Shown here in pieces: positions 1-64,000 of a stretch of DNA of 64,000 nucleotides. Within the stretch, counting starts at the first letter, position 1, and every line of letters begins with the position of its first letter. Source of the DNA: Cellulomonas composti. Lineage in GTDB: Bacteria; Actinomycetota; Actinomycetes; Actinomycetales; Cellulomonadaceae. The notes under the pieces were generated by a model that was not told the origin of the DNA, ran no database searches, and saw only the letters and a program-made list of their open reading frames with translations. A program made the translations under genes and the position numbers. Location: positions 1 through 64,000 of the forward strand of contig NZ_BJWG01000002.1 of NCBI RefSeq assembly GCF_007990245.1, given 5' to 3'.

Positions 1-185
1 TGGGCGGGTGGAGATTCCGTCGCCACACGACGGCAAGTCCACCCACCCCCCATCACCGGCCCACCCAGCCCCGCAGCCACCAACACCGACGCCGACGCGA
101 CTTCCCCCAGGACGCTCCACCTCGGGCAGCGAGTGGACCGCGCCACCCCGACCACCACCCGCAGCCACCCGAGCATCAGTGCACA

Positions 186-233
186 GATCGATGCAGGACT
201 CGGCGGGTGCGGCCGCTGGGTCCTGCATCGATC
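186..233. terminator. Hairpin downstream of the amidohydrolase gene
   Basis: GATCGATGCAGGAC (186-199) and its exact reverse complement (220-233) form a perfect 14-bp stem around a 20-base loop. The amidohydrolase gene ends 43 bases away on the minus strand, so this is a likely terminator. There is no U-rich tract, which is common in high-GC actinobacteria. Part of the arm (CTGCATCGA) recurs at 235-243. I see no convincing gene in positions 1-275. Confidence 0.55.
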
Positions 234-275
234 CCTGCATCGACGGAAAGGGGGGGCGACCGGCGCCCACGGGGG

Positions 276-1742
276 TCAGGGGGAGGTGGGGTGGCCGGCG
301 AGGTAGGTGGTGTGGATGCGGATGTCGGAGAGGGCGCCGGGGGTGCGGGCCAGGGTGAGGGGGTCGTCGTCGAGGAGGACCAGGTCCGCGGGGGCGCCGG
401 GCGCCAGCGCGAGGGGGTGGCCGTCCACCGACGACGCGAGCGCGGTGCGGATGTCGAGGGACTGCTCGGGGTGCCAGGGCTCGTCGCCGGGGGCGGCGCG
501 GTGGACGGCCGCGTCGATCGCGAGCCAGGGATCCAGGGGCGCGACGGGGGCGTCGGAGCCCAGGGCGAGGGACGCGCCCGAGCGCACGAGCGCGCCGTAC
601 GGGAAGGCACGCCCGGTGCGGCCGGCCCAGTGCCGGTCGGCGACGTGCCGGTCGTCGACGAGGTGCTGCGGCTGGACGCTCGCGACGACGCCGAGGGAGG
701 CGAACCGCGCGAGGTCGCGGTCCCCGACGAGCTGGGCGTGCTCCATCGAGCCACGGGTGCCGGTGGCCTCGAACGCGTCGAGCACGAGCCGCACGGCGGC
801 GTCGCCGATCGCGTGGACGGCGGCCCGGAGCCCGTGGCGGTGCACGTGCGCGAGCAGCGGCTCGAGCTCGGTCGACGGGACGGAGAGAACGCCGTGGTCG
901 GACGTGCCGGGGTACGGGTCGTCGCACCACGCGGTGCGGGTGTTCAGCGAGCCGTCGACGATCACCTTGAGCGGCCCCTGCTCGACCAGGCCGCCGGGCA
1001 CGGCCGCGTCGCCCGTGTGCAGCTCCTCGCGCAGGACGCGGTCGAGGTACGGCTGCCAGACGCCGGCGCGCACGCGCACGGGCGGGGCGCCCGCGGCCGC
1101 CCGGCGCCGCCACACCGCGAGGTTGTCGGCGATCTCGAAGTCGACGACGCCGACGACGCCACGCGCCGCCGCGGCGCGCAGCGCGTCCGTCACGAGTGCG
1201 TCCGCAGCCTCGTCGGGCAGCCGGTCCACCCCGCCCTGCAGCGGGAGCCAGTCGCCCTCGCGCAGCAACCCGTCGACGCGCCGCGCGCCCAGATGACGCA
1301 GCCCGGCGCTGGACGCCCACGCGCAGTGCAGGTCGCCCGAGACGAGGACGACCGGGACGTCGCCGGCGACGGCGTCGAGCGCCGCGACGGTCGGTTCGTC
1401 GGGCCACAACCCGTCCCGAAAGCCCTGCCCGACGAGGACCGCGCCGCCCGCCGGGGCACCGGCCGCGAGGCGCTGCGCGACGAGCCGGACCGCCTGCGCC
1501 GCGGACCGCGCACCGGACACGTCGAGCCGCTGCCGAGCCAACGCCCACTGCGTGAGGTGCACGTGCTGGTCCCACAGCCCGGACATGACGAACCGCCCGT
1601 CGTAGTCGAGCACCTCGACGTCGGCCGGCGCCGGCAGGTCCGGGCCGATCGCCGCGATGCGCCCGTCCCGCACCAGCAGGTCGACCGGCTCGTCGGACCC
1701 GAGGCGCCGGACCGCGCGCAGCAGGACCGGTGCGGGTGTCAT
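276..1742 (-). CDS. YtcJ-type metal-dependent amidohydrolase
   Basis: This 488-residue protein belongs to the amidohydrolase_3 (YtcJ/NfdA) group, zinc-dependent hydrolases of N-acyl or formamide-type substrates. The DQHVH metal motif is at residues 58-62 after a short beta-sandwich segment. The barrel later shows VDGSLNTRTAW, HAIGDAAVR, GSMEHAQLV and, near the end, ALGSDAPVAPLDPW, which carries the family's metal-binding aspartate. The ATG at 1742 was chosen because the frame upstream enters purC and the domain begins directly after it. The gene starts 11 bases past the purC stop, so it is probably cotranscribed with purC, although no purine-pathway role is evident. The substrate cannot be read from sequence. 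Confidence 0.88.
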   Translation of the reverse strand: MTPAPVLLRAVRRLGSDEPVDLLVRDGRIAAIGPDLPAPADVEVLDYDGRFVMSGLWDQHVHLTQWALARQRLDVSGARSAAQAVRLVAQRLAAGAPAGGAVLVGQGFRDGLWPDEPTVAALDAVAGDVPVVLVSGDLHCAWASSAGLRHLGARRVDGLLREGDWLPLQGGVDRLPDEAADALVTDALRAAAARGVVGVVDFEIADNLAVWRRRAAAGAPPVRVRAGVWQPYLDRVLREELHTGDAAVPGGLVEQGPLKVIVDGSLNTRTAWCDDPYPGTSDHGVLSVPSTELEPLLAHVHRHGLRAAVHAIGDAAVRLVLDAFEATGTRGSMEHAQLVGDRDLARFASLGVVASVQPQHLVDDRHVADRHWAGRTGRAFPYGALVRSGASLALGSDAPVAPLDPWLAIDAAVHRAAPGDEPWHPEQSLDIRTALASSVDGHPLALAPGAPADLVLLDDDPLTLARTPGALSDIRIHTTYLAGHPTSP

Positions 1743-1753
1743 CGTCGTCGGGC

Positions 1754-2671
1754 TCAGAGCGCCAGCGGCGCGCCGGTGAGCCGCTCGAACGCGTCGAGGT
1801 AGCGAGCGCGGGTGCGCTCGACGACGTCCGCGGGCAGTGCCGGCGGCGGGGTGTCGGACGCGCGGTCCCAGCCCGAGTCCGGCGAGGTCAGCCAGTCGCG
1901 GACGAACTGCTTGTCGAAGCTCGGCTGCGCGTGCCCGGGCTCCCACTGCGCCGCGGGCCAGAACCGCGACGAGTCGGGGGTGAGGACCTCGTCACCGAGG
2001 GTGACCGCGCCCGTCGTCGGGTCCGTGCCGAACTCGAGCTTCGTGTCGGCCAGGATCACGCCGCGCTCGCGCGCGATCCCCTCGGCCCGGGCGTAGACCG
2101 CCAGCGTGAGGTCCCGCAGCGTGGCCGCCGCGCCGTCACCGATCGTCGCGGCGACCCTCGAGAAGGGCACGTTCTCGTCGTGCTCGCCGAGCTCCGCCTT
2201 CGTCGCGGGCGTGAAGATCGGCTCGGGCAGCCGCGACCCGTCGACGAGCCCGGTCGGCAGCGGGATGCCGGTGACCTCGCCCGACGCGCGGTACTCGGCC
2301 AGGCCCGAGCCGGTGAGGTAGCCGCGCGCGACGCACTCGACGGGGAACATCTCGAGCCGCCGGCAGACCATCGCGCGGCCCGCGACGGCCGCCGGCACGT
2401 CGGTCGACACCACGTGCGACGGGACCAGGTCGGCGAGCTGCGCGAACCACCACAGCGACAGCTGCGTGAGCACGACGCCCTTGTCCGGGATCCCGGGCGT
2501 GAGCACGTGGTCGTACGCCGAGACGCGGTCGCTCGCGACCACGAGGACCACGTCACCGTGCGCGGCGCTGATCGCGGTCCCCGCGGGCGTCTCGTCGGGA
2601 ACGTACAGGTCACGAACCTTGCCGGAGTACGTGTGCGTCCAGCCGGGCAGCGCAGCAGCGTCGAGAGTCAC
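1754..2671 (-). CDS. purC: Phosphoribosylaminoimidazole-succinocarboxamide synthase (SAICAR synthetase)
   Basis: PurC ligates aspartate to CAIR using ATP, a cytoplasmic step of de novo purine synthesis. Diagnostic segments are YSGKVRDLYV near the N-terminus, VVASDRVSAYDHVL, the catalytic-site DTKLEFG and LTPDSSRFW. The 305-residue length fits bacterial PurC. The GTG at 2671 was chosen because it precedes the conserved start of the domain and lies 6 bases after CACACT, a possible -10 box of a leaderless transcript; an in-frame ATG at 2746 would add about 25 atypical residues. purD lies about 1 kb upstream on the same strand, and the amidohydrolase follows after 11 bases. Confidence 0.95.
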   Translation of the reverse strand: MTLDAAALPGWTHTYSGKVRDLYVPDETPAGTAISAAHGDVVLVVASDRVSAYDHVLTPGIPDKGVVLTQLSLWWFAQLADLVPSHVVSTDVPAAVAGRAMVCRRLEMFPVECVARGYLTGSGLAEYRASGEVTGIPLPTGLVDGSRLPEPIFTPATKAELGEHDENVPFSRVAATIGDGAAATLRDLTLAVYARAEGIARERGVILADTKLEFGTDPTTGAVTLGDEVLTPDSSRFWPAAQWEPGHAQPSFDKQFVRDWLTSPDSGWDRASDTPPPALPADVVERTRARYLDAFERLTGAPLAL

Positions 2672-2759
2672 CGGGACAGTGTGGCCCGCGCCGACGCCCG
2701 GGTCACGCAGCATCTCAGCGCGGTCCGTCCGCTGCCCGGCCGTCACTCGTCGTCAGGCC

Positions 2760-3557
2760 TCACTCCTCGTCGAGGCACACGACCTTGCCGGCGTCGCCCT
2801 CGACCCACGCGGTCGCGGTGTCGGGGCAGTCCGTCTCCGACGAGACGACCGCGGACGCCCGGTAGGCGTGGTCCGACGAGCACGACACGAGCACGGCGTC
2901 GGCGCCGTCGACCTTCCAGCACGATCCGACGCTCGCCGTCAGGCTCTTGGTCTCGACGACCTTGCCGATGGTCGCCGCGCCGAGCACGAGGCACGCCACC
3001 AGGCCGAGGACCGCGAGCGCCTTGACGCCGCCACCGATCGCCGCGCCGCCGAGCCTGCGCGACGCGTTGTAGGACTTGATCCCGCGGAAGATCGACAGCG
3101 CACCGAAGGCCAGCGCGCCGTACATGATCACGCCGTGGCTGCTCCCCACCGACGCGAGCGTGACGACCGATGCCACGACGACGGCACCGACGCCGAAGAG
3201 GAACGCGCGCGCCGCGTTCTTGCGCAGCGCCGCGATCTCGTCGTTCGCCGGGTCGGCGGACCCGAAGCCGGCGCTCATGGGCGGCGGACCGTAACCCGGG
3301 GTCGCCGCCCCATAGACCGGGATCGCCGCCCCGTAGCTCGGCGTCGGCGTCCCGTAGCCCGCGAGGAACGGGTCCGCCGCGACGGGCTGCGCCGAGGAGG
3401 GCGCGGGCGTGGCGCCGACGGTCGTCGGCGTCTCGTCCGGCAGCCAGAGCTGCCAACCCTCGGGCGGCGCCGGCCAGCTCGGGTCGGGCACCCAACCGGG
3501 GGCGGGCTCCCAGCCCTCCGGGGCAGCGGGCCAGTTCGGGGGCGGGTTGAAGCGCAT
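2760..3557 (-). CDS. Proline/tryptophan-rich membrane protein
   Basis: This 265-residue protein has no assigned function. The N-terminus is rich in Trp-Pro and Gly-Trp pairs (FNPPPNWPAAPEGW and similar), as in actinobacterial DUF2510-like proteins. A Gly/Pro/Tyr-rich linker with GYG repeats follows. Then come about three hydrophobic segments separated by a short basic loop (KSYNASRR), and a C-terminal domain with four cysteines (GSCWKV, VSCSSD, TDCPD, VVCLDE) that is probably extracytoplasmic and disulfide-bonded. The ATG at 3557 has GAGGAG just upstream. It sits between purD and purC on the same strand. The C-terminal domain recalls septum-formation-like actinobacterial domains, but I cannot assign it. 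Confidence 0.75.
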   Translation of the reverse strand: MRFNPPPNWPAAPEGWEPAPGWVPDPSWPAPPEGWQLWLPDETPTTVGATPAPSSAQPVAADPFLAGYGTPTPSYGAAIPVYGAATPGYGPPPMSAGFGSADPANDEIAALRKNAARAFLFGVGAVVVASVVTLASVGSSHGVIMYGALAFGALSIFRGIKSYNASRRLGGAAIGGGVKALAVLGLVACLVLGAATIGKVVETKSLTASVGSCWKVDGADAVLVSCSSDHAYRASAVVSSETDCPDTATAWVEGDAGKVVCLDEE

Positions 3558-3666
3558 GGGACTCCTCGTCGGCGGGTGATCACCCGACGCATCGGCCGAC
3601 GGGCGCTCGATCTTGACAGGACCCTCGCGCGCGGACCGTACGACGCCCGTTCGGCGTAGTGGCAGG

Positions 3667-4926
3667 TCAGTCGCGCGTGACGGCGAGCGCGATGTCGCCG
3701 CGGTGGTGGCTCGCCCGCAGCTCGACGTGCGCGACGCCGGCGTAGGCCGCCTCACGCGCCTGCGACAGCGTCGCGCCGGTCCCGACGACGGACAGCACCC
3801 GCCCGCCGGCACTGACGAGCCGGCCGGCGTCGTCGGTCGCGGTGCCGGCGTGCAGGACGTGGACGTCCGGCACGTCCTCGGCGGCGTCGAGCCCGCCGAT
3901 CTCGTCGCCCGTGCGCGGTGCGGCCGGGTAGCCGTCGGACGCGACGACGACCGTCACGGCCGCGTCCTGCCGCCACTGCAGCGGCGGCAGGTCGCCGAGC
4001 CGGCCCTCGGCCGCCGCGAGCAGCACACCCGCGAGCGGCGTGGCCAGGCGCGCGAGCACGACCTGCGTCTCGGGGTCACCGAAGCGCGCGTTGAACTCCA
4101 CGACGCGCAGCCCCTTGCTGGTCAGCGCGAGGCCGCAGTAGAGCACCCCGGCGAACGGTGTGCCCCGACGCGCCATCTCCGCGACGGTCGGCCGTGCGAC
4201 ACGCTCGAGCACCTCGTCGACGAGCCCCGCCGGCGCCCACGGCAGCGGCGAGTACGCGCCCATGCCGCCGGTGTTCGGTCCCTCGTCGTCGTCGAGCGCG
4301 CGCTTGAAGTCCTGTGCGGGAACCAGCGGGACCACATCCGTGCCGTCGCACAGCACGAACAGCGAGATCTCGGGACCGTCGAGGTACTCCTCGACGACGA
4401 CCTGCCCGCCCTTGACCAGGCACGCGGTGGCGTGGTCGATCGCCTCGGTGCGGTCGTCGGTCACCACGACGCCCTTGCCCGCCGCGAGCCCGTCGTCCTT
4501 GACGACGTGCGGAGCGCCCAGCTCGTCGATCGCGGCGACCGCCTGCGCGACCGTGCTCGCGACGCGCGGCTCGGCGGTGGGCACGCCCGCGGCGGCCATG
4601 ACCTCCTTGGCGAACGCCTTCGACCCCTCGAGCCGCGCGGCCTGCGCCGAGGGCCCGAACACCGGCACTCCCGCCGCGCGCACCGCGTCCGCGACACCCG
4701 CGACGAGCGGCGCCTCGGGTCCGACGACGACGAGGTCGACCGCGAGCGTCGTCGCCAGCCGCGCCACCGCCTCGCCGTCGAGCTGGTCGACCGCGTGCAG
4801 CGTCGCGAGCGCGCCGATGCCGGGGTTGCCGGGGGCCGCGTGCAGCTCGGTCACGACCGGGTCGAGAGACAGCGCCCGGACGAGCGCGTGCTCACGCGCA
4901 CCGGTGCCGACGACGAGGATCTTCAC
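3667..4926 (-). CDS. purD: Phosphoribosylamine-glycine ligase (GAR synthetase)
   Basis: PurD makes glycinamide ribonucleotide from phosphoribosylamine, glycine and ATP. The 419-residue protein begins with the nucleotide-fold signature ILVVGTGAREHAL. It then shows VVVGPEAPLVAGVAD, KDDGLAAGKGVVV (ATP-grasp loop), EEYLDGPEISLFV, GGMGAYSPLPWAP and VEFNARFGDPETQ, where the family binds metal. The GTG at 4926 is preceded by TACGCT with a 7-base spacer, so the message is probably leaderless. The divergent SWIM gene starts 88 bases away and has its own -10-like box. Confidence 0.96.
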   Translation of the reverse strand: MKILVVGTGAREHALVRALSLDPVVTELHAAPGNPGIGALATLHAVDQLDGEAVARLATTLAVDLVVVGPEAPLVAGVADAVRAAGVPVFGPSAQAARLEGSKAFAKEVMAAAGVPTAEPRVASTVAQAVAAIDELGAPHVVKDDGLAAGKGVVVTDDRTEAIDHATACLVKGGQVVVEEYLDGPEISLFVLCDGTDVVPLVPAQDFKRALDDDEGPNTGGMGAYSPLPWAPAGLVDEVLERVARPTVAEMARRGTPFAGVLYCGLALTSKGLRVVEFNARFGDPETQVVLARLATPLAGVLLAAAEGRLGDLPPLQWRQDAAVTVVVASDGYPAAPRTGDEIGGLDAAEDVPDVHVLHAGTATDDAGRLVSAGGRVLSVVGTGATLSQAREAAYAGVAHVELRASHHRGDIALAVTRD

Positions 4927-5014
4927 GGCCGCGAGCGTACCCGCGCGGGCGTCCCGCACAGCACCGCCATGGGCGGTTCGCGTGGGTGTCTGCGGCCGCC
5001 CCTACACTCCGCGG

Positions 5015-6349
5015 ATGACGAATCGCCTGTTCGCGCAGGCCTCGCGGCTCGACGAGGTGCCTGGTGACAGCACCGGTGACCGGCTCGCGCTCGGGCTCGC
5101 GCCGGCGCTGACACCGAGCGGCCTCGTCGACGACCCGAGCTTCTTCCACGGCTTCGCGGCGCACCCGCAGGTGCTCGCGCGCGGGTTGCTGACCCTCGCC
5201 GACGTCACAGCGACGCGGTACTTCCAGTTCACGCCGTCGACGATGCGGGACCCGGTCCTCACGGCGCACGGGGACCGGCTGCGCGCCGAGTGCTTCTCGT
5301 CGTGCAACAGCGTGTACGCGCGTCTCGACCTCCTGGCGGACGCGTTCGACTCCGGCGAGATGTCGCACGGGACGACGAACGTGGACATCGGGCTCGCGAC
5401 CCGTGCGGCGCTGTCCCGCATCGGGCGGGACCGGCTGCTGCACCTCGACGTCGGCACCGACGGGCTCACCGTGTCGCAGGTCGAGGGCGCGGTGGTCGAG
5501 CGACCGGTCGAGATGCCCCCGCGGTGGGTGCGCGCGCTCGGCAACGCCGCGGAGCTGCACCACGGCCTGCCGCTCGCGTTCGAGATGGGTGCAGCGGGTG
5601 CCAAGGCGTTCGTCGCGGGTCTGCCCGCCGCGACGAGCAGCCCGCGCAACGGCTGGTTGGTCCCGTCCGGCACCGGGGTGCGGGTCGCCACGAGGCCGAC
5701 GAGCGGGGGCGTGCTCGTCGCCGGTCTGCACCGGCTGAGCGCCGCGAAGCGCCTGCTCCCGCACCTGACGGGCATCGCGGTGTACGGCCGCGCCGAGCCC
5801 GGCCCCGTGGTCGTCGAGCTCACGGTGCCCGGCGGACGCCTCGTGCTGGGGCTCACGGACGAGGCGTGGCGCGGCCACTCGGGCGAGGGTGCGCTGCTCG
5901 GCCGGCTGGCGTCGGCGACCGTCGCCGAGGACGCCGACCTGGTCAGCGCCCTGCTCGCGTTCGAGCCGGTGATCGACGTGCCTCGGCTGACCCGCGAGGC
6001 CGCACTCGACGAGCCGCGCGTGCGGGATGCGCTCGCGGTGCTCGCCGCCGACGGCCGCGTGGGTTGGGACCTGCGCGACGCGGCGTGGTTCCACCGCGAG
6101 CTCCCGCACGACCCGGAGCGCGTCGAGAAGGACAACCCCCGCCTGGTCACCGCCCGGCGGCTCGTCGCGGACGGGGCGCTGTCCCGCGCGCCCGAGGGCT
6201 GGCACGTGCGCAGCCGCTCGGGCGGGCCCGACCACCTGGTGAGCGGCGACCGCTGCACGTGCACGTGGTTCCTGCGCCACGGCACCGGCCGCGGCCCGTG
6301 CGCGCACATGCTCGCCGTCCGGCTCGTCACCCACGAGGAGATCGCATGA
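5015..6349 (+). CDS. SWIM zinc-finger protein
   Basis: This 444-residue cytoplasmic protein has a C-terminal SWIM finger, CTCTWFLRHGTGRGPCAHM (CxC...CxH), predicted to bind zinc and mediate DNA or protein contacts. The N-terminal two-thirds matches the YehQ/actinobacterial SWIM type, usually found next to MoxR-ATPase and VWA genes. The ATG at 5015 follows TACACT by 6 bases, suggesting a leaderless transcript. Its stop overlaps the next start by 4 bases (ATGA), so it is translationally coupled to the giant protein downstream. No MoxR or VWA partner is present locally. The molecular role of the family is not established. Confidence 0.8.
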   Translation: MTNRLFAQASRLDEVPGDSTGDRLALGLAPALTPSGLVDDPSFFHGFAAHPQVLARGLLTLADVTATRYFQFTPSTMRDPVLTAHGDRLRAECFSSCNSVYARLDLLADAFDSGEMSHGTTNVDIGLATRAALSRIGRDRLLHLDVGTDGLTVSQVEGAVVERPVEMPPRWVRALGNAAELHHGLPLAFEMGAAGAKAFVAGLPAATSSPRNGWLVPSGTGVRVATRPTSGGVLVAGLHRLSAAKRLLPHLTGIAVYGRAEPGPVVVELTVPGGRLVLGLTDEAWRGHSGEGALLGRLASATVAEDADLVSALLAFEPVIDVPRLTREAALDEPRVRDALAVLAADGRVGWDLRDAAWFHRELPHDPERVEKDNPRLVTARRLVADGALSRAPEGWHVRSRSGGPDHLVSGDRCTCTWFLRHGTGRGPCAHMLAVRLVTHEEIA

Positions 6350-9300
6350 CCGTGTCCACGAAGCTCGCTGCGGCGATCGACGTCTTCACCGCGCTGGGCT
6401 GGCGGGACGCGACGCTCGCCGACGCCGAGACCCGCCCGCTGGGCACGCCCGAGCAGCAGCGGGTCGCGCGCGACGGGCTGGCGTCCGGCGACTGGGGCGA
6501 GTACGGGCCCGGCCCCGACGGGGCGTACGGCTGGGTCCCGTGGGTCGACGTCGACCGGCACGTGCTCGCGGTCTTCGCGATCCGCGTCGGGGTCGACGCG
6601 CGGCGGGCGGAGTCGGTCCTGCCGGGCAGCCAGGACCTCGACGACGAGACCGCCACCCGGATCCTCGCGGCGCGCGGCCCCGCGTTCGCGCAGCAGTTCG
6701 TCGCCGCCGCGTGCCGGGCCGGCCGCCGGCCCTGGGAGCACGACTCGACCGTCAACTCCGGTCCCGCCGTCCGACTCGTCGACGTGCACGACCTGCCGGT
6801 GCCCGCCGAGCTCGAGTACCTCAAGGACTGGTCCGCGTACGCGCTCGCGGTCCTGACCGGCGAGTCGCACGTCTTCCCCAGCGCGCGTGGTCTGTGCGCG
6901 CCCGAGGTGGTGCTCCGCCGGCTGCCCGAGCACGTGCGGGCGGGCGTCGGCTCCGGTGTCCCCGCGACGGGGCCGTTCGGGTCGGTCGTCGCCGTGGCCG
7001 TCGACCGGGGGCTCGTGGCGCGCGAGGAAGCCCTGGACCTCGTGCTCGTCGCGCTCGACGCCGCGCCGCGCCCGGGGGACCGCAAGATCTGGACCGAGGT
7101 GCTCACCGGCCCGCTCGCCGTGACCGACGACGAGCTCGCGGCACGGGGCGACGCGCTCGTCACGGTCCTCGCGCACGGCGACGCCCCCGTGGTCGAGGCC
7201 CTCGCCCCGCGCCTGATCGCGACCGTGCCCGACGACGTGCTGGGCGACGTTCTCGCGGTCACGCTGCCCGTCCGTACCCGGAAGGCGCAGCGCAGCGTGC
7301 TGGACGCGGCGGCCCGTCACGCGCGGCCTTCATCGGACGTCACCGAGGCGGTCGCGCCGCTCGTCGTCCCGCTCGTGTCGAACCCCGACCGTGCCCTCGC
7401 GCGCGCCGCGCAGGGGCTGGTCGAGGCGTGGGGCCTGACGGACGGGCCGGGCTCGGGCGGGCATGGCGCGGGTGCGTTCGACGCGGGTGCGTCCGGCACG
7501 GTCGCGTCCGGCACGAACGGGTCCGACGAGCCTGCGGTGGTCGGTCTGTGGCGCGCCACGCCGCCCGTGTGGGACGTGCCCCGGTTCGTCCTGGAGGAGC
7601 CCACCGCCCGTGCGCTCACGGAGGCGGCCGCGACGCTCGTCGGGCGTCCCGACGACGCCTTCGACGTCGAGACCGAACGGTTCCTGGCCCTGGCGAACGC
7701 CGTCGCCCGCACGGACCGGGAGTCGGCACGCACCGCCCTCGCGGGTGTGCGGCCGACCTGGGTGGGCGGCCTGCGCACCGTCGCGGAGTGGGTGTCGGGC
7801 AAGCCGAACCCCCTGCTCGACCGACTGCGACCCACCGGTCGCGGAGGTGCGCAGCACCTCGTGTGGGCGCCCCTGGACGCGCGCGAGGGGGCGGTGTTCC
7901 AGCGGCTCGGCGAGGTGCCCGCGCTGCTCTCGACGCCGACCTGGGTGGACCTGCGGATCGACCCCGCGGACCTCGTCGGGCGCCTGCGCGAGTACGCGGA
8001 GCAGGACGCGCGGGTGATCGAGGCCGACCTGTACCTCGCCCTGACCCGCTGCGACCCCGCGCTCGCCACGCCCGAGGTGCTCGCGGCGCTCGCGGCGCTC
8101 GACGTGCCCGTGGTGCTGCAGTCAGGGGCGCCGGCGTCGTTCACCGCCGGCCCCGTCGCCGCGCAGTACCTGACCGACCCGATCGTCGAGCCGCCGCTGC
8201 AGGTCAGCGACGGCTGGCGGTACTGGGAGCCCGCGCCGCTCGTGCTGCCCGGCTCGCTCGCCGCGTTCCCGCCACGGCTCGGCGGCGACGACGGCACGGA
8301 CTCGCCCGACCTCGCAACGTTCCCGACGTGGGGTGACAGCACGATGGCGGCCGAGGGCGCCTCCGAGTCTGCCGGGGCAGGGCTCGTGCTGCGGCAGCTC
8401 GCCCGGCGCGCGGCGCCACTGACCCCCGGGCTCGCGGTCAACCTGCTCGGTGCGCAGCGTCGGTTCCACGCCGTCGCGGCACCCGACGGCACCACGGCCG
8501 TGCTCGAGGCGTGGGAGCGCGGGCTGCTGCGGCCCGGGGTCGCGGAGGTCCGGCTGCTGGACTGGACACAGCATCCGACAAACCTCGCGGCGCTGGCCCG
8601 CGCGTGCGGGGAGCTCGCCGCCGAAGGGCTGCTGTCCGTGGTCTGGCCGCTCCTCGACGACCTCGTGCGAGCGTCGCTCGAGGGGTCGCGGCTCGCTGCC
8701 GGGACGGCCGAGTGCGTCGAGACGATGGTCACGCTCGTGCCCGAGGTCCTCGCGGCCGTCACCGCCGGGTCAGCACCGTCGGGGACGACCGACGTGCCGG
8801 GAGCCCGCGCGCTGGCCGCCCGACCGGGGTCGTCGCGCGCCGTCACCGCTGCGCGCGCGCTCGTCGGTCTCCTCCCCGAGGCGACCGCACCGGGCACCGG
8901 GCCGGTCGCACCGGCGGGACCCGTTCGCGCTGTGACGCCGTTCGACGACATCTGGCCCGCCGATGCCGGCACCCTGCCCGCGGTCGACGACGGCGCGACG
9001 ATCACGGCCCAGTGGCTCGACGCCGCCACACGCAGCAAGCTGCTCGCGGTCGACATCACGCTCCCGCCGGGGTCCGCAGGGCCGCGTCCGGCGGCGGTGC
9101 GCTCGTCACCGGCAGCCGACGGTCCCTACCGGGTGGTCAAGTCCTCGTTCTACGACCTCGAGGCCGAGGGCCAGTGCGCCGCGGCCTCCCCTGCCGCCGT
9201 GGCCGCCGGCACCACCGCACCGAACGTGTGGCTCCACTGGGACGCCGACGAGGGCCGGCTCGTCGTCGCGCCGCAGCGCAACTGGCGTGGCGGGACCGAC

Positions 9301-9798
9301 GGGCCGCTCGAGCGCGGCACGATCCCGCCGCTGACGACCCCGCCGCTGACGACCTCGATGGTCGCCGTCGTGCTGGCGAGCCTGTGTCACGACGACGCGC
9401 CCACCTACTACGTCAGGTCGATCGTCGACGAGGGGCTGATCGGCTCCGCCTCGGTGACCGCCGCCATGCGCGCGCTGCTCCCCCACCCGGACGTGAGCCC
9501 CGCGCGGATGGTCAAGACTCTCGAGCTCGCGCCGACGACGCTTCCCGTGCTGTGGCCCGTCCTCGTCGAGTCCGTGCGGCACGCCGCCGGCGTCGAGGGT
9601 GCCCCGCCACGCTGGCTCAACCGTGTGCTGGACGTCGCGCTCGTGCTCGCCCCGACCCTGCGCGAGGCCGCCGCCCGCGGCCTGATCCCCGCCGGGTCGG
9701 CCGCCTGGCCCGGGCTCGCTGCCCTGACCACCCGGCGAGGCTCGGCGACCGTCCCGACGAAGGCGCGCGCACTGGCCGAGGCCGTCCTGAGCGGCTGA
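6346..9798 (+). CDS. Very large DUF6493-like protein coupled to a SWIM protein
   Basis: The 1150-residue protein has no signal peptide or membrane segment and is largely alpha-helical by composition. The N-terminus (FTALGWRDATLAD) is followed by a WVPWVDVDRHVL segment. A low-complexity Gly/Ala/Ser stretch of about 25 residues lies near residue 370, between two repeat-like helical parts. Size, composition and the SWIM neighbour suggest DUF6493, which in actinobacteria often accompanies SWIM, MoxR and VWA genes. The family name is recalled from context, not from a profile match. The ATG at 6346 overlaps the SWIM stop. No enzymatic motif was recognised. Confidence 0.62.
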   Translation: MTVSTKLAAAIDVFTALGWRDATLADAETRPLGTPEQQRVARDGLASGDWGEYGPGPDGAYGWVPWVDVDRHVLAVFAIRVGVDARRAESVLPGSQDLDDETATRILAARGPAFAQQFVAAACRAGRRPWEHDSTVNSGPAVRLVDVHDLPVPAELEYLKDWSAYALAVLTGESHVFPSARGLCAPEVVLRRLPEHVRAGVGSGVPATGPFGSVVAVAVDRGLVAREEALDLVLVALDAAPRPGDRKIWTEVLTGPLAVTDDELAARGDALVTVLAHGDAPVVEALAPRLIATVPDDVLGDVLAVTLPVRTRKAQRSVLDAAARHARPSSDVTEAVAPLVVPLVSNPDRALARAAQGLVEAWGLTDGPGSGGHGAGAFDAGASGTVASGTNGSDEPAVVGLWRATPPVWDVPRFVLEEPTARALTEAAATLVGRPDDAFDVETERFLALANAVARTDRESARTALAGVRPTWVGGLRTVAEWVSGKPNPLLDRLRPTGRGGAQHLVWAPLDAREGAVFQRLGEVPALLSTPTWVDLRIDPADLVGRLREYAEQDARVIEADLYLALTRCDPALATPEVLAALAALDVPVVLQSGAPASFTAGPVAAQYLTDPIVEPPLQVSDGWRYWEPAPLVLPGSLAAFPPRLGGDDGTDSPDLATFPTWGDSTMAAEGASESAGAGLVLRQLARRAAPLTPGLAVNLLGAQRRFHAVAAPDGTTAVLEAWERGLLRPGVAEVRLLDWTQHPTNLAALARACGELAAEGLLSVVWPLLDDLVRASLEGSRLAAGTAECVETMVTLVPEVLAAVTAGSAPSGTTDVPGARALAARPGSSRAVTAARALVGLLPEATAPGTGPVAPAGPVRAVTPFDDIWPADAGTLPAVDDGATITAQWLDAATRSKLLAVDITLPPGSAGPRPAAVRSSPAADGPYRVVKSSFYDLEAEGQCAAASPAAVAAGTTAPNVWLHWDADEGRLVVAPQRNWRGGTDGPLERGTIPPLTTPPLTTSMVAVVLASLCHDDAPTYYVRSIVDEGLIGSASVTAAMRALLPHPDVSPARMVKTLELAPTTLPVLWPVLVESVRHAAGVEGAPPRWLNRVLDVALVLAPTLREAAARGLIPAGSAAWPGLAALTTRRGSATVPTKARALAEAVLSG

Positions 9799-9814
9799 CC
9801 CGGGAACGCCCGGG
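9799..9814. terminator. Short hairpin between convergent genes
   Basis: CCCGGG, a 4-base loop (AACG), then CCCGGG begins immediately after the DUF6493-like stop codon. It is a compact 6-bp GC stem suited to ending transcription from that gene, and it may also serve the convergent regulator gene ending at 9848. It is short, so confidence is modest. Confidence 0.35.
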
Positions 9815-9847
9815 ACGAGAACTGCCGGGCGAGTCGTCGCGCGGGGA

Positions 9848-10576
9848 TCAGCCCTGGTCGCCGAGCGGGAGCGGGAACACGTCGAGGTAGACGCGGACCC
9901 GGCGCCGCCCTTCGGTCTCGCCCGCGGCCTTGCGGGCCTTGGCAGCCTCGGTGTGGCGGTCGAGCAGGTGCTGCAGCTCCTCGCCGAGCGCGCTCGCCTC
10001 CTCGAGCGTCAGGTCCGACGAGGACGCGGTGTGCAGGGCGCCGTCGTCCCACGGCGCTTCGTCGTCGATGGTGTCGAACCACACCTGCAGCGTCTCGGCA
10101 CGCTCCTGGATCACCGCGCGCAGCGCCGTGTCCACCGCGAGCCGCGACGCCGGGTCTTCGAGGTTGCGCCGGTCGATGCTGAAGCCGACCGGCCGCCACC
10201 ACCGCTCGCGCCCTCCGGTGGGCGCCTGCGGGTCGTCTTCGATGAGCCCGTGGCGCTCGAGCTGGCGCAGGTGGTAACTCGTCTGCCCCGTGCTCTCCCC
10301 GAGGTGCCGCGCGATCTGGCTGGCCGTCCCCGAGCCGTGCGCGGTGAGGTAGCGGTACATCGCGATCCGCAGCGGGTGCGCGAACGCCTTCAGCGCCTCC
10401 CCGGAGAGCGGGTTGGGCAGGTCCCGCTCGGTCCGCGCGGCCGCGGCCGCGGCCGGCCCGTCGTCGAGCGCGACCTCGGGCACCGCGGCGGGCACGGCGT
10501 CGGGCAGCGCGCCTGGCGCCGCCGTCAGCGCGGCGGTGGGCACAGCCAGATCGACCGGGGGGTTGCGCTCCGACAT
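9848..10576 (-). CDS. ArsR-type winged-helix repressor
   Basis: This 242-residue regulator has an Ala/Pro-rich N-terminal tail of about 60 residues, then a winged helix-turn-helix: ALKAFAHPLRIAMYRYL, ASQIARHLGESTGQTSYHL (recognition helix) and RQLERHGLIEDD. The C-terminal half (ERWWRPVGFSID onward) is a helical domain typical of actinobacterial ArsR-like proteins and is probably a dimerisation or ligand domain. No ArsR metal-binding cysteine motif is visible, so a non-metal ligand is likely. It is divergent from an MFS exporter with shared repeat elements between them, so it very probably represses that exporter and itself. Confidence 0.85.
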   Translation of the reverse strand: MSERNPPVDLAVPTAALTAAPGALPDAVPAAVPEVALDDGPAAAAAARTERDLPNPLSGEALKAFAHPLRIAMYRYLTAHGSGTASQIARHLGESTGQTSYHLRQLERHGLIEDDPQAPTGGRERWWRPVGFSIDRRNLEDPASRLAVDTALRAVIQERAETLQVWFDTIDDEAPWDDGALHTASSSDLTLEEASALGEELQHLLDRHTEAAKARKAAGETEGRRRVRVYLDVFPLPLGDQG

Positions 10577-10640
10577 ATGCAGAGATACCTTTGCACTCGT
10601 TCCTTTGCAGAGGTTTCTTTGCATCGGATCCTCTGCATCC
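10577..10640. promoter_or_regulatory. Shared operator region, ArsR-type regulator and MFS exporter
   Basis: The gap between the divergent genes is AT-rich compared with its surroundings. CTTTGCA occurs three times, in ACCTTTGCAC, TCCTTTGCAG and TTCTTTGCAT. The outer elements ATGCAGAG (10576-10583) and CTCTGCAT (10631-10638) are exact inverted repeats. This arrangement fits several binding sites for the adjacent winged-helix repressor controlling both promoters. Confidence 0.6.
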
Positions 10641-10664
10641 GAGTTGATCGTATCGGGAGACGCC

Positions 10665-12134
10665 ATGACCACCACCACGCACACGTCGAGCGGCGCGGGC
10701 CTGGCGAGCGACGTGAAGGAGCCGCGTGACGTGAAGGACATCGCTCCGGGCACGCCCGACCCGCAGTCGACGGGCACGCAGACCGCCGGCGCGCAGCCGG
10801 CCGGCACGCAAGCCGCGGGCGCGCAGCCGGCCGGCGCCCAGACCGTCGGCACGCGCACGGCCGGCACGGAGAGCGCCGGCACCAGCGCCGGTACTCCGGT
10901 GGCCGAGCCGCTCGGCAGCCGCTTCACGGCCCTGCTCACCGTGACCGGCCTGGCCAACCTCGGCGACGGCATCGTCCAGATGGGTGCGCCGCTCGTCGCC
11001 CTCACGCTCACCCGCTCACCCGCGCAGATCGCGCTGCTCACGGCGGCCACCTGGCTGCCGTGGCTCGTGCTCGGTCTCGTCGGCGGCGTGGTGGTCGACC
11101 GCACCGACCGTCGGCGCACGCAGATCGTCGCGCTGCTCGGCCGCGCGGTGCTCCTGGCGGCCGGCGCGGCGTTGGTCGCGAGCGGCCGGCTGTCCATGCC
11201 CGTGCTCGTCGTGCTCGTGCTGCTGTACGGCGTGACGGAGGTCTTCGCCGACCTCGCGCAGAGCTCGATCGTCCCCGACCTCGTGCCGCGCAGCCGCCTG
11301 CAGGCCGCCAACGGGCGCGTGCTCGCGGTGCAGCAGGTGACCAACACCTTCGTCGGGAGCCCGGTCGCGGGCGCGCTGCTCGCGCTCGGCGCCGCGTGGG
11401 TGCTCGGCATCCCGGCCGCGCTGGCCGTCGCGGCCGTGCTCGTGCTGGTGCGCGGCATCCGCGGCCACTACCGCGCCGAGCGCACCGAGCCCACCGCCGC
11501 GATCGCCGACGTCCGCGAGGGCGTCAGCTACGTCGTGCACCATCCCGTGCAGCGGCCGTTCGTCATCGCCGGTTCGGTGATGAACATGGCGAGCACCGGC
11601 TACATGGCGGTGTTCGTGCTGTGGGTGATCGGGCCCGGGTCGCGGATGGGCATGCAGCCCGAGCACTACCCGTTGCTCGCGACGATCCTCGCGGTCGGCG
11701 CCGTCCTTGGCAGCCTGCTCACCGAGCGCCTCGTGCGCGCGCTGCCCGAGCTCGTCGTGATGTACGGCTGCTGGCTCGTCGTCGGGCCGCTGCTGCTCGT
11801 GCCGGTCCTGGTGCCCACGGTGCCGGCGCTCGGGGTCGTGCTGTTCCTCGTCGGGTTCACCAACACGATCGGCAACACGATCTCGCAGTCGCTGCGGCAG
11901 CGCGTCGTGCCCCGCGCTCTGCTCGGCCGTGCGGCAGGTGCCGGCCGCACGCTCGCCTACGGCCTGATGCCCGTCGGGGCGCTCGTCGCCGGTGTGTGCG
12001 CCGAGCAGTGGGGCATCGCCGCCGTGCTCGTCGGCGCAGCGATCCTCACCGCCGCCGCCGCGATCTACCCCACGCTCACGGTCCACAAGAGCACGGTCGA
12101 GGCAGCCGAACAAGCCAACCCCGACTCCCCCTGA
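10665..12134 (+). CDS. MFS transporter with repetitive N-terminal tail
   Basis: This 489-residue major facilitator has about 12 hydrophobic segments beginning near residue 85. GGVVVDRTDRRRTQIV is the classic loop 2-3 motif A, and LVPRSRLQAANGR is typical of MFS drug or siderophore exporters. The cytoplasmic N-terminal tail of about 80 residues carries five-residue repeats (AGAQP, AGTQA, AGAQT, VGTRT and similar), which is unusual for the family. The ATG at 10665 has GGGAGA upstream. The divergent repressor suggests substrate-induced efflux. Substrate unknown. Confidence 0.87.
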   Translation: MTTTTHTSSGAGLASDVKEPRDVKDIAPGTPDPQSTGTQTAGAQPAGTQAAGAQPAGAQTVGTRTAGTESAGTSAGTPVAEPLGSRFTALLTVTGLANLGDGIVQMGAPLVALTLTRSPAQIALLTAATWLPWLVLGLVGGVVVDRTDRRRTQIVALLGRAVLLAAGAALVASGRLSMPVLVVLVLLYGVTEVFADLAQSSIVPDLVPRSRLQAANGRVLAVQQVTNTFVGSPVAGALLALGAAWVLGIPAALAVAAVLVLVRGIRGHYRAERTEPTAAIADVREGVSYVVHHPVQRPFVIAGSVMNMASTGYMAVFVLWVIGPGSRMGMQPEHYPLLATILAVGAVLGSLLTERLVRALPELVVMYGCWLVVGPLLLVPVLVPTVPALGVVLFLVGFTNTIGNTISQSLRQRVVPRALLGRAAGAGRTLAYGLMPVGALVAGVCAEQWGIAAVLVGAAILTAAAAIYPTLTVHKSTVEAAEQANPDSP

Positions 12135-12142
12135 CCCCCACC

Positions 12143-12829
12143 GGAGCAGTCCACGGCGGCTACGGACCCACCCACCGTCCACGGACACCGCGAACGCCCA
12201 CGGACCCCGCGCCGGAGCGGTCCGTAGACGCTGCGGGTGTCCGTGGACGCTCCGGCTGTCCGCAGACGACGCAACGGACCGTCGCCGACGCATGGGCCCG
12301 CACCGGAGCAGTCCACGGTGGCTACGCGCCCACCCAGCGTCCACGGACACCGCGAACGTCCACGGACCCCGCGCCGCAGCGGTCCGTAGACGCTCCGGGT
12401 GTCCGTGGGTGCTGCGGGTGTCCGCAGACGACGCGACGGACCACCGGCGACGCACGGGCCCGCGCTGGAGCAGTCCACGGCGGCTACGGACCCACCCAAC
12501 GTCCACGGACACCGCGAACGCCCACGGACCCCGCGCCGGAGCGGTCCGCAGACGCCCCGGCTGTCCGTGGACGCTCCGGCTGTCCGCAGACGACGCGACG
12601 GACCACCGGCGACGCACGGCCCGCGCCGGAGCAGTCCACGGCGGCTACGGACCCACCCAGCGTCCACGGACACCGCGAACGTCCACGGACCCCGCGCCGG
12701 AGCGGTCCGCAGACGCTGCGGGTGTCCGTGGGCGCTGCGGGGGTCCGTGGGCGACGCAACGGACCACCGCCGACGCGCAGGCCCGCGCCGGAGCAGTCCG
12801 CAGGCGCTCCGGGGGCTGTGGGCGCCCGG
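12143..12829. repeat. Tandem array of 162-bp units
   Basis: GGAGCAGTCC starts at 12143, 12305, 12467, 12628 and 12790, giving units of 162, 162, 161 and 162 bases plus a partial fifth copy. Each unit is dense in inverted motifs such as GTCCACGGAC and GTCCGTGGAC, or GTCCGCAGAC and GTCCGTAGAC, so the array can fold into many hairpins. It fills the space between the convergent MFS and purA 3' ends (12135-12861). Several frames stay open only because 162 is divisible by 3; the 161-base unit shifts frame, so I treat the array as non-coding. Related motifs recur at 58331-58470. Confidence 0.85.
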
Positions 12830-12861
12830 GGGTCTGGGCGGGTTGCCGTGGAGGGGGTGGG

Positions 12862-14253
<1,392 letters not shown>

Positions 14254-14324
14254 TCAAGACCAGGTCATGTCCCGTCCGTCCTCCGGCCGTCCCGCGAGCG
14301 GGCCCGACGAGCAGTGCCGCCGCC

Positions 14325-14753
14325 TCAACGCAGCGCCGAGACCTGCGCGACCGACGTCCCGGAGTCCGTGAGGAACTGCTCGCAGCGCTCGGCCTCCTCC
14401 TGCTCGCCGATCGCGTCGGCGGCCTCGGCGAGCGCGAGCAGCGCACGCAGGAAGCCCTGGTTCGGGACGTGCTCGACGGGGATCGGGCCGCGCCCGCGCC
14501 AGCCCGCGCGGCGCAGCGCGTCGAGACCGCGGTGGTAGCCCGTGCGTGCGTAGGCGTAGGCCGCGACCGGGTCACCCGCGTCCCGCAGCGCCGACTCCGC
14601 GAGCAGCGCCCACACGATCGACGACGCCGGTGCGACGAGCACGGCGTCGCGGGCCGTCGAGCCGCTCGCGAGCGCGGTCCGGGCGTCGCCGTCGGGGCCG
14701 TCTGCGGGCAGGAGGGTCGGTTCGGGGCCGTCGAGCAGGTTCGCGTGGCTCAT
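14325..14753 (-). CDS. DUF3151 family protein
   Basis: This 142-residue cytoplasmic protein is recognised as DUF3151 by its segments: LLDGPEPTLLP at the N-terminus, AYAYARTGYHRGLDALRRAGW and GFLRALLALAEAADAIGE. The alpha-helical repeat-like pattern suggests a small TPR-like fold. The family is almost restricted to Actinobacteria and commonly lies between fructose-bisphosphate aldolase and adenylosuccinate synthetase genes, as here, but its function is unknown. The ATG at 14753 is the natural start. A 176-base gap separates it from purA. Confidence 0.85.
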   Translation of the reverse strand: MSHANLLDGPEPTLLPADGPDGDARTALASGSTARDAVLVAPASSIVWALLAESALRDAGDPVAAYAYARTGYHRGLDALRRAGWRGRGPIPVEHVPNQGFLRALLALAEAADAIGEQEEAERCEQFLTDSGTSVAQVSALR

Positions 14754-14952
14754 GGGGCCATCCTGCCCGCGTTCCTCGCGCGCGACGAACGTGCGCGTGC
14801 GATCATGTTGGACGCCCGTCCGACTGCGTCCGTGGTGGCATCGAACGGCTGCGGATGCAGACCCTCACGGGCGGAACTACAGTCGACCGCGACTCCCGGC
14901 CGCCGCGCCACCGATCCGGCGGACAGGCTCGCCCACGAACGCGGTGAGGACC

Positions 14953-15306
14953 ATGATCGACATCTCGGCGTCGCCGACGAGCACCACGCTCGTCGTCTCC
15001 GGCGACCTCGACCTGGCCGAGCGTGACCAGTTCCCCGAGGTCACCGCGCGCGTGACCGGGCTGCGTCGCCAACTCGTCGTGATCGACATGTGCCGCGTGA
15101 CGTTCATGGACTCGACCGGCGCGGCGTTCCTGATCTCGCTCGCGGACTCGTCGCGCAACCGCGGCGGCGCGGCCGTGCTGCGGGGTGCCGACGCGCGCGA
15201 CCTGTTCGTGCTCGAGGTCTGCGGTGCCCTCGAGCTGTTCCGGATCGACCGGGACCACCGCTGCGACGACGTCCCGGACGCGGTCGAGGAGCCCTCGATC
15301 GTCTGA
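14953..15306 (+). CDS. STAS-domain anti-sigma factor antagonist
   Basis: This 117-residue single STAS domain resembles SpoIIAA/RsbV. GDLDLAERDQFPEV and VIDMCRVTFMDSTGAAFL contain the phosphorylatable Ser/Thr site (MDST). Such proteins bind an anti-sigma kinase when unphosphorylated and so release a sigma factor. The ATG at 14953 has GTGAGG upstream. It converges on the PP2C-type phosphatase gene that ends 43 bases away, so the two probably belong to one partner-switching module. No sigma factor gene lies nearby. Confidence 0.88.
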   Translation: MIDISASPTSTTLVVSGDLDLAERDQFPEVTARVTGLRRQLVVIDMCRVTFMDSTGAAFLISLADSSRNRGGAAVLRGADARDLFVLEVCGALELFRIDRDHRCDDVPDAVEEPSIV

Positions 15307-15348
15307 GCCGCCCGATCCTTCGAGGCGCCCGATCCTCCGGGACGCCGC

Positions 15349-17607
15349 TCAGTCGTCGGCCGGGTCCCGCCCCGGCGGCAGCGCACCCGGTCGCACCTTG
15401 GCCCACACGACCTTGCCGCGGCTCGACTGACGCCACCCCCAGTCCGCGAGCCGCTCGACGATCCGCATACCGAACCCGCCGACGCGGCCCGGGTGCCCGT
15501 CGGTGGTGACCGGCGGCGCGGGGTTGCCGTCCTCGACCTCGATCCGCAGCCCGTCGCCGGTGTCGTAGAGCTGTAGGGAGACGTGCCCGAAGCCGTGCAT
15601 CACGGCGTTCGCGACGAGCTCCGAGACGACCAGTTCGGCGTTGGCGGCGTCGGGCATCTCCCACGCCTGGCAGGTGCGCACGACGGCGTGCCGTGCGCGT
15701 CCCACGGACGCGGGCTCGGCGGGCAGCGACCAGCGACGACGACGAGGGCTGCGGCCCGGTGCCACATGGTCCTCGGGTTCGGGTACGCGCACGACGACGA
15801 CCGCGACGTCGTCCTCGGGGTGGTCCGCGAGCCGCGAGAGCAGCTCCTCGCCGATGCCGGCGGAATCGCGCGCGGTGACCCCTTCGACGACCCTCGTCAG
15901 GCTCGCCAGCCCGTCACGCAGGCTGCGGTCGCGGCGCTCGACGAGGCCGTCGGTGTAGTAGACGAGCACGTCGCCGGGCTCGAGGTCGAGCGCGTCGGTC
16001 GCGCGGTCCTGCCCGCCGAACCCGATGAGCGGCCCGCCCGACCCGAGCAGCTGCTGCACGACGCCGCCGCGTGCGTGCAGCGCGGGCAGGTGCCCGGCGC
16101 GCGAGTACTCGAGGCGCCACCGGCCGTCCGAGCGCGTCAGCGTGGACAGCACGAGTGCCGCCGCACGCGGGATGCCCAGCCCCGCGACGAGCTGGTCGAC
16201 GCGCTGCAGCACGGGCCCCGGCCGCGTCAGGTCGTACGCGTACGACCGCACGACCGAGCGCAGCTGACCCATCGCCGCGGCGGCCTCGACGTCGTGGCCG
16301 ACGACGTCGCCGATGACTACGCCCACGACGTCCGGCGAGATCTGGAGCACGTCGTACCAGTCCCCGCCGACCTGCGCGTTCTCCGAGTTCGGCGCGTAGT
16401 ACGTCCACACGTCCAGGCCGCGGACCTCGGCCTGCTGCGGCAGCATCGCGCGCTGCAGCGTCTCCGCGAGGCGGTGCTCGCGGTCGTACAGCCGCGCGTT
16501 GTCGAGCACGAGGCCCACCCGTCGGGCGGTCAGCTCGAGCACGGTCCGGGTCGAGGGCTCCAGCCCGTCGAGCCCCGCGCCGTACCTGGGCACGACGACG
16601 AGCACGCCGATCACCCGGCGCCGGCCGGGCACGGGGTACACGACGACGCTGCGCGCACCCGTCGCGGCGTCCTCGAGCCGGCGACCGGCCTCGCGGACGA
16701 TCCAGTGCGACGCGCTCCCCGGCGGGTGCTCGGTCGCCAGGTCGAGCTCGACCGGCCGGTCGGCGTCGCCGTCGAGCAGCCGCTGCATCTCGTCGGCCCG
16801 GGGCATGGGCTCGTCCCCGCCGTCCGGGCGGCGGGGCGCGCCGTGCCGTCGGCCCTTGCCCGACGGCGGACGCGCCTCGTCGAGCGAGTCGGCGGTGCGC
16901 AGACCGTGGTCGTTGACGTAGAACTGCGCCCAGCCGACGACGGTGCGTCGCAGCAGCGCGGCGATCTCGGAGAGCGGTGTCGCCGGGTCGTTGACGTCCA
17001 TCATCAGGTCCGAGACCTGCATGATCAGCCCGAGGCTGCGCTTCTCGCGCCGCTCCGCCTCGACCATCTCCTCCTGCTCGCGGTCGTGCGAGATCTGGTC
17101 CGTGAGGTCCTGCATCACGGCCACCCAGTGCGTCACACCGTCGGCGGCGGACATCGGCGACAGGTAGACCCGGCACGGGAACGTCGTGCCGTCGTGGCGG
17201 TGCAGCGTGAACGAGACCGCTGTGGACCGGCCCGCATCCAGCTCCGTGCGCGCGCCGAACAGCTCGTCCCGGGCCTCCTGCGCACGGGCGTCCCACTGGC
17301 GGGCGCGGGCGCCGGCCGCGTCGTAGCCCGTCAGTGCCTCGAACGCGGCGTTCACCCAGACGACGAGGTGCGGCTCGTTCGCGTCGAGCAGCGCCATCGG
17401 CACGAGCGTCGCCGACAGCGCGTTGGCGAGCACCTCGGCGTCGACGCCCAGGACGGGCACCGCCGGAGCGTCAGGGATCGCGACGAGACCGTCGGGCCGT
17501 CCGTCGGACAGCTCGTCGGATCTGTCTGCGGAGCCCTGCTCCGGACGCGTGTGCGAACGCTCGTCGGGCAGCGACGGGAGAATCGGTGGCTCCTGGGTGT
17601 TGACCAC
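15349..17607 (-). CDS. PAS-GAF-SpoIIE phosphatase with C-terminal anti-sigma kinase domain
   Basis: This 752-residue signalling protein contains four modules. A PAS domain (WVNAAFEALTGYDAAG, about residue 85) leads into a short linker helix. A GAF-like domain follows (WAQFYVNDHGLR to RRVGLVLDNARLY). Next is a PP2C/SpoIIE phosphatase (GGDWYDVLQ, VIGDVVGHDVEAA and YYTDGLVERRD carry the metal-binding aspartates). Last is an RsbW-like HATPase (ELVVSELVANAVMHG, GGFGMRIVERL). It may both dephosphorylate and phosphorylate STAS antagonists in response to a sensed ligand or redox cue. GTG 17607 was chosen because GGAGG lies 5 bases upstream; 17610 is also possible. It is divergent from a second STAS gene. 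Confidence 0.9.
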   Translation of the reverse strand: MVNTQEPPILPSLPDERSHTRPEQGSADRSDELSDGRPDGLVAIPDAPAVPVLGVDAEVLANALSATLVPMALLDANEPHLVVWVNAAFEALTGYDAAGARARQWDARAQEARDELFGARTELDAGRSTAVSFTLHRHDGTTFPCRVYLSPMSAADGVTHWVAVMQDLTDQISHDREQEEMVEAERREKRSLGLIMQVSDLMMDVNDPATPLSEIAALLRRTVVGWAQFYVNDHGLRTADSLDEARPPSGKGRRHGAPRRPDGGDEPMPRADEMQRLLDGDADRPVELDLATEHPPGSASHWIVREAGRRLEDAATGARSVVVYPVPGRRRVIGVLVVVPRYGAGLDGLEPSTRTVLELTARRVGLVLDNARLYDREHRLAETLQRAMLPQQAEVRGLDVWTYYAPNSENAQVGGDWYDVLQISPDVVGVVIGDVVGHDVEAAAAMGQLRSVVRSYAYDLTRPGPVLQRVDQLVAGLGIPRAAALVLSTLTRSDGRWRLEYSRAGHLPALHARGGVVQQLLGSGGPLIGFGGQDRATDALDLEPGDVLVYYTDGLVERRDRSLRDGLASLTRVVEGVTARDSAGIGEELLSRLADHPEDDVAVVVVRVPEPEDHVAPGRSPRRRRWSLPAEPASVGRARHAVVRTCQAWEMPDAANAELVVSELVANAVMHGFGHVSLQLYDTGDGLRIEVEDGNPAPPVTTDGHPGRVGGFGMRIVERLADWGWRQSSRGKVVWAKVRPGALPPGRDPADD

Positions 17608-17683
17608 CACCACCTCCGATCGTCTAGCGTGCCGAACGGGCGGATGTCGCGACTGGTGTCCCCCCTTCTCGAGAAGGAGCACC

Positions 17684-18100
17684 GTGCGCGACGCTAACAG
17701 CACCAAAGGCGACGAGTCGGCCGAACCGGCGGCGCCCGCACCCGTGGAGGGCGACAGCGGTTCCATCCACGTGATCGTCGGCGCACGGACCACGCGCATC
17801 GTGCTCTCCGGCGAGATCGACGCCGAGCTCGCGGCCGAGCTCAACGAGGCGACCATCGAGGCCGAGGACGCGGGCCTCCCGATCGAGGTCGACGCGCACC
17901 ACGTCACGTTCATGGACTCGTCGGGCGTCGCGTTCCTCGCGCGCCTCTCGGTGCGTTCGCAGCATCGCGTGACGCTGCTGCGCGTGCCGCCCACCGTGCG
18001 CTTCCTGCTCGAGGTCACGCGGATCGGCGAGATGCTCGACGTCGTGGACGAGGACCGCCGGTTCCAGCCGGTAGGCCCGGACACGCCGCTCGACGACTGA
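17684..18100 (+). CDS. STAS-domain anti-sigma factor antagonist
   Basis: This 138-residue protein has an acidic, Ala/Pro-rich tail of about 30 residues before a STAS domain. IVLSGEIDAELAAELNEA and the phospho-site segment VTFMDSSGVAFLARL are clear. The GTG at 17684 has GAAGGAG upstream. It starts 76 bases from the divergent phosphatase-kinase gene and so is probably one of its substrates. The intervening DNA includes the palindrome CCTTCTCGAGAAGG just before the ribosome-binding site. Confidence 0.88.
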   Translation: MRDANSTKGDESAEPAAPAPVEGDSGSIHVIVGARTTRIVLSGEIDAELAAELNEATIEAEDAGLPIEVDAHHVTFMDSSGVAFLARLSVRSQHRVTLLRVPPTVRFLLEVTRIGEMLDVVDEDRRFQPVGPDTPLDD

Positions 18101-18116
18101 CGTCAGCCCCTCGGGC

Positions 18117-18170
18117 ACCGTGAGCGACACCTGCCGGTGCGCCGTGAGCGTTACCTGCCGGTGCACCGTG
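18117..18170. repeat. 24-bp direct repeat
   Basis: ACCGTGAGCG at 18117 and GCCGTGAGCG at 18141 begin two 24-base units that both end ACCTGCCGGTGC; a third starts (ACCGTG) at 18165. The repeat lies just past the STAS stop and before the strong hairpin at 18213. It has no evident gene and its function is unknown. Confidence 0.7.
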
Positions 18171-18212
18171 CAGCCGACGATGCGCGCGAGCTGAGACCCG
18201 GCCCGCCAGACA

Positions 18213-18261
18213 CCGCGAGCGTGCACTCGAGCCCCGTCGGGGCCGGAGTGCACGCTCGCGG
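18213..18261. terminator. Bidirectional terminator hairpin, STAS / fbaA
   Basis: CCGCGAGCGTGCACTC (18213-18228) and its exact complement (18246-18261) form a perfect 16-bp stem. The loop contains a nested GCCCC/GGGGC stem. It lies between the convergent STAS and fbaA genes, 12 bases past the fbaA stop, and probably terminates both. Confidence 0.75.
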
Positions 18262-18272
18262 CTACAAGGTGC

Positions 18273-19295
<1,023 letters not shown>

Positions 19296-19446
19296 GCGCT
19301 CACGACTCCTGTGGCTGGATGGGGGTGGTGTCACTTCCGAGTTTGCCACTACCCGACGATCCCGTGGTCGGGACGTCCTGCCCATGGACAGCCCGTCCCC
19401 GCGTGCCGGACGGGCTTCGCGCCCGGTTCGCCGCCGGGGTCTGAGG

Positions 19447-20079
19447 TCACGGGCGGCGGGCGGACGCCGTCGCGTGCTGGGTCACCCACGCGTGCATCGC
19501 GATCGCCGCGGCGGCGCCCGCGTTGATCGACCTCGTCGAACCGAACTGCGCGATGTGGAGGACGTCGACGGCCGCCGAGCGCGCCTCGTCGGACAGGCCC
19601 ACGGACTCCTGGCCGAACAGCAGGACGCACGCCCGCGGCAGCGGGTAGCCCTCGAGCGGGACGGAGCCCGGCAGGTTGTCGACGCCGAGGACCGGCAGGT
19701 CACCGGCGTTCGCCCAGTCGATGAGGCCCGCCACGTCGGCGTGGTGGCGCACGTGCTGGTAGCGGTCGGTCACCATCGCGCCGCGCCGGTTCCAGCGGCG
19801 CCGCCCGACGATGTGCACCTCGGCGGCGAGGAACGCGTTGGCGGTGCGCACCACCGAGCCGATGTTCAGGTCGTGCTGCCAGTTCTCGATCGCGACGTGG
19901 AAGGTGTGCCGGCGCGTGTCGAGGTCGGCGACGATCGCCTCGAGGCTCCAGTACCGGTAGCGGTCCGCGACGTTGCGCCGATCACCGTGCGCCAGCAGCT
20001 CGGGGTCCAGACGCGGGTCGTCGGGCCAGGCGCTCTGCCCGCCGGGCCACGGCGGCACTCCGACGCTCGACTCCTCCAC
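19447..20079 (-). CDS. SpoU/TrmH-family RNA 2'-O-methyltransferase
   Basis: This 210-residue SPOUT methyltransferase uses S-adenosylmethionine to methylate a ribose 2'-OH in tRNA or rRNA. Family motifs are DLNIGSVVRTANAF (motif 1, with the catalytic-site Asn/Arg), VLLFGQESVGLSDEA (motif 2) and AQFGSTRSINAGAAAAIAMHAW (motif 3, the trefoil knot). The GTG at 20079 was favoured over 20088 because TACGGT lies 7 bases before it, which fits a leaderless start. The RNA target is not readable from sequence. It is divergent from the DedA gene. Confidence 0.85.
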   Translation of the reverse strand: MEESSVGVPPWPGGQSAWPDDPRLDPELLAHGDRRNVADRYRYWSLEAIVADLDTRRHTFHVAIENWQHDLNIGSVVRTANAFLAAEVHIVGRRRWNRRGAMVTDRYQHVRHHADVAGLIDWANAGDLPVLGVDNLPGSVPLEGYPLPRACVLLFGQESVGLSDEARSAAVDVLHIAQFGSTRSINAGAAAAIAMHAWVTQHATASARRP

Positions 20080-20183
20080 GCAGCCCACCGTAACGATGCG
20101 AGGGCCGGGCCGCACCGCACGCGCACAGCGGAAGCACAGGCCGGGCACGGGTGGCCCGCAGCGCGCCCCGTACGCTTGACCCC

Positions 20184-20939
20184 ATGCTCTCGACGACCGC
20201 GGCGGCCGTCCTGCCGGAGCTCGTGCAGGCACCTTTGGTGTCCCTCGGCCCGGACATCCTCGACCCCGACCACCTGATCCAGCGCTTCGGAGCGGCCGTC
20301 CTGGTCGGCATCGTCGCGATCATCTTCGTCGAGACCGGGTTGCTGTTCCCGATCCTGCCCGGCGACTCGCTCCTGTTCACCGCCGGCGCGCTCGTCGCGC
20401 AGTCGGCGTTCCCGGTCGACATCTCCATCTGGGCGCTGTGCGGGCTCATGTTCCTCGCCGCGTTCCTCGGGGACCAGACGGGCTTCCTCATCGGGCGCAG
20501 GCTCGGGCCACGGGTCTTCAACAAGCCCGACTCGCGATTCTTCAAGCAGTCGTACATCGATCAGACCTACGGCTACTTCGACCGCTACGGCGGCCGGACG
20601 ATCATCGTCGCGAGGTTCGTGCCGATCGTCCGCACGTACGCCCCGGTCGCGGCCGGCATCGGCAAGATGCGCTACCGGCACTTCGTCACGTACAACGCGA
20701 TCGGCGCGCTGCTGTGGGGCGTCGGGGTGACGATGCTCGGCTACGCGCTGGGCAACGTGCCGTTCATCAAGAACAACATCGAGTCGCTGCTCGTGCTCGT
20801 CGTGCTGATCTCGGTCATCCCCATCGGCATCGAGCTGTGGCGCTCGCGCCGCCAGCGACCCACCGGCGAGGACGGCCGCGACGAGCGGTACGACGAGGAG
20901 TCCGAGCGGCGCGACATCGAGCGGAAGGCGTTCGAGTGA
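20184..20939 (+). CDS. DedA-family membrane protein
   Basis: This 251-residue inner-membrane protein is of the DedA (VTT) superfamily, implicated in flipping undecaprenyl-phosphate or phospholipids. Features are FVETGLLFPILPGDSLLF, FLGDQTGFLIGRRLG, the conserved amphipathic segment with YFDRYGG, and FVPIVRTYAPVAAGIGKM. Several transmembrane helices are followed by a charged C-terminal tail of about 30 residues. The ATG at 20184 follows TACGCT by 7 bases (leaderless). The stop overlaps the next gene's GTG start. Confidence 0.92.
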   Translation: MLSTTAAAVLPELVQAPLVSLGPDILDPDHLIQRFGAAVLVGIVAIIFVETGLLFPILPGDSLLFTAGALVAQSAFPVDISIWALCGLMFLAAFLGDQTGFLIGRRLGPRVFNKPDSRFFKQSYIDQTYGYFDRYGGRTIIVARFVPIVRTYAPVAAGIGKMRYRHFVTYNAIGALLWGVGVTMLGYALGNVPFIKNNIESLLVLVVLISVIPIGIELWRSRRQRPTGEDGRDERYDEESERRDIERKAFE

Positions 20940-21712
20940 CCCGACGCATCAAGGCCTGGCTCACCGACATGGACGGGGTCCTCATTCACGAGGATGTCGC
21001 GCTGCCGGGCGCCGCGGCGTTCGTCGACGCGCTGCACGCCGCGGGACGGCGCTACCTCGTGCTGACCAACAACTCGATGTTCACCACCGACGTGCTGTCC
21101 GCCCGGCTGCGCGCGATGGGCATCGACCTGCCGCCCGAGGCGATCTGGACGTCCGCGCTGGCTACCGCCCAGTTCCTGCGCGACCAGATGCCCGGCGGGT
21201 CCGCGTACGTGATCGGCGAGGACGGCCTCCTGGCCGCGCTCGACGAGGTGGGCTGCACGATCACGGCGCAGGACCCCGACTTCGTCGTGCTCGGCGAGAC
21301 CCGGACCTACTCGTTCGACGCCATCACCCAGGCGGTCCGGCTCATCCAGCGGGGTGCGCGGTTCATCGCGACGAACCCCGACGTGACCGGCCCGTCCGCC
21401 GACGGCGACCTGCCCGCGACCGGCGCCGTCGCCGCGATGATCCGCACGGCCACCGGCCGGGCGCCGTACTTCGTCGGGAAGCCCAACCCCGTGATGATCC
21501 GCTCCGCGCTGAACCGGATCGACGCGCACTCCGAGTACACCGCGATGGTCGGTGACCGGATGGACACCGACGTCGTCGCCGGGATCGAGGCCGGGCTGCG
21601 CACGTTCCTGGTGCTGTCCGGCTCGACGCGCCGCGAGGACGTCGAGCGGTTCCCGTTCCGCCCCTCGGAGATCCTCGACTCGGTCGTCGACCTCGTCGAG
21701 CGCGTGGGCTGA
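20936..21712 (+). CDS. HAD-IIA (NagD-like) phosphatase
   Basis: This 258-residue hydrolase of the HAD superfamily has the catalytic DMDGVL, the motif II segment LVLTNNS, a type IIA cap, VGKPNP (motif III lysine) and AMVGDRMDTDVVAG (motif IV). The family dephosphorylates nucleotides, sugar phosphates or phosphoglycolate. The GTG start at 20936 overlaps the dedA stop (GTGA), so translation is coupled. The coupling might link phosphate release to membrane-lipid handling, but the substrate is not known. Confidence 0.9.
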   Translation: MTRRIKAWLTDMDGVLIHEDVALPGAAAFVDALHAAGRRYLVLTNNSMFTTDVLSARLRAMGIDLPPEAIWTSALATAQFLRDQMPGGSAYVIGEDGLLAALDEVGCTITAQDPDFVVLGETRTYSFDAITQAVRLIQRGARFIATNPDVTGPSADGDLPATGAVAAMIRTATGRAPYFVGKPNPVMIRSALNRIDAHSEYTAMVGDRMDTDVVAGIEAGLRTFLVLSGSTRREDVERFPFRPSEILDSVVDLVERVG

Positions 21713-21715
21713 CGC

Positions 21716-21794
21716 CCGTCCCGTTCGTCGGGGCCGTTCGTCGGGGCCTTGTTCGTCGGGACCGTTCGTCGGGGCCGTTCGTCGGGGCCGTTCG
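21716..21794. repeat. TTCGTCGGG minisatellite between convergent genes
   Basis: GTTCGTCGGG followed by GCC, ACC or GCCTT occurs five to six times, filling the entire space between the convergent HAD and lemA genes. The unit is 12-16 bases. The same core appears at 24012-24118, 25789-25890 and 32097-32145. No gene or clear hairpin was seen. Confidence 0.8.
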
Positions 21795-22352
21795 TCAGAA
21801 CTGGACGTCGGGCGCCTGGCGGACCTGCGGGTCCGCGACCTCGAAGTACTCGGCCCGCTCGAAGTGGAACATCCCGGCGATCACGTTCGCCGGGAACGAC
21901 TCGACCTTGGTGTTCAGGGTCCGCACGTTCGCGTTGTAGTAGCGGCGCGACGCCGCGATCCGGTCCTCCGTGGCAGTCAGCTCGGCCTGGAGCTGCTGGA
22001 AGTTCTCGCTCGCGCGCAGCACCGGGTAGTTCTCCGCGACGGCGAACAGCCGTCCCAGCGCCTGCGTGAGCACGTTCTCCTGCTGCGCCTGCTCGGCGGG
22101 CGACGAGCCCGCACCCGCGGCCGCGGCGCGCGCCTGCGTGACCTCGTCGAACACGCCCCGCTCGTGCGCGGCGTAGCCCTTGACGGTCTCGACGAGGTTC
22201 GGGATCAGGTCGTGCCGACGGTGCAGCTCGACATCGATCTGCCGCCACGCCTCCTGCACGAGGTTGCGCAGCTTGACCAGGCCGTTGTACTGCGAGACGG
22301 CCCACAGCCCGACGACGACGATCAGTACGACGACGATGACGGCGAAGATCAC
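21795..22352 (-). CDS. LemA family protein
   Basis: This 185-residue protein has one N-terminal transmembrane helix (IFAVIVVVLIVVVGLWAV) followed by the LemA helical bundle: YNGLVKLRNLVQEAWRQIDVE, RRHDLIPNLVETVKGY and ASRRYYNANVRTLN. LemA proteins are membrane-tethered coiled bundles of uncertain function, often paired with TPM-domain proteins that are absent here. The start is GTG 22352 with GGAAGGA upstream. The 3' end abuts the minisatellite. Confidence 0.93.
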   Translation of the reverse strand: MIFAVIVVVLIVVVGLWAVSQYNGLVKLRNLVQEAWRQIDVELHRRHDLIPNLVETVKGYAAHERGVFDEVTQARAAAAGAGSSPAEQAQQENVLTQALGRLFAVAENYPVLRASENFQQLQAELTATEDRIAASRRYYNANVRTLNTKVESFPANVIAGMFHFERAEYFEVADPQVRQAPDVQF

Positions 22353-22458
22353 GGGCGGTGTCCTTCCGTGGGGTTGCCAGCAGCGTAGCCAGTCGACGCG
22401 GGCCGCGGTGCGGCCGTCGTCACCGTCACGCTGACGTCATGGCGCCTGCAGTCCGCCG

Positions 22459-23031
22459 TCACGCCAGGTCGAGGTCCGCCAGGCTGAGCAGCGCGAAGTA
22501 CGGCACGCCGAGCGCCTCGATCTTGGCCTGCGCACCCGTCGCGCGGTCGACGATGACCGCGACGCCGCGCACGTCGGCGCCGGCCTCCCGCGCGGCCTCG
22601 ACCGCAGCGATCGGCGAACCGCCGGTCGTCGAGGTGTCCTCGAGCACGACGACCCGTCGGCCCGCGATGTCCGGGCCCTCGATCTGACGCTGCATGCCGT
22701 GCGCCTTGACGGCCTTGCGCACGACGAACGCGTCGAGGTCCTGGCCCCGGCTCGCGGCGGCGTGCAGCATGGCGGTGGCGACCGGGTCCGCGCCGAGCGT
22801 GAGCCCGCCGACCGAGTCGACCTCCGCGGTGCCCAGCCCGGCCTCCTCGAGCATGTCGAGCATGAGGTGCCCGATCAGCGGTGCGGCGCGGTGGTGCAAC
22901 GTCGCGCGGCGCAGGTCCACGTAGTACTCGGCCTCGAGTCCCGACGAGAGGGTGACCCGGCCGTGCACGACGGCGAGCTCCTGGACGAGGGCGATCAGCT
23001 GGTCACGGGGCGAGGCGCCAAGGTCAGTCAC
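22459..23031 (-). CDS. pyrE: Orotate phosphoribosyltransferase
   Basis: PyrE joins orotate to PRPP to make OMP in pyrimidine synthesis. The 190-residue protein shows SSGLEAEYYVDLRR, VGGLTLGADPVATAM, VRKAVKAHGMQRQIEG (catalytic lysine region) and the PRPP-binding loop VVVLEDTSTTGGS. The GTG at 23031 was chosen because TAGCCT lies 7 bases upstream (leaderless) and the length fits. It stands alone, with lemA downstream and an SDR gene upstream, separated from the latter by a palindromic repeat. Confidence 0.95.
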   Translation of the reverse strand: MTDLGASPRDQLIALVQELAVVHGRVTLSSGLEAEYYVDLRRATLHHRAAPLIGHLMLDMLEEAGLGTAEVDSVGGLTLGADPVATAMLHAAASRGQDLDAFVVRKAVKAHGMQRQIEGPDIAGRRVVVLEDTSTTGGSPIAAVEAAREAGADVRGVAVIVDRATGAQAKIEALGVPYFALLSLADLDLA

Positions 23032-23070
23032 GCCGGGAAGGCTACCTCCCTGCCCCCGACCGGACATCCG

Positions 23071-23120
23071 CGATCGTGCGAGGAAATGGTCACGATCCGT
23101 GGCCGATTCCTCGCACGCTG
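23071..23120. repeat. Nested palindromic intergenic repeat, copy 1
   Basis: This 50-base element starts CGATCGTGCGAGG, ends ATTCCTCGCACG and has inner arms GGTCACG/CGTGGCC. It shares about 41 of 50 positions, without gaps, with 59571-59620. It sits between pyrE and the SDR gene, both on the minus strand, where it may end the SDR transcript. A family of short dispersed palindromes is likely. Confidence 0.75.
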
Positions 23121-23140
23121 CGGGGTCAGCGGCCGGTGGG

Positions 23141-23926
23141 TTACTCGGCGGGGGTGTCCGGGGACTCGATCGCGCGGCGGTAGCGGCCGACCGCACGGAC
23201 CGCTCCGCGCGGGGCGAGGCGGGCCGCGGCGGCGATCGCCCGGTAGCGGATGCTCGGCGTCGAGATGACCGTGCCGCGCCGCACGTCGGCGAGGGCCGTG
23301 GCGACGACGTCCTCCGCATGCAGCCACGCGACCTCGGGATAGGTGCTCACGTCGATCCGGCCGCGCTCGTGGAACTCGGTGTGCACGAAGCCGGGGCACA
23401 GCGCGGTCGCGGTCACGCCGGTGCCCTTGAGCTCGACGGCCAGGCCCTCCGTGAACGTGCGCACCCACGCCTTGTGCGCGGAGTAGGTGCCCGACGCCAG
23501 CAGCGCCGCGATCGACGCGACGTTGAGGATCGCGCCGCGCCCGCGCTCGACCATCGCGCCCGCCGCGGCGTTCGAGAGCACCAGGACGGCGCGCACCATC
23601 ACGTCGAGCGCCGCCTCCTCGGCCGCGAGGTCGCCGCCGACGAACCGCTGGTTCAGGCCTAGGCCGGCGTTGTTCACCAGGAGCCCGACCGGCCGCTCCT
23701 GGTCGCGCAGCCGATCGGCGACCCGCTCGACGTCGCGCCGGTCGGACAGGTCTGCCACCAGCACCTCGGCGTGGACCCCGGCCGCGGCTCGGAGCTGGTC
23801 GGCCAGCCGGTCCAGACGATCCTGCGAACGCGCGACGAGGACGACGTCGTGCTTGGCCGTGGCCAGCTGCCAGGCGAACTCGAGTCCGAGTCCAGCGCTG
23901 GCGCCGGTGATCAGTGCGGTGCCCAT
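23141..23926 (-). CDS. Short-chain dehydrogenase/reductase
   Basis: This 261-residue classical SDR has the cofactor loop TGASAGLG at residues 7-14, VADLSDR, NNAGLG and an active site of Ser (LNVASIAAL) with YSAHKAW (YxxxK). The sequence resembles DltE/YqjQ-type oxidoreductases that act on lipid-like or unknown carbonyl substrates. The ATG at 23926 follows TAGGCT by 6 bases, suggesting a leaderless message. NAD(P) dependence is inferred from the family. Confidence 0.9.
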   Translation of the reverse strand: MGTALITGASAGLGLEFAWQLATAKHDVVLVARSQDRLDRLADQLRAAAGVHAEVLVADLSDRRDVERVADRLRDQERPVGLLVNNAGLGLNQRFVGGDLAAEEAALDVMVRAVLVLSNAAAGAMVERGRGAILNVASIAALLASGTYSAHKAWVRTFTEGLAVELKGTGVTATALCPGFVHTEFHERGRIDVSTYPEVAWLHAEDVVATALADVRRGTVISTPSIRYRAIAAAARLAPRGAVRAVGRYRRAIESPDTPAE

Positions 23927-24011
23927 GCCGCCAGCCTACGAAGCGGCGGGCCGGCCGCGCACGCCACGTCGCCGACTCGCCGCACCGACCTCGCCGCGCC
24001 GCGGCGGCGAG

Positions 24012-24116
24012 CGGGTTCGTCGGGCCGGTTCGTCGGGCCGGTTCGTCGGGCTGGTTCGTCGGGCTGGTTCGTCGGGCTGGTTCGTCGGGCGGGATCGTCG
24101 GGCGGGATCGTCGGGA
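24012..24116. repeat. 12-bp tandem minisatellite
   Basis: GGTTCGTCGGGC repeats about seven times in register from 24012 (variants end GGCC or GGCT), followed by two GGATCGTCGGGC units. It ends exactly at the stop codon of the beta-helix gene (24117). Minus-strand frames read through it as Pro-Asp-Glu-Pro runs, but it lies past the stop. Confidence 0.85.
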
Positions 24117-25367
24117 CTACAGGCCGGAGAGCTGGCCGTACGTGGAACGCACGCGCAGGTCCTTGGCCTTCGCGGTGCAGTTCGCGATCGAACCCTCGTA
24201 CGCGATGGTGCCGGAGGAGACGTTGCCGGACGTCACGAGCGCCGAGCTCGCGCCGTAGACAGGGGCCTTGTACCCGGCGAACAGGTTCTGCTTCACCGAG
24301 GTCAGGTCCTGCCGCTGCAGCTCCCAGATCTTGACGCCGCCGTCCCACTGCTGGGATCCAGCGGGGTTCGCGACGAGGTTCTGGTTGATCCGGACGTACT
24401 GCGCCGCGAGCCCGACGGTGACGCCTGAGGCGCCGCCGAGCATCGTGTTGCGGCTGATGGTCAGACCGTGCGGGCTGTCGCTCGAGGCGCTCTGGTACGG
24501 GCCGGCCGCCTTGATCTGCGAGCCGCGGGGCGCGCCCGCGAGGAGGTTGCGTTCGATGAACCCACCGCTCGAGTAGATCCCCGCCATGACGTAGATGTTG
24601 TGGTCCATGCCGTGCGTGTCGTCGCCGCGGTTGTCCCGGATGCAGTTGAGCGCGATCTTGTAGTCGTGCGGACCCGCGGCCTTGCGCGCCGCGACCGAAC
24701 CGGTCCGCGTGCCGGGCAGGACCATGACGTTCGCGACGCCCGTCGAGCCGGCGACCTCGTTGTTCGTGAAGGTCCAGCCCGTGCCGCCCTGCAGGTAGAC
24801 GATCGCCTGGCCGGTCTGGATCTTCGAGTTGTAGAGGAAGTGGAACCCGCGCACCGTCCAGTAGCTGGCCAGCTCGAGCGAGAGCGTGCCGCGCACGTCG
24901 ACCCGCTCCTTCGGATGGCTCTGCAGGACGATCGGGAGGGACTTCGTCGCTGCGACCGCGCCCCAGCCGACGGCCTCGCTGTAGGTCCCACCGCGCACGA
25001 CGATGACGTCGCCGGGCTGGGCCGAGCGCACGCCCGCCTGGATGGTCCGCAGCGGTGCGCCGGACGAGGCCGGCGGGCAGGTCGCGCGGTCGGTCGACTT
25101 GAGCCTCAGGCACTCGTAGCGGTTGACGGTCTTCTTCCCCCACGACACCTCGTAGGTGTATTGGTCCGCACCGGTCGTCGACACGTACAGCACGCGGCCG
25201 CCGTCACCCGGGGTGGCGATGCTCTTGGAGCCGACACCGAAGTAGACCGAGCTGCTCGCGGCCGAGGCGCTCGTCGCGGTCACGCCCGTCGTCACCGCGA
25301 GCGCGAGGAGCGCGCCGAAGGCGATCAGGCGGCGACGAAGGGTCGGCCGGTCGGTCGAGCGGTGCAT
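24117..25367 (-). CDS. Secreted right-handed beta-helix protein
   Basis: This 416-residue exported protein has a Sec signal peptide (RRRLIAFGALLALAVTTG... ending ASA, cleavage near residue 36). Next come a domain with LYVSTTGADQYTYEVSWG, typical of DUF1565/pectate-lyase-like starts, and PLRTIQAGVRSAQPGDVIVV. Parallel beta-helix coils follow, recognisable by recurrent Asn and hydrophobic patterns (TFTNNEVAGS, GFIERNLLAG, LTISRNTMLGG, VRINQNLVANP). It may bind or cleave plant-type polysaccharide. No canonical pectate-lyase calcium or catalytic motif could be confirmed. The ATG at 25367 has AGGAGG upstream. Confidence 0.82.
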   Translation of the reverse strand: MHRSTDRPTLRRRLIAFGALLALAVTTGVTATSASAASSSVYFGVGSKSIATPGDGGRVLYVSTTGADQYTYEVSWGKKTVNRYECLRLKSTDRATCPPASSGAPLRTIQAGVRSAQPGDVIVVRGGTYSEAVGWGAVAATKSLPIVLQSHPKERVDVRGTLSLELASYWTVRGFHFLYNSKIQTGQAIVYLQGGTGWTFTNNEVAGSTGVANVMVLPGTRTGSVAARKAAGPHDYKIALNCIRDNRGDDTHGMDHNIYVMAGIYSSGGFIERNLLAGAPRGSQIKAAGPYQSASSDSPHGLTISRNTMLGGASGVTVGLAAQYVRINQNLVANPAGSQQWDGGVKIWELQRQDLTSVKQNLFAGYKAPVYGASSALVTSGNVSSGTIAYEGSIANCTAKAKDLRVRSTYGQLSGL

Positions 25368-25627
25368 GCTTCCTCCTGACGGGACGAGCCGGGTTCGCCT
25401 CTTCGTCGGGCCCGTCCGGTGCGCGGTGACGAACGAGTATCACCCGGCCCGCGGCCCGGCCCACTCCTGAGAACGACACGACCGGCGCAGGACTTGAGTG
25501 CGTCACGACGAGATCGCGCACGATCACCCGTGCGCCACTACCGGTCACGACCGCTCATGACCGGTCACGGCCCAGTGGCTGTGCACGGCCGGTCCGCGCT
25601 GTGGGTGGAGCCTCGTAGGGTGGGCGC

Positions 25628-27724
25628 GTGCTTCCGGACGACGACCTTGCGCCGGGCGAGCCGTGGCCCGACGAGCCGCCGTTCGACCCGTTCTACGACG
25701 ACGCCCCACCCGATACGGCGGACTGGCACGGCGTCCCGCACGACGAGGGCTCGTCGGAGCTGGCCGCAGCCGTCGCCGCGAGCGTCTCGCGCGGCTCGTC
25801 GGGTGCGAGGCGGGGCTCGTCGGGTACCGCGCGTTCGTCGGGTACCGCGCGTTCGTCGGGTACTGCGCGTTCGTCGGGTCCGGCCGGACGTCCGACCCCC
25901 GGCACGTCGGAGGCGCCCCTCGAGGTGCTGCGCCGGGTGTGGGGGTACGACGAGTTCCGCGGCGAGCAGTCGGAGATCATCTCGACGGTCGTGGCGGGCG
26001 GGGACGCCCTGGTGCTGATGCCGACCGGCGGCGGCAAGTCGCTGTGCTACCAGGTGCCCGCGCTGGTGCGCGAGGGCACGGGCGTCGTCGTCTCCCCGCT
26101 GATCGCGCTCATGCAGGACCAGGTCGACGCGCTGTCCGCGCTCGGTGTGCGTGCCGGGTTCCTCAACTCGACGCAGCAGGCGTTCCAGCGCCGCGAGGTC
26201 GAGGACGCGTTCCTGGCCGGTGAGCTCGACCTGCTCTACCTGGCGCCCGAGCGGCTCAACGTGCCGGATACGGTGGACCTCCTCACGCGCGGGCACGTCG
26301 CGCTGTTCGCGATCGACGAGGCGCACTGCGTGTCGCAGTGGGGGCACGACTTCCGGCCCGACTACCTGCGCCTGTCGATGCTCCACGAGCGGTGGCCCGG
26401 CGTGCCGCGCATCGCACTGACGGCCACCGCGACCGCCGCGACGCACCGCGAGATCGCCGAGCGGCTGCAGCTCGAGGACGCCCGGCACTTCGTGGCGAGC
26501 TTCGACCGGCCGAACATCCAGTACCGGATCGCCCCGAAAGACAACCCGCGCGCGCAGCTGCTCGACGTGCTGCGCACCGAGCACCCGGGCGAGGCGGGGA
26601 TCGTGTACTGCCTCTCGCGGGCGTCGGTCGAGCAGACCGCCGCGTGGCTGGTCACCCAGGGCATCGACGCCATGCCGTACCACGCGGGTCTCGACCGCGG
26701 GGTGCGCGCGCACAACCAGGCACGGTTCCTGCGCGAGGACGGTGTCGTGATGGTCGCGACCATCGCGTTCGGCATGGGGATCGACAAGCCCGACGTGCGG
26801 TTCGTCGCCCACCTCGACCTGCCCAAGTCCGTCGAGGGCTACTACCAGGAGACCGGCCGCGCCGGCCGCGACGGCCTGCCGTCGACCGCGTGGATGGCCT
26901 ACGGCCTCGCGGACGTCGTCCAGCAGCGGCGGCTCATCGACACCTCCGAGGGCGACGCCACGCACCGTCGTCGGCTCACGCAGCACCTCGACGCGATGCT
27001 CGCGCTGTGCGAGACCGTGTCGTGCCGGCGGGTGCAGCTGCTCAACTACTTCGGCCAGGCCTCGCAGGCGTGCGGCAACTGCGACACCTGCCTGGTCCCC
27101 CCGACCACCTGGGACGGCACGGTCGCGGCGCAGAAGCTGCTCTCGACCGTCGCCCGCATGGCCCAGCGTGGGCAGCGCTACGGCGTCGGGCACGTCGTCG
27201 ACGTGCTGCGCGGCAAGCGCACGCCGCGGGTCGCGCAGCTCCGGCACGACGACCTGTCGACGTTCGGGATCGGGGAGGAGCTCTCCGACGGCGAGTGGCG
27301 TGGTGTGGTCCGCCAGCTCGTCGCCGCGGAGCTGCTCGCCGTCGACACCGAGGGCTACGGCACCCTGCAGCTCACGGACGCGTCCGGCGAGGTGCTGCGC
27401 GGTGAGCGCACCGTCGCGATGCGTCGCGAACCGGAACGGACCCGCACCCGCCGCGCGTCCTCCTCCGGCGGCTCGAGCACGCCCAAGGCCGCGGTCGACC
27501 TCGATGACGACGATGCGGCGCTCTTCGAGCGGCTGCGCGAGTGGCGCGCCGGTGCGGCCAAGGAACAGGGAGTCCCGGCCTACGTCGTGTTCCACGACGC
27601 CACGCTGCGCGAGATCGCCCAGCGCCGCCCGTCGACCCTCGAGTCGCTCGGCACCATCAGCGGCATCGGCGCCACCAAGCTCGACCGCTACGGCGCCGGC
27701 GTCCTGGAGACGGTCGCGGAGTAG
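25628..27724 (+). CDS. recQ: ATP-dependent DNA helicase RecQ with N-terminal repeat tail
   Basis: RecQ unwinds DNA 3'-5' in recombination and fork repair. The 698-residue protein has an acidic N-terminal tail of about 90 residues including Ser-Ser-Gly-Thr-Ala-Arg repeats, then LMPTGGGKSLCYQVPAL (Walker A), IDEAHCVSQWGHDFRPDY, IALTATAT, FGMGIDKPDVR and QETGRAGRDG. Zinc-site cysteines (SCRR...ACGNCDTC) follow, then a winged-helix RQC region and an HRDC domain at the end. The GTG at 25628 follows TAGGGT by 6 bases (leaderless). The repeat tail is unusual and shares its DNA unit with nearby intergenic minisatellites. Confidence 0.95.
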   Translation: MLPDDDLAPGEPWPDEPPFDPFYDDAPPDTADWHGVPHDEGSSELAAAVAASVSRGSSGARRGSSGTARSSGTARSSGTARSSGPAGRPTPGTSEAPLEVLRRVWGYDEFRGEQSEIISTVVAGGDALVLMPTGGGKSLCYQVPALVREGTGVVVSPLIALMQDQVDALSALGVRAGFLNSTQQAFQRREVEDAFLAGELDLLYLAPERLNVPDTVDLLTRGHVALFAIDEAHCVSQWGHDFRPDYLRLSMLHERWPGVPRIALTATATAATHREIAERLQLEDARHFVASFDRPNIQYRIAPKDNPRAQLLDVLRTEHPGEAGIVYCLSRASVEQTAAWLVTQGIDAMPYHAGLDRGVRAHNQARFLREDGVVMVATIAFGMGIDKPDVRFVAHLDLPKSVEGYYQETGRAGRDGLPSTAWMAYGLADVVQQRRLIDTSEGDATHRRRLTQHLDAMLALCETVSCRRVQLLNYFGQASQACGNCDTCLVPPTTWDGTVAAQKLLSTVARMAQRGQRYGVGHVVDVLRGKRTPRVAQLRHDDLSTFGIGEELSDGEWRGVVRQLVAAELLAVDTEGYGTLQLTDASGEVLRGERTVAMRREPERTRTRRASSSGGSSTPKAAVDLDDDDAALFERLREWRAGAAKEQGVPAYVVFHDATLREIAQRRPSTLESLGTISGIGATKLDRYGAGVLETVAE
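25789..25890 (+). repeat. Coding minisatellite in recQ
   Basis: Units of about 18 bases built on TTCGTCGGG or CTCGTCGGG (for example CGTTCGTCGGGTACCG) repeat about five times and encode the SSGTAR tail of RecQ. The core matches the intergenic arrays at 21716-21794 and 24012-24116, so the same sequence has expanded within a gene. Confidence 0.8.
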
Positions 27725-27760
27725 CGCCGGCCGTCCTCGACGGTCCGCAAGCCGTCGGGG

Positions 27761-28600
27761 CTAGGTGCCCGGGATCAAGTGCGAGCGCCGCTCGACGACC
27801 TCGAACTGCTCACCGGTCGCCGTCGTCGTCGCCGTCCCGTCGACCTGACGCCACTTGTGCAGCGGGTCCGCGTCCACCCGGTACTCGCCGGTCCACGTCG
27901 TCGTCAACGACACCGTCCGCGTCCCCAGCGACGAGTACAGGTGCGTGACGTCGAAGTCCGGGTACGGGCTCCCCGGATCCGCGGTCGTCAACGTCGTCCC
28001 GTCACCGAAGTCCCACGTGTACTCCACTGGCGTCACCCGTACGTCGACCCCGTACTCCCCGAACAGCACGACGTGGTACTCCCGCACCGCCGGCTCCGCG
28101 AACACGATCAGCGGCTTCCGCACGAGCACGTCACCACCGGCGGGCTGCTGATTCACCGCCAGCGGCTCGATGGTCAGTACGCGAAGATCTCGCTCGAGGA
28201 AGGGCGGCAACACGTCCTCGGGGCACGTCCAGTTCAGACGGAGGTCCCAATCGCCCCAGTCCGACGAGCTATCGAAGCGCACCCGCCGCCACAACGGCTG
28301 CAGTGGCTCACCGTCTTCGCACACGAGCGACATCGGAGGGCGTCCAGGGTCGATCGGTGGGCAGCCTTGAGAATATGCAGGGGGAAAGTAGCAGGACAAA
28401 GTGCGATCGAATTCGACGACGCGCGCGCCCGGTCCCGGATCGTTGTGGAGGTAGTCCCGATACTCTTCATTTCGCTCGAAGGTCACAACGCGTGCTGTGT
28501 CATCGCCGGGAAGCCAACCCTCGACAGCGCCGGCGCCCGGCGACAAGAGGGTGACCGCGAAGACGACCGTCGCGACGATCGGGACGATGCGCGCCCTCAC
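27761..28600 (-). CDS. Secreted PKD-like domain protein
   Basis: This 279-residue exported protein has a signal peptide (RIVPIVATVVFAVTLLSPGAGA). The C-terminal part contains a PKD fold: VEYTWDFGDGTTL and the closing pattern VTHLYSSLGTRTVSLTTTW. Four cysteines between residues about 70 and 130 may form disulfides. The GTG at 28600 overlaps the preceding lipoprotein stop (GTGA), so it is coupled to the DUF6318 genes. A binding or surface role is inferred; no catalytic motif is visible. Similar proteins occur beside DUF6318 lipoproteins in Cellulomonas-type genomes, as far as I recall. Confidence 0.78.
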   Translation of the reverse strand: MRARIVPIVATVVFAVTLLSPGAGAVEGWLPGDDTARVVTFERNEEYRDYLHNDPGPGARVVEFDRTLSCYFPPAYSQGCPPIDPGRPPMSLVCEDGEPLQPLWRRVRFDSSSDWGDWDLRLNWTCPEDVLPPFLERDLRVLTIEPLAVNQQPAGGDVLVRKPLIVFAEPAVREYHVVLFGEYGVDVRVTPVEYTWDFGDGTTLTTADPGSPYPDFDVTHLYSSLGTRTVSLTTTWTGEYRVDADPLHKWRQVDGTATTTATGEQFEVVERRSHLIPGT

Positions 28601-29226
28601 TGCCGATCCAGCAGGTCGACCACGACCCCGTCGACGGCCCAGCCCGAGCCGTCCCAGACCACATGCACCTCGGCAGACTCGAGCTTCGTGTCAGGGAAGT
28701 CCTCGACGACGACGCCGGTCGACGAAACCGTCTGTGACGGTGACTCTCTGAAACGGAGGAGCACGGCGAACTCACCCTCCTTGTAGTCGTCGCCCTCGAC
28801 GCTCGCGAACTCGAACTCGCCGCCGACGCTGTGGTTCCCGTCGGCGAACATCTCATCCACCATCGAGACGACATTCGCGCAGTACTTGCACGAAGCGCCG
28901 CTCAATGACTTCCACGCCTGTAGGTCGCCCGTAGCGAACACGTAGGGAAAGAGTGAGAGGAAGTACCGGGCGACATCCGCCGCCGCCGCCTTCGTTGCCG
29001 GGCCACCGAGCGCGTCCGGCGGAACGGGCGCTACCGAAGCATCGAAGCCGTCCGGGGTCGGAGCCGGTGTCGCCGAGGCCGTGGTCATAGGCGCCGGGGC
29101 CGTAGATACCTCCGATGCGCGGGTCGACGTGGGCTCGGCACTTACCTCCTGCTCACGAGTGCATGAGGTGAGTCCGAGTGCGAGTGCAGCCACCATCGCC
29201 GCCGCGAGCAGCCCCCTGTTCAACAT
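28597..29226 (-). CDS. DUF6318-type lipoprotein
   Basis: This 209-residue lipoprotein has a signal with lipobox LTSC near residue 21, a Ser/Thr/Ala/Pro linker and a domain with YFLSLFPYVFATGDLQAWKS and SGASCKYCANVV. The CxxC pair in that domain is characteristic of the group and could be a disulfide. The end (VVWDGSGWAVDGV) recalls small NTF2-like lipoproteins. It is paralogous to the next gene upstream. The ATG at 29226 was chosen because the hydrophobic signal begins there; 29244 would add six polar residues. Function unknown. Confidence 0.8.
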   Translation of the reverse strand: MLNRGLLAAAMVAALALGLTSCTREQEVSAEPTSTRASEVSTAPAPMTTASATPAPTPDGFDASVAPVPPDALGGPATKAAAADVARYFLSLFPYVFATGDLQAWKSLSGASCKYCANVVSMVDEMFADGNHSVGGEFEFASVEGDDYKEGEFAVLLRFRESPSQTVSSTGVVVEDFPDTKLESAEVHVVWDGSGWAVDGVVVDLLDRQ

Positions 29227-29329
29227 GTCCGTGAAGGTACACAAATCGGGCAGGCTCCGTCAGGATCCGTCTCAGATCTGTGGACGGCACCGGCTTCGTT
29301 CGGTAAGCCGCCAGGGCGCTGGGTGAGCA

Positions 29330-30007
29330 CTATCGACCGTCCGACGTCACCGTCGCGACCTTGTCGACGCTCACGCCGTCGACCTGCCATCCGCCCGCAT
29401 GGTGGGAGAGCAGCATCTCGATGCTGACGATGTGAGGGCCACGGAAGTACTCGAGAACCGCCCCGTCCGCCGCGATGCGCCACGACTCCTGCTCCTCGGC
29501 CTGGAGCTTGACGTAGTAGCCGTCGCGATACGTCTTGCCCCACGCGGAGTGGATCGTGAGCTCTCCCCCGATGCTCGAGCTGCCAGGCGGCGGAGTGTCG
29601 TCGCGGATCAGCTCCACTGCGTTGGCGCAGTATCCGCAGCTCGCCCCGGACAACCTCCGCCACTCGGCGAAGTCCCTGGTGGCATCGATGTACGGGAACA
29701 GCGTCATGAAGTAGCCGGCGACGACTTCCGCGTTGTCCACGGTCGCCGGGCTGGACAACGCCTCGGGTGCCGGAGGTGGGACGGTCCGGTCGAATGCCAC
29801 CGGCACGGGCGACGGCGTCGTCGTCGGCTCAGGCCCCGCCGGTGCGTACTTGGGCTTGCGAGGGGCCGCGGAGGCTGTCGGACGACTCGACGCCGCCGTC
29901 GTCGCCACGACCGCGGGCGTCGGACGAGAGCTCCCGACCGCGCCCGCGCATCCGCCAAGGACAAGAGCGACCACGACGGTGGTCGCCACGACGAGAAGTC
30001 GGTTCAT
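29330..30007 (-). CDS. DUF6318-type lipoprotein (paralogue)
   Basis: This 225-residue lipoprotein has lipobox LGGC at residues 17-20, a Pro/Ser/Thr-rich spacer, then the same domain as its neighbour: YFMTLFPYIDATRDFAEWRR, SGASCGYCANAVE and GGWQVDGVSV. The two genes are tandem paralogues separated by about 100 bases and followed by the PKD-like protein. All three products would be outside the membrane, suggesting an envelope-associated unit. The ATG at 30007 was chosen from the signal peptide. Function unknown. Confidence 0.8.
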   Translation of the reverse strand: MNRLLVVATTVVVALVLGGCAGAVGSSRPTPAVVATTAASSRPTASAAPRKPKYAPAGPEPTTTPSPVPVAFDRTVPPPAPEALSSPATVDNAEVVAGYFMTLFPYIDATRDFAEWRRLSGASCGYCANAVELIRDDTPPPGSSSIGGELTIHSAWGKTYRDGYYVKLQAEEQESWRIAADGAVLEYFRGPHIVSIEMLLSHHAGGWQVDGVSVDKVATVTSDGR

Positions 30008-30112
30008 CTGGGCGAAGGTAGTGAGATCCAGCGATGCGCGTGGACGGCGAGCCCCGGATCTGTGGACAACCGGGGCGCAGGAGTGGGCCACCGGGACGGC
30101 AGTCGTGCGGGC

Positions 30113-32074
30113 TTATTGGGTGAGGGTGCGCAGGAGGGTGTCGGCTTCGGCGTCGCGGCCCGCGGCGCGCAGGACCTCGACCAGCGTCGACGCCGCCTCG
30201 CCGCGGGGTCCGCGCTGACGGGCGATGCCGAAGCCTTCGACTGCCGACTCGAGGTTCCACACCGCGTCGTCGACACGGCCGAGCGAGGCATGCAGACGTC
30301 CGGCGAGCCAGAACGCGTGCGCGGCGTCGGCGGTCGCGCCCGCTCCGGCGTAGGCCTCACCGGCCCGTGCGGCGCGGGCGGCTGCGGCCTCGGCGTGCTG
30401 CGGGCCGAGCGAGGCGAGCACGCGCGCGGCGGTGTCGTGCAGGTCGGCACCGGCGCGACGACGCGCGGCGGCAACGCGCTCCGCGAGCTGGACACCCGCG
30501 GCGCCGTCGGCGGCCGCGGCGGACTCGTCGGCGGCACGCTCGAGGTCGGCGACGAGCTCGTCGGCGACGAGCAGGACGCGGTCGCCGGTGCCCGTGGCGA
30601 CCGCCGACGGCGCCCACGCGACGACGACCGCGGCGAGGTCCTGCGGCGCGACTCCGCCGGCGCGCAGTCGCGCGACCGCGGAGGGGTAGGTCGCCGCCGC
30701 GCCGTCGTCGTCGCCGAGCTGTTGGGCGCAGCGTGCCGCCTCCGCGGCTGCGATCCCCGCGTCGGCGAGCCGACCCTCGGCCTCGGCGAGGTCGGCAGCC
30801 TCGAGCCACGCGGTGGCCGCCGCGCCGAGCTCGCCCGCGCGCCAGAGCCGGTCCGCGCGCGCGTCCGGGGGTTCGGTCGCCCCCTCGTCGGGCACACCTG
30901 ACGGCGACGCGCCCGACGAGGGGGCGCGCACGGCCGACGCGGCAGACGGACCGCCGGCGGGGATCACGGCGAGGTCCAGGACGACGGCGGCGGGACGGGC
31001 GGCCCGCGCTGCGGCGAGCCGCCGCGCGTAGCGGTCGGTGCCGTTGCGGGCGTCGAACTGGGCCGCGAGCGTCGCGGCCTCGGCTGCAGCCCACGCGTGC
31101 AGCCCGGCGACGTCGGAGACGGGCACGCCTCCAACCTGCAGTTCGCCCACCTGCACGGGCGTCGCCGCGTGCTTGGGAAGCAGCGCGGCGGTCCCCTCGA
31201 CGACACTGTGCAGGAACTCGAACCGGGCCGCCGGCGTCGCGGTGGTCAGCAGCAGTGCGGCGTCGTCCGCGACCGCACGCAGCGCCCGCTCCGGTTGGCC
31301 GCCGCGCGCGAGCAGCACGAACCGCCGTCCGCGGGCACCCGCCATGTCCGACTGGGTCGACGCCAGCGCCGCAACGGCCCGGCGGTGCGCGCTGACCGCG
31401 TCCGCCGCGCGCCCCTCGTCGAGGTACGCGAGCGCCAGGAGGGAGAGCATGTCCGCCGGCTCGGTCGCGCAGGTCTTGCCGGCGGCGATCGTCGTCTCGA
31501 GCAGGCGCACCCCCTCGTCGCGCCGACCGCTCTCCACCAGGTAGAACGCGCGGTCGGCGGGGTCGCACGCCTCGCACTGCGAGAAGTCGTCGCGCGGGGT
31601 GCGGACCCACTCGTCGTAGCGGTCCTGCACGTCCGGCGCGCCACGTGTACAAGACCACGAGAACCGTTCGTACGCGACGGCATCGCGGCCTAGGCCCGCG
31701 ACCGCGTACCGGCGCTCCATGTCCTCGAGGGTCGCCTCGATCTGCGCGGACGGCACGCTCGGGAAGTCCGACAGGTGCCCGACCATCCACTTGAACGACC
31801 AGAACAGCGCGTGGGTGTCGGTCGCGTCGACGTGCTCGGGGTGCTCGTCGTACCAGCGCACCGCCTTGGTGAACGGCAGGTACGCGCGATCCACCTCGCC
31901 GCCCCACACCAGCGAGTCGACGAGCGCGAGCAGCGCGAATGAGCGCGCACCGTCGGGTCCCTCGGCCTCGACCAGCCGCACCTGCTGCTCCGCCGCCTGC
32001 GTGCGCGCGAGCCCGTACGGCATGCGCTGCACCTGCGAGATCTCACGGTTGGCCTCGTCCAGCGACCGGGTCAC
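30113..32074 (-). CDS. Large TPR protein coupled to Hsp90
   Basis: This 653-residue cytoplasmic protein is made of helical pairs of tetratricopeptide type (AYLDEGRAADAVSAHRRAVAAL, AFWLAGRLHASLGRVDDAVWNLESAVEG, EAASTLVEVLRAAGRDAEADTLL) with a low-complexity region near residue 380. The N-terminal part has a possible metal or disulfide site (CTRG, CEACD). The GTG at 32074 overlaps the Hsp90 stop (GTGA) and is preceded by AGGAGG. The coupling suggests the protein is a co-chaperone or client adaptor of the adjacent Hsp90-family protein; that is inference. Confidence 0.82.
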   Translation of the reverse strand: MTRSLDEANREISQVQRMPYGLARTQAAEQQVRLVEAEGPDGARSFALLALVDSLVWGGEVDRAYLPFTKAVRWYDEHPEHVDATDTHALFWSFKWMVGHLSDFPSVPSAQIEATLEDMERRYAVAGLGRDAVAYERFSWSCTRGAPDVQDRYDEWVRTPRDDFSQCEACDPADRAFYLVESGRRDEGVRLLETTIAAGKTCATEPADMLSLLALAYLDEGRAADAVSAHRRAVAALASTQSDMAGARGRRFVLLARGGQPERALRAVADDAALLLTTATPAARFEFLHSVVEGTAALLPKHAATPVQVGELQVGGVPVSDVAGLHAWAAAEAATLAAQFDARNGTDRYARRLAAARAARPAAVVLDLAVIPAGGPSAASAVRAPSSGASPSGVPDEGATEPPDARADRLWRAGELGAAATAWLEAADLAEAEGRLADAGIAAAEAARCAQQLGDDDGAAATYPSAVARLRAGGVAPQDLAAVVVAWAPSAVATGTGDRVLLVADELVADLERAADESAAAADGAAGVQLAERVAAARRRAGADLHDTAARVLASLGPQHAEAAAARAARAGEAYAGAGATADAAHAFWLAGRLHASLGRVDDAVWNLESAVEGFGIARQRGPRGEAASTLVEVLRAAGRDAEADTLLRTLTQ

Positions 32075-34008
32075 ACGTCCTCCTGGGTCTCGTCGCGCGC
32101 CGGTTCGTCGGGAGCCGGTTCGTCGGGAGCTGGTTCGTCGGGCGAGAGGTCGATCGGGGTCCGGCCGGACAGGCCGGCGGCGAGCAACGCGGCCATCGCG
32201 TCGTTCATCACGGCCGCCTCGCGGGCGCGCAGGGGCTCCCCAGCGAGCAGCACCGCGGTCACGTACAGGCTGCGGATGCCCGCGGCGAGCACCGGGTCGT
32301 CCGGCCGCGCGGTCAGCAGCAGCCGCACGGTCGGGTTGGCATCGTTGACGACGAGCCTGCGGGCCGGCTCGTCGGACCCGTCGGCGAACCCCGCGAGGAT
32401 GCCTCCCCACAGGTCAGGTTCTGCGGCGACCGTGCGGCGCACCTCGCCGCGGTACTGCCCGTCGCGGTCCTCCAGCAGGACAGCCGGGACCTCGGCGGGC
32501 TCGAACGAGCGCACGACGAGGTCGCAGTCCAGCGGCCGCACCACGGCGGCAGCCGCCTGCAGCTGGTCGAGCACCTCGAGCTCGCGCAACGGCTCGAGCG
32601 GCGCGAGCACCTGCGCGACGTCCTGCGCACGGAGCTCGCGGACCCGCCAGCCCGGGCGGCGTGCGAGGCGTGCGAGCAGGTCGTCGTCGTACACGTAGCC
32701 GGCGTTGACGACAGTGATCCCCTGGGCGCGCGCGACCGGCGCGACCCGTCGGAAGTCCTCCACGCGGCTCGTGTAGAGCACCTCACCGTGCGCGTCGCGC
32801 ACGTCCGCGAGCGTCACCGCGCCGTCCGTCGTCTCGAACGGCAGCACCTTCGCGACGAGGTCGAGCACCTCGTCGTCCACCACCGCGAGCGAGCGCAACG
32901 CGAGATGGTGCGTCCCGACGAGCTCGCGGCTGCGGACCGACGACGACGACGACAGCGTGCGGATCGTCCACTCGCGCACCTGCGCCGCGAGCGCCTCCTG
33001 GGTCGCGAGCAGCGCGTCGTCGACGTAGAGCTGCTCACGCGAGGCGGTGGGTCGCAGCACGCTCGTGTCGACCACGCAGCGCACGAAGAACGCCCACTCC
33101 GGGAGCAGGTCGTCGACGTGCGACCCGAGCAGCATGCGCTTGACGTACACGCGGTGCTTGCGGCCCGCGCCCGCGGGTACCGCCGTCGGCAGGACGAACG
33201 CGACTCCGCTGAGGCCCGCGACCGGCACGTCCAGCTCGATGCTCGCGAGCGGCGTGAAGCCGAGCGCGCGCTCGCAGTGTGCCGCGAGCGCGCTCTCGCG
33301 CGCACCCTCGTCGGGAAAGGTCCTGTGCCACGGCAACGTCGGCTCGGACACCCGGCGCCACGCGGTCCCCGAACCCTCGCCGCCCGGCAACGGCACCTGG
33401 ACAGCCACGTCCACCGGCAGCAGCCCGCCGAACTCCTCCGCGAGCGCCACCACCGTCTCGGCCGCAAGCCAGTGCTCGGCGTCGCGGCGCGCGCGCAGGC
33501 GCACTGTGCTGCCGACCGGCACGTCGTCGTCCGCCAGCACCTCGAGGTCGTAGCGGCCGTCAGCGTGCCCGACCCACCGCACCGGCGGCGCCAGCGGATC
33601 CGCGGCCGAGCGCGAGACCAGCTCGATCTCGTCCGCCACCATGAACGCCGAGAGCAGCCCGATGCCGAACTGCCCGAGGAACTCCTCGCGGCCCAGCCCC
33701 AGGTCGAGGTCGCGCTTCGACGAGCGGCCGACCGTCGCGAGCAGCTCCTGCGCCTGCGCGAAGGTCAGCCCGATCCCCGTGTCCGTGACCTCGAGCGAAC
33801 CGTCCGGACCCGGCCGCAGGCGCACCCGCGCGGGCGCGTCCGGGTCGAGCGCCCGGCGCGCGGTGATCGCGTCGACACCGTTCTGCAGCAGCTCGCGCAC
33901 GTACACGCGCGGCCCCGAGTACAGGTGCCGCGCCAGCAGGTCGACGATGCCGCGCAGGTCGACCTGGAAGGCCTGGCCCCGCGCAGCGCCGTCGTCGGTG
34001 GCGTTCAG
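32071..34008 (-). CDS. HSP90-family ATPase (short actinobacterial type)
   Basis: This 645-residue GHKL ATPase matches the HtpG-like group: FQVDLRGIVDLLARHLYSG, VYVRELLQNGVDAITARR (ATP-site Glu/Asn), EVTDTGIGLTF, TVGRSSKRD and FLGQFGIGLLSAFMVADEI. It diverges from classical HtpG in the middle and C-terminal domains. The tail is acidic, with Pro-Asp-Glu-Pro-Ala repeats and an ETQEDV end. No ATG, GTG or TTG fits: CTG at 34008 overlaps the YbjN stop (CTGA) with GAGG upstream and gives the family's usual N-terminus, so a CTG start is likely. It forms an operon with YbjN and TPR genes. Confidence 0.88.
   Translation of the reverse strand: MNATDDGAARGQAFQVDLRGIVDLLARHLYSGPRVYVRELLQNGVDAITARRALDPDAPARVRLRPGPDGSLEVTDTGIGLTFAQAQELLATVGRSSKRDLDLGLGREEFLGQFGIGLLSAFMVADEIELVSRSAADPLAPPVRWVGHADGRYDLEVLADDDVPVGSTVRLRARRDAEHWLAAETVVALAEEFGGLLPVDVAVQVPLPGGEGSGTAWRRVSEPTLPWHRTFPDEGARESALAAHCERALGFTPLASIELDVPVAGLSGVAFVLPTAVPAGAGRKHRVYVKRMLLGSHVDDLLPEWAFFVRCVVDTSVLRPTASREQLYVDDALLATQEALAAQVREWTIRTLSSSSSVRSRELVGTHHLALRSLAVVDDEVLDLVAKVLPFETTDGAVTLADVRDAHGEVLYTSRVEDFRRVAPVARAQGITVVNAGYVYDDDLLARLARRPGWRVRELRAQDVAQVLAPLEPLRELEVLDQLQAAAAVVRPLDCDLVVRSFEPAEVPAVLLEDRDGQYRGEVRRTVAAEPDLWGGILAGFADGSDEPARRLVVNDANPTVRLLLTARPDDPVLAAGIRSLYVTAVLLAGEPLRAREAAVMNDAMAALLAAGLSGRTPIDLSPDEPAPDEPAPDEPARDETQEDV
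32097..32145 (-). repeat. Minisatellite encoding the Hsp90 tail
   Basis: GGTTCGTCGGGAGCC-type units (15 bases) repeat three times, encoding Pro-Asp-Glu-Pro-Ala. The unit core TTCGTCGGG is the same as in the intergenic arrays and in recQ. Confidence 0.75.
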
Positions 34009-34496
34009 TCCTCGACCTCGAGCTTGGCCTTCGCCTCGGCTGCCTCGTCGGGGAAGTGCTCGTCGAGGTTCTCGAAGAGTCGCAGCGTCGTCGTGATGCC
34101 GCACGCGAGGTGCTGGTCGATCTGCGCGTCCGTCACGCCGGGCTCGTAGTCGACCGTGTGCTCTGCGTACACGCCGACGGTGGCGTCCTCCGCCCGCACG
34201 TACGCCTTGGGCCACAGCTTCTCGGCATTCCACGTGTTGACCAGCGCGGTCAGCTCCGCGAGCCGCTCGATGCCCACCTCGCGGTTCCACCGACCGCGCG
34301 TCTGCAGGTACTCGCCCTCACCGCCCATGAGGAAGAAGTAGAAGAGGTGGCCGTCCCAGTAGCCGCCGACGTCGCCGTCGTCGTCGATGCCGTACTGCAG
34401 CTCGCGTGCGTCGAGCACCGCCGTGAGCCGGTCGCGGCTCAGCGGCTCGAGCGCTCCTGCCTCCGGTGCCGTCGTGTCCTTGGTGAAGAAGCCCAT
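34005..34496 (-). CDS. YbjN-domain protein
   Basis: This 163-residue protein has a YbjN (type III secretion chaperone-like) fold: LTAVLDARELQYGIDDDGDVGGYWDGHLFYF in segments, LVNTWNAEKLWPKAYVR and TDAQIDQHLACGITTTLRLFENLDEHFPDE. The ATG at 34496 has GGGGAGA upstream. YbjN proteins are thought to be chaperone-like or stress-related; being first in an operon with Hsp90 and TPR fits a protein-quality role. The stop overlaps the Hsp90 start. Only one YbjN gene is present, whereas many actinobacteria have tandem copies. Confidence 0.85.
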   Translation of the reverse strand: MGFFTKDTTAPEAGALEPLSRDRLTAVLDARELQYGIDDDGDVGGYWDGHLFYFFLMGGEGEYLQTRGRWNREVGIERLAELTALVNTWNAEKLWPKAYVRAEDATVGVYAEHTVDYEPGVTDAQIDQHLACGITTTLRLFENLDEHFPDEAAEAKAKLEVED

Positions 34497-34771
34497 GGTC
34501 TCCCCTGTGAGTTCGGTGCCGTCCGTGCAGGCCGCCCGCACGGGCGGTCCGGCGTCGGGTGACGATCCTAGACAATTCCACCCACACGCCACGCCGCCGT
34601 CTGGGTGAGATCGAGCTGCGTGCCACCTGACGGCTGCTCCAAGTTCTGCAGCAGCTTGCAGCAAGTCTGGTGCACGGCTCAGAGCGACGGGCGGGGCCGG
34701 TCGAGCGCGCGCCGCGCGGATTCGGTGGGCGGGCACGCTCGTCGTGAAGGCTGTTGCTCTGGAGGAGAACC
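34497..34771. other. Intergenic region before the toxin-antitoxin operon
   Basis: No gene is supported between the YbjN start and the toxin-antitoxin promoter. The YbjN promoter should lie in the first 100 bases. A short direct repeat, CTGCAGCAGCTTGCAGCAAG, sits near 34646. The rightward side contains GGAGGAG (34761), a strong ribosome-binding site in front of a 30-codon frame starting at GTG 34772 that runs into the antitoxin start. I see nothing else in it. Confidence 0.4.
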
Positions 34772-34864
34772 GTGACCGTGGACGGGACGCACCACGCGTC
34801 GTCGTCGGGGCTGACGGGCGTAGGGTGGTATCGATCTGATACCAGGAGGCGACCATGCCCATGA
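34772..34864 (+). other. Possible leader ORF before the antitoxin
   Basis: A 30-residue frame starts at GTG 34772, 6 bases after GGAGGAG, and ends inside the antitoxin start region, overlapping it by 10 bases. It might be a leader peptide or a truncated remnant; the sequence (VTVDGTHHASSSGL...) resembles nothing I recognise. Its only support is the ribosome-binding site. Confidence 0.25.
34821..34844. promoter_or_regulatory. Operator over the toxin-antitoxin promoter
   Basis: TGGTATC (34826-34832) and GATACCA (34838-34844) form a perfect inverted repeat with a 5-base spacer. They directly follow and overlap TAGGGT (34821-34826), a plausible -10 box, and lie just before the antitoxin ribosome-binding site AGGAGG. 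This is the expected site for autorepression by the antitoxin-toxin complex. Confidence 0.65.
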
Positions 34865-35058
34865 CGCTCCGCCTGAGCGAGGACGACGAGGCCAAGCTCC
34901 GTCAGCTCGCCGCCGTGACGCACCGCTCGCTCAACGACGCCGTCGCGCTCGCCATCCGCGAGACCGCCGAGCGGCACGCGGTCACCGCGGCGTACGAGGT
35001 CGCCATCGCGCAGGTCGAGGTCGACGACGCCGAGGCGCTCGACCGCCTCTCGAGGTGA
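34855..35058 (+). CDS. Ribbon-helix-helix antitoxin of a Doc pair
   Basis: This 67-residue protein has an N-terminal CopG/Arc-like ribbon-helix-helix (MTLRLSEDDEAKLRQLAAVT, SLNDAVALAIRETA) and a C-terminal acidic helix that would wrap the toxin. The ATG at 34855 has AGGAGG upstream. The stop overlaps the Doc start by 4 bases. It is expected to bind the palindrome at 34826-34844 and neutralise Doc. Confidence 0.85.
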   Translation: MPMTLRLSEDDEAKLRQLAAVTHRSLNDAVALAIRETAERHAVTAAYEVAIAQVEVDDAEALDRLSR

Positions 35059-35441
35059 GCGACCTCGTCGTCCTCCCGACGACCGAGATTGCGGTTGCGC
35101 TGTGCCGGCGCCATGGCTGGCAGGTCCGGGACGTCGGCCTGCTCGCGTCGGCGCTCTCGCGGCCGGGGCAGGTGGTGTGGGGCGTCGAGGCGTATGTCGG
35201 CCTGCACGCGAAGGCGGCGGCGCTGCTCGACTCGATCAGCCGCTCGCATCCCTTGCTCGACGGGAACAAGCGCCTTGCATGGACTCTGGTGGCCGCGATG
35301 TACCGCGTGAACGGCCATCGGCTCGTCGCGAGCGCGGACGAGGTCGACCACTTCATGCGCACCGTCGGCGGCGACGAGCACCTGTCGCTCATCGAGGTCG
35401 AGACCTGGCTGCGGGCGCACGCCGCGGAGGCGGATGCATAA
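35055..35441 (+). CDS. doc: Doc-type (Fic fold) toxin
   Basis: This 128-residue Fic-fold protein has the motif HPLLDGNKRLAW at residues 65-76, matching the Doc subgroup HxFxDGNKR. Doc toxins phosphorylate EF-Tu and block translation, as established for phage P1 Doc. The N-terminal EIAVALCRRHG and SRPGQVVWGVEAYVGLHAKAAAL are typical. The Doc Phe position is a Leu here. The GTG start at 35055 overlaps the antitoxin stop. It would form a complete type II toxin-antitoxin pair with the upstream gene. Confidence 0.88.
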   Translation: MSDLVVLPTTEIAVALCRRHGWQVRDVGLLASALSRPGQVVWGVEAYVGLHAKAAALLDSISRSHPLLDGNKRLAWTLVAAMYRVNGHRLVASADEVDHFMRTVGGDEHLSLIEVETWLRAHAAEADA

Positions 35442-35486
35442 TCGGCGTCTTCGAACGATACGAACATCACTACGCTTCGTTCGTTC

Positions 35487-35609
35487 ATGATGATGGAGGA
35501 CACCGTGACCGGTGCAGGCGCGACCCAGACGTACGGGGCGCGCATCGTGATCACCGACGTGTCGACGTCGCCGCAGACGCTGGCGCTCAGTCCTCATCCA
35601 CTGCACTGA
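35487..35609 (+). other. Small orphan ORF between toxin-antitoxin genes
   Basis: A 40-codon frame starts at ATG 35487 (or GTG 35504 after GGAGGA) and stops at 35609, overlapping the convergent DUF1778 gene by 23 bases. TACGCT at 35471 could be a -10 box. The peptide (VTGAGATQTYGARIVITDV...) looks like a gene start that was cut short by rearrangement. The upstream sequence also has inverted CGAACGATACGAAC/GTTCGTTC pieces suggestive of an operator. Evidence is limited. Confidence 0.3.
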
Positions 35610-35940
35610 CGAGCTTGCCCGGTGGCGGCCAGCTGTACGTCCGCCGGCCGAGGCCGGATGGATCTTCGACCTCGAGCGACTTGGCCCACGCGACGAGCTC
35701 GGCCAGCGCCGACACCACGCGAGGCTCGCGGTCGAAGGCCTCGTCGAGGCGGCGACGTTCCTCAGCTGTGAGCGTGATGACCTGGACCTCGAGCAGCGTC
35801 TCGCGGGCGCGGTCGAGCGCGGCGCCGAGGATGAACGACGTCAGGTCCTGCTGCTGCTCCGCCGCGGCGCGCCGCAATACATCGAGCGACTCCGGTGCCA
35901 CACGCAGGTTGAGGCGCGAGGTCTTCGTTGCGGTAGCCAT
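35587..35940 (-). CDS. DUF1778 (TacA-like) antitoxin without a toxin
   Basis: This 117-residue protein has a ribbon-helix-helix start (SRLNLRVAPESLDVLRRAA), ALDRARETLLE and a C-terminal tail. The family comprises TacA/AtaR antitoxins that neutralise GNAT acetyltransferase toxins encoded just downstream. Here the downstream side faces the convergent Doc gene, and no GNAT gene is present, so this is an orphan or a solitary regulator. The tail is longer than usual and ends in a basic, Pro-rich then acidic piece. The upstream GTACGTACTTGGTCTGTAC is a plausible operator. Confidence 0.8.
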   Translation of the reverse strand: MATATKTSRLNLRVAPESLDVLRRAAAEQQQDLTSFILGAALDRARETLLEVQVITLTAEERRRLDEAFDREPRVVSALAELVAWAKSLEVEDPSGLGRRTYSWPPPGKLVSAVDED

Positions 35941-35951
35941 CGCTCACTCCT

Positions 35952-35972
35952 CGTACGTACTTGGTCTGTACA
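35952..35972. promoter_or_regulatory. Possible operator of the DUF1778 gene
   Basis: GTAC repeats within GTACGTACTTGGTCTGTAC form inverted arms (GTAC...GTAC) about 12 bases upstream of the DUF1778 start. This is a typical location for a ribbon-helix-helix autoregulatory site. Weak evidence. Confidence 0.35.
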
Positions 35973-36123
35973 ACCGTAGCCTTCGTCAGGTTGCCACTGC
36001 CGGCCGCGCGGCGCGAGCGAACACCCTCGTCGAACCCCACCGTCGGGCGTCGGCCACAGCGACGGGGCGCAGCTCTGGAGTCGGCCCCAACCCTGGGACC
36101 GGAGGTCGTGAGTGCCGCGACGG

Positions 36124-36414
36124 TCACGACCGCGACGACGCCCCACGCGCCTCGGCGCAGTCGTCGATGACCACGGTGCGAGTCTTGGCGCCGACGGCGA
36201 GCGCGTAGCGACGCAGAGTCGAGAGCGTCGGGTTCGCGTCGTCGCGCTCGAACCCGGCAACCGTTGGCTGGCTCACGCCCATCCGTTCCGCAACGACAGC
36301 CTGTGACAACCCGTGCTCCCTGCGCAGTCTGACGAGCGTGGCGCGCAGGGCGGCATGGTCCTCGATCAGGGTGTCGGCGCGCCGGGCGATCAGTTCCGCA
36401 CTCTCGTTCTCCAT
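36124..36414 (-). CDS. HigA-like XRE regulator
   Basis: This 96-residue helix-turn-helix protein has an N-terminal helix (ELIARRADTLIEDHAALRA), then LRREHGLSQAVVAERMGVSQ and TVAGFERDDANPTLSTLRRY, characteristic of HigA/XRE antitoxins. No toxin is adjacent: the helicase ends 62 bases upstream on the same strand and the DUF1778 gene lies downstream. The ATG at 36414 is embedded in a perfect palindrome and lies 7 bases after TAGGAT, so the message is probably leaderless and self-repressed. Confidence 0.82.
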   Translation of the reverse strand: MENESAELIARRADTLIEDHAALRATLVRLRREHGLSQAVVAERMGVSQPTVAGFERDDANPTLSTLRRYALAVGAKTRTVVIDDCAEARGASSRS

Positions 36415-36430
36415 AGGTTTTATCCTATGG
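36411..36430. promoter_or_regulatory. Palindromic operator on the XRE start codon
   Basis: CCATAGG (36411-36417), six bases, then CCTATGG (36424-36430) form a perfect 7-bp inverted repeat that includes the ATG start codon of the XRE gene and its candidate -10 box (TAGGAT read on the minus strand). Binding of the XRE protein would block its own promoter directly. Confidence 0.72.
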
Positions 36431-36476
36431 GCGCGCAGGTGGTGTACGTCGGCTGCGCGCGCCACCGGGCACCGGG

Positions 36477-39400
36477 TCACTCCGCCACGACGGCCATCCA
36501 CGCCAGGACGCGCACGTCGTCCAGCTCGATCTCCGGCAGTGGGACCACGGGCTGCGGGCGTTGCAGGCGAAGGAGGTCGGCGAGCGTGGCGAGCTCACGC
36601 ACGGCGGACTCCGGGTCGTTCTCGAACTCGCGCAGCACGGCACGGACATCTCGTTGGATGCGCACCTCGACCTGCTGGCTCAGCCGGTCGACGAGCACGT
36701 CCTGCGCGTTCGCCAGCGCGAGGCCGTGACGCCGCACCAGTTCCGCCGCGCCACGCATCACCTTCGGGATGACGGGCTGAACCGTGGCCGGGTCCGTCTG
36801 GCGCATCCAGTCGTCGAACACGTGCTGCTGCACCGTGGGCCAGACGTCCAGCACGCCTTCGTGCAGGTCCTCGGGCAGGACGGCCTCGACGCCGGGCGCG
36901 CGCGGATCGGCTCTGTTGAGGCATGCCAGCAGTCGGTCGACGACGAGCGGCGCACCGTCGACGCGCTGCGGGACGTACCTACCCGACGACCCGTCGCGCT
37001 CCAGCGGGACGTACCGGAAGCGCGGCCTCGGGTCGTCGGCCACGGTTACGCAGAACACGACACCCGGCTCGGCGCCGCGCACGATCCCCGACCCTGCACC
37101 ACGCGGCAGGCCGAGCACCGCGGAACGGGTGGACGGCGTGCGCATCGCGTTGGCGAGCCGGCGTTGGAACTCCTCCGACGAGGCAGCGGCGCCGGACTCG
37201 TCGTCGAACAGCCCCGTCTCTTCGGCGCGCAGCCGCCGGATCTCGTCGAGCGTCTCGGAGATGACCCGGTCGACCTCCTCGGCGCCCGGCAGCACGGCCG
37301 ACGTACCGAACGCGGCGTTGGCCTGCGCGATCTTGCGCTGGAGTCGCGCCTCGAGCTCGAGCAACGCCTCGAGCTGGGCGTCCGGGAAGAAGCACCGCAG
37401 GTGGATGTGGCGGTGCTCCGAGCCGATGCGGTCCACGCGTCCGTGCCGCTGCACGAGGCGCATCGGGTTCCACGGCAGGTCGTAGTTGATGATGTGCCCG
37501 GCCTGCTGGAGGTTGACACCCTCGGCGAGCACGTCCGTCGCCACGGCGATGTCGAACAGGTCGTCCTCGGTGCCGGCGCCCGCGGTCTTGGGGGCGAACC
37601 CGACGATCGCCTTCTGCCGCTCCTTCTTGTCCCGCCCGGTTGCCTGGACGATCCGGCCGCGGTAGTCCGCGAGCCGCTCGTCGGACTTGATCCGTGCGTT
37701 CAGGCATGCGAAAACGTGCTCCGCGGTGTCGGCGAAGTAGGTGAACACGAGCACCTTGCGGCGATCGCGTACCTGCTCGACGGACAGCCCCTCCTCGCGG
37801 GCTGCCGCGGCGATCGCCGCGAGCTCCTCGACCAAGGCGTCGATCTTGGGGTCGTCTGCGGCGTCGACCGCGTCCGTCCGGTCCGCGAGTCGTGCCAGCA
37901 GGTCGCGGTCCGACGAGACAGCGGCGCGCAGCGCCACAGCGTCGTAACTGGTCGCGGGCTCGGACTGGGCACGCGCCTCGTCGTCGAGGCCGCGAACCAC
38001 GTCGTCGACGTCGTCGGTGTCGCTCGCCGCCCAGGCGCGCAGGGCGTCGCCGCGCAGCACCCAGCCGTCGTCGAGCGCCGCCAGGAAGCTGTCGTGCGAG
38101 GCGATCATGGCGCGAAGCGTGCTGGTGAAGGCGACCGCGGAAGACTCGAACCGCTTGAGCAGCGTGGACTGCAGCAGCCCGGCGTTCTGCACCTGGTACT
38201 GCTCCTCGCCCTCGCCCTGGAAGCGCGACGGGACATAGCGCGCCATGGTCAGGACGTCCGGGTCCAGCCCGCGGCTGACGCCGATCTCGTCCCGGTCCGC
38301 GCCGAGCGCGTGCGCGAAGTCGTCGAAGAACCCGGGCAGCACACCTTCGAGGTCGTAGTCCACGCGCAGCACACGGGCCTGCGGGAACACGATCTGCTTG
38401 CCGTTGACGGTCGCGTGCGGGTACTGGGTCTTGATGAACCGCCGGGTGCGGCGCACCGCGATCGCGTCGAGCAGCTCGAACAGGTGCTGGCCGGAGAGCT
38501 CGTCGGGGTCGAGCGCCATCGCGACGTCGAAGTAGTCCTTCACCGACCGCACGCCTGCGTCGGCGAACGCGGTGTCGCTGGGGTTGATGTAGCCGACGAG
38601 CGTCTGCAGGTCGCGCAGGCTGTTGTTGACCGGGGTCGCGGTCAGGAGGAGGAGGTCCTTGGGCACGGCCCCGCCGAGCAGCTCGCGCATCGCCTCGCCG
38701 CGAAGGGTGACCGCGTTGCGCAGGTTGTGCGCCTCGTCGACGACGACCATCGCGTACTGGTCGAGGCGCTGAACCCGGACGCCTTGCTCGCCGGCACGCG
38801 GCAGGTCGCGGACCAGCTCCTCGTAGCTGACGACGTCCGCGGGGACGGTGTGCGCCTTGAGGAAGCCCACCCACGTGGCGTCGCGCAGTGTCGCGGGGCA
38901 GACGACGAGCACCTTCTGCCGGCGCTCGATCGCCGCCTTGCGGATGAGCTCACCGGCGATGAACGTCTTGCCGAGCCCGACCTCGTCCGCGACGATCACG
39001 CCGCGCCGCTTCTCCAGGATGCGCTCCGCGCGCCACACGCCGTCGACCTGGAAGTCGGCGAGCCCCAGCTCGTTCGCGGTCAACAGCTCCGTCTCGACGC
39101 CGTCGCCGTAGAGCGCGTGCAGCATCCGCAGGAACACATGCCACGGGTCGTGTGGGACGCGGCGAGCCTCGTAGAGCGCTGCGAGGTCGAAGTCGTCAGC
39201 GGCGTCCCACTGCTCCTCGAACCACTCGTGGACCCGCTCGACGGTGCTGGGCTGGTACACCCCGAGGTTCAGCTCCGCGTTGCGCGCTAGGCCCGCGTAG
39301 GTCAGGTTCGACGAGCCCGCGAGCGCCGCCGGCCCCGCGTCGCGCAGGATGAACGCCTTGCCATGCAGGAAACCTCGCGTCAGACGACGAACGCGCACGT

Positions 39401-39821
39401 CGCCGCGGCGCAGCCAGCTGATCAGGTGCTCGGACGCTGTGTCTGCCTCACGCCCGAATCCGACGAGGTCGCGGTCCTCGGCCAGCGCCTGCGCGTGCTG
39501 CTGGACTGCGTCGGCGACCCGAGGGTCGCCCTTGTGCGCCTCCCGCACCGAGCGCGGCGTGATCGTGGCCCGCACGTCGAAGTCAGACGGCTCACTGCCC
39601 AGCAGCAGCCGCACCGGTCCCACCCGATCGAGCGCCTCGGCGAGCAGCCCGAACCCGCCAAGATTGAAGTACGCCGTCGCGATGTCAAGCGGCGGTGGTT
39701 CCTTGAGCTTGTCTGCGTGACCGTGCAGGAGCACGCCGATCGCGTCGGCGACCGTCTCCCCACTCACCCCCGTCCCCGCCGGGGCTGGCCGGTTGGTCGC
39801 GAACTCGGGGTACGCGGTCAC
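36477..39821 (-). CDS. PLD-nuclease/SNF2 helicase, defence-type
   Basis: This 1114-residue protein has an N-terminal phospholipase D-like domain with one HKD-type motif (FLHGKAFILRD and SSNLT, about residues 150-170). A superfamily 2 helicase follows: VADEVGLGKTFIAGEL (Walker A, about 277), VVVDEAHNL (about 362), LTATPVNN, and helicase C with VATDVLAEGVNLQQ and RHGRVDRIGS (about 797). A long C-terminal helical region follows. The ATG at 39821 overlaps the methylase stop (ATGA). The architecture resembles defence helicases such as DISARM DrmD or standalone PLD-helicases. I infer a DNA-restriction role in partnership with the methylase. Confidence 0.85.
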   Translation of the reverse strand: MTAYPEFATNRPAPAGTGVSGETVADAIGVLLHGHADKLKEPPPLDIATAYFNLGGFGLLAEALDRVGPVRLLLGSEPSDFDVRATITPRSVREAHKGDPRVADAVQQHAQALAEDRDLVGFGREADTASEHLISWLRRGDVRVRRLTRGFLHGKAFILRDAGPAALAGSSNLTYAGLARNAELNLGVYQPSTVERVHEWFEEQWDAADDFDLAALYEARRVPHDPWHVFLRMLHALYGDGVETELLTANELGLADFQVDGVWRAERILEKRRGVIVADEVGLGKTFIAGELIRKAAIERRQKVLVVCPATLRDATWVGFLKAHTVPADVVSYEELVRDLPRAGEQGVRVQRLDQYAMVVVDEAHNLRNAVTLRGEAMRELLGGAVPKDLLLLTATPVNNSLRDLQTLVGYINPSDTAFADAGVRSVKDYFDVAMALDPDELSGQHLFELLDAIAVRRTRRFIKTQYPHATVNGKQIVFPQARVLRVDYDLEGVLPGFFDDFAHALGADRDEIGVSRGLDPDVLTMARYVPSRFQGEGEEQYQVQNAGLLQSTLLKRFESSAVAFTSTLRAMIASHDSFLAALDDGWVLRGDALRAWAASDTDDVDDVVRGLDDEARAQSEPATSYDAVALRAAVSSDRDLLARLADRTDAVDAADDPKIDALVEELAAIAAAAREEGLSVEQVRDRRKVLVFTYFADTAEHVFACLNARIKSDERLADYRGRIVQATGRDKKERQKAIVGFAPKTAGAGTEDDLFDIAVATDVLAEGVNLQQAGHIINYDLPWNPMRLVQRHGRVDRIGSEHRHIHLRCFFPDAQLEALLELEARLQRKIAQANAAFGTSAVLPGAEEVDRVISETLDEIRRLRAEETGLFDDESGAAASSEEFQRRLANAMRTPSTRSAVLGLPRGAGSGIVRGAEPGVVFCVTVADDPRPRFRYVPLERDGSSGRYVPQRVDGAPLVVDRLLACLNRADPRAPGVEAVLPEDLHEGVLDVWPTVQQHVFDDWMRQTDPATVQPVIPKVMRGAAELVRRHGLALANAQDVLVDRLSQQVEVRIQRDVRAVLREFENDPESAVRELATLADLLRLQRPQPVVPLPEIELDDVRVLAWMAVVAE

Positions 39822-42800
39822 CGGGCGCCCTCGACTGCGAGCCGTTCGGTCCAGCGGTCGAAGTGGACGAGTACGGCCGCCAACCGAGGCGCATAGTCCC
39901 AGCCCCGGTGGAACGTCTCGAAGATCAGCGTCAGATCCTCGCGCGACAGCCCGTACAGATGCGCGACCACGGCATCCAGCTCCGCGACCAGGTCATCCTT
40001 CAAGCTCGGCTCGTTCGCCGAACCGATCGGCACACCCACCTCGGCCGCCCAGGACTCGAACCGCCCGTCAACAGCAGCGAGCCGTCCGGCGAGTTCGATC
40101 ACGCGGCGAGCACGCGGGTCATCGCTCCCCGGGCGAGGCACCGGGAAGGTGTTGAGGATCTCGAACGAGAGCGTGATCTCTACGTATCGACGGGCATACC
40201 AGTCGAGCACCAGACTGCTCAGCACGCCCAGGACGAGCGCTTCATGCCGGCTCTCGCCAACACGACGCAGCAAGTAAGGCGCCTTGTGAGTGAACGACAC
40301 CTCGGGCGGCAGGAGCGCGACGAGGACCGTGCGACTGTCAGTGGAGCGAGCCACGTCGCGGAACGCGATGCGTGCGCGGTGGAGCGGAAGCTCGTCCGTC
40401 GGGTCGAGGCCGTAGAAGGCGGAGGACGATGTGCGAAATTGGCGTTCGCGCTTCTTCAGAAGGTGTCGCTCAAGCTCGCCGGCGTCCGCTGTGGCATATG
40501 GCTCACCGAAGTCCGGATCCCACAAGTTGAACGACGCTCCAGCAAGCACGGGCGTCCGCCCGTCGGTGCGGGCTAGATCGAAGTCGAGCCGCGACTTGTC
40601 ACCGGTGGCGTCCAGCTCACGGACCGGGCGGAACTCGAAGCCGTCGCGTGCATCGAAGCGAGGGTGGGACCGCATGGTGCGGAACACGCCAGCTGCGGCG
40701 TTCGTCGGGAGGAGCGGGAACGCCGCACCGGCGGACCAACCCGCGAACTCGTCCCCGGCGACCGTCAGCGAGTCACGGTGGCCGGCCTCGAACTCGGCGA
40801 GCGAGTGGAACGGCCCGTTGAACCTGACCTCATTCGACCCGCCCCGGCGGAGGGTCGTCAGGCCGACGGTGTATTGGGGGTGCACCTCGTCGAACACCCA
40901 CTGGCGGGAGTTCGTCACGAAGCAGACGTCGTCGAATGCTCCCCTTCGCAGGACGTCCGATCGCCACGACGCCGTCCCAGACCCTGACAGCGCCCCTCGT
41001 GGAAAGACAACTCCCGCACGCCCGAACTCGCGAAGCAAGGCCCAGTCACGCCAGCAGAACACCTTGTAGAGGTCGGTGTCACCGGATCCCAGGTCGTACG
41101 GTCCAGCCTTGAGGAGATCCCGCAGCGCCTCGGCCGCCGCGACGTCCGCCTCGTACTCGACGAGGAGGTCTGGACGCTCGCGTCGATACCTGGGGATCGC
41201 GGCGTTCTTGTCCTTCTGCGACATGGATCGGAGGCCCGGGAACCTCAGCCCCCACCAACCGTGTTCCTCGACCTTGACCTTCTCCCACGGCGGGTTGCCA
41301 AGGATCACATCGAACCCGGGGCGCTCGCGGCCAGGGCGGAACGCCTCCGGGAAGGCGATCGGGAAGTGGACCGGCCGGAGCCGGTCGATCTCGAGCCGGA
41401 TCGCCGGGCGCGCGCCCGCCGCCTCCAGCGCTGACCAACCCGTCGCGGAGAGCAGGCGCAGGTCGAGGAGGCCGAGTCGTGCACCCACGATCGCGTCGAA
41501 CACCGAGGCGACAGGCGCCACCTTCTCGCGGGCCTCCTGCTGGAGCGCTTCGGCCTGCAGGGTCTCGGCGACCGAGACCTCCGAGATGCGGGCCGCGCGC
41601 TTGAGTGGCTCGTCGGTCGCAGCGATAGCGGTCAGCACCTCGTCCGCGAACAGACTCTGGATTCCCGAACCCGTGCGTCGGTCGGGCTCGAGCTCGTCGA
41701 GCGCCTCCTCGATCGTGCCGATGCCCGTCAGGGAGTTGCCGTGCACCAGGCCGTGGTCGAGTGACGACATCGGGAGGCCGGGGACGAATGTCTGAATCCA
41801 CAGCGCGAGCCGCGCCAGCTCCACGGCGATCTCGTTGACGTCGACGCCGTAGATGCACCGGCGCGCGACCTGGCGCCGTAGCAGCGCCTCGTGCGTGATC
41901 TCCGGCGCAGCGGCGCCGGTGACACCCACGTCGGCGAGCTTCGCGATCGCGGCGGACCGCAGCCGGTCCAGCTCGTCCGTCACTGCGGGCATCGGGTTGC
42001 TGTCGAGGAAGCCGTTCATGGCGCGGGCCACGTGGTCGACGGCAGCGACGAGGAAGTGCCCCGAACCCATCGCGATGTCCGCGACGCGGAAGTCGAACAG
42101 AGCCTCGGCGGCGTCGGACTCGCGGCCAGACGCGACGAGCTCGGCGACCCGTGCAAGGTGTTCGGCGACGGTGGGATCGAGCGCGGTCTCGAGCAGGTGC
42201 TCGACCGCGAACTCCTTGGTGAAGTACGACCCGGTGGCCTTGCGGGCGCCCGAGGCATTGTGGAAGTAGACGGACCCGGCGTGCGCGACCACGTCGTCGC
42301 CGGGCTTAGCCGGGACGTAGGCGAGGGTCTTGGGGTCCACCGCGAGGTCGACCGGCGCGAGCGAGAGCGACGACTCGAGCAGACCCTCGTAGATGGTGCC
42401 GAACTCGCGCACCGACAGCGCCTGGAAGTCGACCGGCCCATAGGTGCCGTCGCGCCCGGTGTCGACGAGCATCGCCACGAGCGCCGGGCCGATCTCGGCG
42501 TTCGTGAGCCGCAAGCGGGCGATCGCCTGACCGGACGGGGAGTCGTCGCGGAACAGCGACCCGCCGTACTCCGGCACGCCCCACTCGGTGTGGCCGCCGT
42601 AGACGGCCTTCCAGATCGCCTGCAGGTCGTCCCAGATGTCGGTGGCGTGCTCGTCGAAGTGCGGCTTGGGGTTGTCGCGCACGTCGTCGGCCCAGGTCCT
42701 GGCCCGGGTCTTGAGCGCGTCACGGGTATACACGGTGTTGGTGCCGTACGGCAGGAGGGTGCGGTCCTCCGCGTATGCGACGAACAGCAGGCGGAACAGC

Positions 42801-43885
42801 ACGACGAGCGTGTGGTGGTACGCGTCGTTCAGGCCCTGCTCGGTGAGCGAACCGAGCCTGCTCGCGATCGTCTCGGCCAGCTTCGGGACGACGTCCTTGT
42901 ATACACGGTCCCGCAGCCGCTCTCCGAGGCTGGTCGCGTGCTCGCGGGAGTCCTTGAGGATCTGGTCCGCGGTCCCGTCGGCCTCGAGTGCGGACGGCGT
43001 GAGGAGCAGCCCCGCGTATGCGAGGTGCTCGCCGCTGAGCGCACCCAGATCGAGCTGGGTGTACGAGGCGGCGCCGGTGCGCGTCACACCCTTGTCCGGA
43101 TCGGACGCGTACAGCCGAACGACGGACCCGCGCACGACGAGCACCCACGGAACCTCACGCGCGCGGGCTACCTCGATTCCATGTTCGACGGGCGACGTCC
43201 CGAGGCCGTAGCGCAGCGTGGGCCGGTCGAAGACCTCCTCGCCCTCGAGGAGGACGGCTACCGCGCGCTCGCGGTCACGGCCCGCCGGGCGCAGGAGCAG
43301 GTCGGCCCCGGCAACCTGGATCGACCAGCCGAGAGCTTTGAGCATGTCCTCGCCGCGTGCGGATCCGACGCCCGCACCCGCCGCAGCCGCCTGCGCCCAG
43401 TCCGCACGCTGCGGAACGTTGACCTCGAGTGCGTGCGAGGCGAACAGACCCTTGTTCACGAGGCCGGGGACCGCCTCGTCGCGCGTCGTGAACAACGACT
43501 CGAGCAGCTCGGTCGCCTCGCGCTCGGCCTCGGCATCGAGGGCCTGAGCGACCCGGCGCTCCACGACACTGAGCTCGGCGTCGGGTCCGACGGCGTCGTC
43601 GCGCAGCCCGACGACCGTCGCGTGCCAGCCATCGGTGGCCGGGTAGAGGATCACGAGCAGGACACCAGTCGCCCGGCCGCGCTGACGAGCGCGCCACAAC
43701 GCGCGGGCCTCAGGCTGGTTCGGCTTGTGGTCGGCTCGCGCGACGGCGACCTCAAGTTTCGTCGAGCTCGCCGTGCCGTAGTAGCCGAGCGGTGTCAGCC
43801 CGTCGGGCACCACGACGTCCGTCAGGTCCCAGGTCCTTCGTCGAAAGTCCGCCAGGAACGAGTCGCTCGACGACACCGGAGCCAT
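39818..43885 (-). CDS. Eco57I-class adenine DNA methylase of a defence pair
   Basis: This 1355-residue protein has a large N-terminal region, then the methyltransferase core: SAM-binding VADIAMGSGHFLVAAVD (about residue 600), YGVDVNEIAVELARLALW, and catalytic NPPW (VILGNPPWEKV, about 862), followed by specificity-type sequence. It is similar in size and layout to COG1002-type methylases (Eco57I, DrmMI, BREX PglX). Methylation of adenine at N6 is expected. The ATG at 43885 has AAGGGGG upstream. It is transcribed away from an XRE regulator across three matching operators, and followed by the helicase with a 4-base overlap. Confidence 0.87.
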   Translation of the reverse strand: MAPVSSSDSFLADFRRRTWDLTDVVVPDGLTPLGYYGTASSTKLEVAVARADHKPNQPEARALWRARQRGRATGVLLVILYPATDGWHATVVGLRDDAVGPDAELSVVERRVAQALDAEAEREATELLESLFTTRDEAVPGLVNKGLFASHALEVNVPQRADWAQAAAAGAGVGSARGEDMLKALGWSIQVAGADLLLRPAGRDRERAVAVLLEGEEVFDRPTLRYGLGTSPVEHGIEVARAREVPWVLVVRGSVVRLYASDPDKGVTRTGAASYTQLDLGALSGEHLAYAGLLLTPSALEADGTADQILKDSREHATSLGERLRDRVYKDVVPKLAETIASRLGSLTEQGLNDAYHHTLVVLFRLLFVAYAEDRTLLPYGTNTVYTRDALKTRARTWADDVRDNPKPHFDEHATDIWDDLQAIWKAVYGGHTEWGVPEYGGSLFRDDSPSGQAIARLRLTNAEIGPALVAMLVDTGRDGTYGPVDFQALSVREFGTIYEGLLESSLSLAPVDLAVDPKTLAYVPAKPGDDVVAHAGSVYFHNASGARKATGSYFTKEFAVEHLLETALDPTVAEHLARVAELVASGRESDAAEALFDFRVADIAMGSGHFLVAAVDHVARAMNGFLDSNPMPAVTDELDRLRSAAIAKLADVGVTGAAAPEITHEALLRRQVARRCIYGVDVNEIAVELARLALWIQTFVPGLPMSSLDHGLVHGNSLTGIGTIEEALDELEPDRRTGSGIQSLFADEVLTAIAATDEPLKRAARISEVSVAETLQAEALQQEAREKVAPVASVFDAIVGARLGLLDLRLLSATGWSALEAAGARPAIRLEIDRLRPVHFPIAFPEAFRPGRERPGFDVILGNPPWEKVKVEEHGWWGLRFPGLRSMSQKDKNAAIPRYRRERPDLLVEYEADVAAAEALRDLLKAGPYDLGSGDTDLYKVFCWRDWALLREFGRAGVVFPRGALSGSGTASWRSDVLRRGAFDDVCFVTNSRQWVFDEVHPQYTVGLTTLRRGGSNEVRFNGPFHSLAEFEAGHRDSLTVAGDEFAGWSAGAAFPLLPTNAAAGVFRTMRSHPRFDARDGFEFRPVRELDATGDKSRLDFDLARTDGRTPVLAGASFNLWDPDFGEPYATADAGELERHLLKKRERQFRTSSSAFYGLDPTDELPLHRARIAFRDVARSTDSRTVLVALLPPEVSFTHKAPYLLRRVGESRHEALVLGVLSSLVLDWYARRYVEITLSFEILNTFPVPRPGSDDPRARRVIELAGRLAAVDGRFESWAAEVGVPIGSANEPSLKDDLVAELDAVVAHLYGLSREDLTLIFETFHRGWDYAPRLAAVLVHFDRWTERLAVEGAR

Positions 43886-43912
43886 CCCCCTTGGTGAGCA
43901 CTTCGCGGGCAC

Positions 43913-43992
43913 CCGTGCATACACGGCGTGCGCTCCGCACGTTATGCCTGCTCATCCCGTGCATACAAGGCTGACGTGCCGTGTCTGCACGG
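43913..43992. promoter_or_regulatory. Three operators between methylase and XRE controller
   Basis: CCGTGCATACACGG (43913-43926, arms CCGTG/CACGG), CCGTGCATACAAGG (43957-43970) and CCGTGTCTGCACGG (43979-43992) are three 14-base sites of the same form. They fill the gap between the divergent methylase and XRE genes. The layout matches controller-protein boxes of restriction-modification systems, allowing delayed or balanced expression. Confidence 0.75.
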
Positions 43993-44005
43993 CGAGGGTT
44001 GCGGT

Positions 44006-44308
44006 GTGTCCGGCGAACCGCAGCTCGAGCGAGCCCTCGCGCGGGCACTCGCTGAGGAGCTTCGTCGGTTACGTGCCGTTTCGGGCCTCACGCAGGAGCA
44101 GGTGGCTCATGCGGCGGGCATCAACCGCAACCACTACCAGCTGCTCGAGTCGGGCCTCTCGGACCGGGCGAAGAACACGCCCGCGAACCCTCGGTTGTCC
44201 ACGCTGGTCGCCCTCGCCGACGTCTACGCGACGACAGTGCCCGACCTCGTGGTCGACGTGTTCCGTGACGGAGGCACTCCGGTCGAGTACGACCAGACGA
44301 CTCACTGA
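44006..44308 (+). CDS. XRE controller-like regulator
   Basis: This 100-residue protein is almost entirely an XRE helix-turn-helix: ALAEELRRLRAVSGLTQEQV, AHAAGINRNHYQLLESG and NPRLSTLVALADVYATTV. Size and fold match C proteins that regulate restriction-modification operons. GTG 44006 was chosen because GAGGG lies upstream and the domain begins there; upstream in-frame GTG 43976 would overlap an operator. It is divergent from the methylase with three operators between, so it is probably the module's regulator. Confidence 0.82.
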   Translation: MSGEPQLERALARALAEELRRLRAVSGLTQEQVAHAAGINRNHYQLLESGLSDRAKNTPANPRLSTLVALADVYATTVPDLVVDVFRDGGTPVEYDQTTH

Positions 44309-44388
44309 CCTGGAGCGGGCGTTCGCCCCTGCTGGTGATCCCACTCTCCTGGCAGCAACCTGGCCCGGTCGGGCGGCAGGATGGGCGC

Positions 44389-46041
44389 GTGCTGACGATC
44401 GACGACATCGCCGCCTGGGACGCCACGACCGCCTCGCGCGGGCGGGCCTACGCGCGCAGCGGGCGGGTCACGATCCTGCGCACCCGCCGCGGCGTGACGG
44501 ACGCCGACGTCCAGGGCAGCGACCTGTACCGGGTCCGCGTCCAGCCCGAGCTCGACGACTACGCGTGCGACTGCCCGGTCGGGGCGACGGGTGCGCTGTG
44601 CAAGCACGTCGCCGCCGTGCTCGTCGTGCTCGAGCAGGAGACGACGTTCCCGGACGACGACGCCGCGACGGGTGCCGACGAGGTCACCCGATGGCTCGAC
44701 GCGCTGGACCCGGCCGCCACGCGCGCGTTGCTGCACCTGGCGCGCGACGAGTTCCCGCAGGTCGCCGACCTGCTGGCACGCGAGTACGTGTCGAGCAGTG
44801 CGGACGTCGGGCGGCTGACGGCGGAGATCAACGCGGTGCTCACGCCGCGCCGCACGTTCTACGAGTACGGCGCGGCCAACCGATACGCCGACGAGGCGGA
44901 CGGGATCGTCGGCACGATCGAGGAGCTGGCGGAGCGCTCCCGGACGCCCGAGCTGCTCAAGGCGGTGGAGCGGGCGCTCACGCTCGTCGTGCGGGCGACC
45001 TTGCGCAGCGACGACTCCGCGGGCGGCCACGGCATGCTCATCGAGCGACTGCTCACCGTCCACGAGACGGTGGCGAACGGCGGCGGCGTGGCGGCCACGG
45101 CGAAGGACCGGCGACGGCTGGCGACGTGGCTGTTCCGCTTCCGGTTCGACGGGACTCAGGACTTCTTCGACCCGGACGTCGACCGGTACGCGGCCGCGCT
45201 CGGCGCCGAGGGCGTGGCCGAGTACCGCGCGCTCGTCGGGACGGAGGCGGCCCACGGCCGACACGAGTACGCGGTGCAGCACGCGCGCGAGCGGCTCGCC
45301 GTGCTCGATCGCGACGCCGACGAGATCGTGCGCGCGTTCGGTCGCGACCTGCCGGGGCAGTACGCGGCGCTGCGGGTGAGCCAGGGTCTCGACGAGGCGG
45401 GCTTCGCGGACGAAGCGCTCGCGCATGCGCGCCGCGGCCTCGCGCTCGATCCGGGGCCGCACCACGGCCGGCTCGTCGACCGAGTCGTCGCGGGGGCGGT
45501 CGCGGCCGGTGACCCCGGCGAGGCCGTCAACCTCCGCGCCGCGCACCTGCGCCGCATGCCGAGCGCGATCACGTTCGAGGCGCTGCGTGCGCAGGCCCGC
45601 GACGCCGGCACGTGGGACGGGCTCCGCGAGGCCTCCGAGCAGGTGCTCGCCGAGCACGACCCCGCCGGTCTGCTGTCGGTGCTGCTGGGTGACGGGCGCG
45701 ACGACGAGGCGTGGGAGCTCGCCGTCGCGGACGCCGACGCCGCGCGGTACCGGTGGCCCGAGCTGTGCGAGCGCCGCGCGCGGACGCATCCGGAGCAGAC
45801 GCTGCCGTACTACCGGACGATGGTCACCGACACGCTCCGGACGACCGGCGCGCATTCGTACGCGATCGCCTCCCGGCTGCTGGTCGCGATGCGGTCCGCC
45901 GCGGGGGCTGCCGGGCGGTCCGACGAGTTCGTCGCGTTCATGACGGAGGTCGTCGAGGCGAACCGTCGTCGTCCGACGTGCATCGACCGGTTCGTGAGCG
46001 ACGGCCTGATCGCGCGGGACCGGTCCGTGCGCAGGGGCTGA
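44389..46041 (+). CDS. SWIM zinc-finger protein (second in the window)
   Basis: This 550-residue protein has an N-terminal SWIM finger, CDCPVGATGALCKHVAAVL (CxC...CxH), near residues 62-80, followed by a long helical C-terminal region with TPR-like pairs (EALAHARRGLALDPG). It differs from the first SWIM protein, whose finger is C-terminal. The GTG at 44389 follows CAGGAT by 6 bases (leaderless). Function unknown; proteins of this layout may bind nucleic acid. It lies at the right edge of the defence-like island. Confidence 0.82.
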   Translation: MLTIDDIAAWDATTASRGRAYARSGRVTILRTRRGVTDADVQGSDLYRVRVQPELDDYACDCPVGATGALCKHVAAVLVVLEQETTFPDDDAATGADEVTRWLDALDPAATRALLHLARDEFPQVADLLAREYVSSSADVGRLTAEINAVLTPRRTFYEYGAANRYADEADGIVGTIEELAERSRTPELLKAVERALTLVVRATLRSDDSAGGHGMLIERLLTVHETVANGGGVAATAKDRRRLATWLFRFRFDGTQDFFDPDVDRYAAALGAEGVAEYRALVGTEAAHGRHEYAVQHARERLAVLDRDADEIVRAFGRDLPGQYAALRVSQGLDEAGFADEALAHARRGLALDPGPHHGRLVDRVVAGAVAAGDPGEAVNLRAAHLRRMPSAITFEALRAQARDAGTWDGLREASEQVLAEHDPAGLLSVLLGDGRDDEAWELAVADADAARYRWPELCERRARTHPEQTLPYYRTMVTDTLRTTGAHSYAIASRLLVAMRSAAGAAGRSDEFVAFMTEVVEANRRRPTCIDRFVSDGLIARDRSVRRG

Positions 46042-46098
46042 CGCGCGTCGATCGTCCCCGCCCGTCCACAGGCCCGCTCCGTCATGTCAGTGGTTGTT

Positions 46099-46112
46099 CG
46101 TACACTTGTTCG
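46099..46112. promoter_or_regulatory. LexA (SOS) box candidate
   Basis: CGTACACTTGTTCG matches the Gram-positive SOS box CGAAC-N4-GTTCG at all but one position and overlaps TACACT, a possible -10 box. It lies 23 bases upstream of the HNH gene's start. LexA would repress that gene until DNA damage. Confidence 0.55.
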
Positions 46113-46135
46113 AACACGTCGACGAGGGGGCGGGC

Positions 46136-47602
46136 ATGAGCGCGATGGCGGACGGGGTGACACCCGAGGGCGGGGAGCCGCGCCCGTCGCTGTCCGCGGT
46201 GCACGACGAGGCGGCCGGCGCGCCGCTGCCCCAGGTGCTGGCGCTGGAGACGGCGATCGACGCGCTCGCGGGCCTGGTGCCGGACGCAGGCACGCGCGTC
46301 GACGGGCGCGCGGCGACCGACGCGGTGGTCGCGCTGGTCGCCGCGGCGGGGCGGCTCATCGCGATCGCCGCGAGCCTGCTGCCCGTCGTCGAGGCCGAGG
46401 GCTGGTGGGCGCTGCGCGGTGCGCGGTCCATCACCACCTGGCTCGCGGTCGCCGCCCGCGTGCCCTGGGCCCGCGCGCAGGGGATCGTGCGACTGGGACG
46501 TGCCATCGCGACCGACCTGCCCGAGACGGGCGCGGGTGCGGTGGGCGGCGAGGTGCCCCTGGACAACGCGCTCACGCTCGCCCGGCTCGGCCCCACCACG
46601 AAGGCCCGACGAGAGGCGCTGGCCCAGCCGGCGGAGGCCTGCGGCGAGGGGTTCCTCGTGAAGCACGCGCGCGAGCTCGCACCCGAGACGTTCACGCGTC
46701 TCGTGCGCCGCTGGGCGGCCGCCGCAGACCCCGAGTCCGACGAACGCGGCTACCGCAGCGCCGTCGACCGCGAGTGCCTCACGCTGTCGCCGACCACGCA
46801 CGGCGTGCAGCTGCGCGGGTTCCTGACCACCGAGCACGGCGCGAGCCTGCGCACGGCGCTCGACTCGCTCATGGGAACGCCTGCGCCCGGGGAGCGCCGG
46901 ACGACGACGCAGCGTCGGGCGCAGGCGTTGGCCGACCTGTCGCGCCTCGCGCTCGACCACGGCCTGGCCGGCACCGGCGCCGGCGGGCGGGTGCGCCCGC
47001 ACCTGTCCTGCGTCGTCGACCACGACACGTTCAGACGCCTCGTCGACGACGACGGCGCACTCGACGACATGGCCGCCGACGGGCCTGACCTGCGGCGCAG
47101 CGACCTTCGCGACGACCTGCGGGGCGACCCACGCGACGAGAGCGAGACGGACCCGGGCGCCGCGCCCTGGCGCCTGCGGGCGGTGTCCGACGAGGAACGC
47201 TTCGCCGTCGCGGAGGTCGTCGGCGGCGGACCGGTCCCCGGGCACGTCCTGAGGCGCCTCGCCTGCGACGGCGCTGTGGGTCGGCTCATCTTCGGGCCGG
47301 CGTCCGAGCTGATCGATGTCGGCCGGGCCGAGCGTCGGTTCACGGCCGCGCGGCGACGCGCGATCGTCGCACGGGACCAGTCCTGCCGGTACCCGGACTG
47401 CGGCGCGCCCGCGGCTCTCGGCGAGCTCCACCACGTCACGCCCTGGAGCGAGGGCGGCCGCACCGACGCCAACGCCGGGATCCTGCTCTGCTACCACCAC
47501 CACGACGTCGTCCATCGACTGCGCCTGCGCATCGAGAGCCGAAGATCGGGCGGATGGCGCTTCACCACCGCGACCGGCCAACCGCTCGACCGCGGGTCAT
47601 GA
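46136..47602 (+). CDS. DUF222 / HNH endonuclease (13E12 family)
   Basis: This 488-residue protein has an N-terminal DUF222 domain (GWWALRGARSITTWLAVAARVP, PLDNALTLARLGP) and a C-terminal HNH nuclease (ARRRAIVARDQSCRYPDCG, LGELHHVTPWSEGGRT, NAGILLCYHHHDVVH) with the zinc cysteines and the HH metal site. It corresponds to the 13E12 repeat family of Mycobacterium. The ATG at 46136 was chosen because of GAGGGGG upstream; ATG 46094 is possible but precedes the candidate LexA site. The presence of an SOS-like box fits known LexA control of some 13E12 genes in M. tuberculosis. Confidence 0.9.
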   Translation: MSAMADGVTPEGGEPRPSLSAVHDEAAGAPLPQVLALETAIDALAGLVPDAGTRVDGRAATDAVVALVAAAGRLIAIAASLLPVVEAEGWWALRGARSITTWLAVAARVPWARAQGIVRLGRAIATDLPETGAGAVGGEVPLDNALTLARLGPTTKARREALAQPAEACGEGFLVKHARELAPETFTRLVRRWAAAADPESDERGYRSAVDRECLTLSPTTHGVQLRGFLTTEHGASLRTALDSLMGTPAPGERRTTTQRRAQALADLSRLALDHGLAGTGAGGRVRPHLSCVVDHDTFRRLVDDDGALDDMAADGPDLRRSDLRDDLRGDPRDESETDPGAAPWRLRAVSDEERFAVAEVVGGGPVPGHVLRRLACDGAVGRLIFGPASELIDVGRAERRFTAARRRAIVARDQSCRYPDCGAPAALGELHHVTPWSEGGRTDANAGILLCYHHHDVVHRLRLRIESRRSGGWRFTTATGQPLDRGS

Positions 47603-47639
47603 CGCGCGCCGCGCCGCCGCGGCGCACGCGGGAGGAGGA

Positions 47640-47850
47640 CGAGTCGCGCCCGCTCGCGCCCGCCGACTCACCCTCTCCGACTCACGCCCACCGACTCACC
47701 CTCGCCCGCTCACGCCGCCGCTCACGCCGCCGAGTCACGCCCGCCGACTCACGCCCGCCGACTCACCCTCGCCCGCTCACGCCGCCGCTCACACCGTCGA
47801 GTCACGCCCGCCGGTCACGCCGCCGAGTCACACCCGCCGGCTCACCTGCG
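47640..47850. repeat. Degenerate short-period repeat
   Basis: CGCCGACTCACCC, CCGCTCACGCCG and similar units of about 12 bases recur throughout the space between the convergent HNH and trmL genes. No gene or specific hairpin is clear. It may be a slippage-derived array. Cores such as GACTCACGCCCGCCG appear twice exactly. Confidence 0.65.
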
Positions 47851-47855
47851 CCGGT

Positions 47856-48317
47856 TCACACCCCGCCGGGGAAGCCGAGCTGGCGCCAGGCTTCGTAGGT
47901 CGCGACGGCGGCGGCGTTGGACAGGTTCATCGAACGCCGGCCCGGGAGCATCGGGATGCGCACCTGCTCGACGATGCGCGGATTCGCCAGCACCTCGGCG
48001 GGCAGGCCGGTGGGCTCGGGGCCGAACAGCAGCACATCCTCGTCGGACCAGGCGACGTCGTCGTAGCGTCGCGTCGCCTGGGTGGTGAAGGCGTGCACGC
48101 GGCCGGGCAGCGCGGTCAGCAATGCGTCGATCGACGCGTGCACGACGACGTGGGCGAGGTCGTGGTAGTCGAGCCCGGCCCGCCGGAGCTTCGCCTCGGT
48201 CAGGTCGAAGCCCAGCGGCTCGACGAGGTGCAGCGTCGCTCCGGTACCGGAGACCATCCGGATCGCGTTGCCGGTGTTGCCGGGGATCCGGGGCTCGAAG
48301 AAGACGACGTGCAGCAC
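47856..48317 (-). CDS. trmL: tRNA (cytidine/uridine-34 2'-O)-methyltransferase
   Basis: TrmL methylates the wobble base ribose of certain tRNA-Leu. The 153-residue SPOUT protein shows VVFFEPRIPGNTGNAIRM (motif 1), LLFGPEPTGLPAEVL (motif 2) and IPMLPGRRSMNLSNAAAVATYEAWRQLGF (motif 3, shown in parts in the protein end). The GTG at 48317 has GGAGG upstream and starts at the conserved domain, so the longer frame from 48389 was not used. It stands alone. Confidence 0.92.
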   Translation of the reverse strand: MLHVVFFEPRIPGNTGNAIRMVSGTGATLHLVEPLGFDLTEAKLRRAGLDYHDLAHVVVHASIDALLTALPGRVHAFTTQATRRYDDVAWSDEDVLLFGPEPTGLPAEVLANPRIVEQVRIPMLPGRRSMNLSNAAAVATYEAWRQLGFPGGV

Positions 48318-48443
48318 CCGCCCATCCTCCCAGCCGCCCCGAGCGTCGCCCACGAGCGCCCACCGACGACCTCCAGCCGGCGGCGTCAAACCGGCGAGGC
48401 CCAGCCGGCGAGGTTCAGCCCAGCGAGGTGCCGGCGACGGGGC

Positions 48444-50027
48444 TCAGCCTTCGATCGTCCCGATGAGAGTCGGAAGCCGACCGTCGCCCATCCACAGGTC
48501 GAACCCGCCGGTCACGGTCACCGACGAGCCGGACCAGCGCGCGTCGATCGTCAGGGTGTGCGGCATGCCGAGCAGGCGAACGGTGATCCGGTAGAGGTCG
48601 GGCTCCGGCCAGATGGCACTCACGGCGGCGTCCTGCCAACCGATCCCGGTACGCCCGTGCACGGGGTCGGCCTGCAGCACCGGCGCGTTCCCGTGCGCGG
48701 GCATCGGGACGGGCTGGTTCACGGCCTCGCCGTGGCCCGCGACCAGCGCGACGACGCCCTCGTCGAACGTGAGCTCCAGCTCGTCGGTGACGCCCGGCCG
48801 CAGCACGACCGACCGGAGCCCGGCCGGGTTGGCGGCGAACGCCACACGTCGTCCGGCTGCCGCGTCGCCCACCGCCGAGGAGGCGGGTCCCTGCGGCGGG
48901 TCGAGTCGCAGCCCGTCGACGGCGGCCGCGAGCGCGGCGCGGCCCGCGGGGTCGTCGGGCAGCTCGTCCGGCGCGAACGCCGGCAGCAGGTGCTCCCAGA
49001 CGATCGCGAGCTGGGCGCCCATGTCCGGCACGGACGCGGTGATCGCGACGACCGCGTCCTGCTCCGGCAGCACCAGGCAGTACTGCCCGAACGCCCCGTC
49101 GCCGCGGTACCCGCCGTGCCGGGACCGCCACATCTGGAAGCCGTAGCCCTGCGACCAGTCGCTGTCGCTGTCGTCCTCGGCCGGTCCGCCCCACCCGCTC
49201 GGCACCTGTGCGGCCGACGCGAGCGCGGCCCACCCCTCGGGCAGCACCTGCCGGCCGGCCCAGACCCCGTCGCGCAGGAACAGCTCACCGAGCACGGCGA
49301 GGTCCTCGGTCGTCGCGGACATGCCGAACCCACCGACCTCGTACCCCGTCGGCGACAGCTCCCACGTCACCCCGACGATGCCCAGCGGCTCGTACAGCCG
49401 CAGCCGCAGGTACTCGACGAGCCCCACGCCCGCGGCCCGCTGCACGAGCTCGGCCAGCACGTACGTCGCGGCCGTGTTGTAGACGAAGTGCGTGCCCGGC
49501 TCGTGCGCGAGCGGCTGCGCGAGGAACCCGGCGAGCCAGTCCTCGCCCGCGAACACGGCCTCGGACGGGTCCGCGTCGTGCCCGGACGTCATCGTGAGCA
49601 GGTCCCGCACGCGCAGACGCCCGAGCAGGGCCCGCGCGCCTGCGTCGAGCCCGCCGAGGGCCTCGTCGGAGACGTGCCCCGGCGTGAGTCGCGCGAGCAG
49701 CTCCACGAGCAGGTCGTCGAGGTCGAGCAGCCCTTCCGCGCGTGCGAACCCCACGGCGCTCGCCGTGAACGTCTTGCTCAGCGAGTACAGCAGGTGCGTC
49801 CGGTCCGACGAGAACGGCGCCGCCCACGCCTCGGCCACGACGAACCCGTGGCGGACGAGCATCAGCGAGTGCAGCTCGGGCGCCTCGGAGGCGAGCGCCC
49901 GCACGAGCCGCGCGACACCGCCGGGATCGACGCCCTGCTGCTCCGGCGTGCTGCGCGGCAGCCGTCGTGCGCCGACATCGGATGCGCGGGAGAGGTCGGG
50001 TGTGCGGTCGTCCAGGTCGAGGGCCAT
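48444..50027 (-). CDS. Serine hydrolase (beta-lactamase fold)
   Basis: This 527-residue protein belongs to the class C beta-lactamase/esterase superfamily. SLSKTFTA (SxxK nucleophile, about residue 93), TYVLAEL and GFGMSATTEDLAVLGEL are recognisable. The second half (from about 320) is an uncharacterised C-terminal domain found in such proteins. No signal peptide is visible, so it is probably cytosolic or exported by an unusual route. The ATG at 50027 starts the conserved domain. Substrate unknown: a peptidase, esterase or amidase is possible. Confidence 0.88.
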   Translation of the reverse strand: MALDLDDRTPDLSRASDVGARRLPRSTPEQQGVDPGGVARLVRALASEAPELHSLMLVRHGFVVAEAWAAPFSSDRTHLLYSLSKTFTASAVGFARAEGLLDLDDLLVELLARLTPGHVSDEALGGLDAGARALLGRLRVRDLLTMTSGHDADPSEAVFAGEDWLAGFLAQPLAHEPGTHFVYNTAATYVLAELVQRAAGVGLVEYLRLRLYEPLGIVGVTWELSPTGYEVGGFGMSATTEDLAVLGELFLRDGVWAGRQVLPEGWAALASAAQVPSGWGGPAEDDSDSDWSQGYGFQMWRSRHGGYRGDGAFGQYCLVLPEQDAVVAITASVPDMGAQLAIVWEHLLPAFAPDELPDDPAGRAALAAAVDGLRLDPPQGPASSAVGDAAAGRRVAFAANPAGLRSVVLRPGVTDELELTFDEGVVALVAGHGEAVNQPVPMPAHGNAPVLQADPVHGRTGIGWQDAAVSAIWPEPDLYRITVRLLGMPHTLTIDARWSGSSVTVTGGFDLWMGDGRLPTLIGTIEG

Positions 50028-50087
50028 GGCGCAGATGCTGCCACCGCGCACCGACACGGGCGCGGGCCGTTCGGACCGTCATCCACA

Positions 50088-50224
50088 GGGTCTGGTATCC
50101 GGACGGCCGGCGGGTGTCTCCTGGCAGATGGGCGGGGGGCCTGCCGACGAACCAGCCCAGCGACACCAGCCGTCCGCAAGGGCTGGTATCCGGACCGCCC
50201 GCGGGTGTCTCCTGACAAGTGGGC
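50088..50224. repeat. 45-bp direct repeat between divergent genes
   Basis: GGTCTGGTATCCGGAC at 50089 and GGGCTGGTATCCGGAC at 50180 head two copies of about 45 bases, both ending GGTGTCTCCTG then a GGGC. They are separated by about 47 bases. They lie between the divergent serine hydrolase and MIR-protein genes. The second copy ends 32 bases before the MIR-protein start. Function unknown, possibly a paired regulator site. Confidence 0.75.
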
Positions 50225-50256
50225 ACGACGATCCCGCCCGACGAGGGAGGCGCGCG

Positions 50257-51462
50257 ATGATCCGATCGACCGGCTTCGACCCCGCGGTGCACGGGTTCGC
50301 CTTCCCGAACGCGTTCGTCGACGAGACGACGATCCTGCCCGGCGGCAAGCCGATCACGACCCGCGGCCGTTGCGGCGGCATGGCCTACCTGTCGCTCGAC
50401 CACTTCTTCGCGGGTGTCCCGGCGCCCTACCTCCCGCGCGCGCACTTCGCGCCGGAGCGCGTGCCGCCCGACGGCCACCTCGTCGCCGACGCGGTGCGCA
50501 CCAGGCTCTTCGACTCGTTCAAGGTCCTCTCGGCGCTGCAGTTCTTCACCTGGTCCGCGCTGCCCGACGGCGACGTGCTCGTCGTCGACGGCGTGCACAA
50601 GCAGACCCACCAGGACGAGCTCCCGAAGATCCTGCGCGCGATCGATGCGGGCACGCCCGTCCCGCTCGGCCTCGTCGTGGCGCACGACGTGCGCGCCGTC
50701 GGCACCAACCACCAGGTCGTCGCGTACGGCTACGAACGCACCGCGGCGGGGACCACGCTGCTCATCTGCGACAGCAACTCGCCGGGCGCCGAGGTCACGC
50801 TCACCCCGACCGCCGACGGCGCCTGGCAGGCGTCGAACGGCCCGCTCTGGCGCGGCTTCTTCGTGCAGTCCTACCGCCGCCGCAAGCCGGTGATCCGCAC
50901 GACGAGCCCCGCCGACCCAGCCGCCGCGGTCCGCGCGGGCAGCGTGGTGACGCTCGCCCACGTGCGCACGGGACGCGTGCTGCGCTCCTCGACGCAGCGC
51001 TGGGCGGGCGCGGGCTCGTCGGGCGGGCGTGAGGTCACGGGTGTCCCCGTCGCGGGTTCGATGACGCGCTGGGTCGTCTCGGGTCCCGACGAGGGAGCGC
51101 CGGTTCGCCACGGCGACGCGGTGCACCTGCGCTCGACGTCGACGCGATCGTGGCTCACGAGCACGCGCGACGTTCGGTCCCCGTTGACGGGCCAGCAGGA
51201 GGTGTCGGCGGTCCCGGGCGAGACGGCACCCCTCGGGTCGGCCTGGCGCGTCGAGGTCGACGGTGCGACCGGAACGACCGGCAAGGCCGGTGCGATCGGC
51301 TGGACCGCGGGCGCGCGCGTGCGGCTCGTGCACGTCTCGACGGGCGTCGCGCTGCACTCCCACCTGCGCTCGGACCCGGCGCTCACGTTCGGCCGCCAGG
51401 AGGTCACAGGGTTCGCGGGGCGCGACGACAACGACTGGTGGACGGTCCTCGAGCTGTCCTGA
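50257..51462 (+). CDS. Papain-like cysteine peptidase domain fused to MIR domain
   Basis: This 401-residue protein has an N-terminal domain with a plausible Cys-His-Asp/Asn triad: RGRCGGM (Cys39), GTNHQVVAYGYE (His152) and CDSNSPG (Asp172/Asn174), typical of C39/papain-like folds. Its C-terminal part contains three MIR-like repeats (GSVVTLAHVRTGRVLRSS, GDAVHLRSTSTRSWLTS, ARVRLVHVSTGVALHSH), which would form a beta-trefoil. No signal peptide is seen. The ATG at 50257 has GGGAGG upstream. The MIR domain is common in eukaryotic O-mannosyltransferases and IP3 receptors; in bacteria this fusion is unusual. Function unknown. Confidence 0.72.
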   Translation: MIRSTGFDPAVHGFAFPNAFVDETTILPGGKPITTRGRCGGMAYLSLDHFFAGVPAPYLPRAHFAPERVPPDGHLVADAVRTRLFDSFKVLSALQFFTWSALPDGDVLVVDGVHKQTHQDELPKILRAIDAGTPVPLGLVVAHDVRAVGTNHQVVAYGYERTAAGTTLLICDSNSPGAEVTLTPTADGAWQASNGPLWRGFFVQSYRRRKPVIRTTSPADPAAAVRAGSVVTLAHVRTGRVLRSSTQRWAGAGSSGGREVTGVPVAGSMTRWVVSGPDEGAPVRHGDAVHLRSTSTRSWLTSTRDVRSPLTGQQEVSAVPGETAPLGSAWRVEVDGATGTTGKAGAIGWTAGARVRLVHVSTGVALHSHLRSDPALTFGRQEVTGFAGRDDNDWWTVLELS

Positions 51463-51528
51463 CGCGCCCGCACGTCCCGCCCGATCCGCGGTGTACCGTC
51501 GTCTCGAAACTTGCGAAAGGCCACCGCA

Positions 51529-52584
51529 ATGACGACGACCGAGCCCGACGAGGACGCCCTGACGGGTCGCGCCCACGGCGTGGACCGCCCGACGATCGCG
51601 CAGATAGCCACCGAGGCGAAGGTGTCAGTGCCGACCGTCTCGAAGGTCCTCAACGGCCGCCCGGACGTCGCGGCCGCGACCCGCGCCCGCGTCGAAGCGG
51701 TCATCGAGCGCTACGGCTACCGCCGCCGTCGCGCGCCCAGCAGCCAGGGCCTGATCGAGCTGGTCTTCCACGAGCTCGACAACGCGTGGGCCGTGCAGAT
51801 CATGAAGGGCGTCGAGGAGGTCGCCGGCGCGGCCCGCCTCGGCGTCGTCCTGACCGAGCTCGGCGGGTCGCACCGCCCGCGCCAGGAGTGGCTCGACGAC
51901 GTGCTCTCGCGCCGCCCCGCGGGCGTGATCCTGGTCCAGACCGACCTCGACCTCGCGCAGCGCGGCCAGCTCGAGGCGCGCGCGATCCCGTTCGTCGTGG
52001 TCGACACGGCGGGCGGCCAGCCGCCGGGCGTGCCGGTCGTCGGCTCCGCCAACTGGGCGGGCGGCCTGGCCGCCACGCGCCACCTCGTCGGGCTCGGTCA
52101 CACCCGGATCGCGGTGGTCAGCGGCCCGAGCGACGTGCTGTGCAGCCGGGCGCGCATCGACGGCTACCGCTCCGCGCTCGAGGAGGCGGGCTACCCCGTC
52201 GACCCGGACCTCATCCGCTACGGCGACTTCTTCGTCAACGGCGGCTACGCCCACGGCATGGACCTGCTGGACCGGCCCGACCGGCCGACCGCGATCTTCG
52301 CCGGCTCCGACTTCCAGGCGCTCGGCGTGATGCGGGCCGCCGCGGACCTCGGCCTGCGCATCCCGCAGGACCTCTCGATCGTCGGGTACGACGACGTGCC
52401 GGTGACCGAGTGGATCACCCCGCGCCTGACGACGGTGCGCCAGCCGCTGCAGGAGATGGCCGCCACCGCCGCACGCATGGTGCTCGACCTGGCGCACGGC
52501 CGCACGCTCGCCAACCCGCGCATCGACCTCGCGATCGAGCTGGTCGTCCGCGAGAGCACCGCCCCGCCGCCGGACCTCGCCTGA
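51529..52584 (+). CDS. LacI-family regulator
   Basis: This 351-residue LacI/GalR protein has an N-terminal helix-turn-helix (PTIAQIATEAKVSVPTVSKV, LNGRPDVAAATRARVEAV) and a periplasmic-binding-type effector domain. IFAGSDFQALGVM and LSIVGYDDVPVTEWITPRLTTVRQPL are conserved. It lies close to the family that responds to xylan or cello-oligosaccharide. The ATG at 51529 has GAAAGG upstream. No obvious regulated neighbour: the second LacI gene is convergent. Confidence 0.92.
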   Translation: MTTTEPDEDALTGRAHGVDRPTIAQIATEAKVSVPTVSKVLNGRPDVAAATRARVEAVIERYGYRRRRAPSSQGLIELVFHELDNAWAVQIMKGVEEVAGAARLGVVLTELGGSHRPRQEWLDDVLSRRPAGVILVQTDLDLAQRGQLEARAIPFVVVDTAGGQPPGVPVVGSANWAGGLAATRHLVGLGHTRIAVVSGPSDVLCSRARIDGYRSALEEAGYPVDPDLIRYGDFFVNGGYAHGMDLLDRPDRPTAIFAGSDFQALGVMRAAADLGLRIPQDLSIVGYDDVPVTEWITPRLTTVRQPLQEMAATAARMVLDLAHGRTLANPRIDLAIELVVRESTAPPPDLA

Positions 52585-52585
52585 C

Positions 52586-52622
52586 GGCTCGCGTCGACTG
52601 ACGGTTTGCGTCGACTGACGGC
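52586..52622. repeat. Short direct repeat between convergent LacI genes
   Basis: GCGTCGACTGACGG occurs twice, at 52592-52605 and 52608-52621. It fills the space between the two convergent stop codons. It contains GTCGAC palindromes and may assist termination. Too short for more. Confidence 0.5.
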
Positions 52623-52625
52623 TGG

Positions 52626-53756
52626 TCACGTGGTGCCGCGCACCACGAGGGTCGGCTCGAAGATCACGGAGGTCTCGCGCCGACCCGGGTCGGCGAGGAC
52701 GTCGAGCAGTATCCGCGCCATCTCGGCCGCCATCTCCTCGATCGGCTGCCGCACGGTCGTCAGACCCGGCCGCGCGAGCGCGCCGACCGAGCTGTCGTCG
52801 AACCCGACGACGCCGACGTCCTGCGGGATCCGACGACCGCGCTCGTGCAGCACGGCGATCGCGCCGAGCGCCATCAGGTCGTTGGATGCGAACACGCCGT
52901 CGAGGTCGGGGTGCTCGTCGAGCAGCTCGTGCATCGCCTCGACGCCGCTCGCGTAGGTGAAGTTGCCGGCGCGCGTCGGGACGTACGGGAGCCCGTGGCG
53001 CGCCATCGCGTCCTCGAACCCGGCCAGCCGGTCCCGCGCGGCCGGCACGTCGAGCGGCCCCGAGATCGCGACGACGTCGCGAGCACCGCGTCGCACGAGG
53101 TGGTCGGCGGCGAGCCGGCCGCCGTCGGAGTTGGCGACGTCGACGTAGCTGATGGGCAGCGGCTGGCTCGGGCGCGCGAAGCGGACCGCGGGCATCCCGG
53201 CCTCGACCATGAGGGCCGGCAGCGGGTCGTCGGCGTGCGTCGAGACGAGCATCGCCCCGTCCGCGTTGCCGTTGCGCAGCGCGGACAGCACGCGCGAGCG
53301 GTCGGCCTCCGACTCGGCGAGCATGAGGACCGGGTCGACCCCGCGCGGCCGCAGCGCGCGCAGCATCCCGCCGACGACGCGTCCGAAGAACGGGTCGGCG
53401 AAGTCGATCGCCAGCGAGTCCGAGCCGCGGTCCTCCACACCGGAGACGACGACGACGACCGAGCCGGTCCGGCGCGTCACGAGCGATCGCGCGGCGAGGT
53501 TGGGCACGTACCCCACGCTGCTGATGGCGGCCCGCACGACGTCCTGCAGGTGCGGCGCCACCCGACGCTTGCCGTTGACGACGCGCGAGACCGTCGCGCG
53601 CGAGACGCCGGCGACCCGGGCGACGTCGTCGAGCGTGGGCGCTCCTGGCGCCGGGTTGTCGTCGAGTCCCGGCCGGGCCGGGTCGAGCACAGGGCCGTCG
53701 AGCCGGCTGCTCTCACGCAGCTCCTCGACCGTCCCGGTCGGCACGTCCTCGTCCAT
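52626..53756 (-). CDS. LacI-family repressor of the glycoside hydrolase
   Basis: This 376-residue protein has an acidic N-terminal extension of about 45 residues, then the helix-turn-helix LDDVARVAGVSRATVSRVVNG, and an effector domain (GVFASNDLMALGAIAVL, GVVGFDDSSVGALARPGLTTVRQP). The ATG at 53756 follows TACGAT by 6 bases, so it is probably leaderless. It is divergent from the CBM32 glycoside hydrolase, with two LacI-type sites between. It is therefore likely to repress the enzyme until a sugar appears. Confidence 0.92.
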   Translation of the reverse strand: MDEDVPTGTVEELRESSRLDGPVLDPARPGLDDNPAPGAPTLDDVARVAGVSRATVSRVVNGKRRVAPHLQDVVRAAISSVGYVPNLAARSLVTRRTGSVVVVVSGVEDRGSDSLAIDFADPFFGRVVGGMLRALRPRGVDPVLMLAESEADRSRVLSALRNGNADGAMLVSTHADDPLPALMVEAGMPAVRFARPSQPLPISYVDVANSDGGRLAADHLVRRGARDVVAISGPLDVPAARDRLAGFEDAMARHGLPYVPTRAGNFTYASGVEAMHELLDEHPDLDGVFASNDLMALGAIAVLHERGRRIPQDVGVVGFDDSSVGALARPGLTTVRQPIEEMAAEMARILLDVLADPGRRETSVIFEPTLVVRGTT

Positions 53757-53776
53757 GCAGCGATCGTAACCCCTTC

Positions 53777-53792
53777 GGGATCGCGCTTTCCC
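53777..53792. promoter_or_regulatory. LacI-type operator 1
   Basis: GGGATCGCGCTTTCCC has matching ends (GGGA/TCCC) and a GCGC centre. Together with site 2 it fits the pseudo-consensus GGGAAAGCGCTTTCCC. It lies 20 bases upstream of the LacI gene's start, close to that gene's promoter, and so would support autoregulation. Confidence 0.6.
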
Positions 53793-53939
53793 GCATCCGG
53801 TCACCCGATTGGACTCATACGGACACGCCTACCGCTTGACGTGGCGGCTCGGAGCGGGTGAAATCGGGACCTACGGCCGGTTTCCCGGCTCAGCATCACT
53901 CCACCCCACAAGATGCACGGCCCGTCACCAGCCCATGGC

Positions 53940-53955
53940 GGTAGAGCGCTTTCCC
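53940..53955. promoter_or_regulatory. LacI-type operator 2
   Basis: GGTAGAGCGCTTTCCC shares the right arm GCGCTTTCCC with site 1 and is palindromic at 12 of 16 positions. It lies about 180 bases upstream of the glycoside hydrolase start, within the divergent promoter region. Confidence 0.6.
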
Positions 53956-53990
53956 AGAACCTCAGCCCATCTGGAGAACGCGTCGGAACG

Positions 53991-54010
53991 CGATCACGAC
54001 GTCGTGATCG
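53991..54010. promoter_or_regulatory. Perfect 20-bp palindrome
   Basis: CGATCACGACGTCGTGATCG is a perfect 20-base palindrome, 126 bases upstream of the glycoside hydrolase start and 36 bases after LacI-type operator 2. It is unlike the LacI sites, so a second regulator may bind it, or it may form a hairpin in the leader RNA. The rest of the 379-base gap (53757-54135) shows no gene. Confidence 0.55.
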
Positions 54011-54135
54011 ACCCGACGCGATGCGCGACAACACCAACACGACACGCCCCGGCCCACACGGACGGGACCGCCGCGTCGCAGGCGACGCGCCCCGGGCCTC
54101 CCGTACGGACGGACCTGGCCGACGAGGAGACACCT

Positions 54136-56811
54136 GTGTCCATCACCGCCCTCCCCCGATCCCGCTCCCGGGGCCTGCTGGCCCTGGCTGCGGCCGGCGC
54201 GCTTGCCGCAGCCGGACTGATCCTGCCCGCCGCCGCCCAGGCGGCACCGGTCCTGCTCTCGCAGGGCAAGACCGTCACCGCCTCGTCCACCGAGAGCCCC
54301 GACTACCTGGGCGCCAAGCTCGCGGTCGACGGCGACAACGGCACCCGCTGGGCCTCCGCCCGCACCGACAACGAGTGGCTCCAGGTCGACCTCGGCGCGA
54401 CGGCGCACATCGAGCGCGTCGACCTGCGCTGGGAGTCCGCGTACGGCAAGAACTACCTCATCCAGGTCTCGGACAACGGCACGAGCTGGACGACCGTGAG
54501 CACGCGCACCAACGGGACGGGCGGCAACGAGTCGCTCACCGTCTCGGGCGACGGCCGGTACGTCCGCATGCAGGGGCAGACGAGGGCGACCGGCTACGGC
54601 TACTCGCTGTGGGAGCTCCAGGTCTTCGGCACCACCGGCACCACGCCGACCCCGGACCCGACGACGCCCACCAACCCGACCGCCTGCAACAACGACGACG
54701 TCGCGTCGGGCAAGACCACCTCGGCCTCCTCGTCGGAGGGCGGCGGCGACTCCTCGAAGCTCGCTGCTGACGGCAACGCCGGCACCCGCTGGTCGAGCGC
54801 GTGGAGCGACAACCAGTGGTGGCAGGTCGACCTCGGCTCGTCGACGAACGTCTGCCAGGTCGCCCTGAACTGGGAGGCCGCGTACGGCAAGGCGTTCCAG
54901 GTCCAGGTCTCGGACAGCCCGACGAGCGGCTTCACGACGATCGCGACCGTCACCAACGGCACGGGCGGCGCCAACCAGGTCGTCGCGGCCTCGGGCAAGG
55001 GTCGCTACCTGCGGCTCAACCTGCAGACGCGCGCCACGGGCTACGGCTTCTCGCTGTGGGAGGTCAAGGTCTCGACGACCGGCACGACGCCGACCGACCC
55101 GACGAACCCGACCGACCCCACCACCCCGACCGGTGACCTCACCAACCCGAACGTCCCCGACGGTCCCGCCGACGGCAAGGTCAAGGTCGCGGGCAGCCAG
55201 GGCAACTGGGCGCTGCAGGTCAACGGCAAGCAGTGGGTCGTCAAGGGCATGACGTGGGGCCCGTCGGTCGCCGAGTTCCCGGCCCACGTGGCCAACCTCA
55301 AGGCGATGGGCGTCAACACCATCCGCACGTGGGGCACGGACGCCGGCAGCAAGGCGCTGTTCGACCAGGCCGCGGCCAACGGCATCCGCGTGATCGCCGG
55401 CTTCTGGCTGGCCCCCGGCGGCGGCCCCGGCTCGGGCGGCTGCCCGGACTACGTCAACGACGCGACCTACAAGGCCAACTCGATGAACGACATCCTCACG
55501 CAGGTCCGCGCGTACAAGGACAACCCGGGCGTCCTGATGTGGGACGTCGGCAACGAGTCGCTGCTGGGCCTCGGCTCGTGCGGCACGACGGGCGGCGGCG
55601 TCGAGCAGAACCGCAACGCGTACGCCAAGTTCGTCAACGACGTCGCGGTGCAGATCAAGGCGATCGACCCGAACCACCCCGTCACGTCGACGGACGCGTG
55701 GACGGGCGCCTGGCCGTACCTCAAGGCCTACACCCCTGCGCTCGACCTCTACGGCCTGAACAGCTACGGCGCGGTGTGCTCGACGAAGCAGACGTGGGTC
55801 AGCGGCGGCTACACCAAGCCCTACATCCTCACCGAGGGCGGGCCCGTGGGCTCGTGGGAGGCCGACCCGGACGTCAACGGCATCCCGAACCAGGGCACGG
55901 ACCAGGACAACGCCAACGGCTACGTGAAGTCGTGGAACTGCCTCGGTGAGCACCGCGGCGTGGCGCTGGGCGCGACGATGTTCCACTACGGCCTCGAGGG
56001 TGACTTCGGCGGCATCTGGTTCAACGTCATCCCCGGCGGCAACAAGCGCCTCGCGTACTACGCGATCGCCAAGATGTACGGCGGCTCGGCCGGTCAGTCG
56101 GGCGTCAACACGCCGCCGACGTTCCAGTCCATGTCGATCGACAACAGCACGAGCATCGTCGCGGGCTCGACCGTGACCCTGCGCGCCGCGGTCAGCGACC
56201 CGCAGGGCGACCCGATCAACTACGTGACGTTCGTCAACAGCCAGCCGATCAACGACGCGGGCGGGCTGCAGTGGGTCGAGCACCAGAGGAACGGCAACGT
56301 GTTCACCTTCACGGCGCCGCAGACGCTCGGCGTGTGGAAGGCGTACCTCTTCGCCGAGGACGGCAAGGGCAACGTCGGCGTCCAGACGGTCTCCTTCCGG
56401 GTTGCTCCGCCGGCCGTGAACGGCACGAACATCGCCAAGGGCAAGACGGCCTCGGCCTCGTCGTTCGACCCCTGGAACGGCAACTACACGCCCGCCCAGG
56501 CCGTCGACGGCGACTACACCACCCGCTGGTCGTCCAACTGGACGGACACCGAGTGGATCCAGGTCGACCTCGGCAGCAAGCAGACGTTCACGTCGCTCCA
56601 GCTCGTCTGGGAGGCCGCGTTCGCCAAGGGCTACCTGATCCAGCAGTCCGACGACGGGAACACCTGGTCGACGCTCAGGACGGTGACCGACGGCGACGGC
56701 AACGTCGACACCCACGCCGTCAACGGCAACGCGCGCTACGTCCGCATCCAGGGCGTGACCCGCGGCACCGCGTACGGCTACTCGCTGTACGAGCTGGGCG
56801 TCTACCGCTGA
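54136..56811 (+). CDS. Secreted glycoside hydrolase with three F5/8-type (CBM32) domains
   Basis: This 891-residue exported enzyme has a signal peptide (LLALAAAGALAAAGLILP...AQA). Two discoidin/CBM32 domains follow (about residues 40-155 and 190-310), with Thr-Pro linkers. A TIM-barrel hydrolase domain follows (about 345-640): VVKGMTWGPSVAEFP, MGVNTIRTWGTD, MWDVGNES (putative acid/base Glu) and YILTEGGPVGSWE (putative nucleophile). A PKD/immunoglobulin-like module and a third CBM32 (about 775-891) complete it. The family may be GH2- or GH5-like; beta-glucan or similar is the likely substrate. GTG 54136 has GAGGAG upstream. It is probably controlled by the divergent LacI protein. Confidence 0.87.
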   Translation: MSITALPRSRSRGLLALAAAGALAAAGLILPAAAQAAPVLLSQGKTVTASSTESPDYLGAKLAVDGDNGTRWASARTDNEWLQVDLGATAHIERVDLRWESAYGKNYLIQVSDNGTSWTTVSTRTNGTGGNESLTVSGDGRYVRMQGQTRATGYGYSLWELQVFGTTGTTPTPDPTTPTNPTACNNDDVASGKTTSASSSEGGGDSSKLAADGNAGTRWSSAWSDNQWWQVDLGSSTNVCQVALNWEAAYGKAFQVQVSDSPTSGFTTIATVTNGTGGANQVVAASGKGRYLRLNLQTRATGYGFSLWEVKVSTTGTTPTDPTNPTDPTTPTGDLTNPNVPDGPADGKVKVAGSQGNWALQVNGKQWVVKGMTWGPSVAEFPAHVANLKAMGVNTIRTWGTDAGSKALFDQAAANGIRVIAGFWLAPGGGPGSGGCPDYVNDATYKANSMNDILTQVRAYKDNPGVLMWDVGNESLLGLGSCGTTGGGVEQNRNAYAKFVNDVAVQIKAIDPNHPVTSTDAWTGAWPYLKAYTPALDLYGLNSYGAVCSTKQTWVSGGYTKPYILTEGGPVGSWEADPDVNGIPNQGTDQDNANGYVKSWNCLGEHRGVALGATMFHYGLEGDFGGIWFNVIPGGNKRLAYYAIAKMYGGSAGQSGVNTPPTFQSMSIDNSTSIVAGSTVTLRAAVSDPQGDPINYVTFVNSQPINDAGGLQWVEHQRNGNVFTFTAPQTLGVWKAYLFAEDGKGNVGVQTVSFRVAPPAVNGTNIAKGKTASASSFDPWNGNYTPAQAVDGDYTTRWSSNWTDTEWIQVDLGSKQTFTSLQLVWEAAFAKGYLIQQSDDGNTWSTLRTVTDGDGNVDTHAVNGNARYVRIQGVTRGTAYGYSLYELGVYR

Positions 56812-56819
56812 CAAGGCTC

Positions 56820-56850
56820 GCGGGCCCCGGTCGTCGCTGACGGGGCCCGC
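56820..56850 (+). terminator. Terminator of the glycoside hydrolase gene
   Basis: GCGGGCCCCG (56820-56829) pairs perfectly with CGGGGCCCGC (56841-56850) around an 11-base loop, starting 9 bases after the stop codon. Confidence 0.75.
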
Positions 56851-56891
56851 GCCGGCCTGACCGCGCACGGCAGCGACCGTGCGCCACCGAC

Positions 56892-56932
56892 CGGTCCGGG
56901 CGGGGACGTGGGCTGCGGCCCCGCCCGGACCG
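56892..56932. terminator. Second perfect hairpin before the CBM32-DUF1996 gene
   Basis: CGGTCCGGGCGGGG (56892-56905) and its exact complement (56919-56932) form a 14-bp stem with a 13-base loop. It lies 56 bases upstream of the next start, so it may be a second terminator or a structured leader. Confidence 0.6.
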
Positions 56933-56987
56933 CCTCGCAGCCCGCGCAGGTGACCGCGGCCCATCCCTCCAACGAAGGAGTCACCCC

Positions 56988-57695
56988 ATGCAGATCCTCG
57001 CCCTCCAGCGGCGGAGACGAGCCTCGTCCCGGCTGTCCGCGGCACTCGCCGCGGGCCTCGCCGCAACCCTCGTCGCGGTCGGCGCCGTCGCGGCGCTCTC
57101 GACGGCCGCCGACGCGGCGCCGACGAACATCGCCCTCGGCAAGGCCGCCTCGGCATCGTCCTCGGAAGGTGCCGACTTCGTCGCCGCCAAGGCCGTCGAC
57201 GGCAAGACGAACACCCGGTTCGCGAGCGCGTTCTCGGACAACCAGTGGCTCCAGGTCGACCTGGGCGCGAGCGCGACGATCTCGCAGGTCGTGCTGCAGT
57301 GGGAGGCGGCGTACGCCAAGTCCTTCCAGGTGCAGATCTCGAACAGCCCGACGAGCGGCTTCGCGACCCTGGCCTCGGTGACCAACGGCACCGGCGGCAC
57401 GCAGACCGTCAACGCGGCCGGCACCGGCCGCTACGTGCGGATCAACCTGCAGACGCGCGCGACGGGCTACGGCTTCTCCCTGTGGGAGCTGCAGATCCTC
57501 GGCGCCGGCGGGACGACCCTGCCGCCGTACAACCCGAAGCCGCTGCCGTCGGCGCCCCCCGGTGCCGACACCTACGTGACGCACCACGAGTTCCAGGCGA
57601 ACTGCGTGCCGACCCACACGCTCCCGGACGACCCGATCGTCTTCCCGGGCCAGGCGGGCCGCTCGCACAGCCACACGTTCATGGGCAACCGCCGG
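56988..57695 (+). pseudogene. CBM32-DUF1996 secreted protein, 3' truncated
   Basis: The intact part begins with a signal peptide (about residues 1-44) and a CBM32 domain very close to the second CBM32 of the preceding enzyme (SFQVQISNSPTSGF, INLQTRATGYGFSLWEL). A DUF1996 domain then starts (HHEFQANCVPTHTLPDDPIV, PGQAGRSHSHTFMGN) but ends after about 40 residues. Beyond about 57695 the frame runs on to 57959 as Arg/Gly/Pro-rich sequence antisense to two minus-strand genes, so it is not genuine protein. DUF1996 is normally over 200 residues, so most is lost. The ATG at 56988 follows a GAAGGAG box. Confidence 0.8.
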
Positions 57696-57785
57696 GGTCG
57701 GCGGGTCGGCGCCGCTGCACGCGCCGAGGGCGACGGCTCCCGTCCCGACGAGCATCCCGACGAACGTCGTGACCACCCGGCGCAC
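57696..57785 (-). pseudogene. Lipoprotein gene, 5' remnant only
   Basis: GTG 57785 is preceded by GGAG at 6-base spacing and lies 10 bases past the stop of the deazaflavin oxidoreductase gene, as in an operon. The first 30 or so codons form a lipoprotein signal (RRVVTTFVGMLVGTGAVALG, lipobox LGAC). After ADPPTPA the frame runs into the antisense of the DUF1996 gene. The body of the gene appears to be lost at the same junction that truncates the plus-strand gene. Confidence 0.7.
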
Positions 57786-57795
57786 GGCTGGCTCC

Positions 57796-58263
57796 TCACG
57801 CCTCAGGGGTCAGGACGAACACCCGGAGCTCGCGGCCGGCGCGCTGCGCGTACTGCTCGTAGCCGGGCCAGACCTCGAGCAGGGCCGGCAGCAGCCGGGC
57901 GCGTTCGTCGTCCGTGGCGAGGTGCGCCGACACCGCGGTGGTGCGGCCGCCGACCGTGACCGTCGCGCGCGGTTCGGCCAGCAGGTTGTACGACCACGCC
58001 GGGTGGTGCTCCTGACCCCAGTTGGAGCCCATCACCACCCAGCTCGCGTCGTCGCGGGCGAACAGCAGCACCGACTCGCGGGGCTCACCGCTGCGCCGGC
58101 CCGTGGTGGTCAGGATGAGCTGCGGCAGGCAGCTGCGGCCGAGCACGCTCCAGCGTCCGCCGGTCGCCTTCTGCAGCCGCCGGTCCACGCGGGTCATCGC
58201 GCGGCCGAGGCGCGCGAACCACCGCTGCCGCCCGACCGTGCGCACCCATCCCGTGAAGCCCAC
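57796..58263 (-). CDS. Deazaflavin (F420)-dependent nitroreductase-family oxidoreductase
   Basis: This 155-residue Ddn-like protein has the conserved LILTTTGRRSGEPRESVLLF segment, VVMGSNWGQEHHPAWSYNLL and the later AHLATDDERARLL. These split-barrel proteins bind F420 and reduce diverse compounds, notably nitroimidazole drugs in mycobacteria (Ddn). GTG 58263 was chosen over 58269 because GGAGG then has a 5-base spacing. It is probably the first gene of a unit whose second gene, the lipoprotein, was truncated. Confidence 0.88.
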   Translation of the reverse strand: MGFTGWVRTVGRQRWFARLGRAMTRVDRRLQKATGGRWSVLGRSCLPQLILTTTGRRSGEPRESVLLFARDDASWVVMGSNWGQEHHPAWSYNLLAEPRATVTVGGRTTAVSAHLATDDERARLLPALLEVWPGYEQYAQRAGRELRVFVLTPEA

Positions 58264-58330
58264 GCTCACCTCCGTCGGCGCATCGTGTCACTTCGGCGCA
58301 TCGTGTCACGCCGGCGCCCCGTCGGCCGCC

Positions 58331-58470
58331 CATCCACGGACCCCCGCAACGCCTACGGACCGCTGGCGCGTCTGCGGACCCTGCCATCGCGGGGTCCGCA
58401 GACATCCACGACGTCCGCAGACACCGGCGGGGTCCGCAGATGTCGACGGGGTCCGTGGGAGTGCAGGCGA
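58331..58470. repeat. Dispersed GTCCGCAGAC-type repeat
   Basis: TCCACGGACC, CTACGGACCG, GGTCCGCAGAC, CGTCCGCAGACACCGG and GGGGTCCGCAGATG recur in a 140-base stretch between two minus-strand genes. The motifs match those in the 162-bp array at 12143-12829 but without a regular period. This suggests a shared repeat family or a common process. Confidence 0.7.
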
Positions 58471-58481
58471 TCGGGGTGGGG

Positions 58482-58988
58482 TCAGGCGGTCGCCGGGTTC
58501 GATGCCGGGAGCGCGGCCGGGCGGTTGGGGGCGCTGCGCCACAGCGCCCACGACGCCGCGACCGTCACCGGGACCCAGATGATGCGCTCGACGAGTGACG
58601 GCGACGCGAGGTTGAGCACCGCGCCCGCGCCGATCACGACCGACGCGACCCGCAGGACGCGGCGCTGCAGCGTCGGCGAACCGATCTTGCCCGCGGCGAA
58701 CGCGGCCAGCAGGCCGTAGACCGGGACCGCCACGGCGCTTGCCACGCGCTGGTCGGCGGGCAGGACGCCGGACGTCGCGCCGCCCCACGCGGCGGCTCCC
58801 CACGGTGCGCCGGCGGCAAGCGCCGCCTGGAACGCGGTCGTGCCGAGCATCAGCGTGACCGCGACACGACGAGCCGTGCGGCTCTCGCCGGGAACAGGCG
58901 TCGACGAGGGGGTGGCGGACGAGGGGGTGGCGGACGAGGGGGTGTCGGACGAGAGCGTGGCGGACGGGGTGGGTGCCTGCGGTGTCAT
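58482..58988 (-). CDS. Small membrane protein with repeat tail
   Basis: This 168-residue protein has an N-terminal tail with five-residue repeats (ATPSS, TPSSAT) encoded by 15-base DNA units, then about four hydrophobic helices (VAVTLMLGTTAFQAALAAG, VAVPVYGLLAAFAAG, VASVVIGAGAVLNLA, IIWVPVTVAASWALW). It is divergent from the PadR gene and shares the operator at 59003-59017, so it is probably under PadR control. The ATG at 58988 was chosen as the only start that excludes the operator. It may be a small transporter subunit or sensor; function unknown. Confidence 0.72.
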   Translation of the reverse strand: MTPQAPTPSATLSSDTPSSATPSSATPSSTPVPGESRTARRVAVTLMLGTTAFQAALAAGAPWGAAAWGGATSGVLPADQRVASAVAVPVYGLLAAFAAGKIGSPTLQRRVLRVASVVIGAGAVLNLASPSLVERIIWVPVTVAASWALWRSAPNRPAALPASNPATA

Positions 58989-59002
58989 GGTGGCATCGAA
59001 AC

Positions 59003-59017
59003 ATATCTGGCAGATAT
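59003..59017. promoter_or_regulatory. PadR operator
   Basis: ATATCT-GGC-AGATAT is a perfect 6-bp inverted repeat 15 bases upstream of the membrane protein's start and directly upstream of, and overlapping, the -10 box of the PadR gene (TATAGT, 59015-59020). It is expected to be bound by PadR and would control both genes. Confidence 0.72.
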
Positions 59018-59026
59018 AGTCGAGAG

Positions 59027-59566
59027 GTGAGCAGACGACCACAGACCGACCTCGCCGTTCTCGGCGCACTGTCCGTCGAGCCGATGACCGGCTACGCGCT
59101 GCGCGCCGCGATCACCTCGACGCTCGGGCACTTCTGGAGCGAGAGCTTCGGCCAGATCTACCCGGCGCTCGCGCGGCTCGAGGAGGCGGGGCTCGTCGGG
59201 CGCGACGAGGAACGTCGGTTCACGCTCACCGACCCCGGACGGGTCCGGCTGCGCGAGCTGCTGGCGGAGCCGATCGAGCGCAGCCCCGCGCGCAACGGCC
59301 TGCTGCTGCGGCTGTTCTTCGGCCGCACCCTCGGTCGCGAGCAGTGCATCGAGCTCCTGCAGGACGCCGTCCGCGAGGCGGGCGAGTCGCTGGCGACGCT
59401 CGCCGCGATCCGCGCCGAGGTCGAGGCGGAGAACTCCCCCGACCGCGACTACTTCCTGCTCACGATCGCCGCGGGCGAGGCCGGCGCCCGCGCCCAGGCC
59501 CAGTGGGCGTCGTCGTCGATCGCCTCGCTGCGCCAGTCGCCCGACCAGCCGCACCCCAGAGACTGA
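59027..59566 (+). CDS. PadR-family regulator
   Basis: This 179-residue PadR protein has a winged helix (LAVLGALSVEPMTGYALRAA, FGQIYPALARLEEAGLV) and a C-terminal dimerisation helix (LGREQCIELLQDAVREAGES). It is of the longer PadR subgroup. The GTG at 59027 is preceded by TATAGT at a 6-base spacing, giving a leaderless message whose promoter overlaps the palindrome. It probably responds to an unidentified ligand and controls the divergent membrane protein. Confidence 0.9.
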   Translation: MSRRPQTDLAVLGALSVEPMTGYALRAAITSTLGHFWSESFGQIYPALARLEEAGLVGRDEERRFTLTDPGRVRLRELLAEPIERSPARNGLLLRLFFGRTLGREQCIELLQDAVREAGESLATLAAIRAEVEAENSPDRDYFLLTIAAGEAGARAQAQWASSSIASLRQSPDQPHPRD

Positions 59567-59570
59567 CCCC

Positions 59571-59620
59571 CGATCGTGCGAAGGATCGGCCACGATTCGT
59601 GGCCTATTCCTCGCACGATC
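59571..59620. repeat. Nested palindromic intergenic repeat, copy 2
   Basis: GATCGTGCGA (59572-59581) and TCGCACGATC (59611-59620) are perfect arms; inside them GGCCACG and CGTGGCC (59588-59604) form a second perfect stem with a 3-base loop. The 50 bases match copy 1 (23071-23120) at about 41 positions. It follows the PadR stop codon. Confidence 0.8.
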
Positions 59621-59631
59621 ACCGTTGCCGA

Positions 59632-59684
59632 GGCTGGGTGACGACGGCGAAGGCCGTCAGGGCTGGGTGACGACGGCGAAGGCC
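59632..59684. repeat. 24-bp direct repeat before the clpC terminator
   Basis: GGCTGGGTGACGACGGCGAA is found at 59632 and 59661 and each copy extends to a GGCC (24 bases, 29-base period). The second copy merges into the terminator stem at 59677. Duplication of terminator-flanking sequence is the simplest explanation. Confidence 0.7.
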
Positions 59685-59708
59685 CGGTCCGTGGGGACCG
59701 GGCCTTCG
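59677..59708. terminator. Terminator of clpC (and PadR)
   Basis: CGAAGGCCCGGTCC (59677-59690) and its exact complement (59695-59708) form a 14-bp stem with a GTGG loop, 17 bases past the minus-strand clpC stop. It could also stop plus-strand transcription from the PadR gene. Confidence 0.8.
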
Positions 59709-59725
59709 TCGTGCGGGGTGCTGCG

Positions 59726-62305
<2,580 letters not shown>

Positions 62306-62634
62306 GTGCACTCCTCACGAGCGGCGTGCTCGTCGCGCTCCCGCGGGTTCACCACGGGGCCGACGACGAGGCGGCGTTGTTCGATGCTAACGGCGCGATG
62401 TGTCCCCACATGGCCGTGTTCGCCGCAGGCGTGAAAAGCCCGAGCCGGGCGCCCGGCACCAGCAGGCCACCGCCGCTGAACCCCTGCGCCGTCCCCCAGC
62501 GGACTCAGGGGAGCCCCAGGGAAGAACCGGGGGTATCCCCGATGGTCCCGATTGCTCCTGGTTCGACAGTCTGGTGCTCGGCGCGCCGCGCGCCCTCCCA
62601 ACCCACACCACAGACACCTGTCAGGGGACGTGTC
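62306..62634. other. Divergent promoter region, clpC and MMPL gene
   Basis: No gene is supported in this 329-base gap. The clpC leader occupies the left part. On the minus strand, TTAGCAT near 62385 could be part of a promoter. The ClgR-type site at 62418-62431 lies in the middle. The right part carries the MMPL gene's promoter and the ribosome-binding site GGGGA before 62635. Confidence 0.5.
62418..62431. promoter_or_regulatory. ClgR-type operator upstream of clpC
   Basis: GTTCGCCGCAGGCG matches exactly the GTTCGC-N5-GCG motif described for ClgR in Streptomyces, an activator of clp and lon genes in actinobacteria. It lies about 113 bases upstream of the clpC start, on the side of its promoter. 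The motif extends as an imperfect inverted repeat (TTCGCC/GGCGTGAA). Confidence 0.62.
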
Positions 62635-64000
62635 ATGGCCAAGGTCGCCGGGTGGATCACCCACCGCTACGTGAAGTACGTCGTCATCGCCTTCTGGCTC
62701 GGCGTGGTCGCGCTGCTCGGCCCGCTCGCGGGCAAGCTCACCGCCGCGCAGGACAACGAGGCGGCGAGCTGGCTCCCGAAGGACGCTGAGTCCACGCAGG
62801 TCCTCGAGCGGGCCGAGGCGTTCGTCCCGGCCGACACGGCACCCGCGGTCGTCGTCCTGGAGCGTCCCGGAGGGCTCACGCCCGACGACGAGGCGGCGAT
62901 CGCCTCCGACATCGAGGAGTGGGGCGCGCTCGAGCACCTCGCGGGCGACATCGTCGGGCCCGTGCCGTCCGCCGACGGCGAGGCGGTCCAGGTGATCGTC
63001 CCGATCACGCTGACCGACTGGGACGAGTCGATCGGCGTCGTCGAGGCACTGAAGGCCACCGGCGACGACGACCCCGACGGCCTGCATCTGTACGTCACGG
63101 GACCGGTCGGGGGTGCCGCGGACTCCGCGAAGGCGTTCGAGGGCATCGACTCGACCCTGCTCTACGCGGCGGCCCTCGTCGTGATCGTCATCCTGCTGCT
63201 GACGTACCGCAGCCCGGTGCTGTGGCTGCTGCCCGTCATCTCGGCGGGCATCGCGCTGACCGTCGCGCAGGCCGTGGTCTACCTCTTGGCCGAGTACGCC
63301 GACCTCACGGTCAACGCGCAGAGCGCCGGCATCCTCACGGTGCTCGTCTTCGGGGCCGGCACGGACTACGCGCTGCTGCTCACCGCGCGCTACCGCGAGG
63401 AGCTGCGCAAGCACACCGACCGGCACGAGGCGATGGCTGTCGCGTTGCACCGCGCCAGCCCCGCGATCGTCGCGAGCGGCGCCACCGTGACCGCCGGGAT
63501 GCTGTGCCTGCTGTTCGCGACCATGAGCTCGACCGCGGGCCTCGGGCCGGTGGCCGCCGCCGGGATCGTCGTGTGCCTGCTCGTCATGCTCACGCTCCTG
63601 CCGGCCCTGCTCGTCGTCGCCGGGCGCTGGGTGTTCTGGCCGCGCGTGCCGCACGCAGGTGACGCGGAGCCGACCGAGCACGGCTTCTGGGCGCGCGCCG
63701 GCGAGCGGATCGCCGTGCATCCCCGCGGGACCTGGCTCGGGACGGCCGTCGTCCTCGCGGTCGCGGCCCTCGGCGTGCTGCAGCTGGGCGCCACGGGCCT
63801 GTCGACCGAGGAGTCGTTCCGCGGCGAGCAGCCGTCGATCGTCGGGGAGAAGGTGCTGTCCGCGCACTTCCCGGGTGGCGCCGGGTCTCCCGTGGTGGTC
63901 CTCGCGGACGCCTCCGCGGCCGACGAGGTCCGCTCGACGCTCGCCGCGGTCGAGGGGATCGACGCCGCGTCGGTCACCGACCCCGCGGTCGTCGGCGGCA
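62635..64000 (+). CDS. MMPL-family transporter (partial, runs off the window)
   Basis: The first 455 residues are present. A first hydrophobic helix (YVVIAFWLGVVALLG) is followed by an extracellular domain, then helices with ILTVLVFGAGTDYALLLTARYRE, the RND/MMPL signature segment, and ATVTAGMLCLLFATMSS. A second periplasmic part begins before the window ends. MMPL proteins export lipids, siderophores or drugs using proton motive force. The ATG at 62635 has GGGGA upstream. It is divergent from clpC. The remainder of the gene lies beyond position 64000. Confidence 0.92.
   Translation, partial: MAKVAGWITHRYVKYVVIAFWLGVVALLGPLAGKLTAAQDNEAASWLPKDAESTQVLERAEAFVPADTAPAVVVLERPGGLTPDDEAAIASDIEEWGALEHLAGDIVGPVPSADGEAVQVIVPITLTDWDESIGVVEALKATGDDDPDGLHLYVTGPVGGAADSAKAFEGIDSTLLYAAALVVIVILLLTYRSPVLWLLPVISAGIALTVAQAVVYLLAEYADLTVNAQSAGILTVLVFGAGTDYALLLTARYREELRKHTDRHEAMAVALHRASPAIVASGATVTAGMLCLLFATMSSTAGLGPVAAAGIVVCLLVMLTLLPALLVVAGRWVFWPRVPHAGDAEPTEHGFWARAGERIAVHPRGTWLGTAVVLAVAALGVLQLGATGLSTEESFRGEQPSIVGEKVLSAHFPGGAGSPVVVLADASAADEVRSTLAAVEGIDAASVTDPAVVGG

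Follow-up and report, generated by a model that had tools for sequence, protein, structure and literature searches.

The window analysed here is a stretch of 64,000 nucleotides from Cellulomonas composti. In it, a 727-bp gap (12135-12861) separates two convergent genes, named from the look of their sequences: one on the + strand, presumably encoding an MFS-type transporter (10665..12134; start codon uncertain), and one on the - strand which we take to be purA (adenylosuccinate synthetase, 12862..14148; ORF end at 12862). The gap is filled by four copies of a unit of approximately 162 bp and a remnant, with the stop codon of the transporter gene 6 bp ahead of the array. Tandem Repeats Finder run on the window placed the array at 12141-12799 (period 162, 4.1 copies, 90% matches). 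In register, the copies begin at 12133, 12295, 12457 and 12618 (steps of 162, 162 and 161 bp) and are 80-89% identical to the reference copy (n = 4); cut by hand, the units occupy 12141-12302, 12303-12464, 12465-12625 (161 bp) and 12626-12787, followed by a diverged remnant up to 12861. Four full units and a partial fifth between convergent genes are what the initial annotation of this DNA had described. It had also regarded the open frames in the array as misleading and the array as non-coding, and we agree: several frames are open across the array because 162 is divisible by 3, and a home-made codon-score gene caller placed no gene inside 12135-12861.

The 162 bp are merely the spacing between duplicated whole elements, each of which contains a finer unit. 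The building block is a 10-bp core, RTC-YR-CGGAC, which recurs every 19 bp on one strand to form a left block; after a fixed step of 24 bp the same core starts on the opposite strand, again every 19 bp, forming a right block. The tandem array (12141..12861; no strand assigned to it or to the elements) consists of four such dyad elements and the diverged remnant. Element 1 (12158..12267) has left cores at 12158, 12177 and 12196 and right cores at 12220, 12239 and 12258 (pitch 19, centre step 24). Element 2 (12320..12429) has left cores at 12339 and 12358, that at 12320 being degraded, and right cores at 12382, 12401 (weaker) and 12420. Left and right cores lie at 12482, 12501, 12520 and 12544, 12563, 12582 in element 3 (12482..12591), and at 12643, 12662, 12681 and 12705, 12724, 12743 in element 4 (12643..12752), while the partial fifth copy (12788..12861) retains a single recognisable right-type core, at 12796. 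A second member of the family, single-copy and of the order LLLRRR, is located at 58330..58460, also flanked by convergent called genes. The motif GTCC-GYRGAC, on which the initial annotation had based the units, was read correctly but incompletely, the true block being a 19-bp unit in two opposed blocks; the 24-bp centre step and the second element in the window were likewise missing from it. Its suggestion of local copying holds, with the array made up of duplicates of a smaller-grained element.

Other repeats were seen in the same window. Tandem arrays with units of 13-18 bp and a common TCGTCGGG lie at 21721-21812 and 24014-24115, each at the 3' end of a gene (in one case between called genes that converge), and at 25817-25879 and 32090-32142, both within called ORFs. 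At 47650-47845, a 14-bp/67-bp array of CTCACGCCCGCCGA (14.4 copies) fills the gap of two convergent called genes; it differs in sequence from the array at 12141-12861 and occupies the same kind of place. A seven-fold 15-bp repeat, GGCACGCAGACCGCC, is found at 10762-10882 in the N-terminal part of the transporter gene, which is A/G/T/Q-rich there.

Dispersal of the element in the C. composti genome

A search of the C. composti genome and of other Cellulomonas genomes, as proposed in the initial annotation, revealed about 20 sites with 212 cores in the former; among the latter, C. iranensis and Cellulomonas sp. B6 were found to carry elements of this kind. In C. composti, a DNA search gave 56 matches and a search with a sequence model 136 (E <= 1, both strands and fragments counted). 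We read 21 spans, selected by likeness to the window array and hence not a blind sample; the end of contig 17 and the start of contig 16 are probably halves of one site because their flanks map near each other in complete relatives. For core calling, one mismatch was allowed at most and no spacing requirement was imposed; same-strand steps were counted between neighbouring cores up to 45 bp apart. Same-strand steps were exactly 19 bp in 69/72 cases in left blocks and 58/66 in right blocks, where four of the eight exceptions measured 37-38 bp, and centre steps were exactly 24 bp in 32/33. Six core positions agreed in 205-211 of the 212 cores, an agreement favoured by one-mismatch calling. The two variable core bases were TG, CA, TA or GA in 187/212 cores and CG in only 6, although at this high GC content CG would presumably be frequent. 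Inverted core pairs 8-60 bp apart numbered 38 per strand, every place appearing on both strands (two of the 38 seem not to belong to the family, one at 279.5 kb of contig 2 and the other at 60.6 kb of contig 10), and direct core pairs at 19 bp numbered 59 (27 + 32); both are far above chance, with 0 in the reversed controls. Among 19 sites, identity was 97.9% at core positions. The two inner spacers were 48% and 46% identical, above the 33% and 31% expected from composition alone, and thus retain a loose consensus.

On contig 10, at 95-97 kb (L016, 2870-5240), two element arrays with stretches 85-96% alike lie in inverted orientation; the reading frame of the gene between them appears split, and the piece of it that was scanned had no Pfam match. 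Contigs 14 (end), 16 (start) and 17 (end) terminate in or beside elements, as do several contig ends of C. iranensis and sp. B6, and short-read assemblies seem to break at members of the family.

Gene context was evaluated with calls from the home-made codon scorer. Fully flanked C. composti sites (n = 18) were in convergent (6), tandem (11) and divergent (1) gaps, with three more cut by contig ends; the corresponding numbers were 1, 9 and 4 for placed elements of C. iranensis (n = 14) and 5, 14 and 4 for those of sp. B6 (n = 23). None of 43 elements in these sister species was within a called ORF (6 were at contig ends), and one of the 21 C. composti spans overlapped a called ORF, the start of which is doubtful (L020). 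Divergent gaps, in which no gene terminates, thus hold 9 of the 55 placed Cellulomonas elements (1/18 and 8/37), which are not all independent because the sisters have some of their elements in common as orthologues. Element-free gaps at the same sister loci had similar shares of divergent gaps (6/25 and 5/21). In tandem gaps the element was mostly closer to the stop codon than to the next start, often 20-70 bp after the stop. Proteins flanking the C. composti sites look like a mixture of housekeeping and metabolic genes; in a Pfam scan of 10 of the 38 for a cognate gene, four had no match at 1e-3, and the idea of a cognate gene beside the sites was dropped in view of this mixed content.

Occurrence and turnover in related species

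Cellulomonas iranensis NBRC 101100 and Cellulomonas sp. B6 carry a variant form of the element at 19 and 27 places, respectively, according to a model built from, and trained on, eight sister elements. A core scan confirmed all but one place in C. iranensis and all but one incomplete place in sp. B6. The 24-bp centre was kept in 8/8 sister elements where core calls were free (it was imposed in the later full scan), a ninth locus examined with them proving to be no element, and the pitch was mixed, 19 and 20 bp. Exact 19-bp pairs were detected in 12 of 150 family genomes, namely C. composti, with 59 of them, and others with one or two places apiece. The centre pattern occurred in 7 of the 81 genus genomes, 15 times per strand in C. 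composti and once in each of the remaining ones. Model R1 gave weak hits in 57/81 genus genomes at E <= 0.01 (strict filters) and model R2 in 8/81 at E <= 5e-4; in a chained-core check of 48 loci from other genomes, none had a left block, a 24-bp centre and a right block with two cores a side. Outside C. composti, the genus and family screens gave clear arrays in C. iranensis and sp. B6 only, so that clear sets are confined to just three related species. In a congener (G020), the locus L075 combines a single left core with a pair of right cores at the 19-bp pitch, the step from left to right being 43 bp (24 + 19), and may be a decayed relative. At L035 (about 1430-1550; G124, another genus of the family) we noted about six head-to-tail 19-bp units of GGACCGATCTCGCGTGGAG and variants on one strand only, which share the pitch of 19 and GGACC, with no inverted block seen. 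L035 and L075 are possible outliers of the family.

At the level of the order, a four-CGGAC pattern with the steps of the family was present in 2 of 396 genomes (C. composti with 26 and C. iranensis with 12 per strand; the sample excluded sp. B6, and the reversed control was 0 in every row) and absent in its exact form from the other 394. Viral contigs gave 0 matches to the family pattern. In 84,980 species genomes, a set possibly not containing that of C. composti, the four-CGGAC pattern yielded 59 stretches. Of these, 34 belong to C. iranensis and sp. B6, 17 to Nostocoides jenkinsii and 8 are singles in eight other organisms. Three of the singles (L221, L243, L256) were hairpins of other make, those on the contigs L243 (Lentisphaerae) and L221 (Prevotellaceae) consisting of CGGAC/GTCCG repeats of about 10 bp; the remaining five were taken for chance in GC-rich sequence.

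N. jenkinsii is distant and is, among these 84,980 genomes, the only species outside the carriers with a comparable set, built on a different core, CGGACGCAATA. Its repeats resemble the Cellulomonas family in CGGAC, the 19-bp pitch (29 same-strand steps of 19), the 24-bp palindromic centre (14 centre steps fit 24) and dispersal, but the core is longer and different, spacers are often complementary and there are extra 31-bp steps (ten). Compensation was seen at 2 of 19 outward spacer positions (14/18 vs. 8.5 expected, p = 0.009; 12 vs. 7.9, p = 0.03). Two of the loci are inverted copies of each other, 0 of 16 placed elements were inside called genes, and their positions, given as contig ranges, leave no single gap along the chromosome. 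The two families may be related or convergent; CGGAC and the geometry were requirements of the query and hence no proof of common origin.

In 14 orthologous pairs of C. iranensis and sp. B6, the core differed at 14/324 positions (4.3%) and the rest of the element at 91/656 (13.9%; p = 2e-6), in a comparison biased by the need for both copies to match a core-based model. The 80-bp flanks differed at 484/1963 positions, several flanks aligning poorly; 6, 22 and 162 gapped positions, respectively, were set aside. One element of C. iranensis has no counterpart in the corresponding gap of sp. B6, and for another element the reverse is true, with no target-site duplication evident in these two empty/filled comparisons. 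Among the loci compared, the hrpA-tag neighbourhood is the only one firmly common to all three species, the sisters carrying extra genes between, and the neighbourhood of an antiporter is a possible second one common to C. composti and the sisters.

Candidate explanations for the family

The most economical mechanism for these data is a binding array at the DNA level, a REP-like selfish family ranking next. On sequence grounds we tentatively favour the dispersed dyad elements as cooperative binding sites for a putative protein, with the DNA itself being functional. Each 10-bp core would be bound by one subunit of a sequence-specific protein; at a pitch of 19 bp and a centre step of 24 bp the subunits would be in mutual contact and would converge symmetrically on the centre, and each site would load a cooperative protein patch at one of about 20 intergenic places. 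The window array would represent four local duplicates of the dispersed dyad element, multiplication at single sites presumably occurring by slippage or unequal crossing-over. The existence of the protein, its cooperativity and a role in organising or marking the chromosome are what we infer. The near-constant geometry of the 212 cores, core conservation among C. composti sites and between sister orthologues, and placement outside genes in convergent, tandem and divergent gaps all count for the binding array, as does the lack of arm compensation in C. composti and in the first eight sister elements, of a U-tract terminator at 12050-12950 and of above-threshold Rfam matches in the region. The 19/20 pitch variation in the sisters counts against it, since a rigid protein array should resist such variation, and so does the gain and loss of sites between species. 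A nucleoid-protein site, one of the roles suggested in the initial annotation, is kept as an option.

Less probably, the elements are a REP/BIME-like selfish or domesticated family, spread by a putative enzyme that recognises single strands or hairpins, with the core as recognition sequence, tolerated between genes and amplified locally. Such an origin would suit their dispersed, extragenic, dyad nature and species-specific consensus, the two cases of an element present in one sister species and absent from the other, the single neighbourhood (hrpA-tag) firmly common to the three species among the loci compared, and the local tandem copies together with the inverted copies on contig 10. However, a search for the RAYT-type domain Y1_Tnp (PF01797) gave 0 matches in C. 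composti while 5 of 14 control genomes were positive, the two empty sites have no clear target duplication, and spacers vary between sites while cores persist, unlike fresh master copies.

A bidirectional transcription terminator or 3'-end RNA hairpin appears unlikely. It would explain why elements in tandem gaps are often 20-70 bp downstream of a stop codon, and one report (PMC8355165) describes hairpin clusters near stop codons as terminators for which poly A/U trails are unnecessary. Folding of the + strand was better than that of shuffled sequences, with z = -2.3 against 200 shuffles in the case of a single copy and z = -5.9 against 20 in that of the array. In a gap-free alignment of C. 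composti elements (n = 31, 72 columns), all could fold, but arm compensation was absent: 75.8% of cells were paired vs. 77.6% in shuffles, 494 of 500 of which were as high or higher. Slid registers paired far less (32-41%), as expected from inverted cores. Pairing of spacers was at or below chance (34 elements), also at chance level in shifted registers (L2 with R1, L1 with R2), and so was pairing of the variable core bases, also with one element per site (19). Because arms, spacers and variable bases are at chance, the C. composti genome conserves sequence and spacing rather than a helix, and for this genome the RNA-hairpin reading was dropped. In the sisters, the first eight elements taken whole showed no compensation (416/500 shuffles) and spacers no compensatory signal. 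Weak compensation was present at the apex, at core position 2 (21/43 vs. 12.0 expected; p = 0.003 in a test of 28 positions that treated orthologous copies as separate), and among 17 symmetric elements the values at positions 2 and 4 were reached by 2 and 6 of 1000 shuffles. Together with that in Nostocoides, this weakly favours folding, against a protein array. No terminator with a GC stem and U-tract was detected in 12050-12950, and an Rfam search of the region at E up to 1 gave five matches, all far below gathering scores and three of them to one microRNA model. A terminator hairpin fits poorly because of the lack of arm covariation in C. composti, the lack of a U-tract terminator and the 9/55 elements between divergent genes; moreover, conservation extends to the core sequence, beyond pairing alone, and most related species lack the family. 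A structured RNA or transcription barrier, also proposed in the initial annotation, is on these grounds probably not the main role.

We also considered how the sites are distributed along the chromosome. Six of the 17 largest contigs are without a site, a number as expected (mean 6.2, p = 0.70), but these contigs total 1.54 Mb vs. 0.87 Mb expected (p = 0.008, 21 sites counted). An empty 568-kb contig spans the terminus, as determined from marker proteins mapped on complete congeners. The other empty contigs are in the terminus half (3, 7 and 15) or the origin half (6 and 12), and the site-bearing contigs 4 and 5 are also in the terminus half. With the origin assumed at coordinate 1, genome lengths rounded and some markers positioned differently among relatives, site distance from the origin was not uniform (KS p = 0.012; 20 sites, four placed via a neighbour's marker) and site density per contig dropped with distance (Spearman -0.60, p = 0.014, 16 contigs). 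Sites thus thin out toward the mapped terminus in a weak, exploratory gradient (p about 0.01) that was looked for after seeing the data. An actinobacterial chromosome-marking system of a kind not described before, in which a protein loaded on the inverted arrays of 19-bp pitch, at about 20 intergenic places that are origin-dense and terminus-free, would couple division or segregation to position in the manner of Noc or SlmA, is a long shot.

Finally, a neutral minisatellite of functionless slippage products is highly improbable: single-site arrays are multi-copy and alike within a site, and the window also has tandem arrays of unrelated sequence, but core, pitch and centre are the same across about 20 different sites and recur in the sister species, and the core is conserved between orthologues.

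To our knowledge, little is known about chromosome-organising sites in this high-GC group. A narrow-range family with near-constant spacing and a conserved core offers bait for a new DNA-binding protein, and the filled and empty sites in two sister species make gain, loss and function directly testable.

Comparison with known systems

In searches of open-licence PMC on repeats of Cellulomonas or Actinobacteria, on the core GTCCGCGGAC and on TATTGCGTCCG, no paper described this family by its title. Intrinsic terminators and hairpin clusters resemble it in their frequent location soon after stop codons and in their inverted repeats. The present family differs in having no U-tract (12050-12950), a sequence-specific core and members in divergent gaps. 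For nucleoid occlusion, one article (PMC4726725) gives around 70 NBS for Noc and about 24-52 SBS for SlmA, palindromic and under-represented near the terminus. The present family is similar in having tens of palindromic sites, and its own thinning toward the terminus is a weak, exploratory gradient; NBS (14 bp) and SBS are single palindromes, whereas the present sites are multi-core arrays.

According to PMC2817692, REP/BIME elements bind proteins and have been suggested to take part in organising the chromosome and in termination, and REPs usually exceed 100 copies. The Cellulomonas elements are similarly dispersed, extragenic, species-specific, composed of opposed units and multiplied locally. 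They differ in number (about 20 sites and 212 cores) and in their core RTC-YR-CGGAC, with no REP-type palindrome with a GTAG/GTGG head as in the REP sequences given there. Their blocks are ordered LLL-RRR with no regular alternation, although whole tandem elements do alternate block by block, and a RAYT-type gene was not found in the C. composti genome. Because head motif, RAYT gene (in C. composti) and alternation all fail, we did not file the family under REP/BIME; it acts like a multi-site binding array or a BIME, yet lies outside the REP/BIME features tested.
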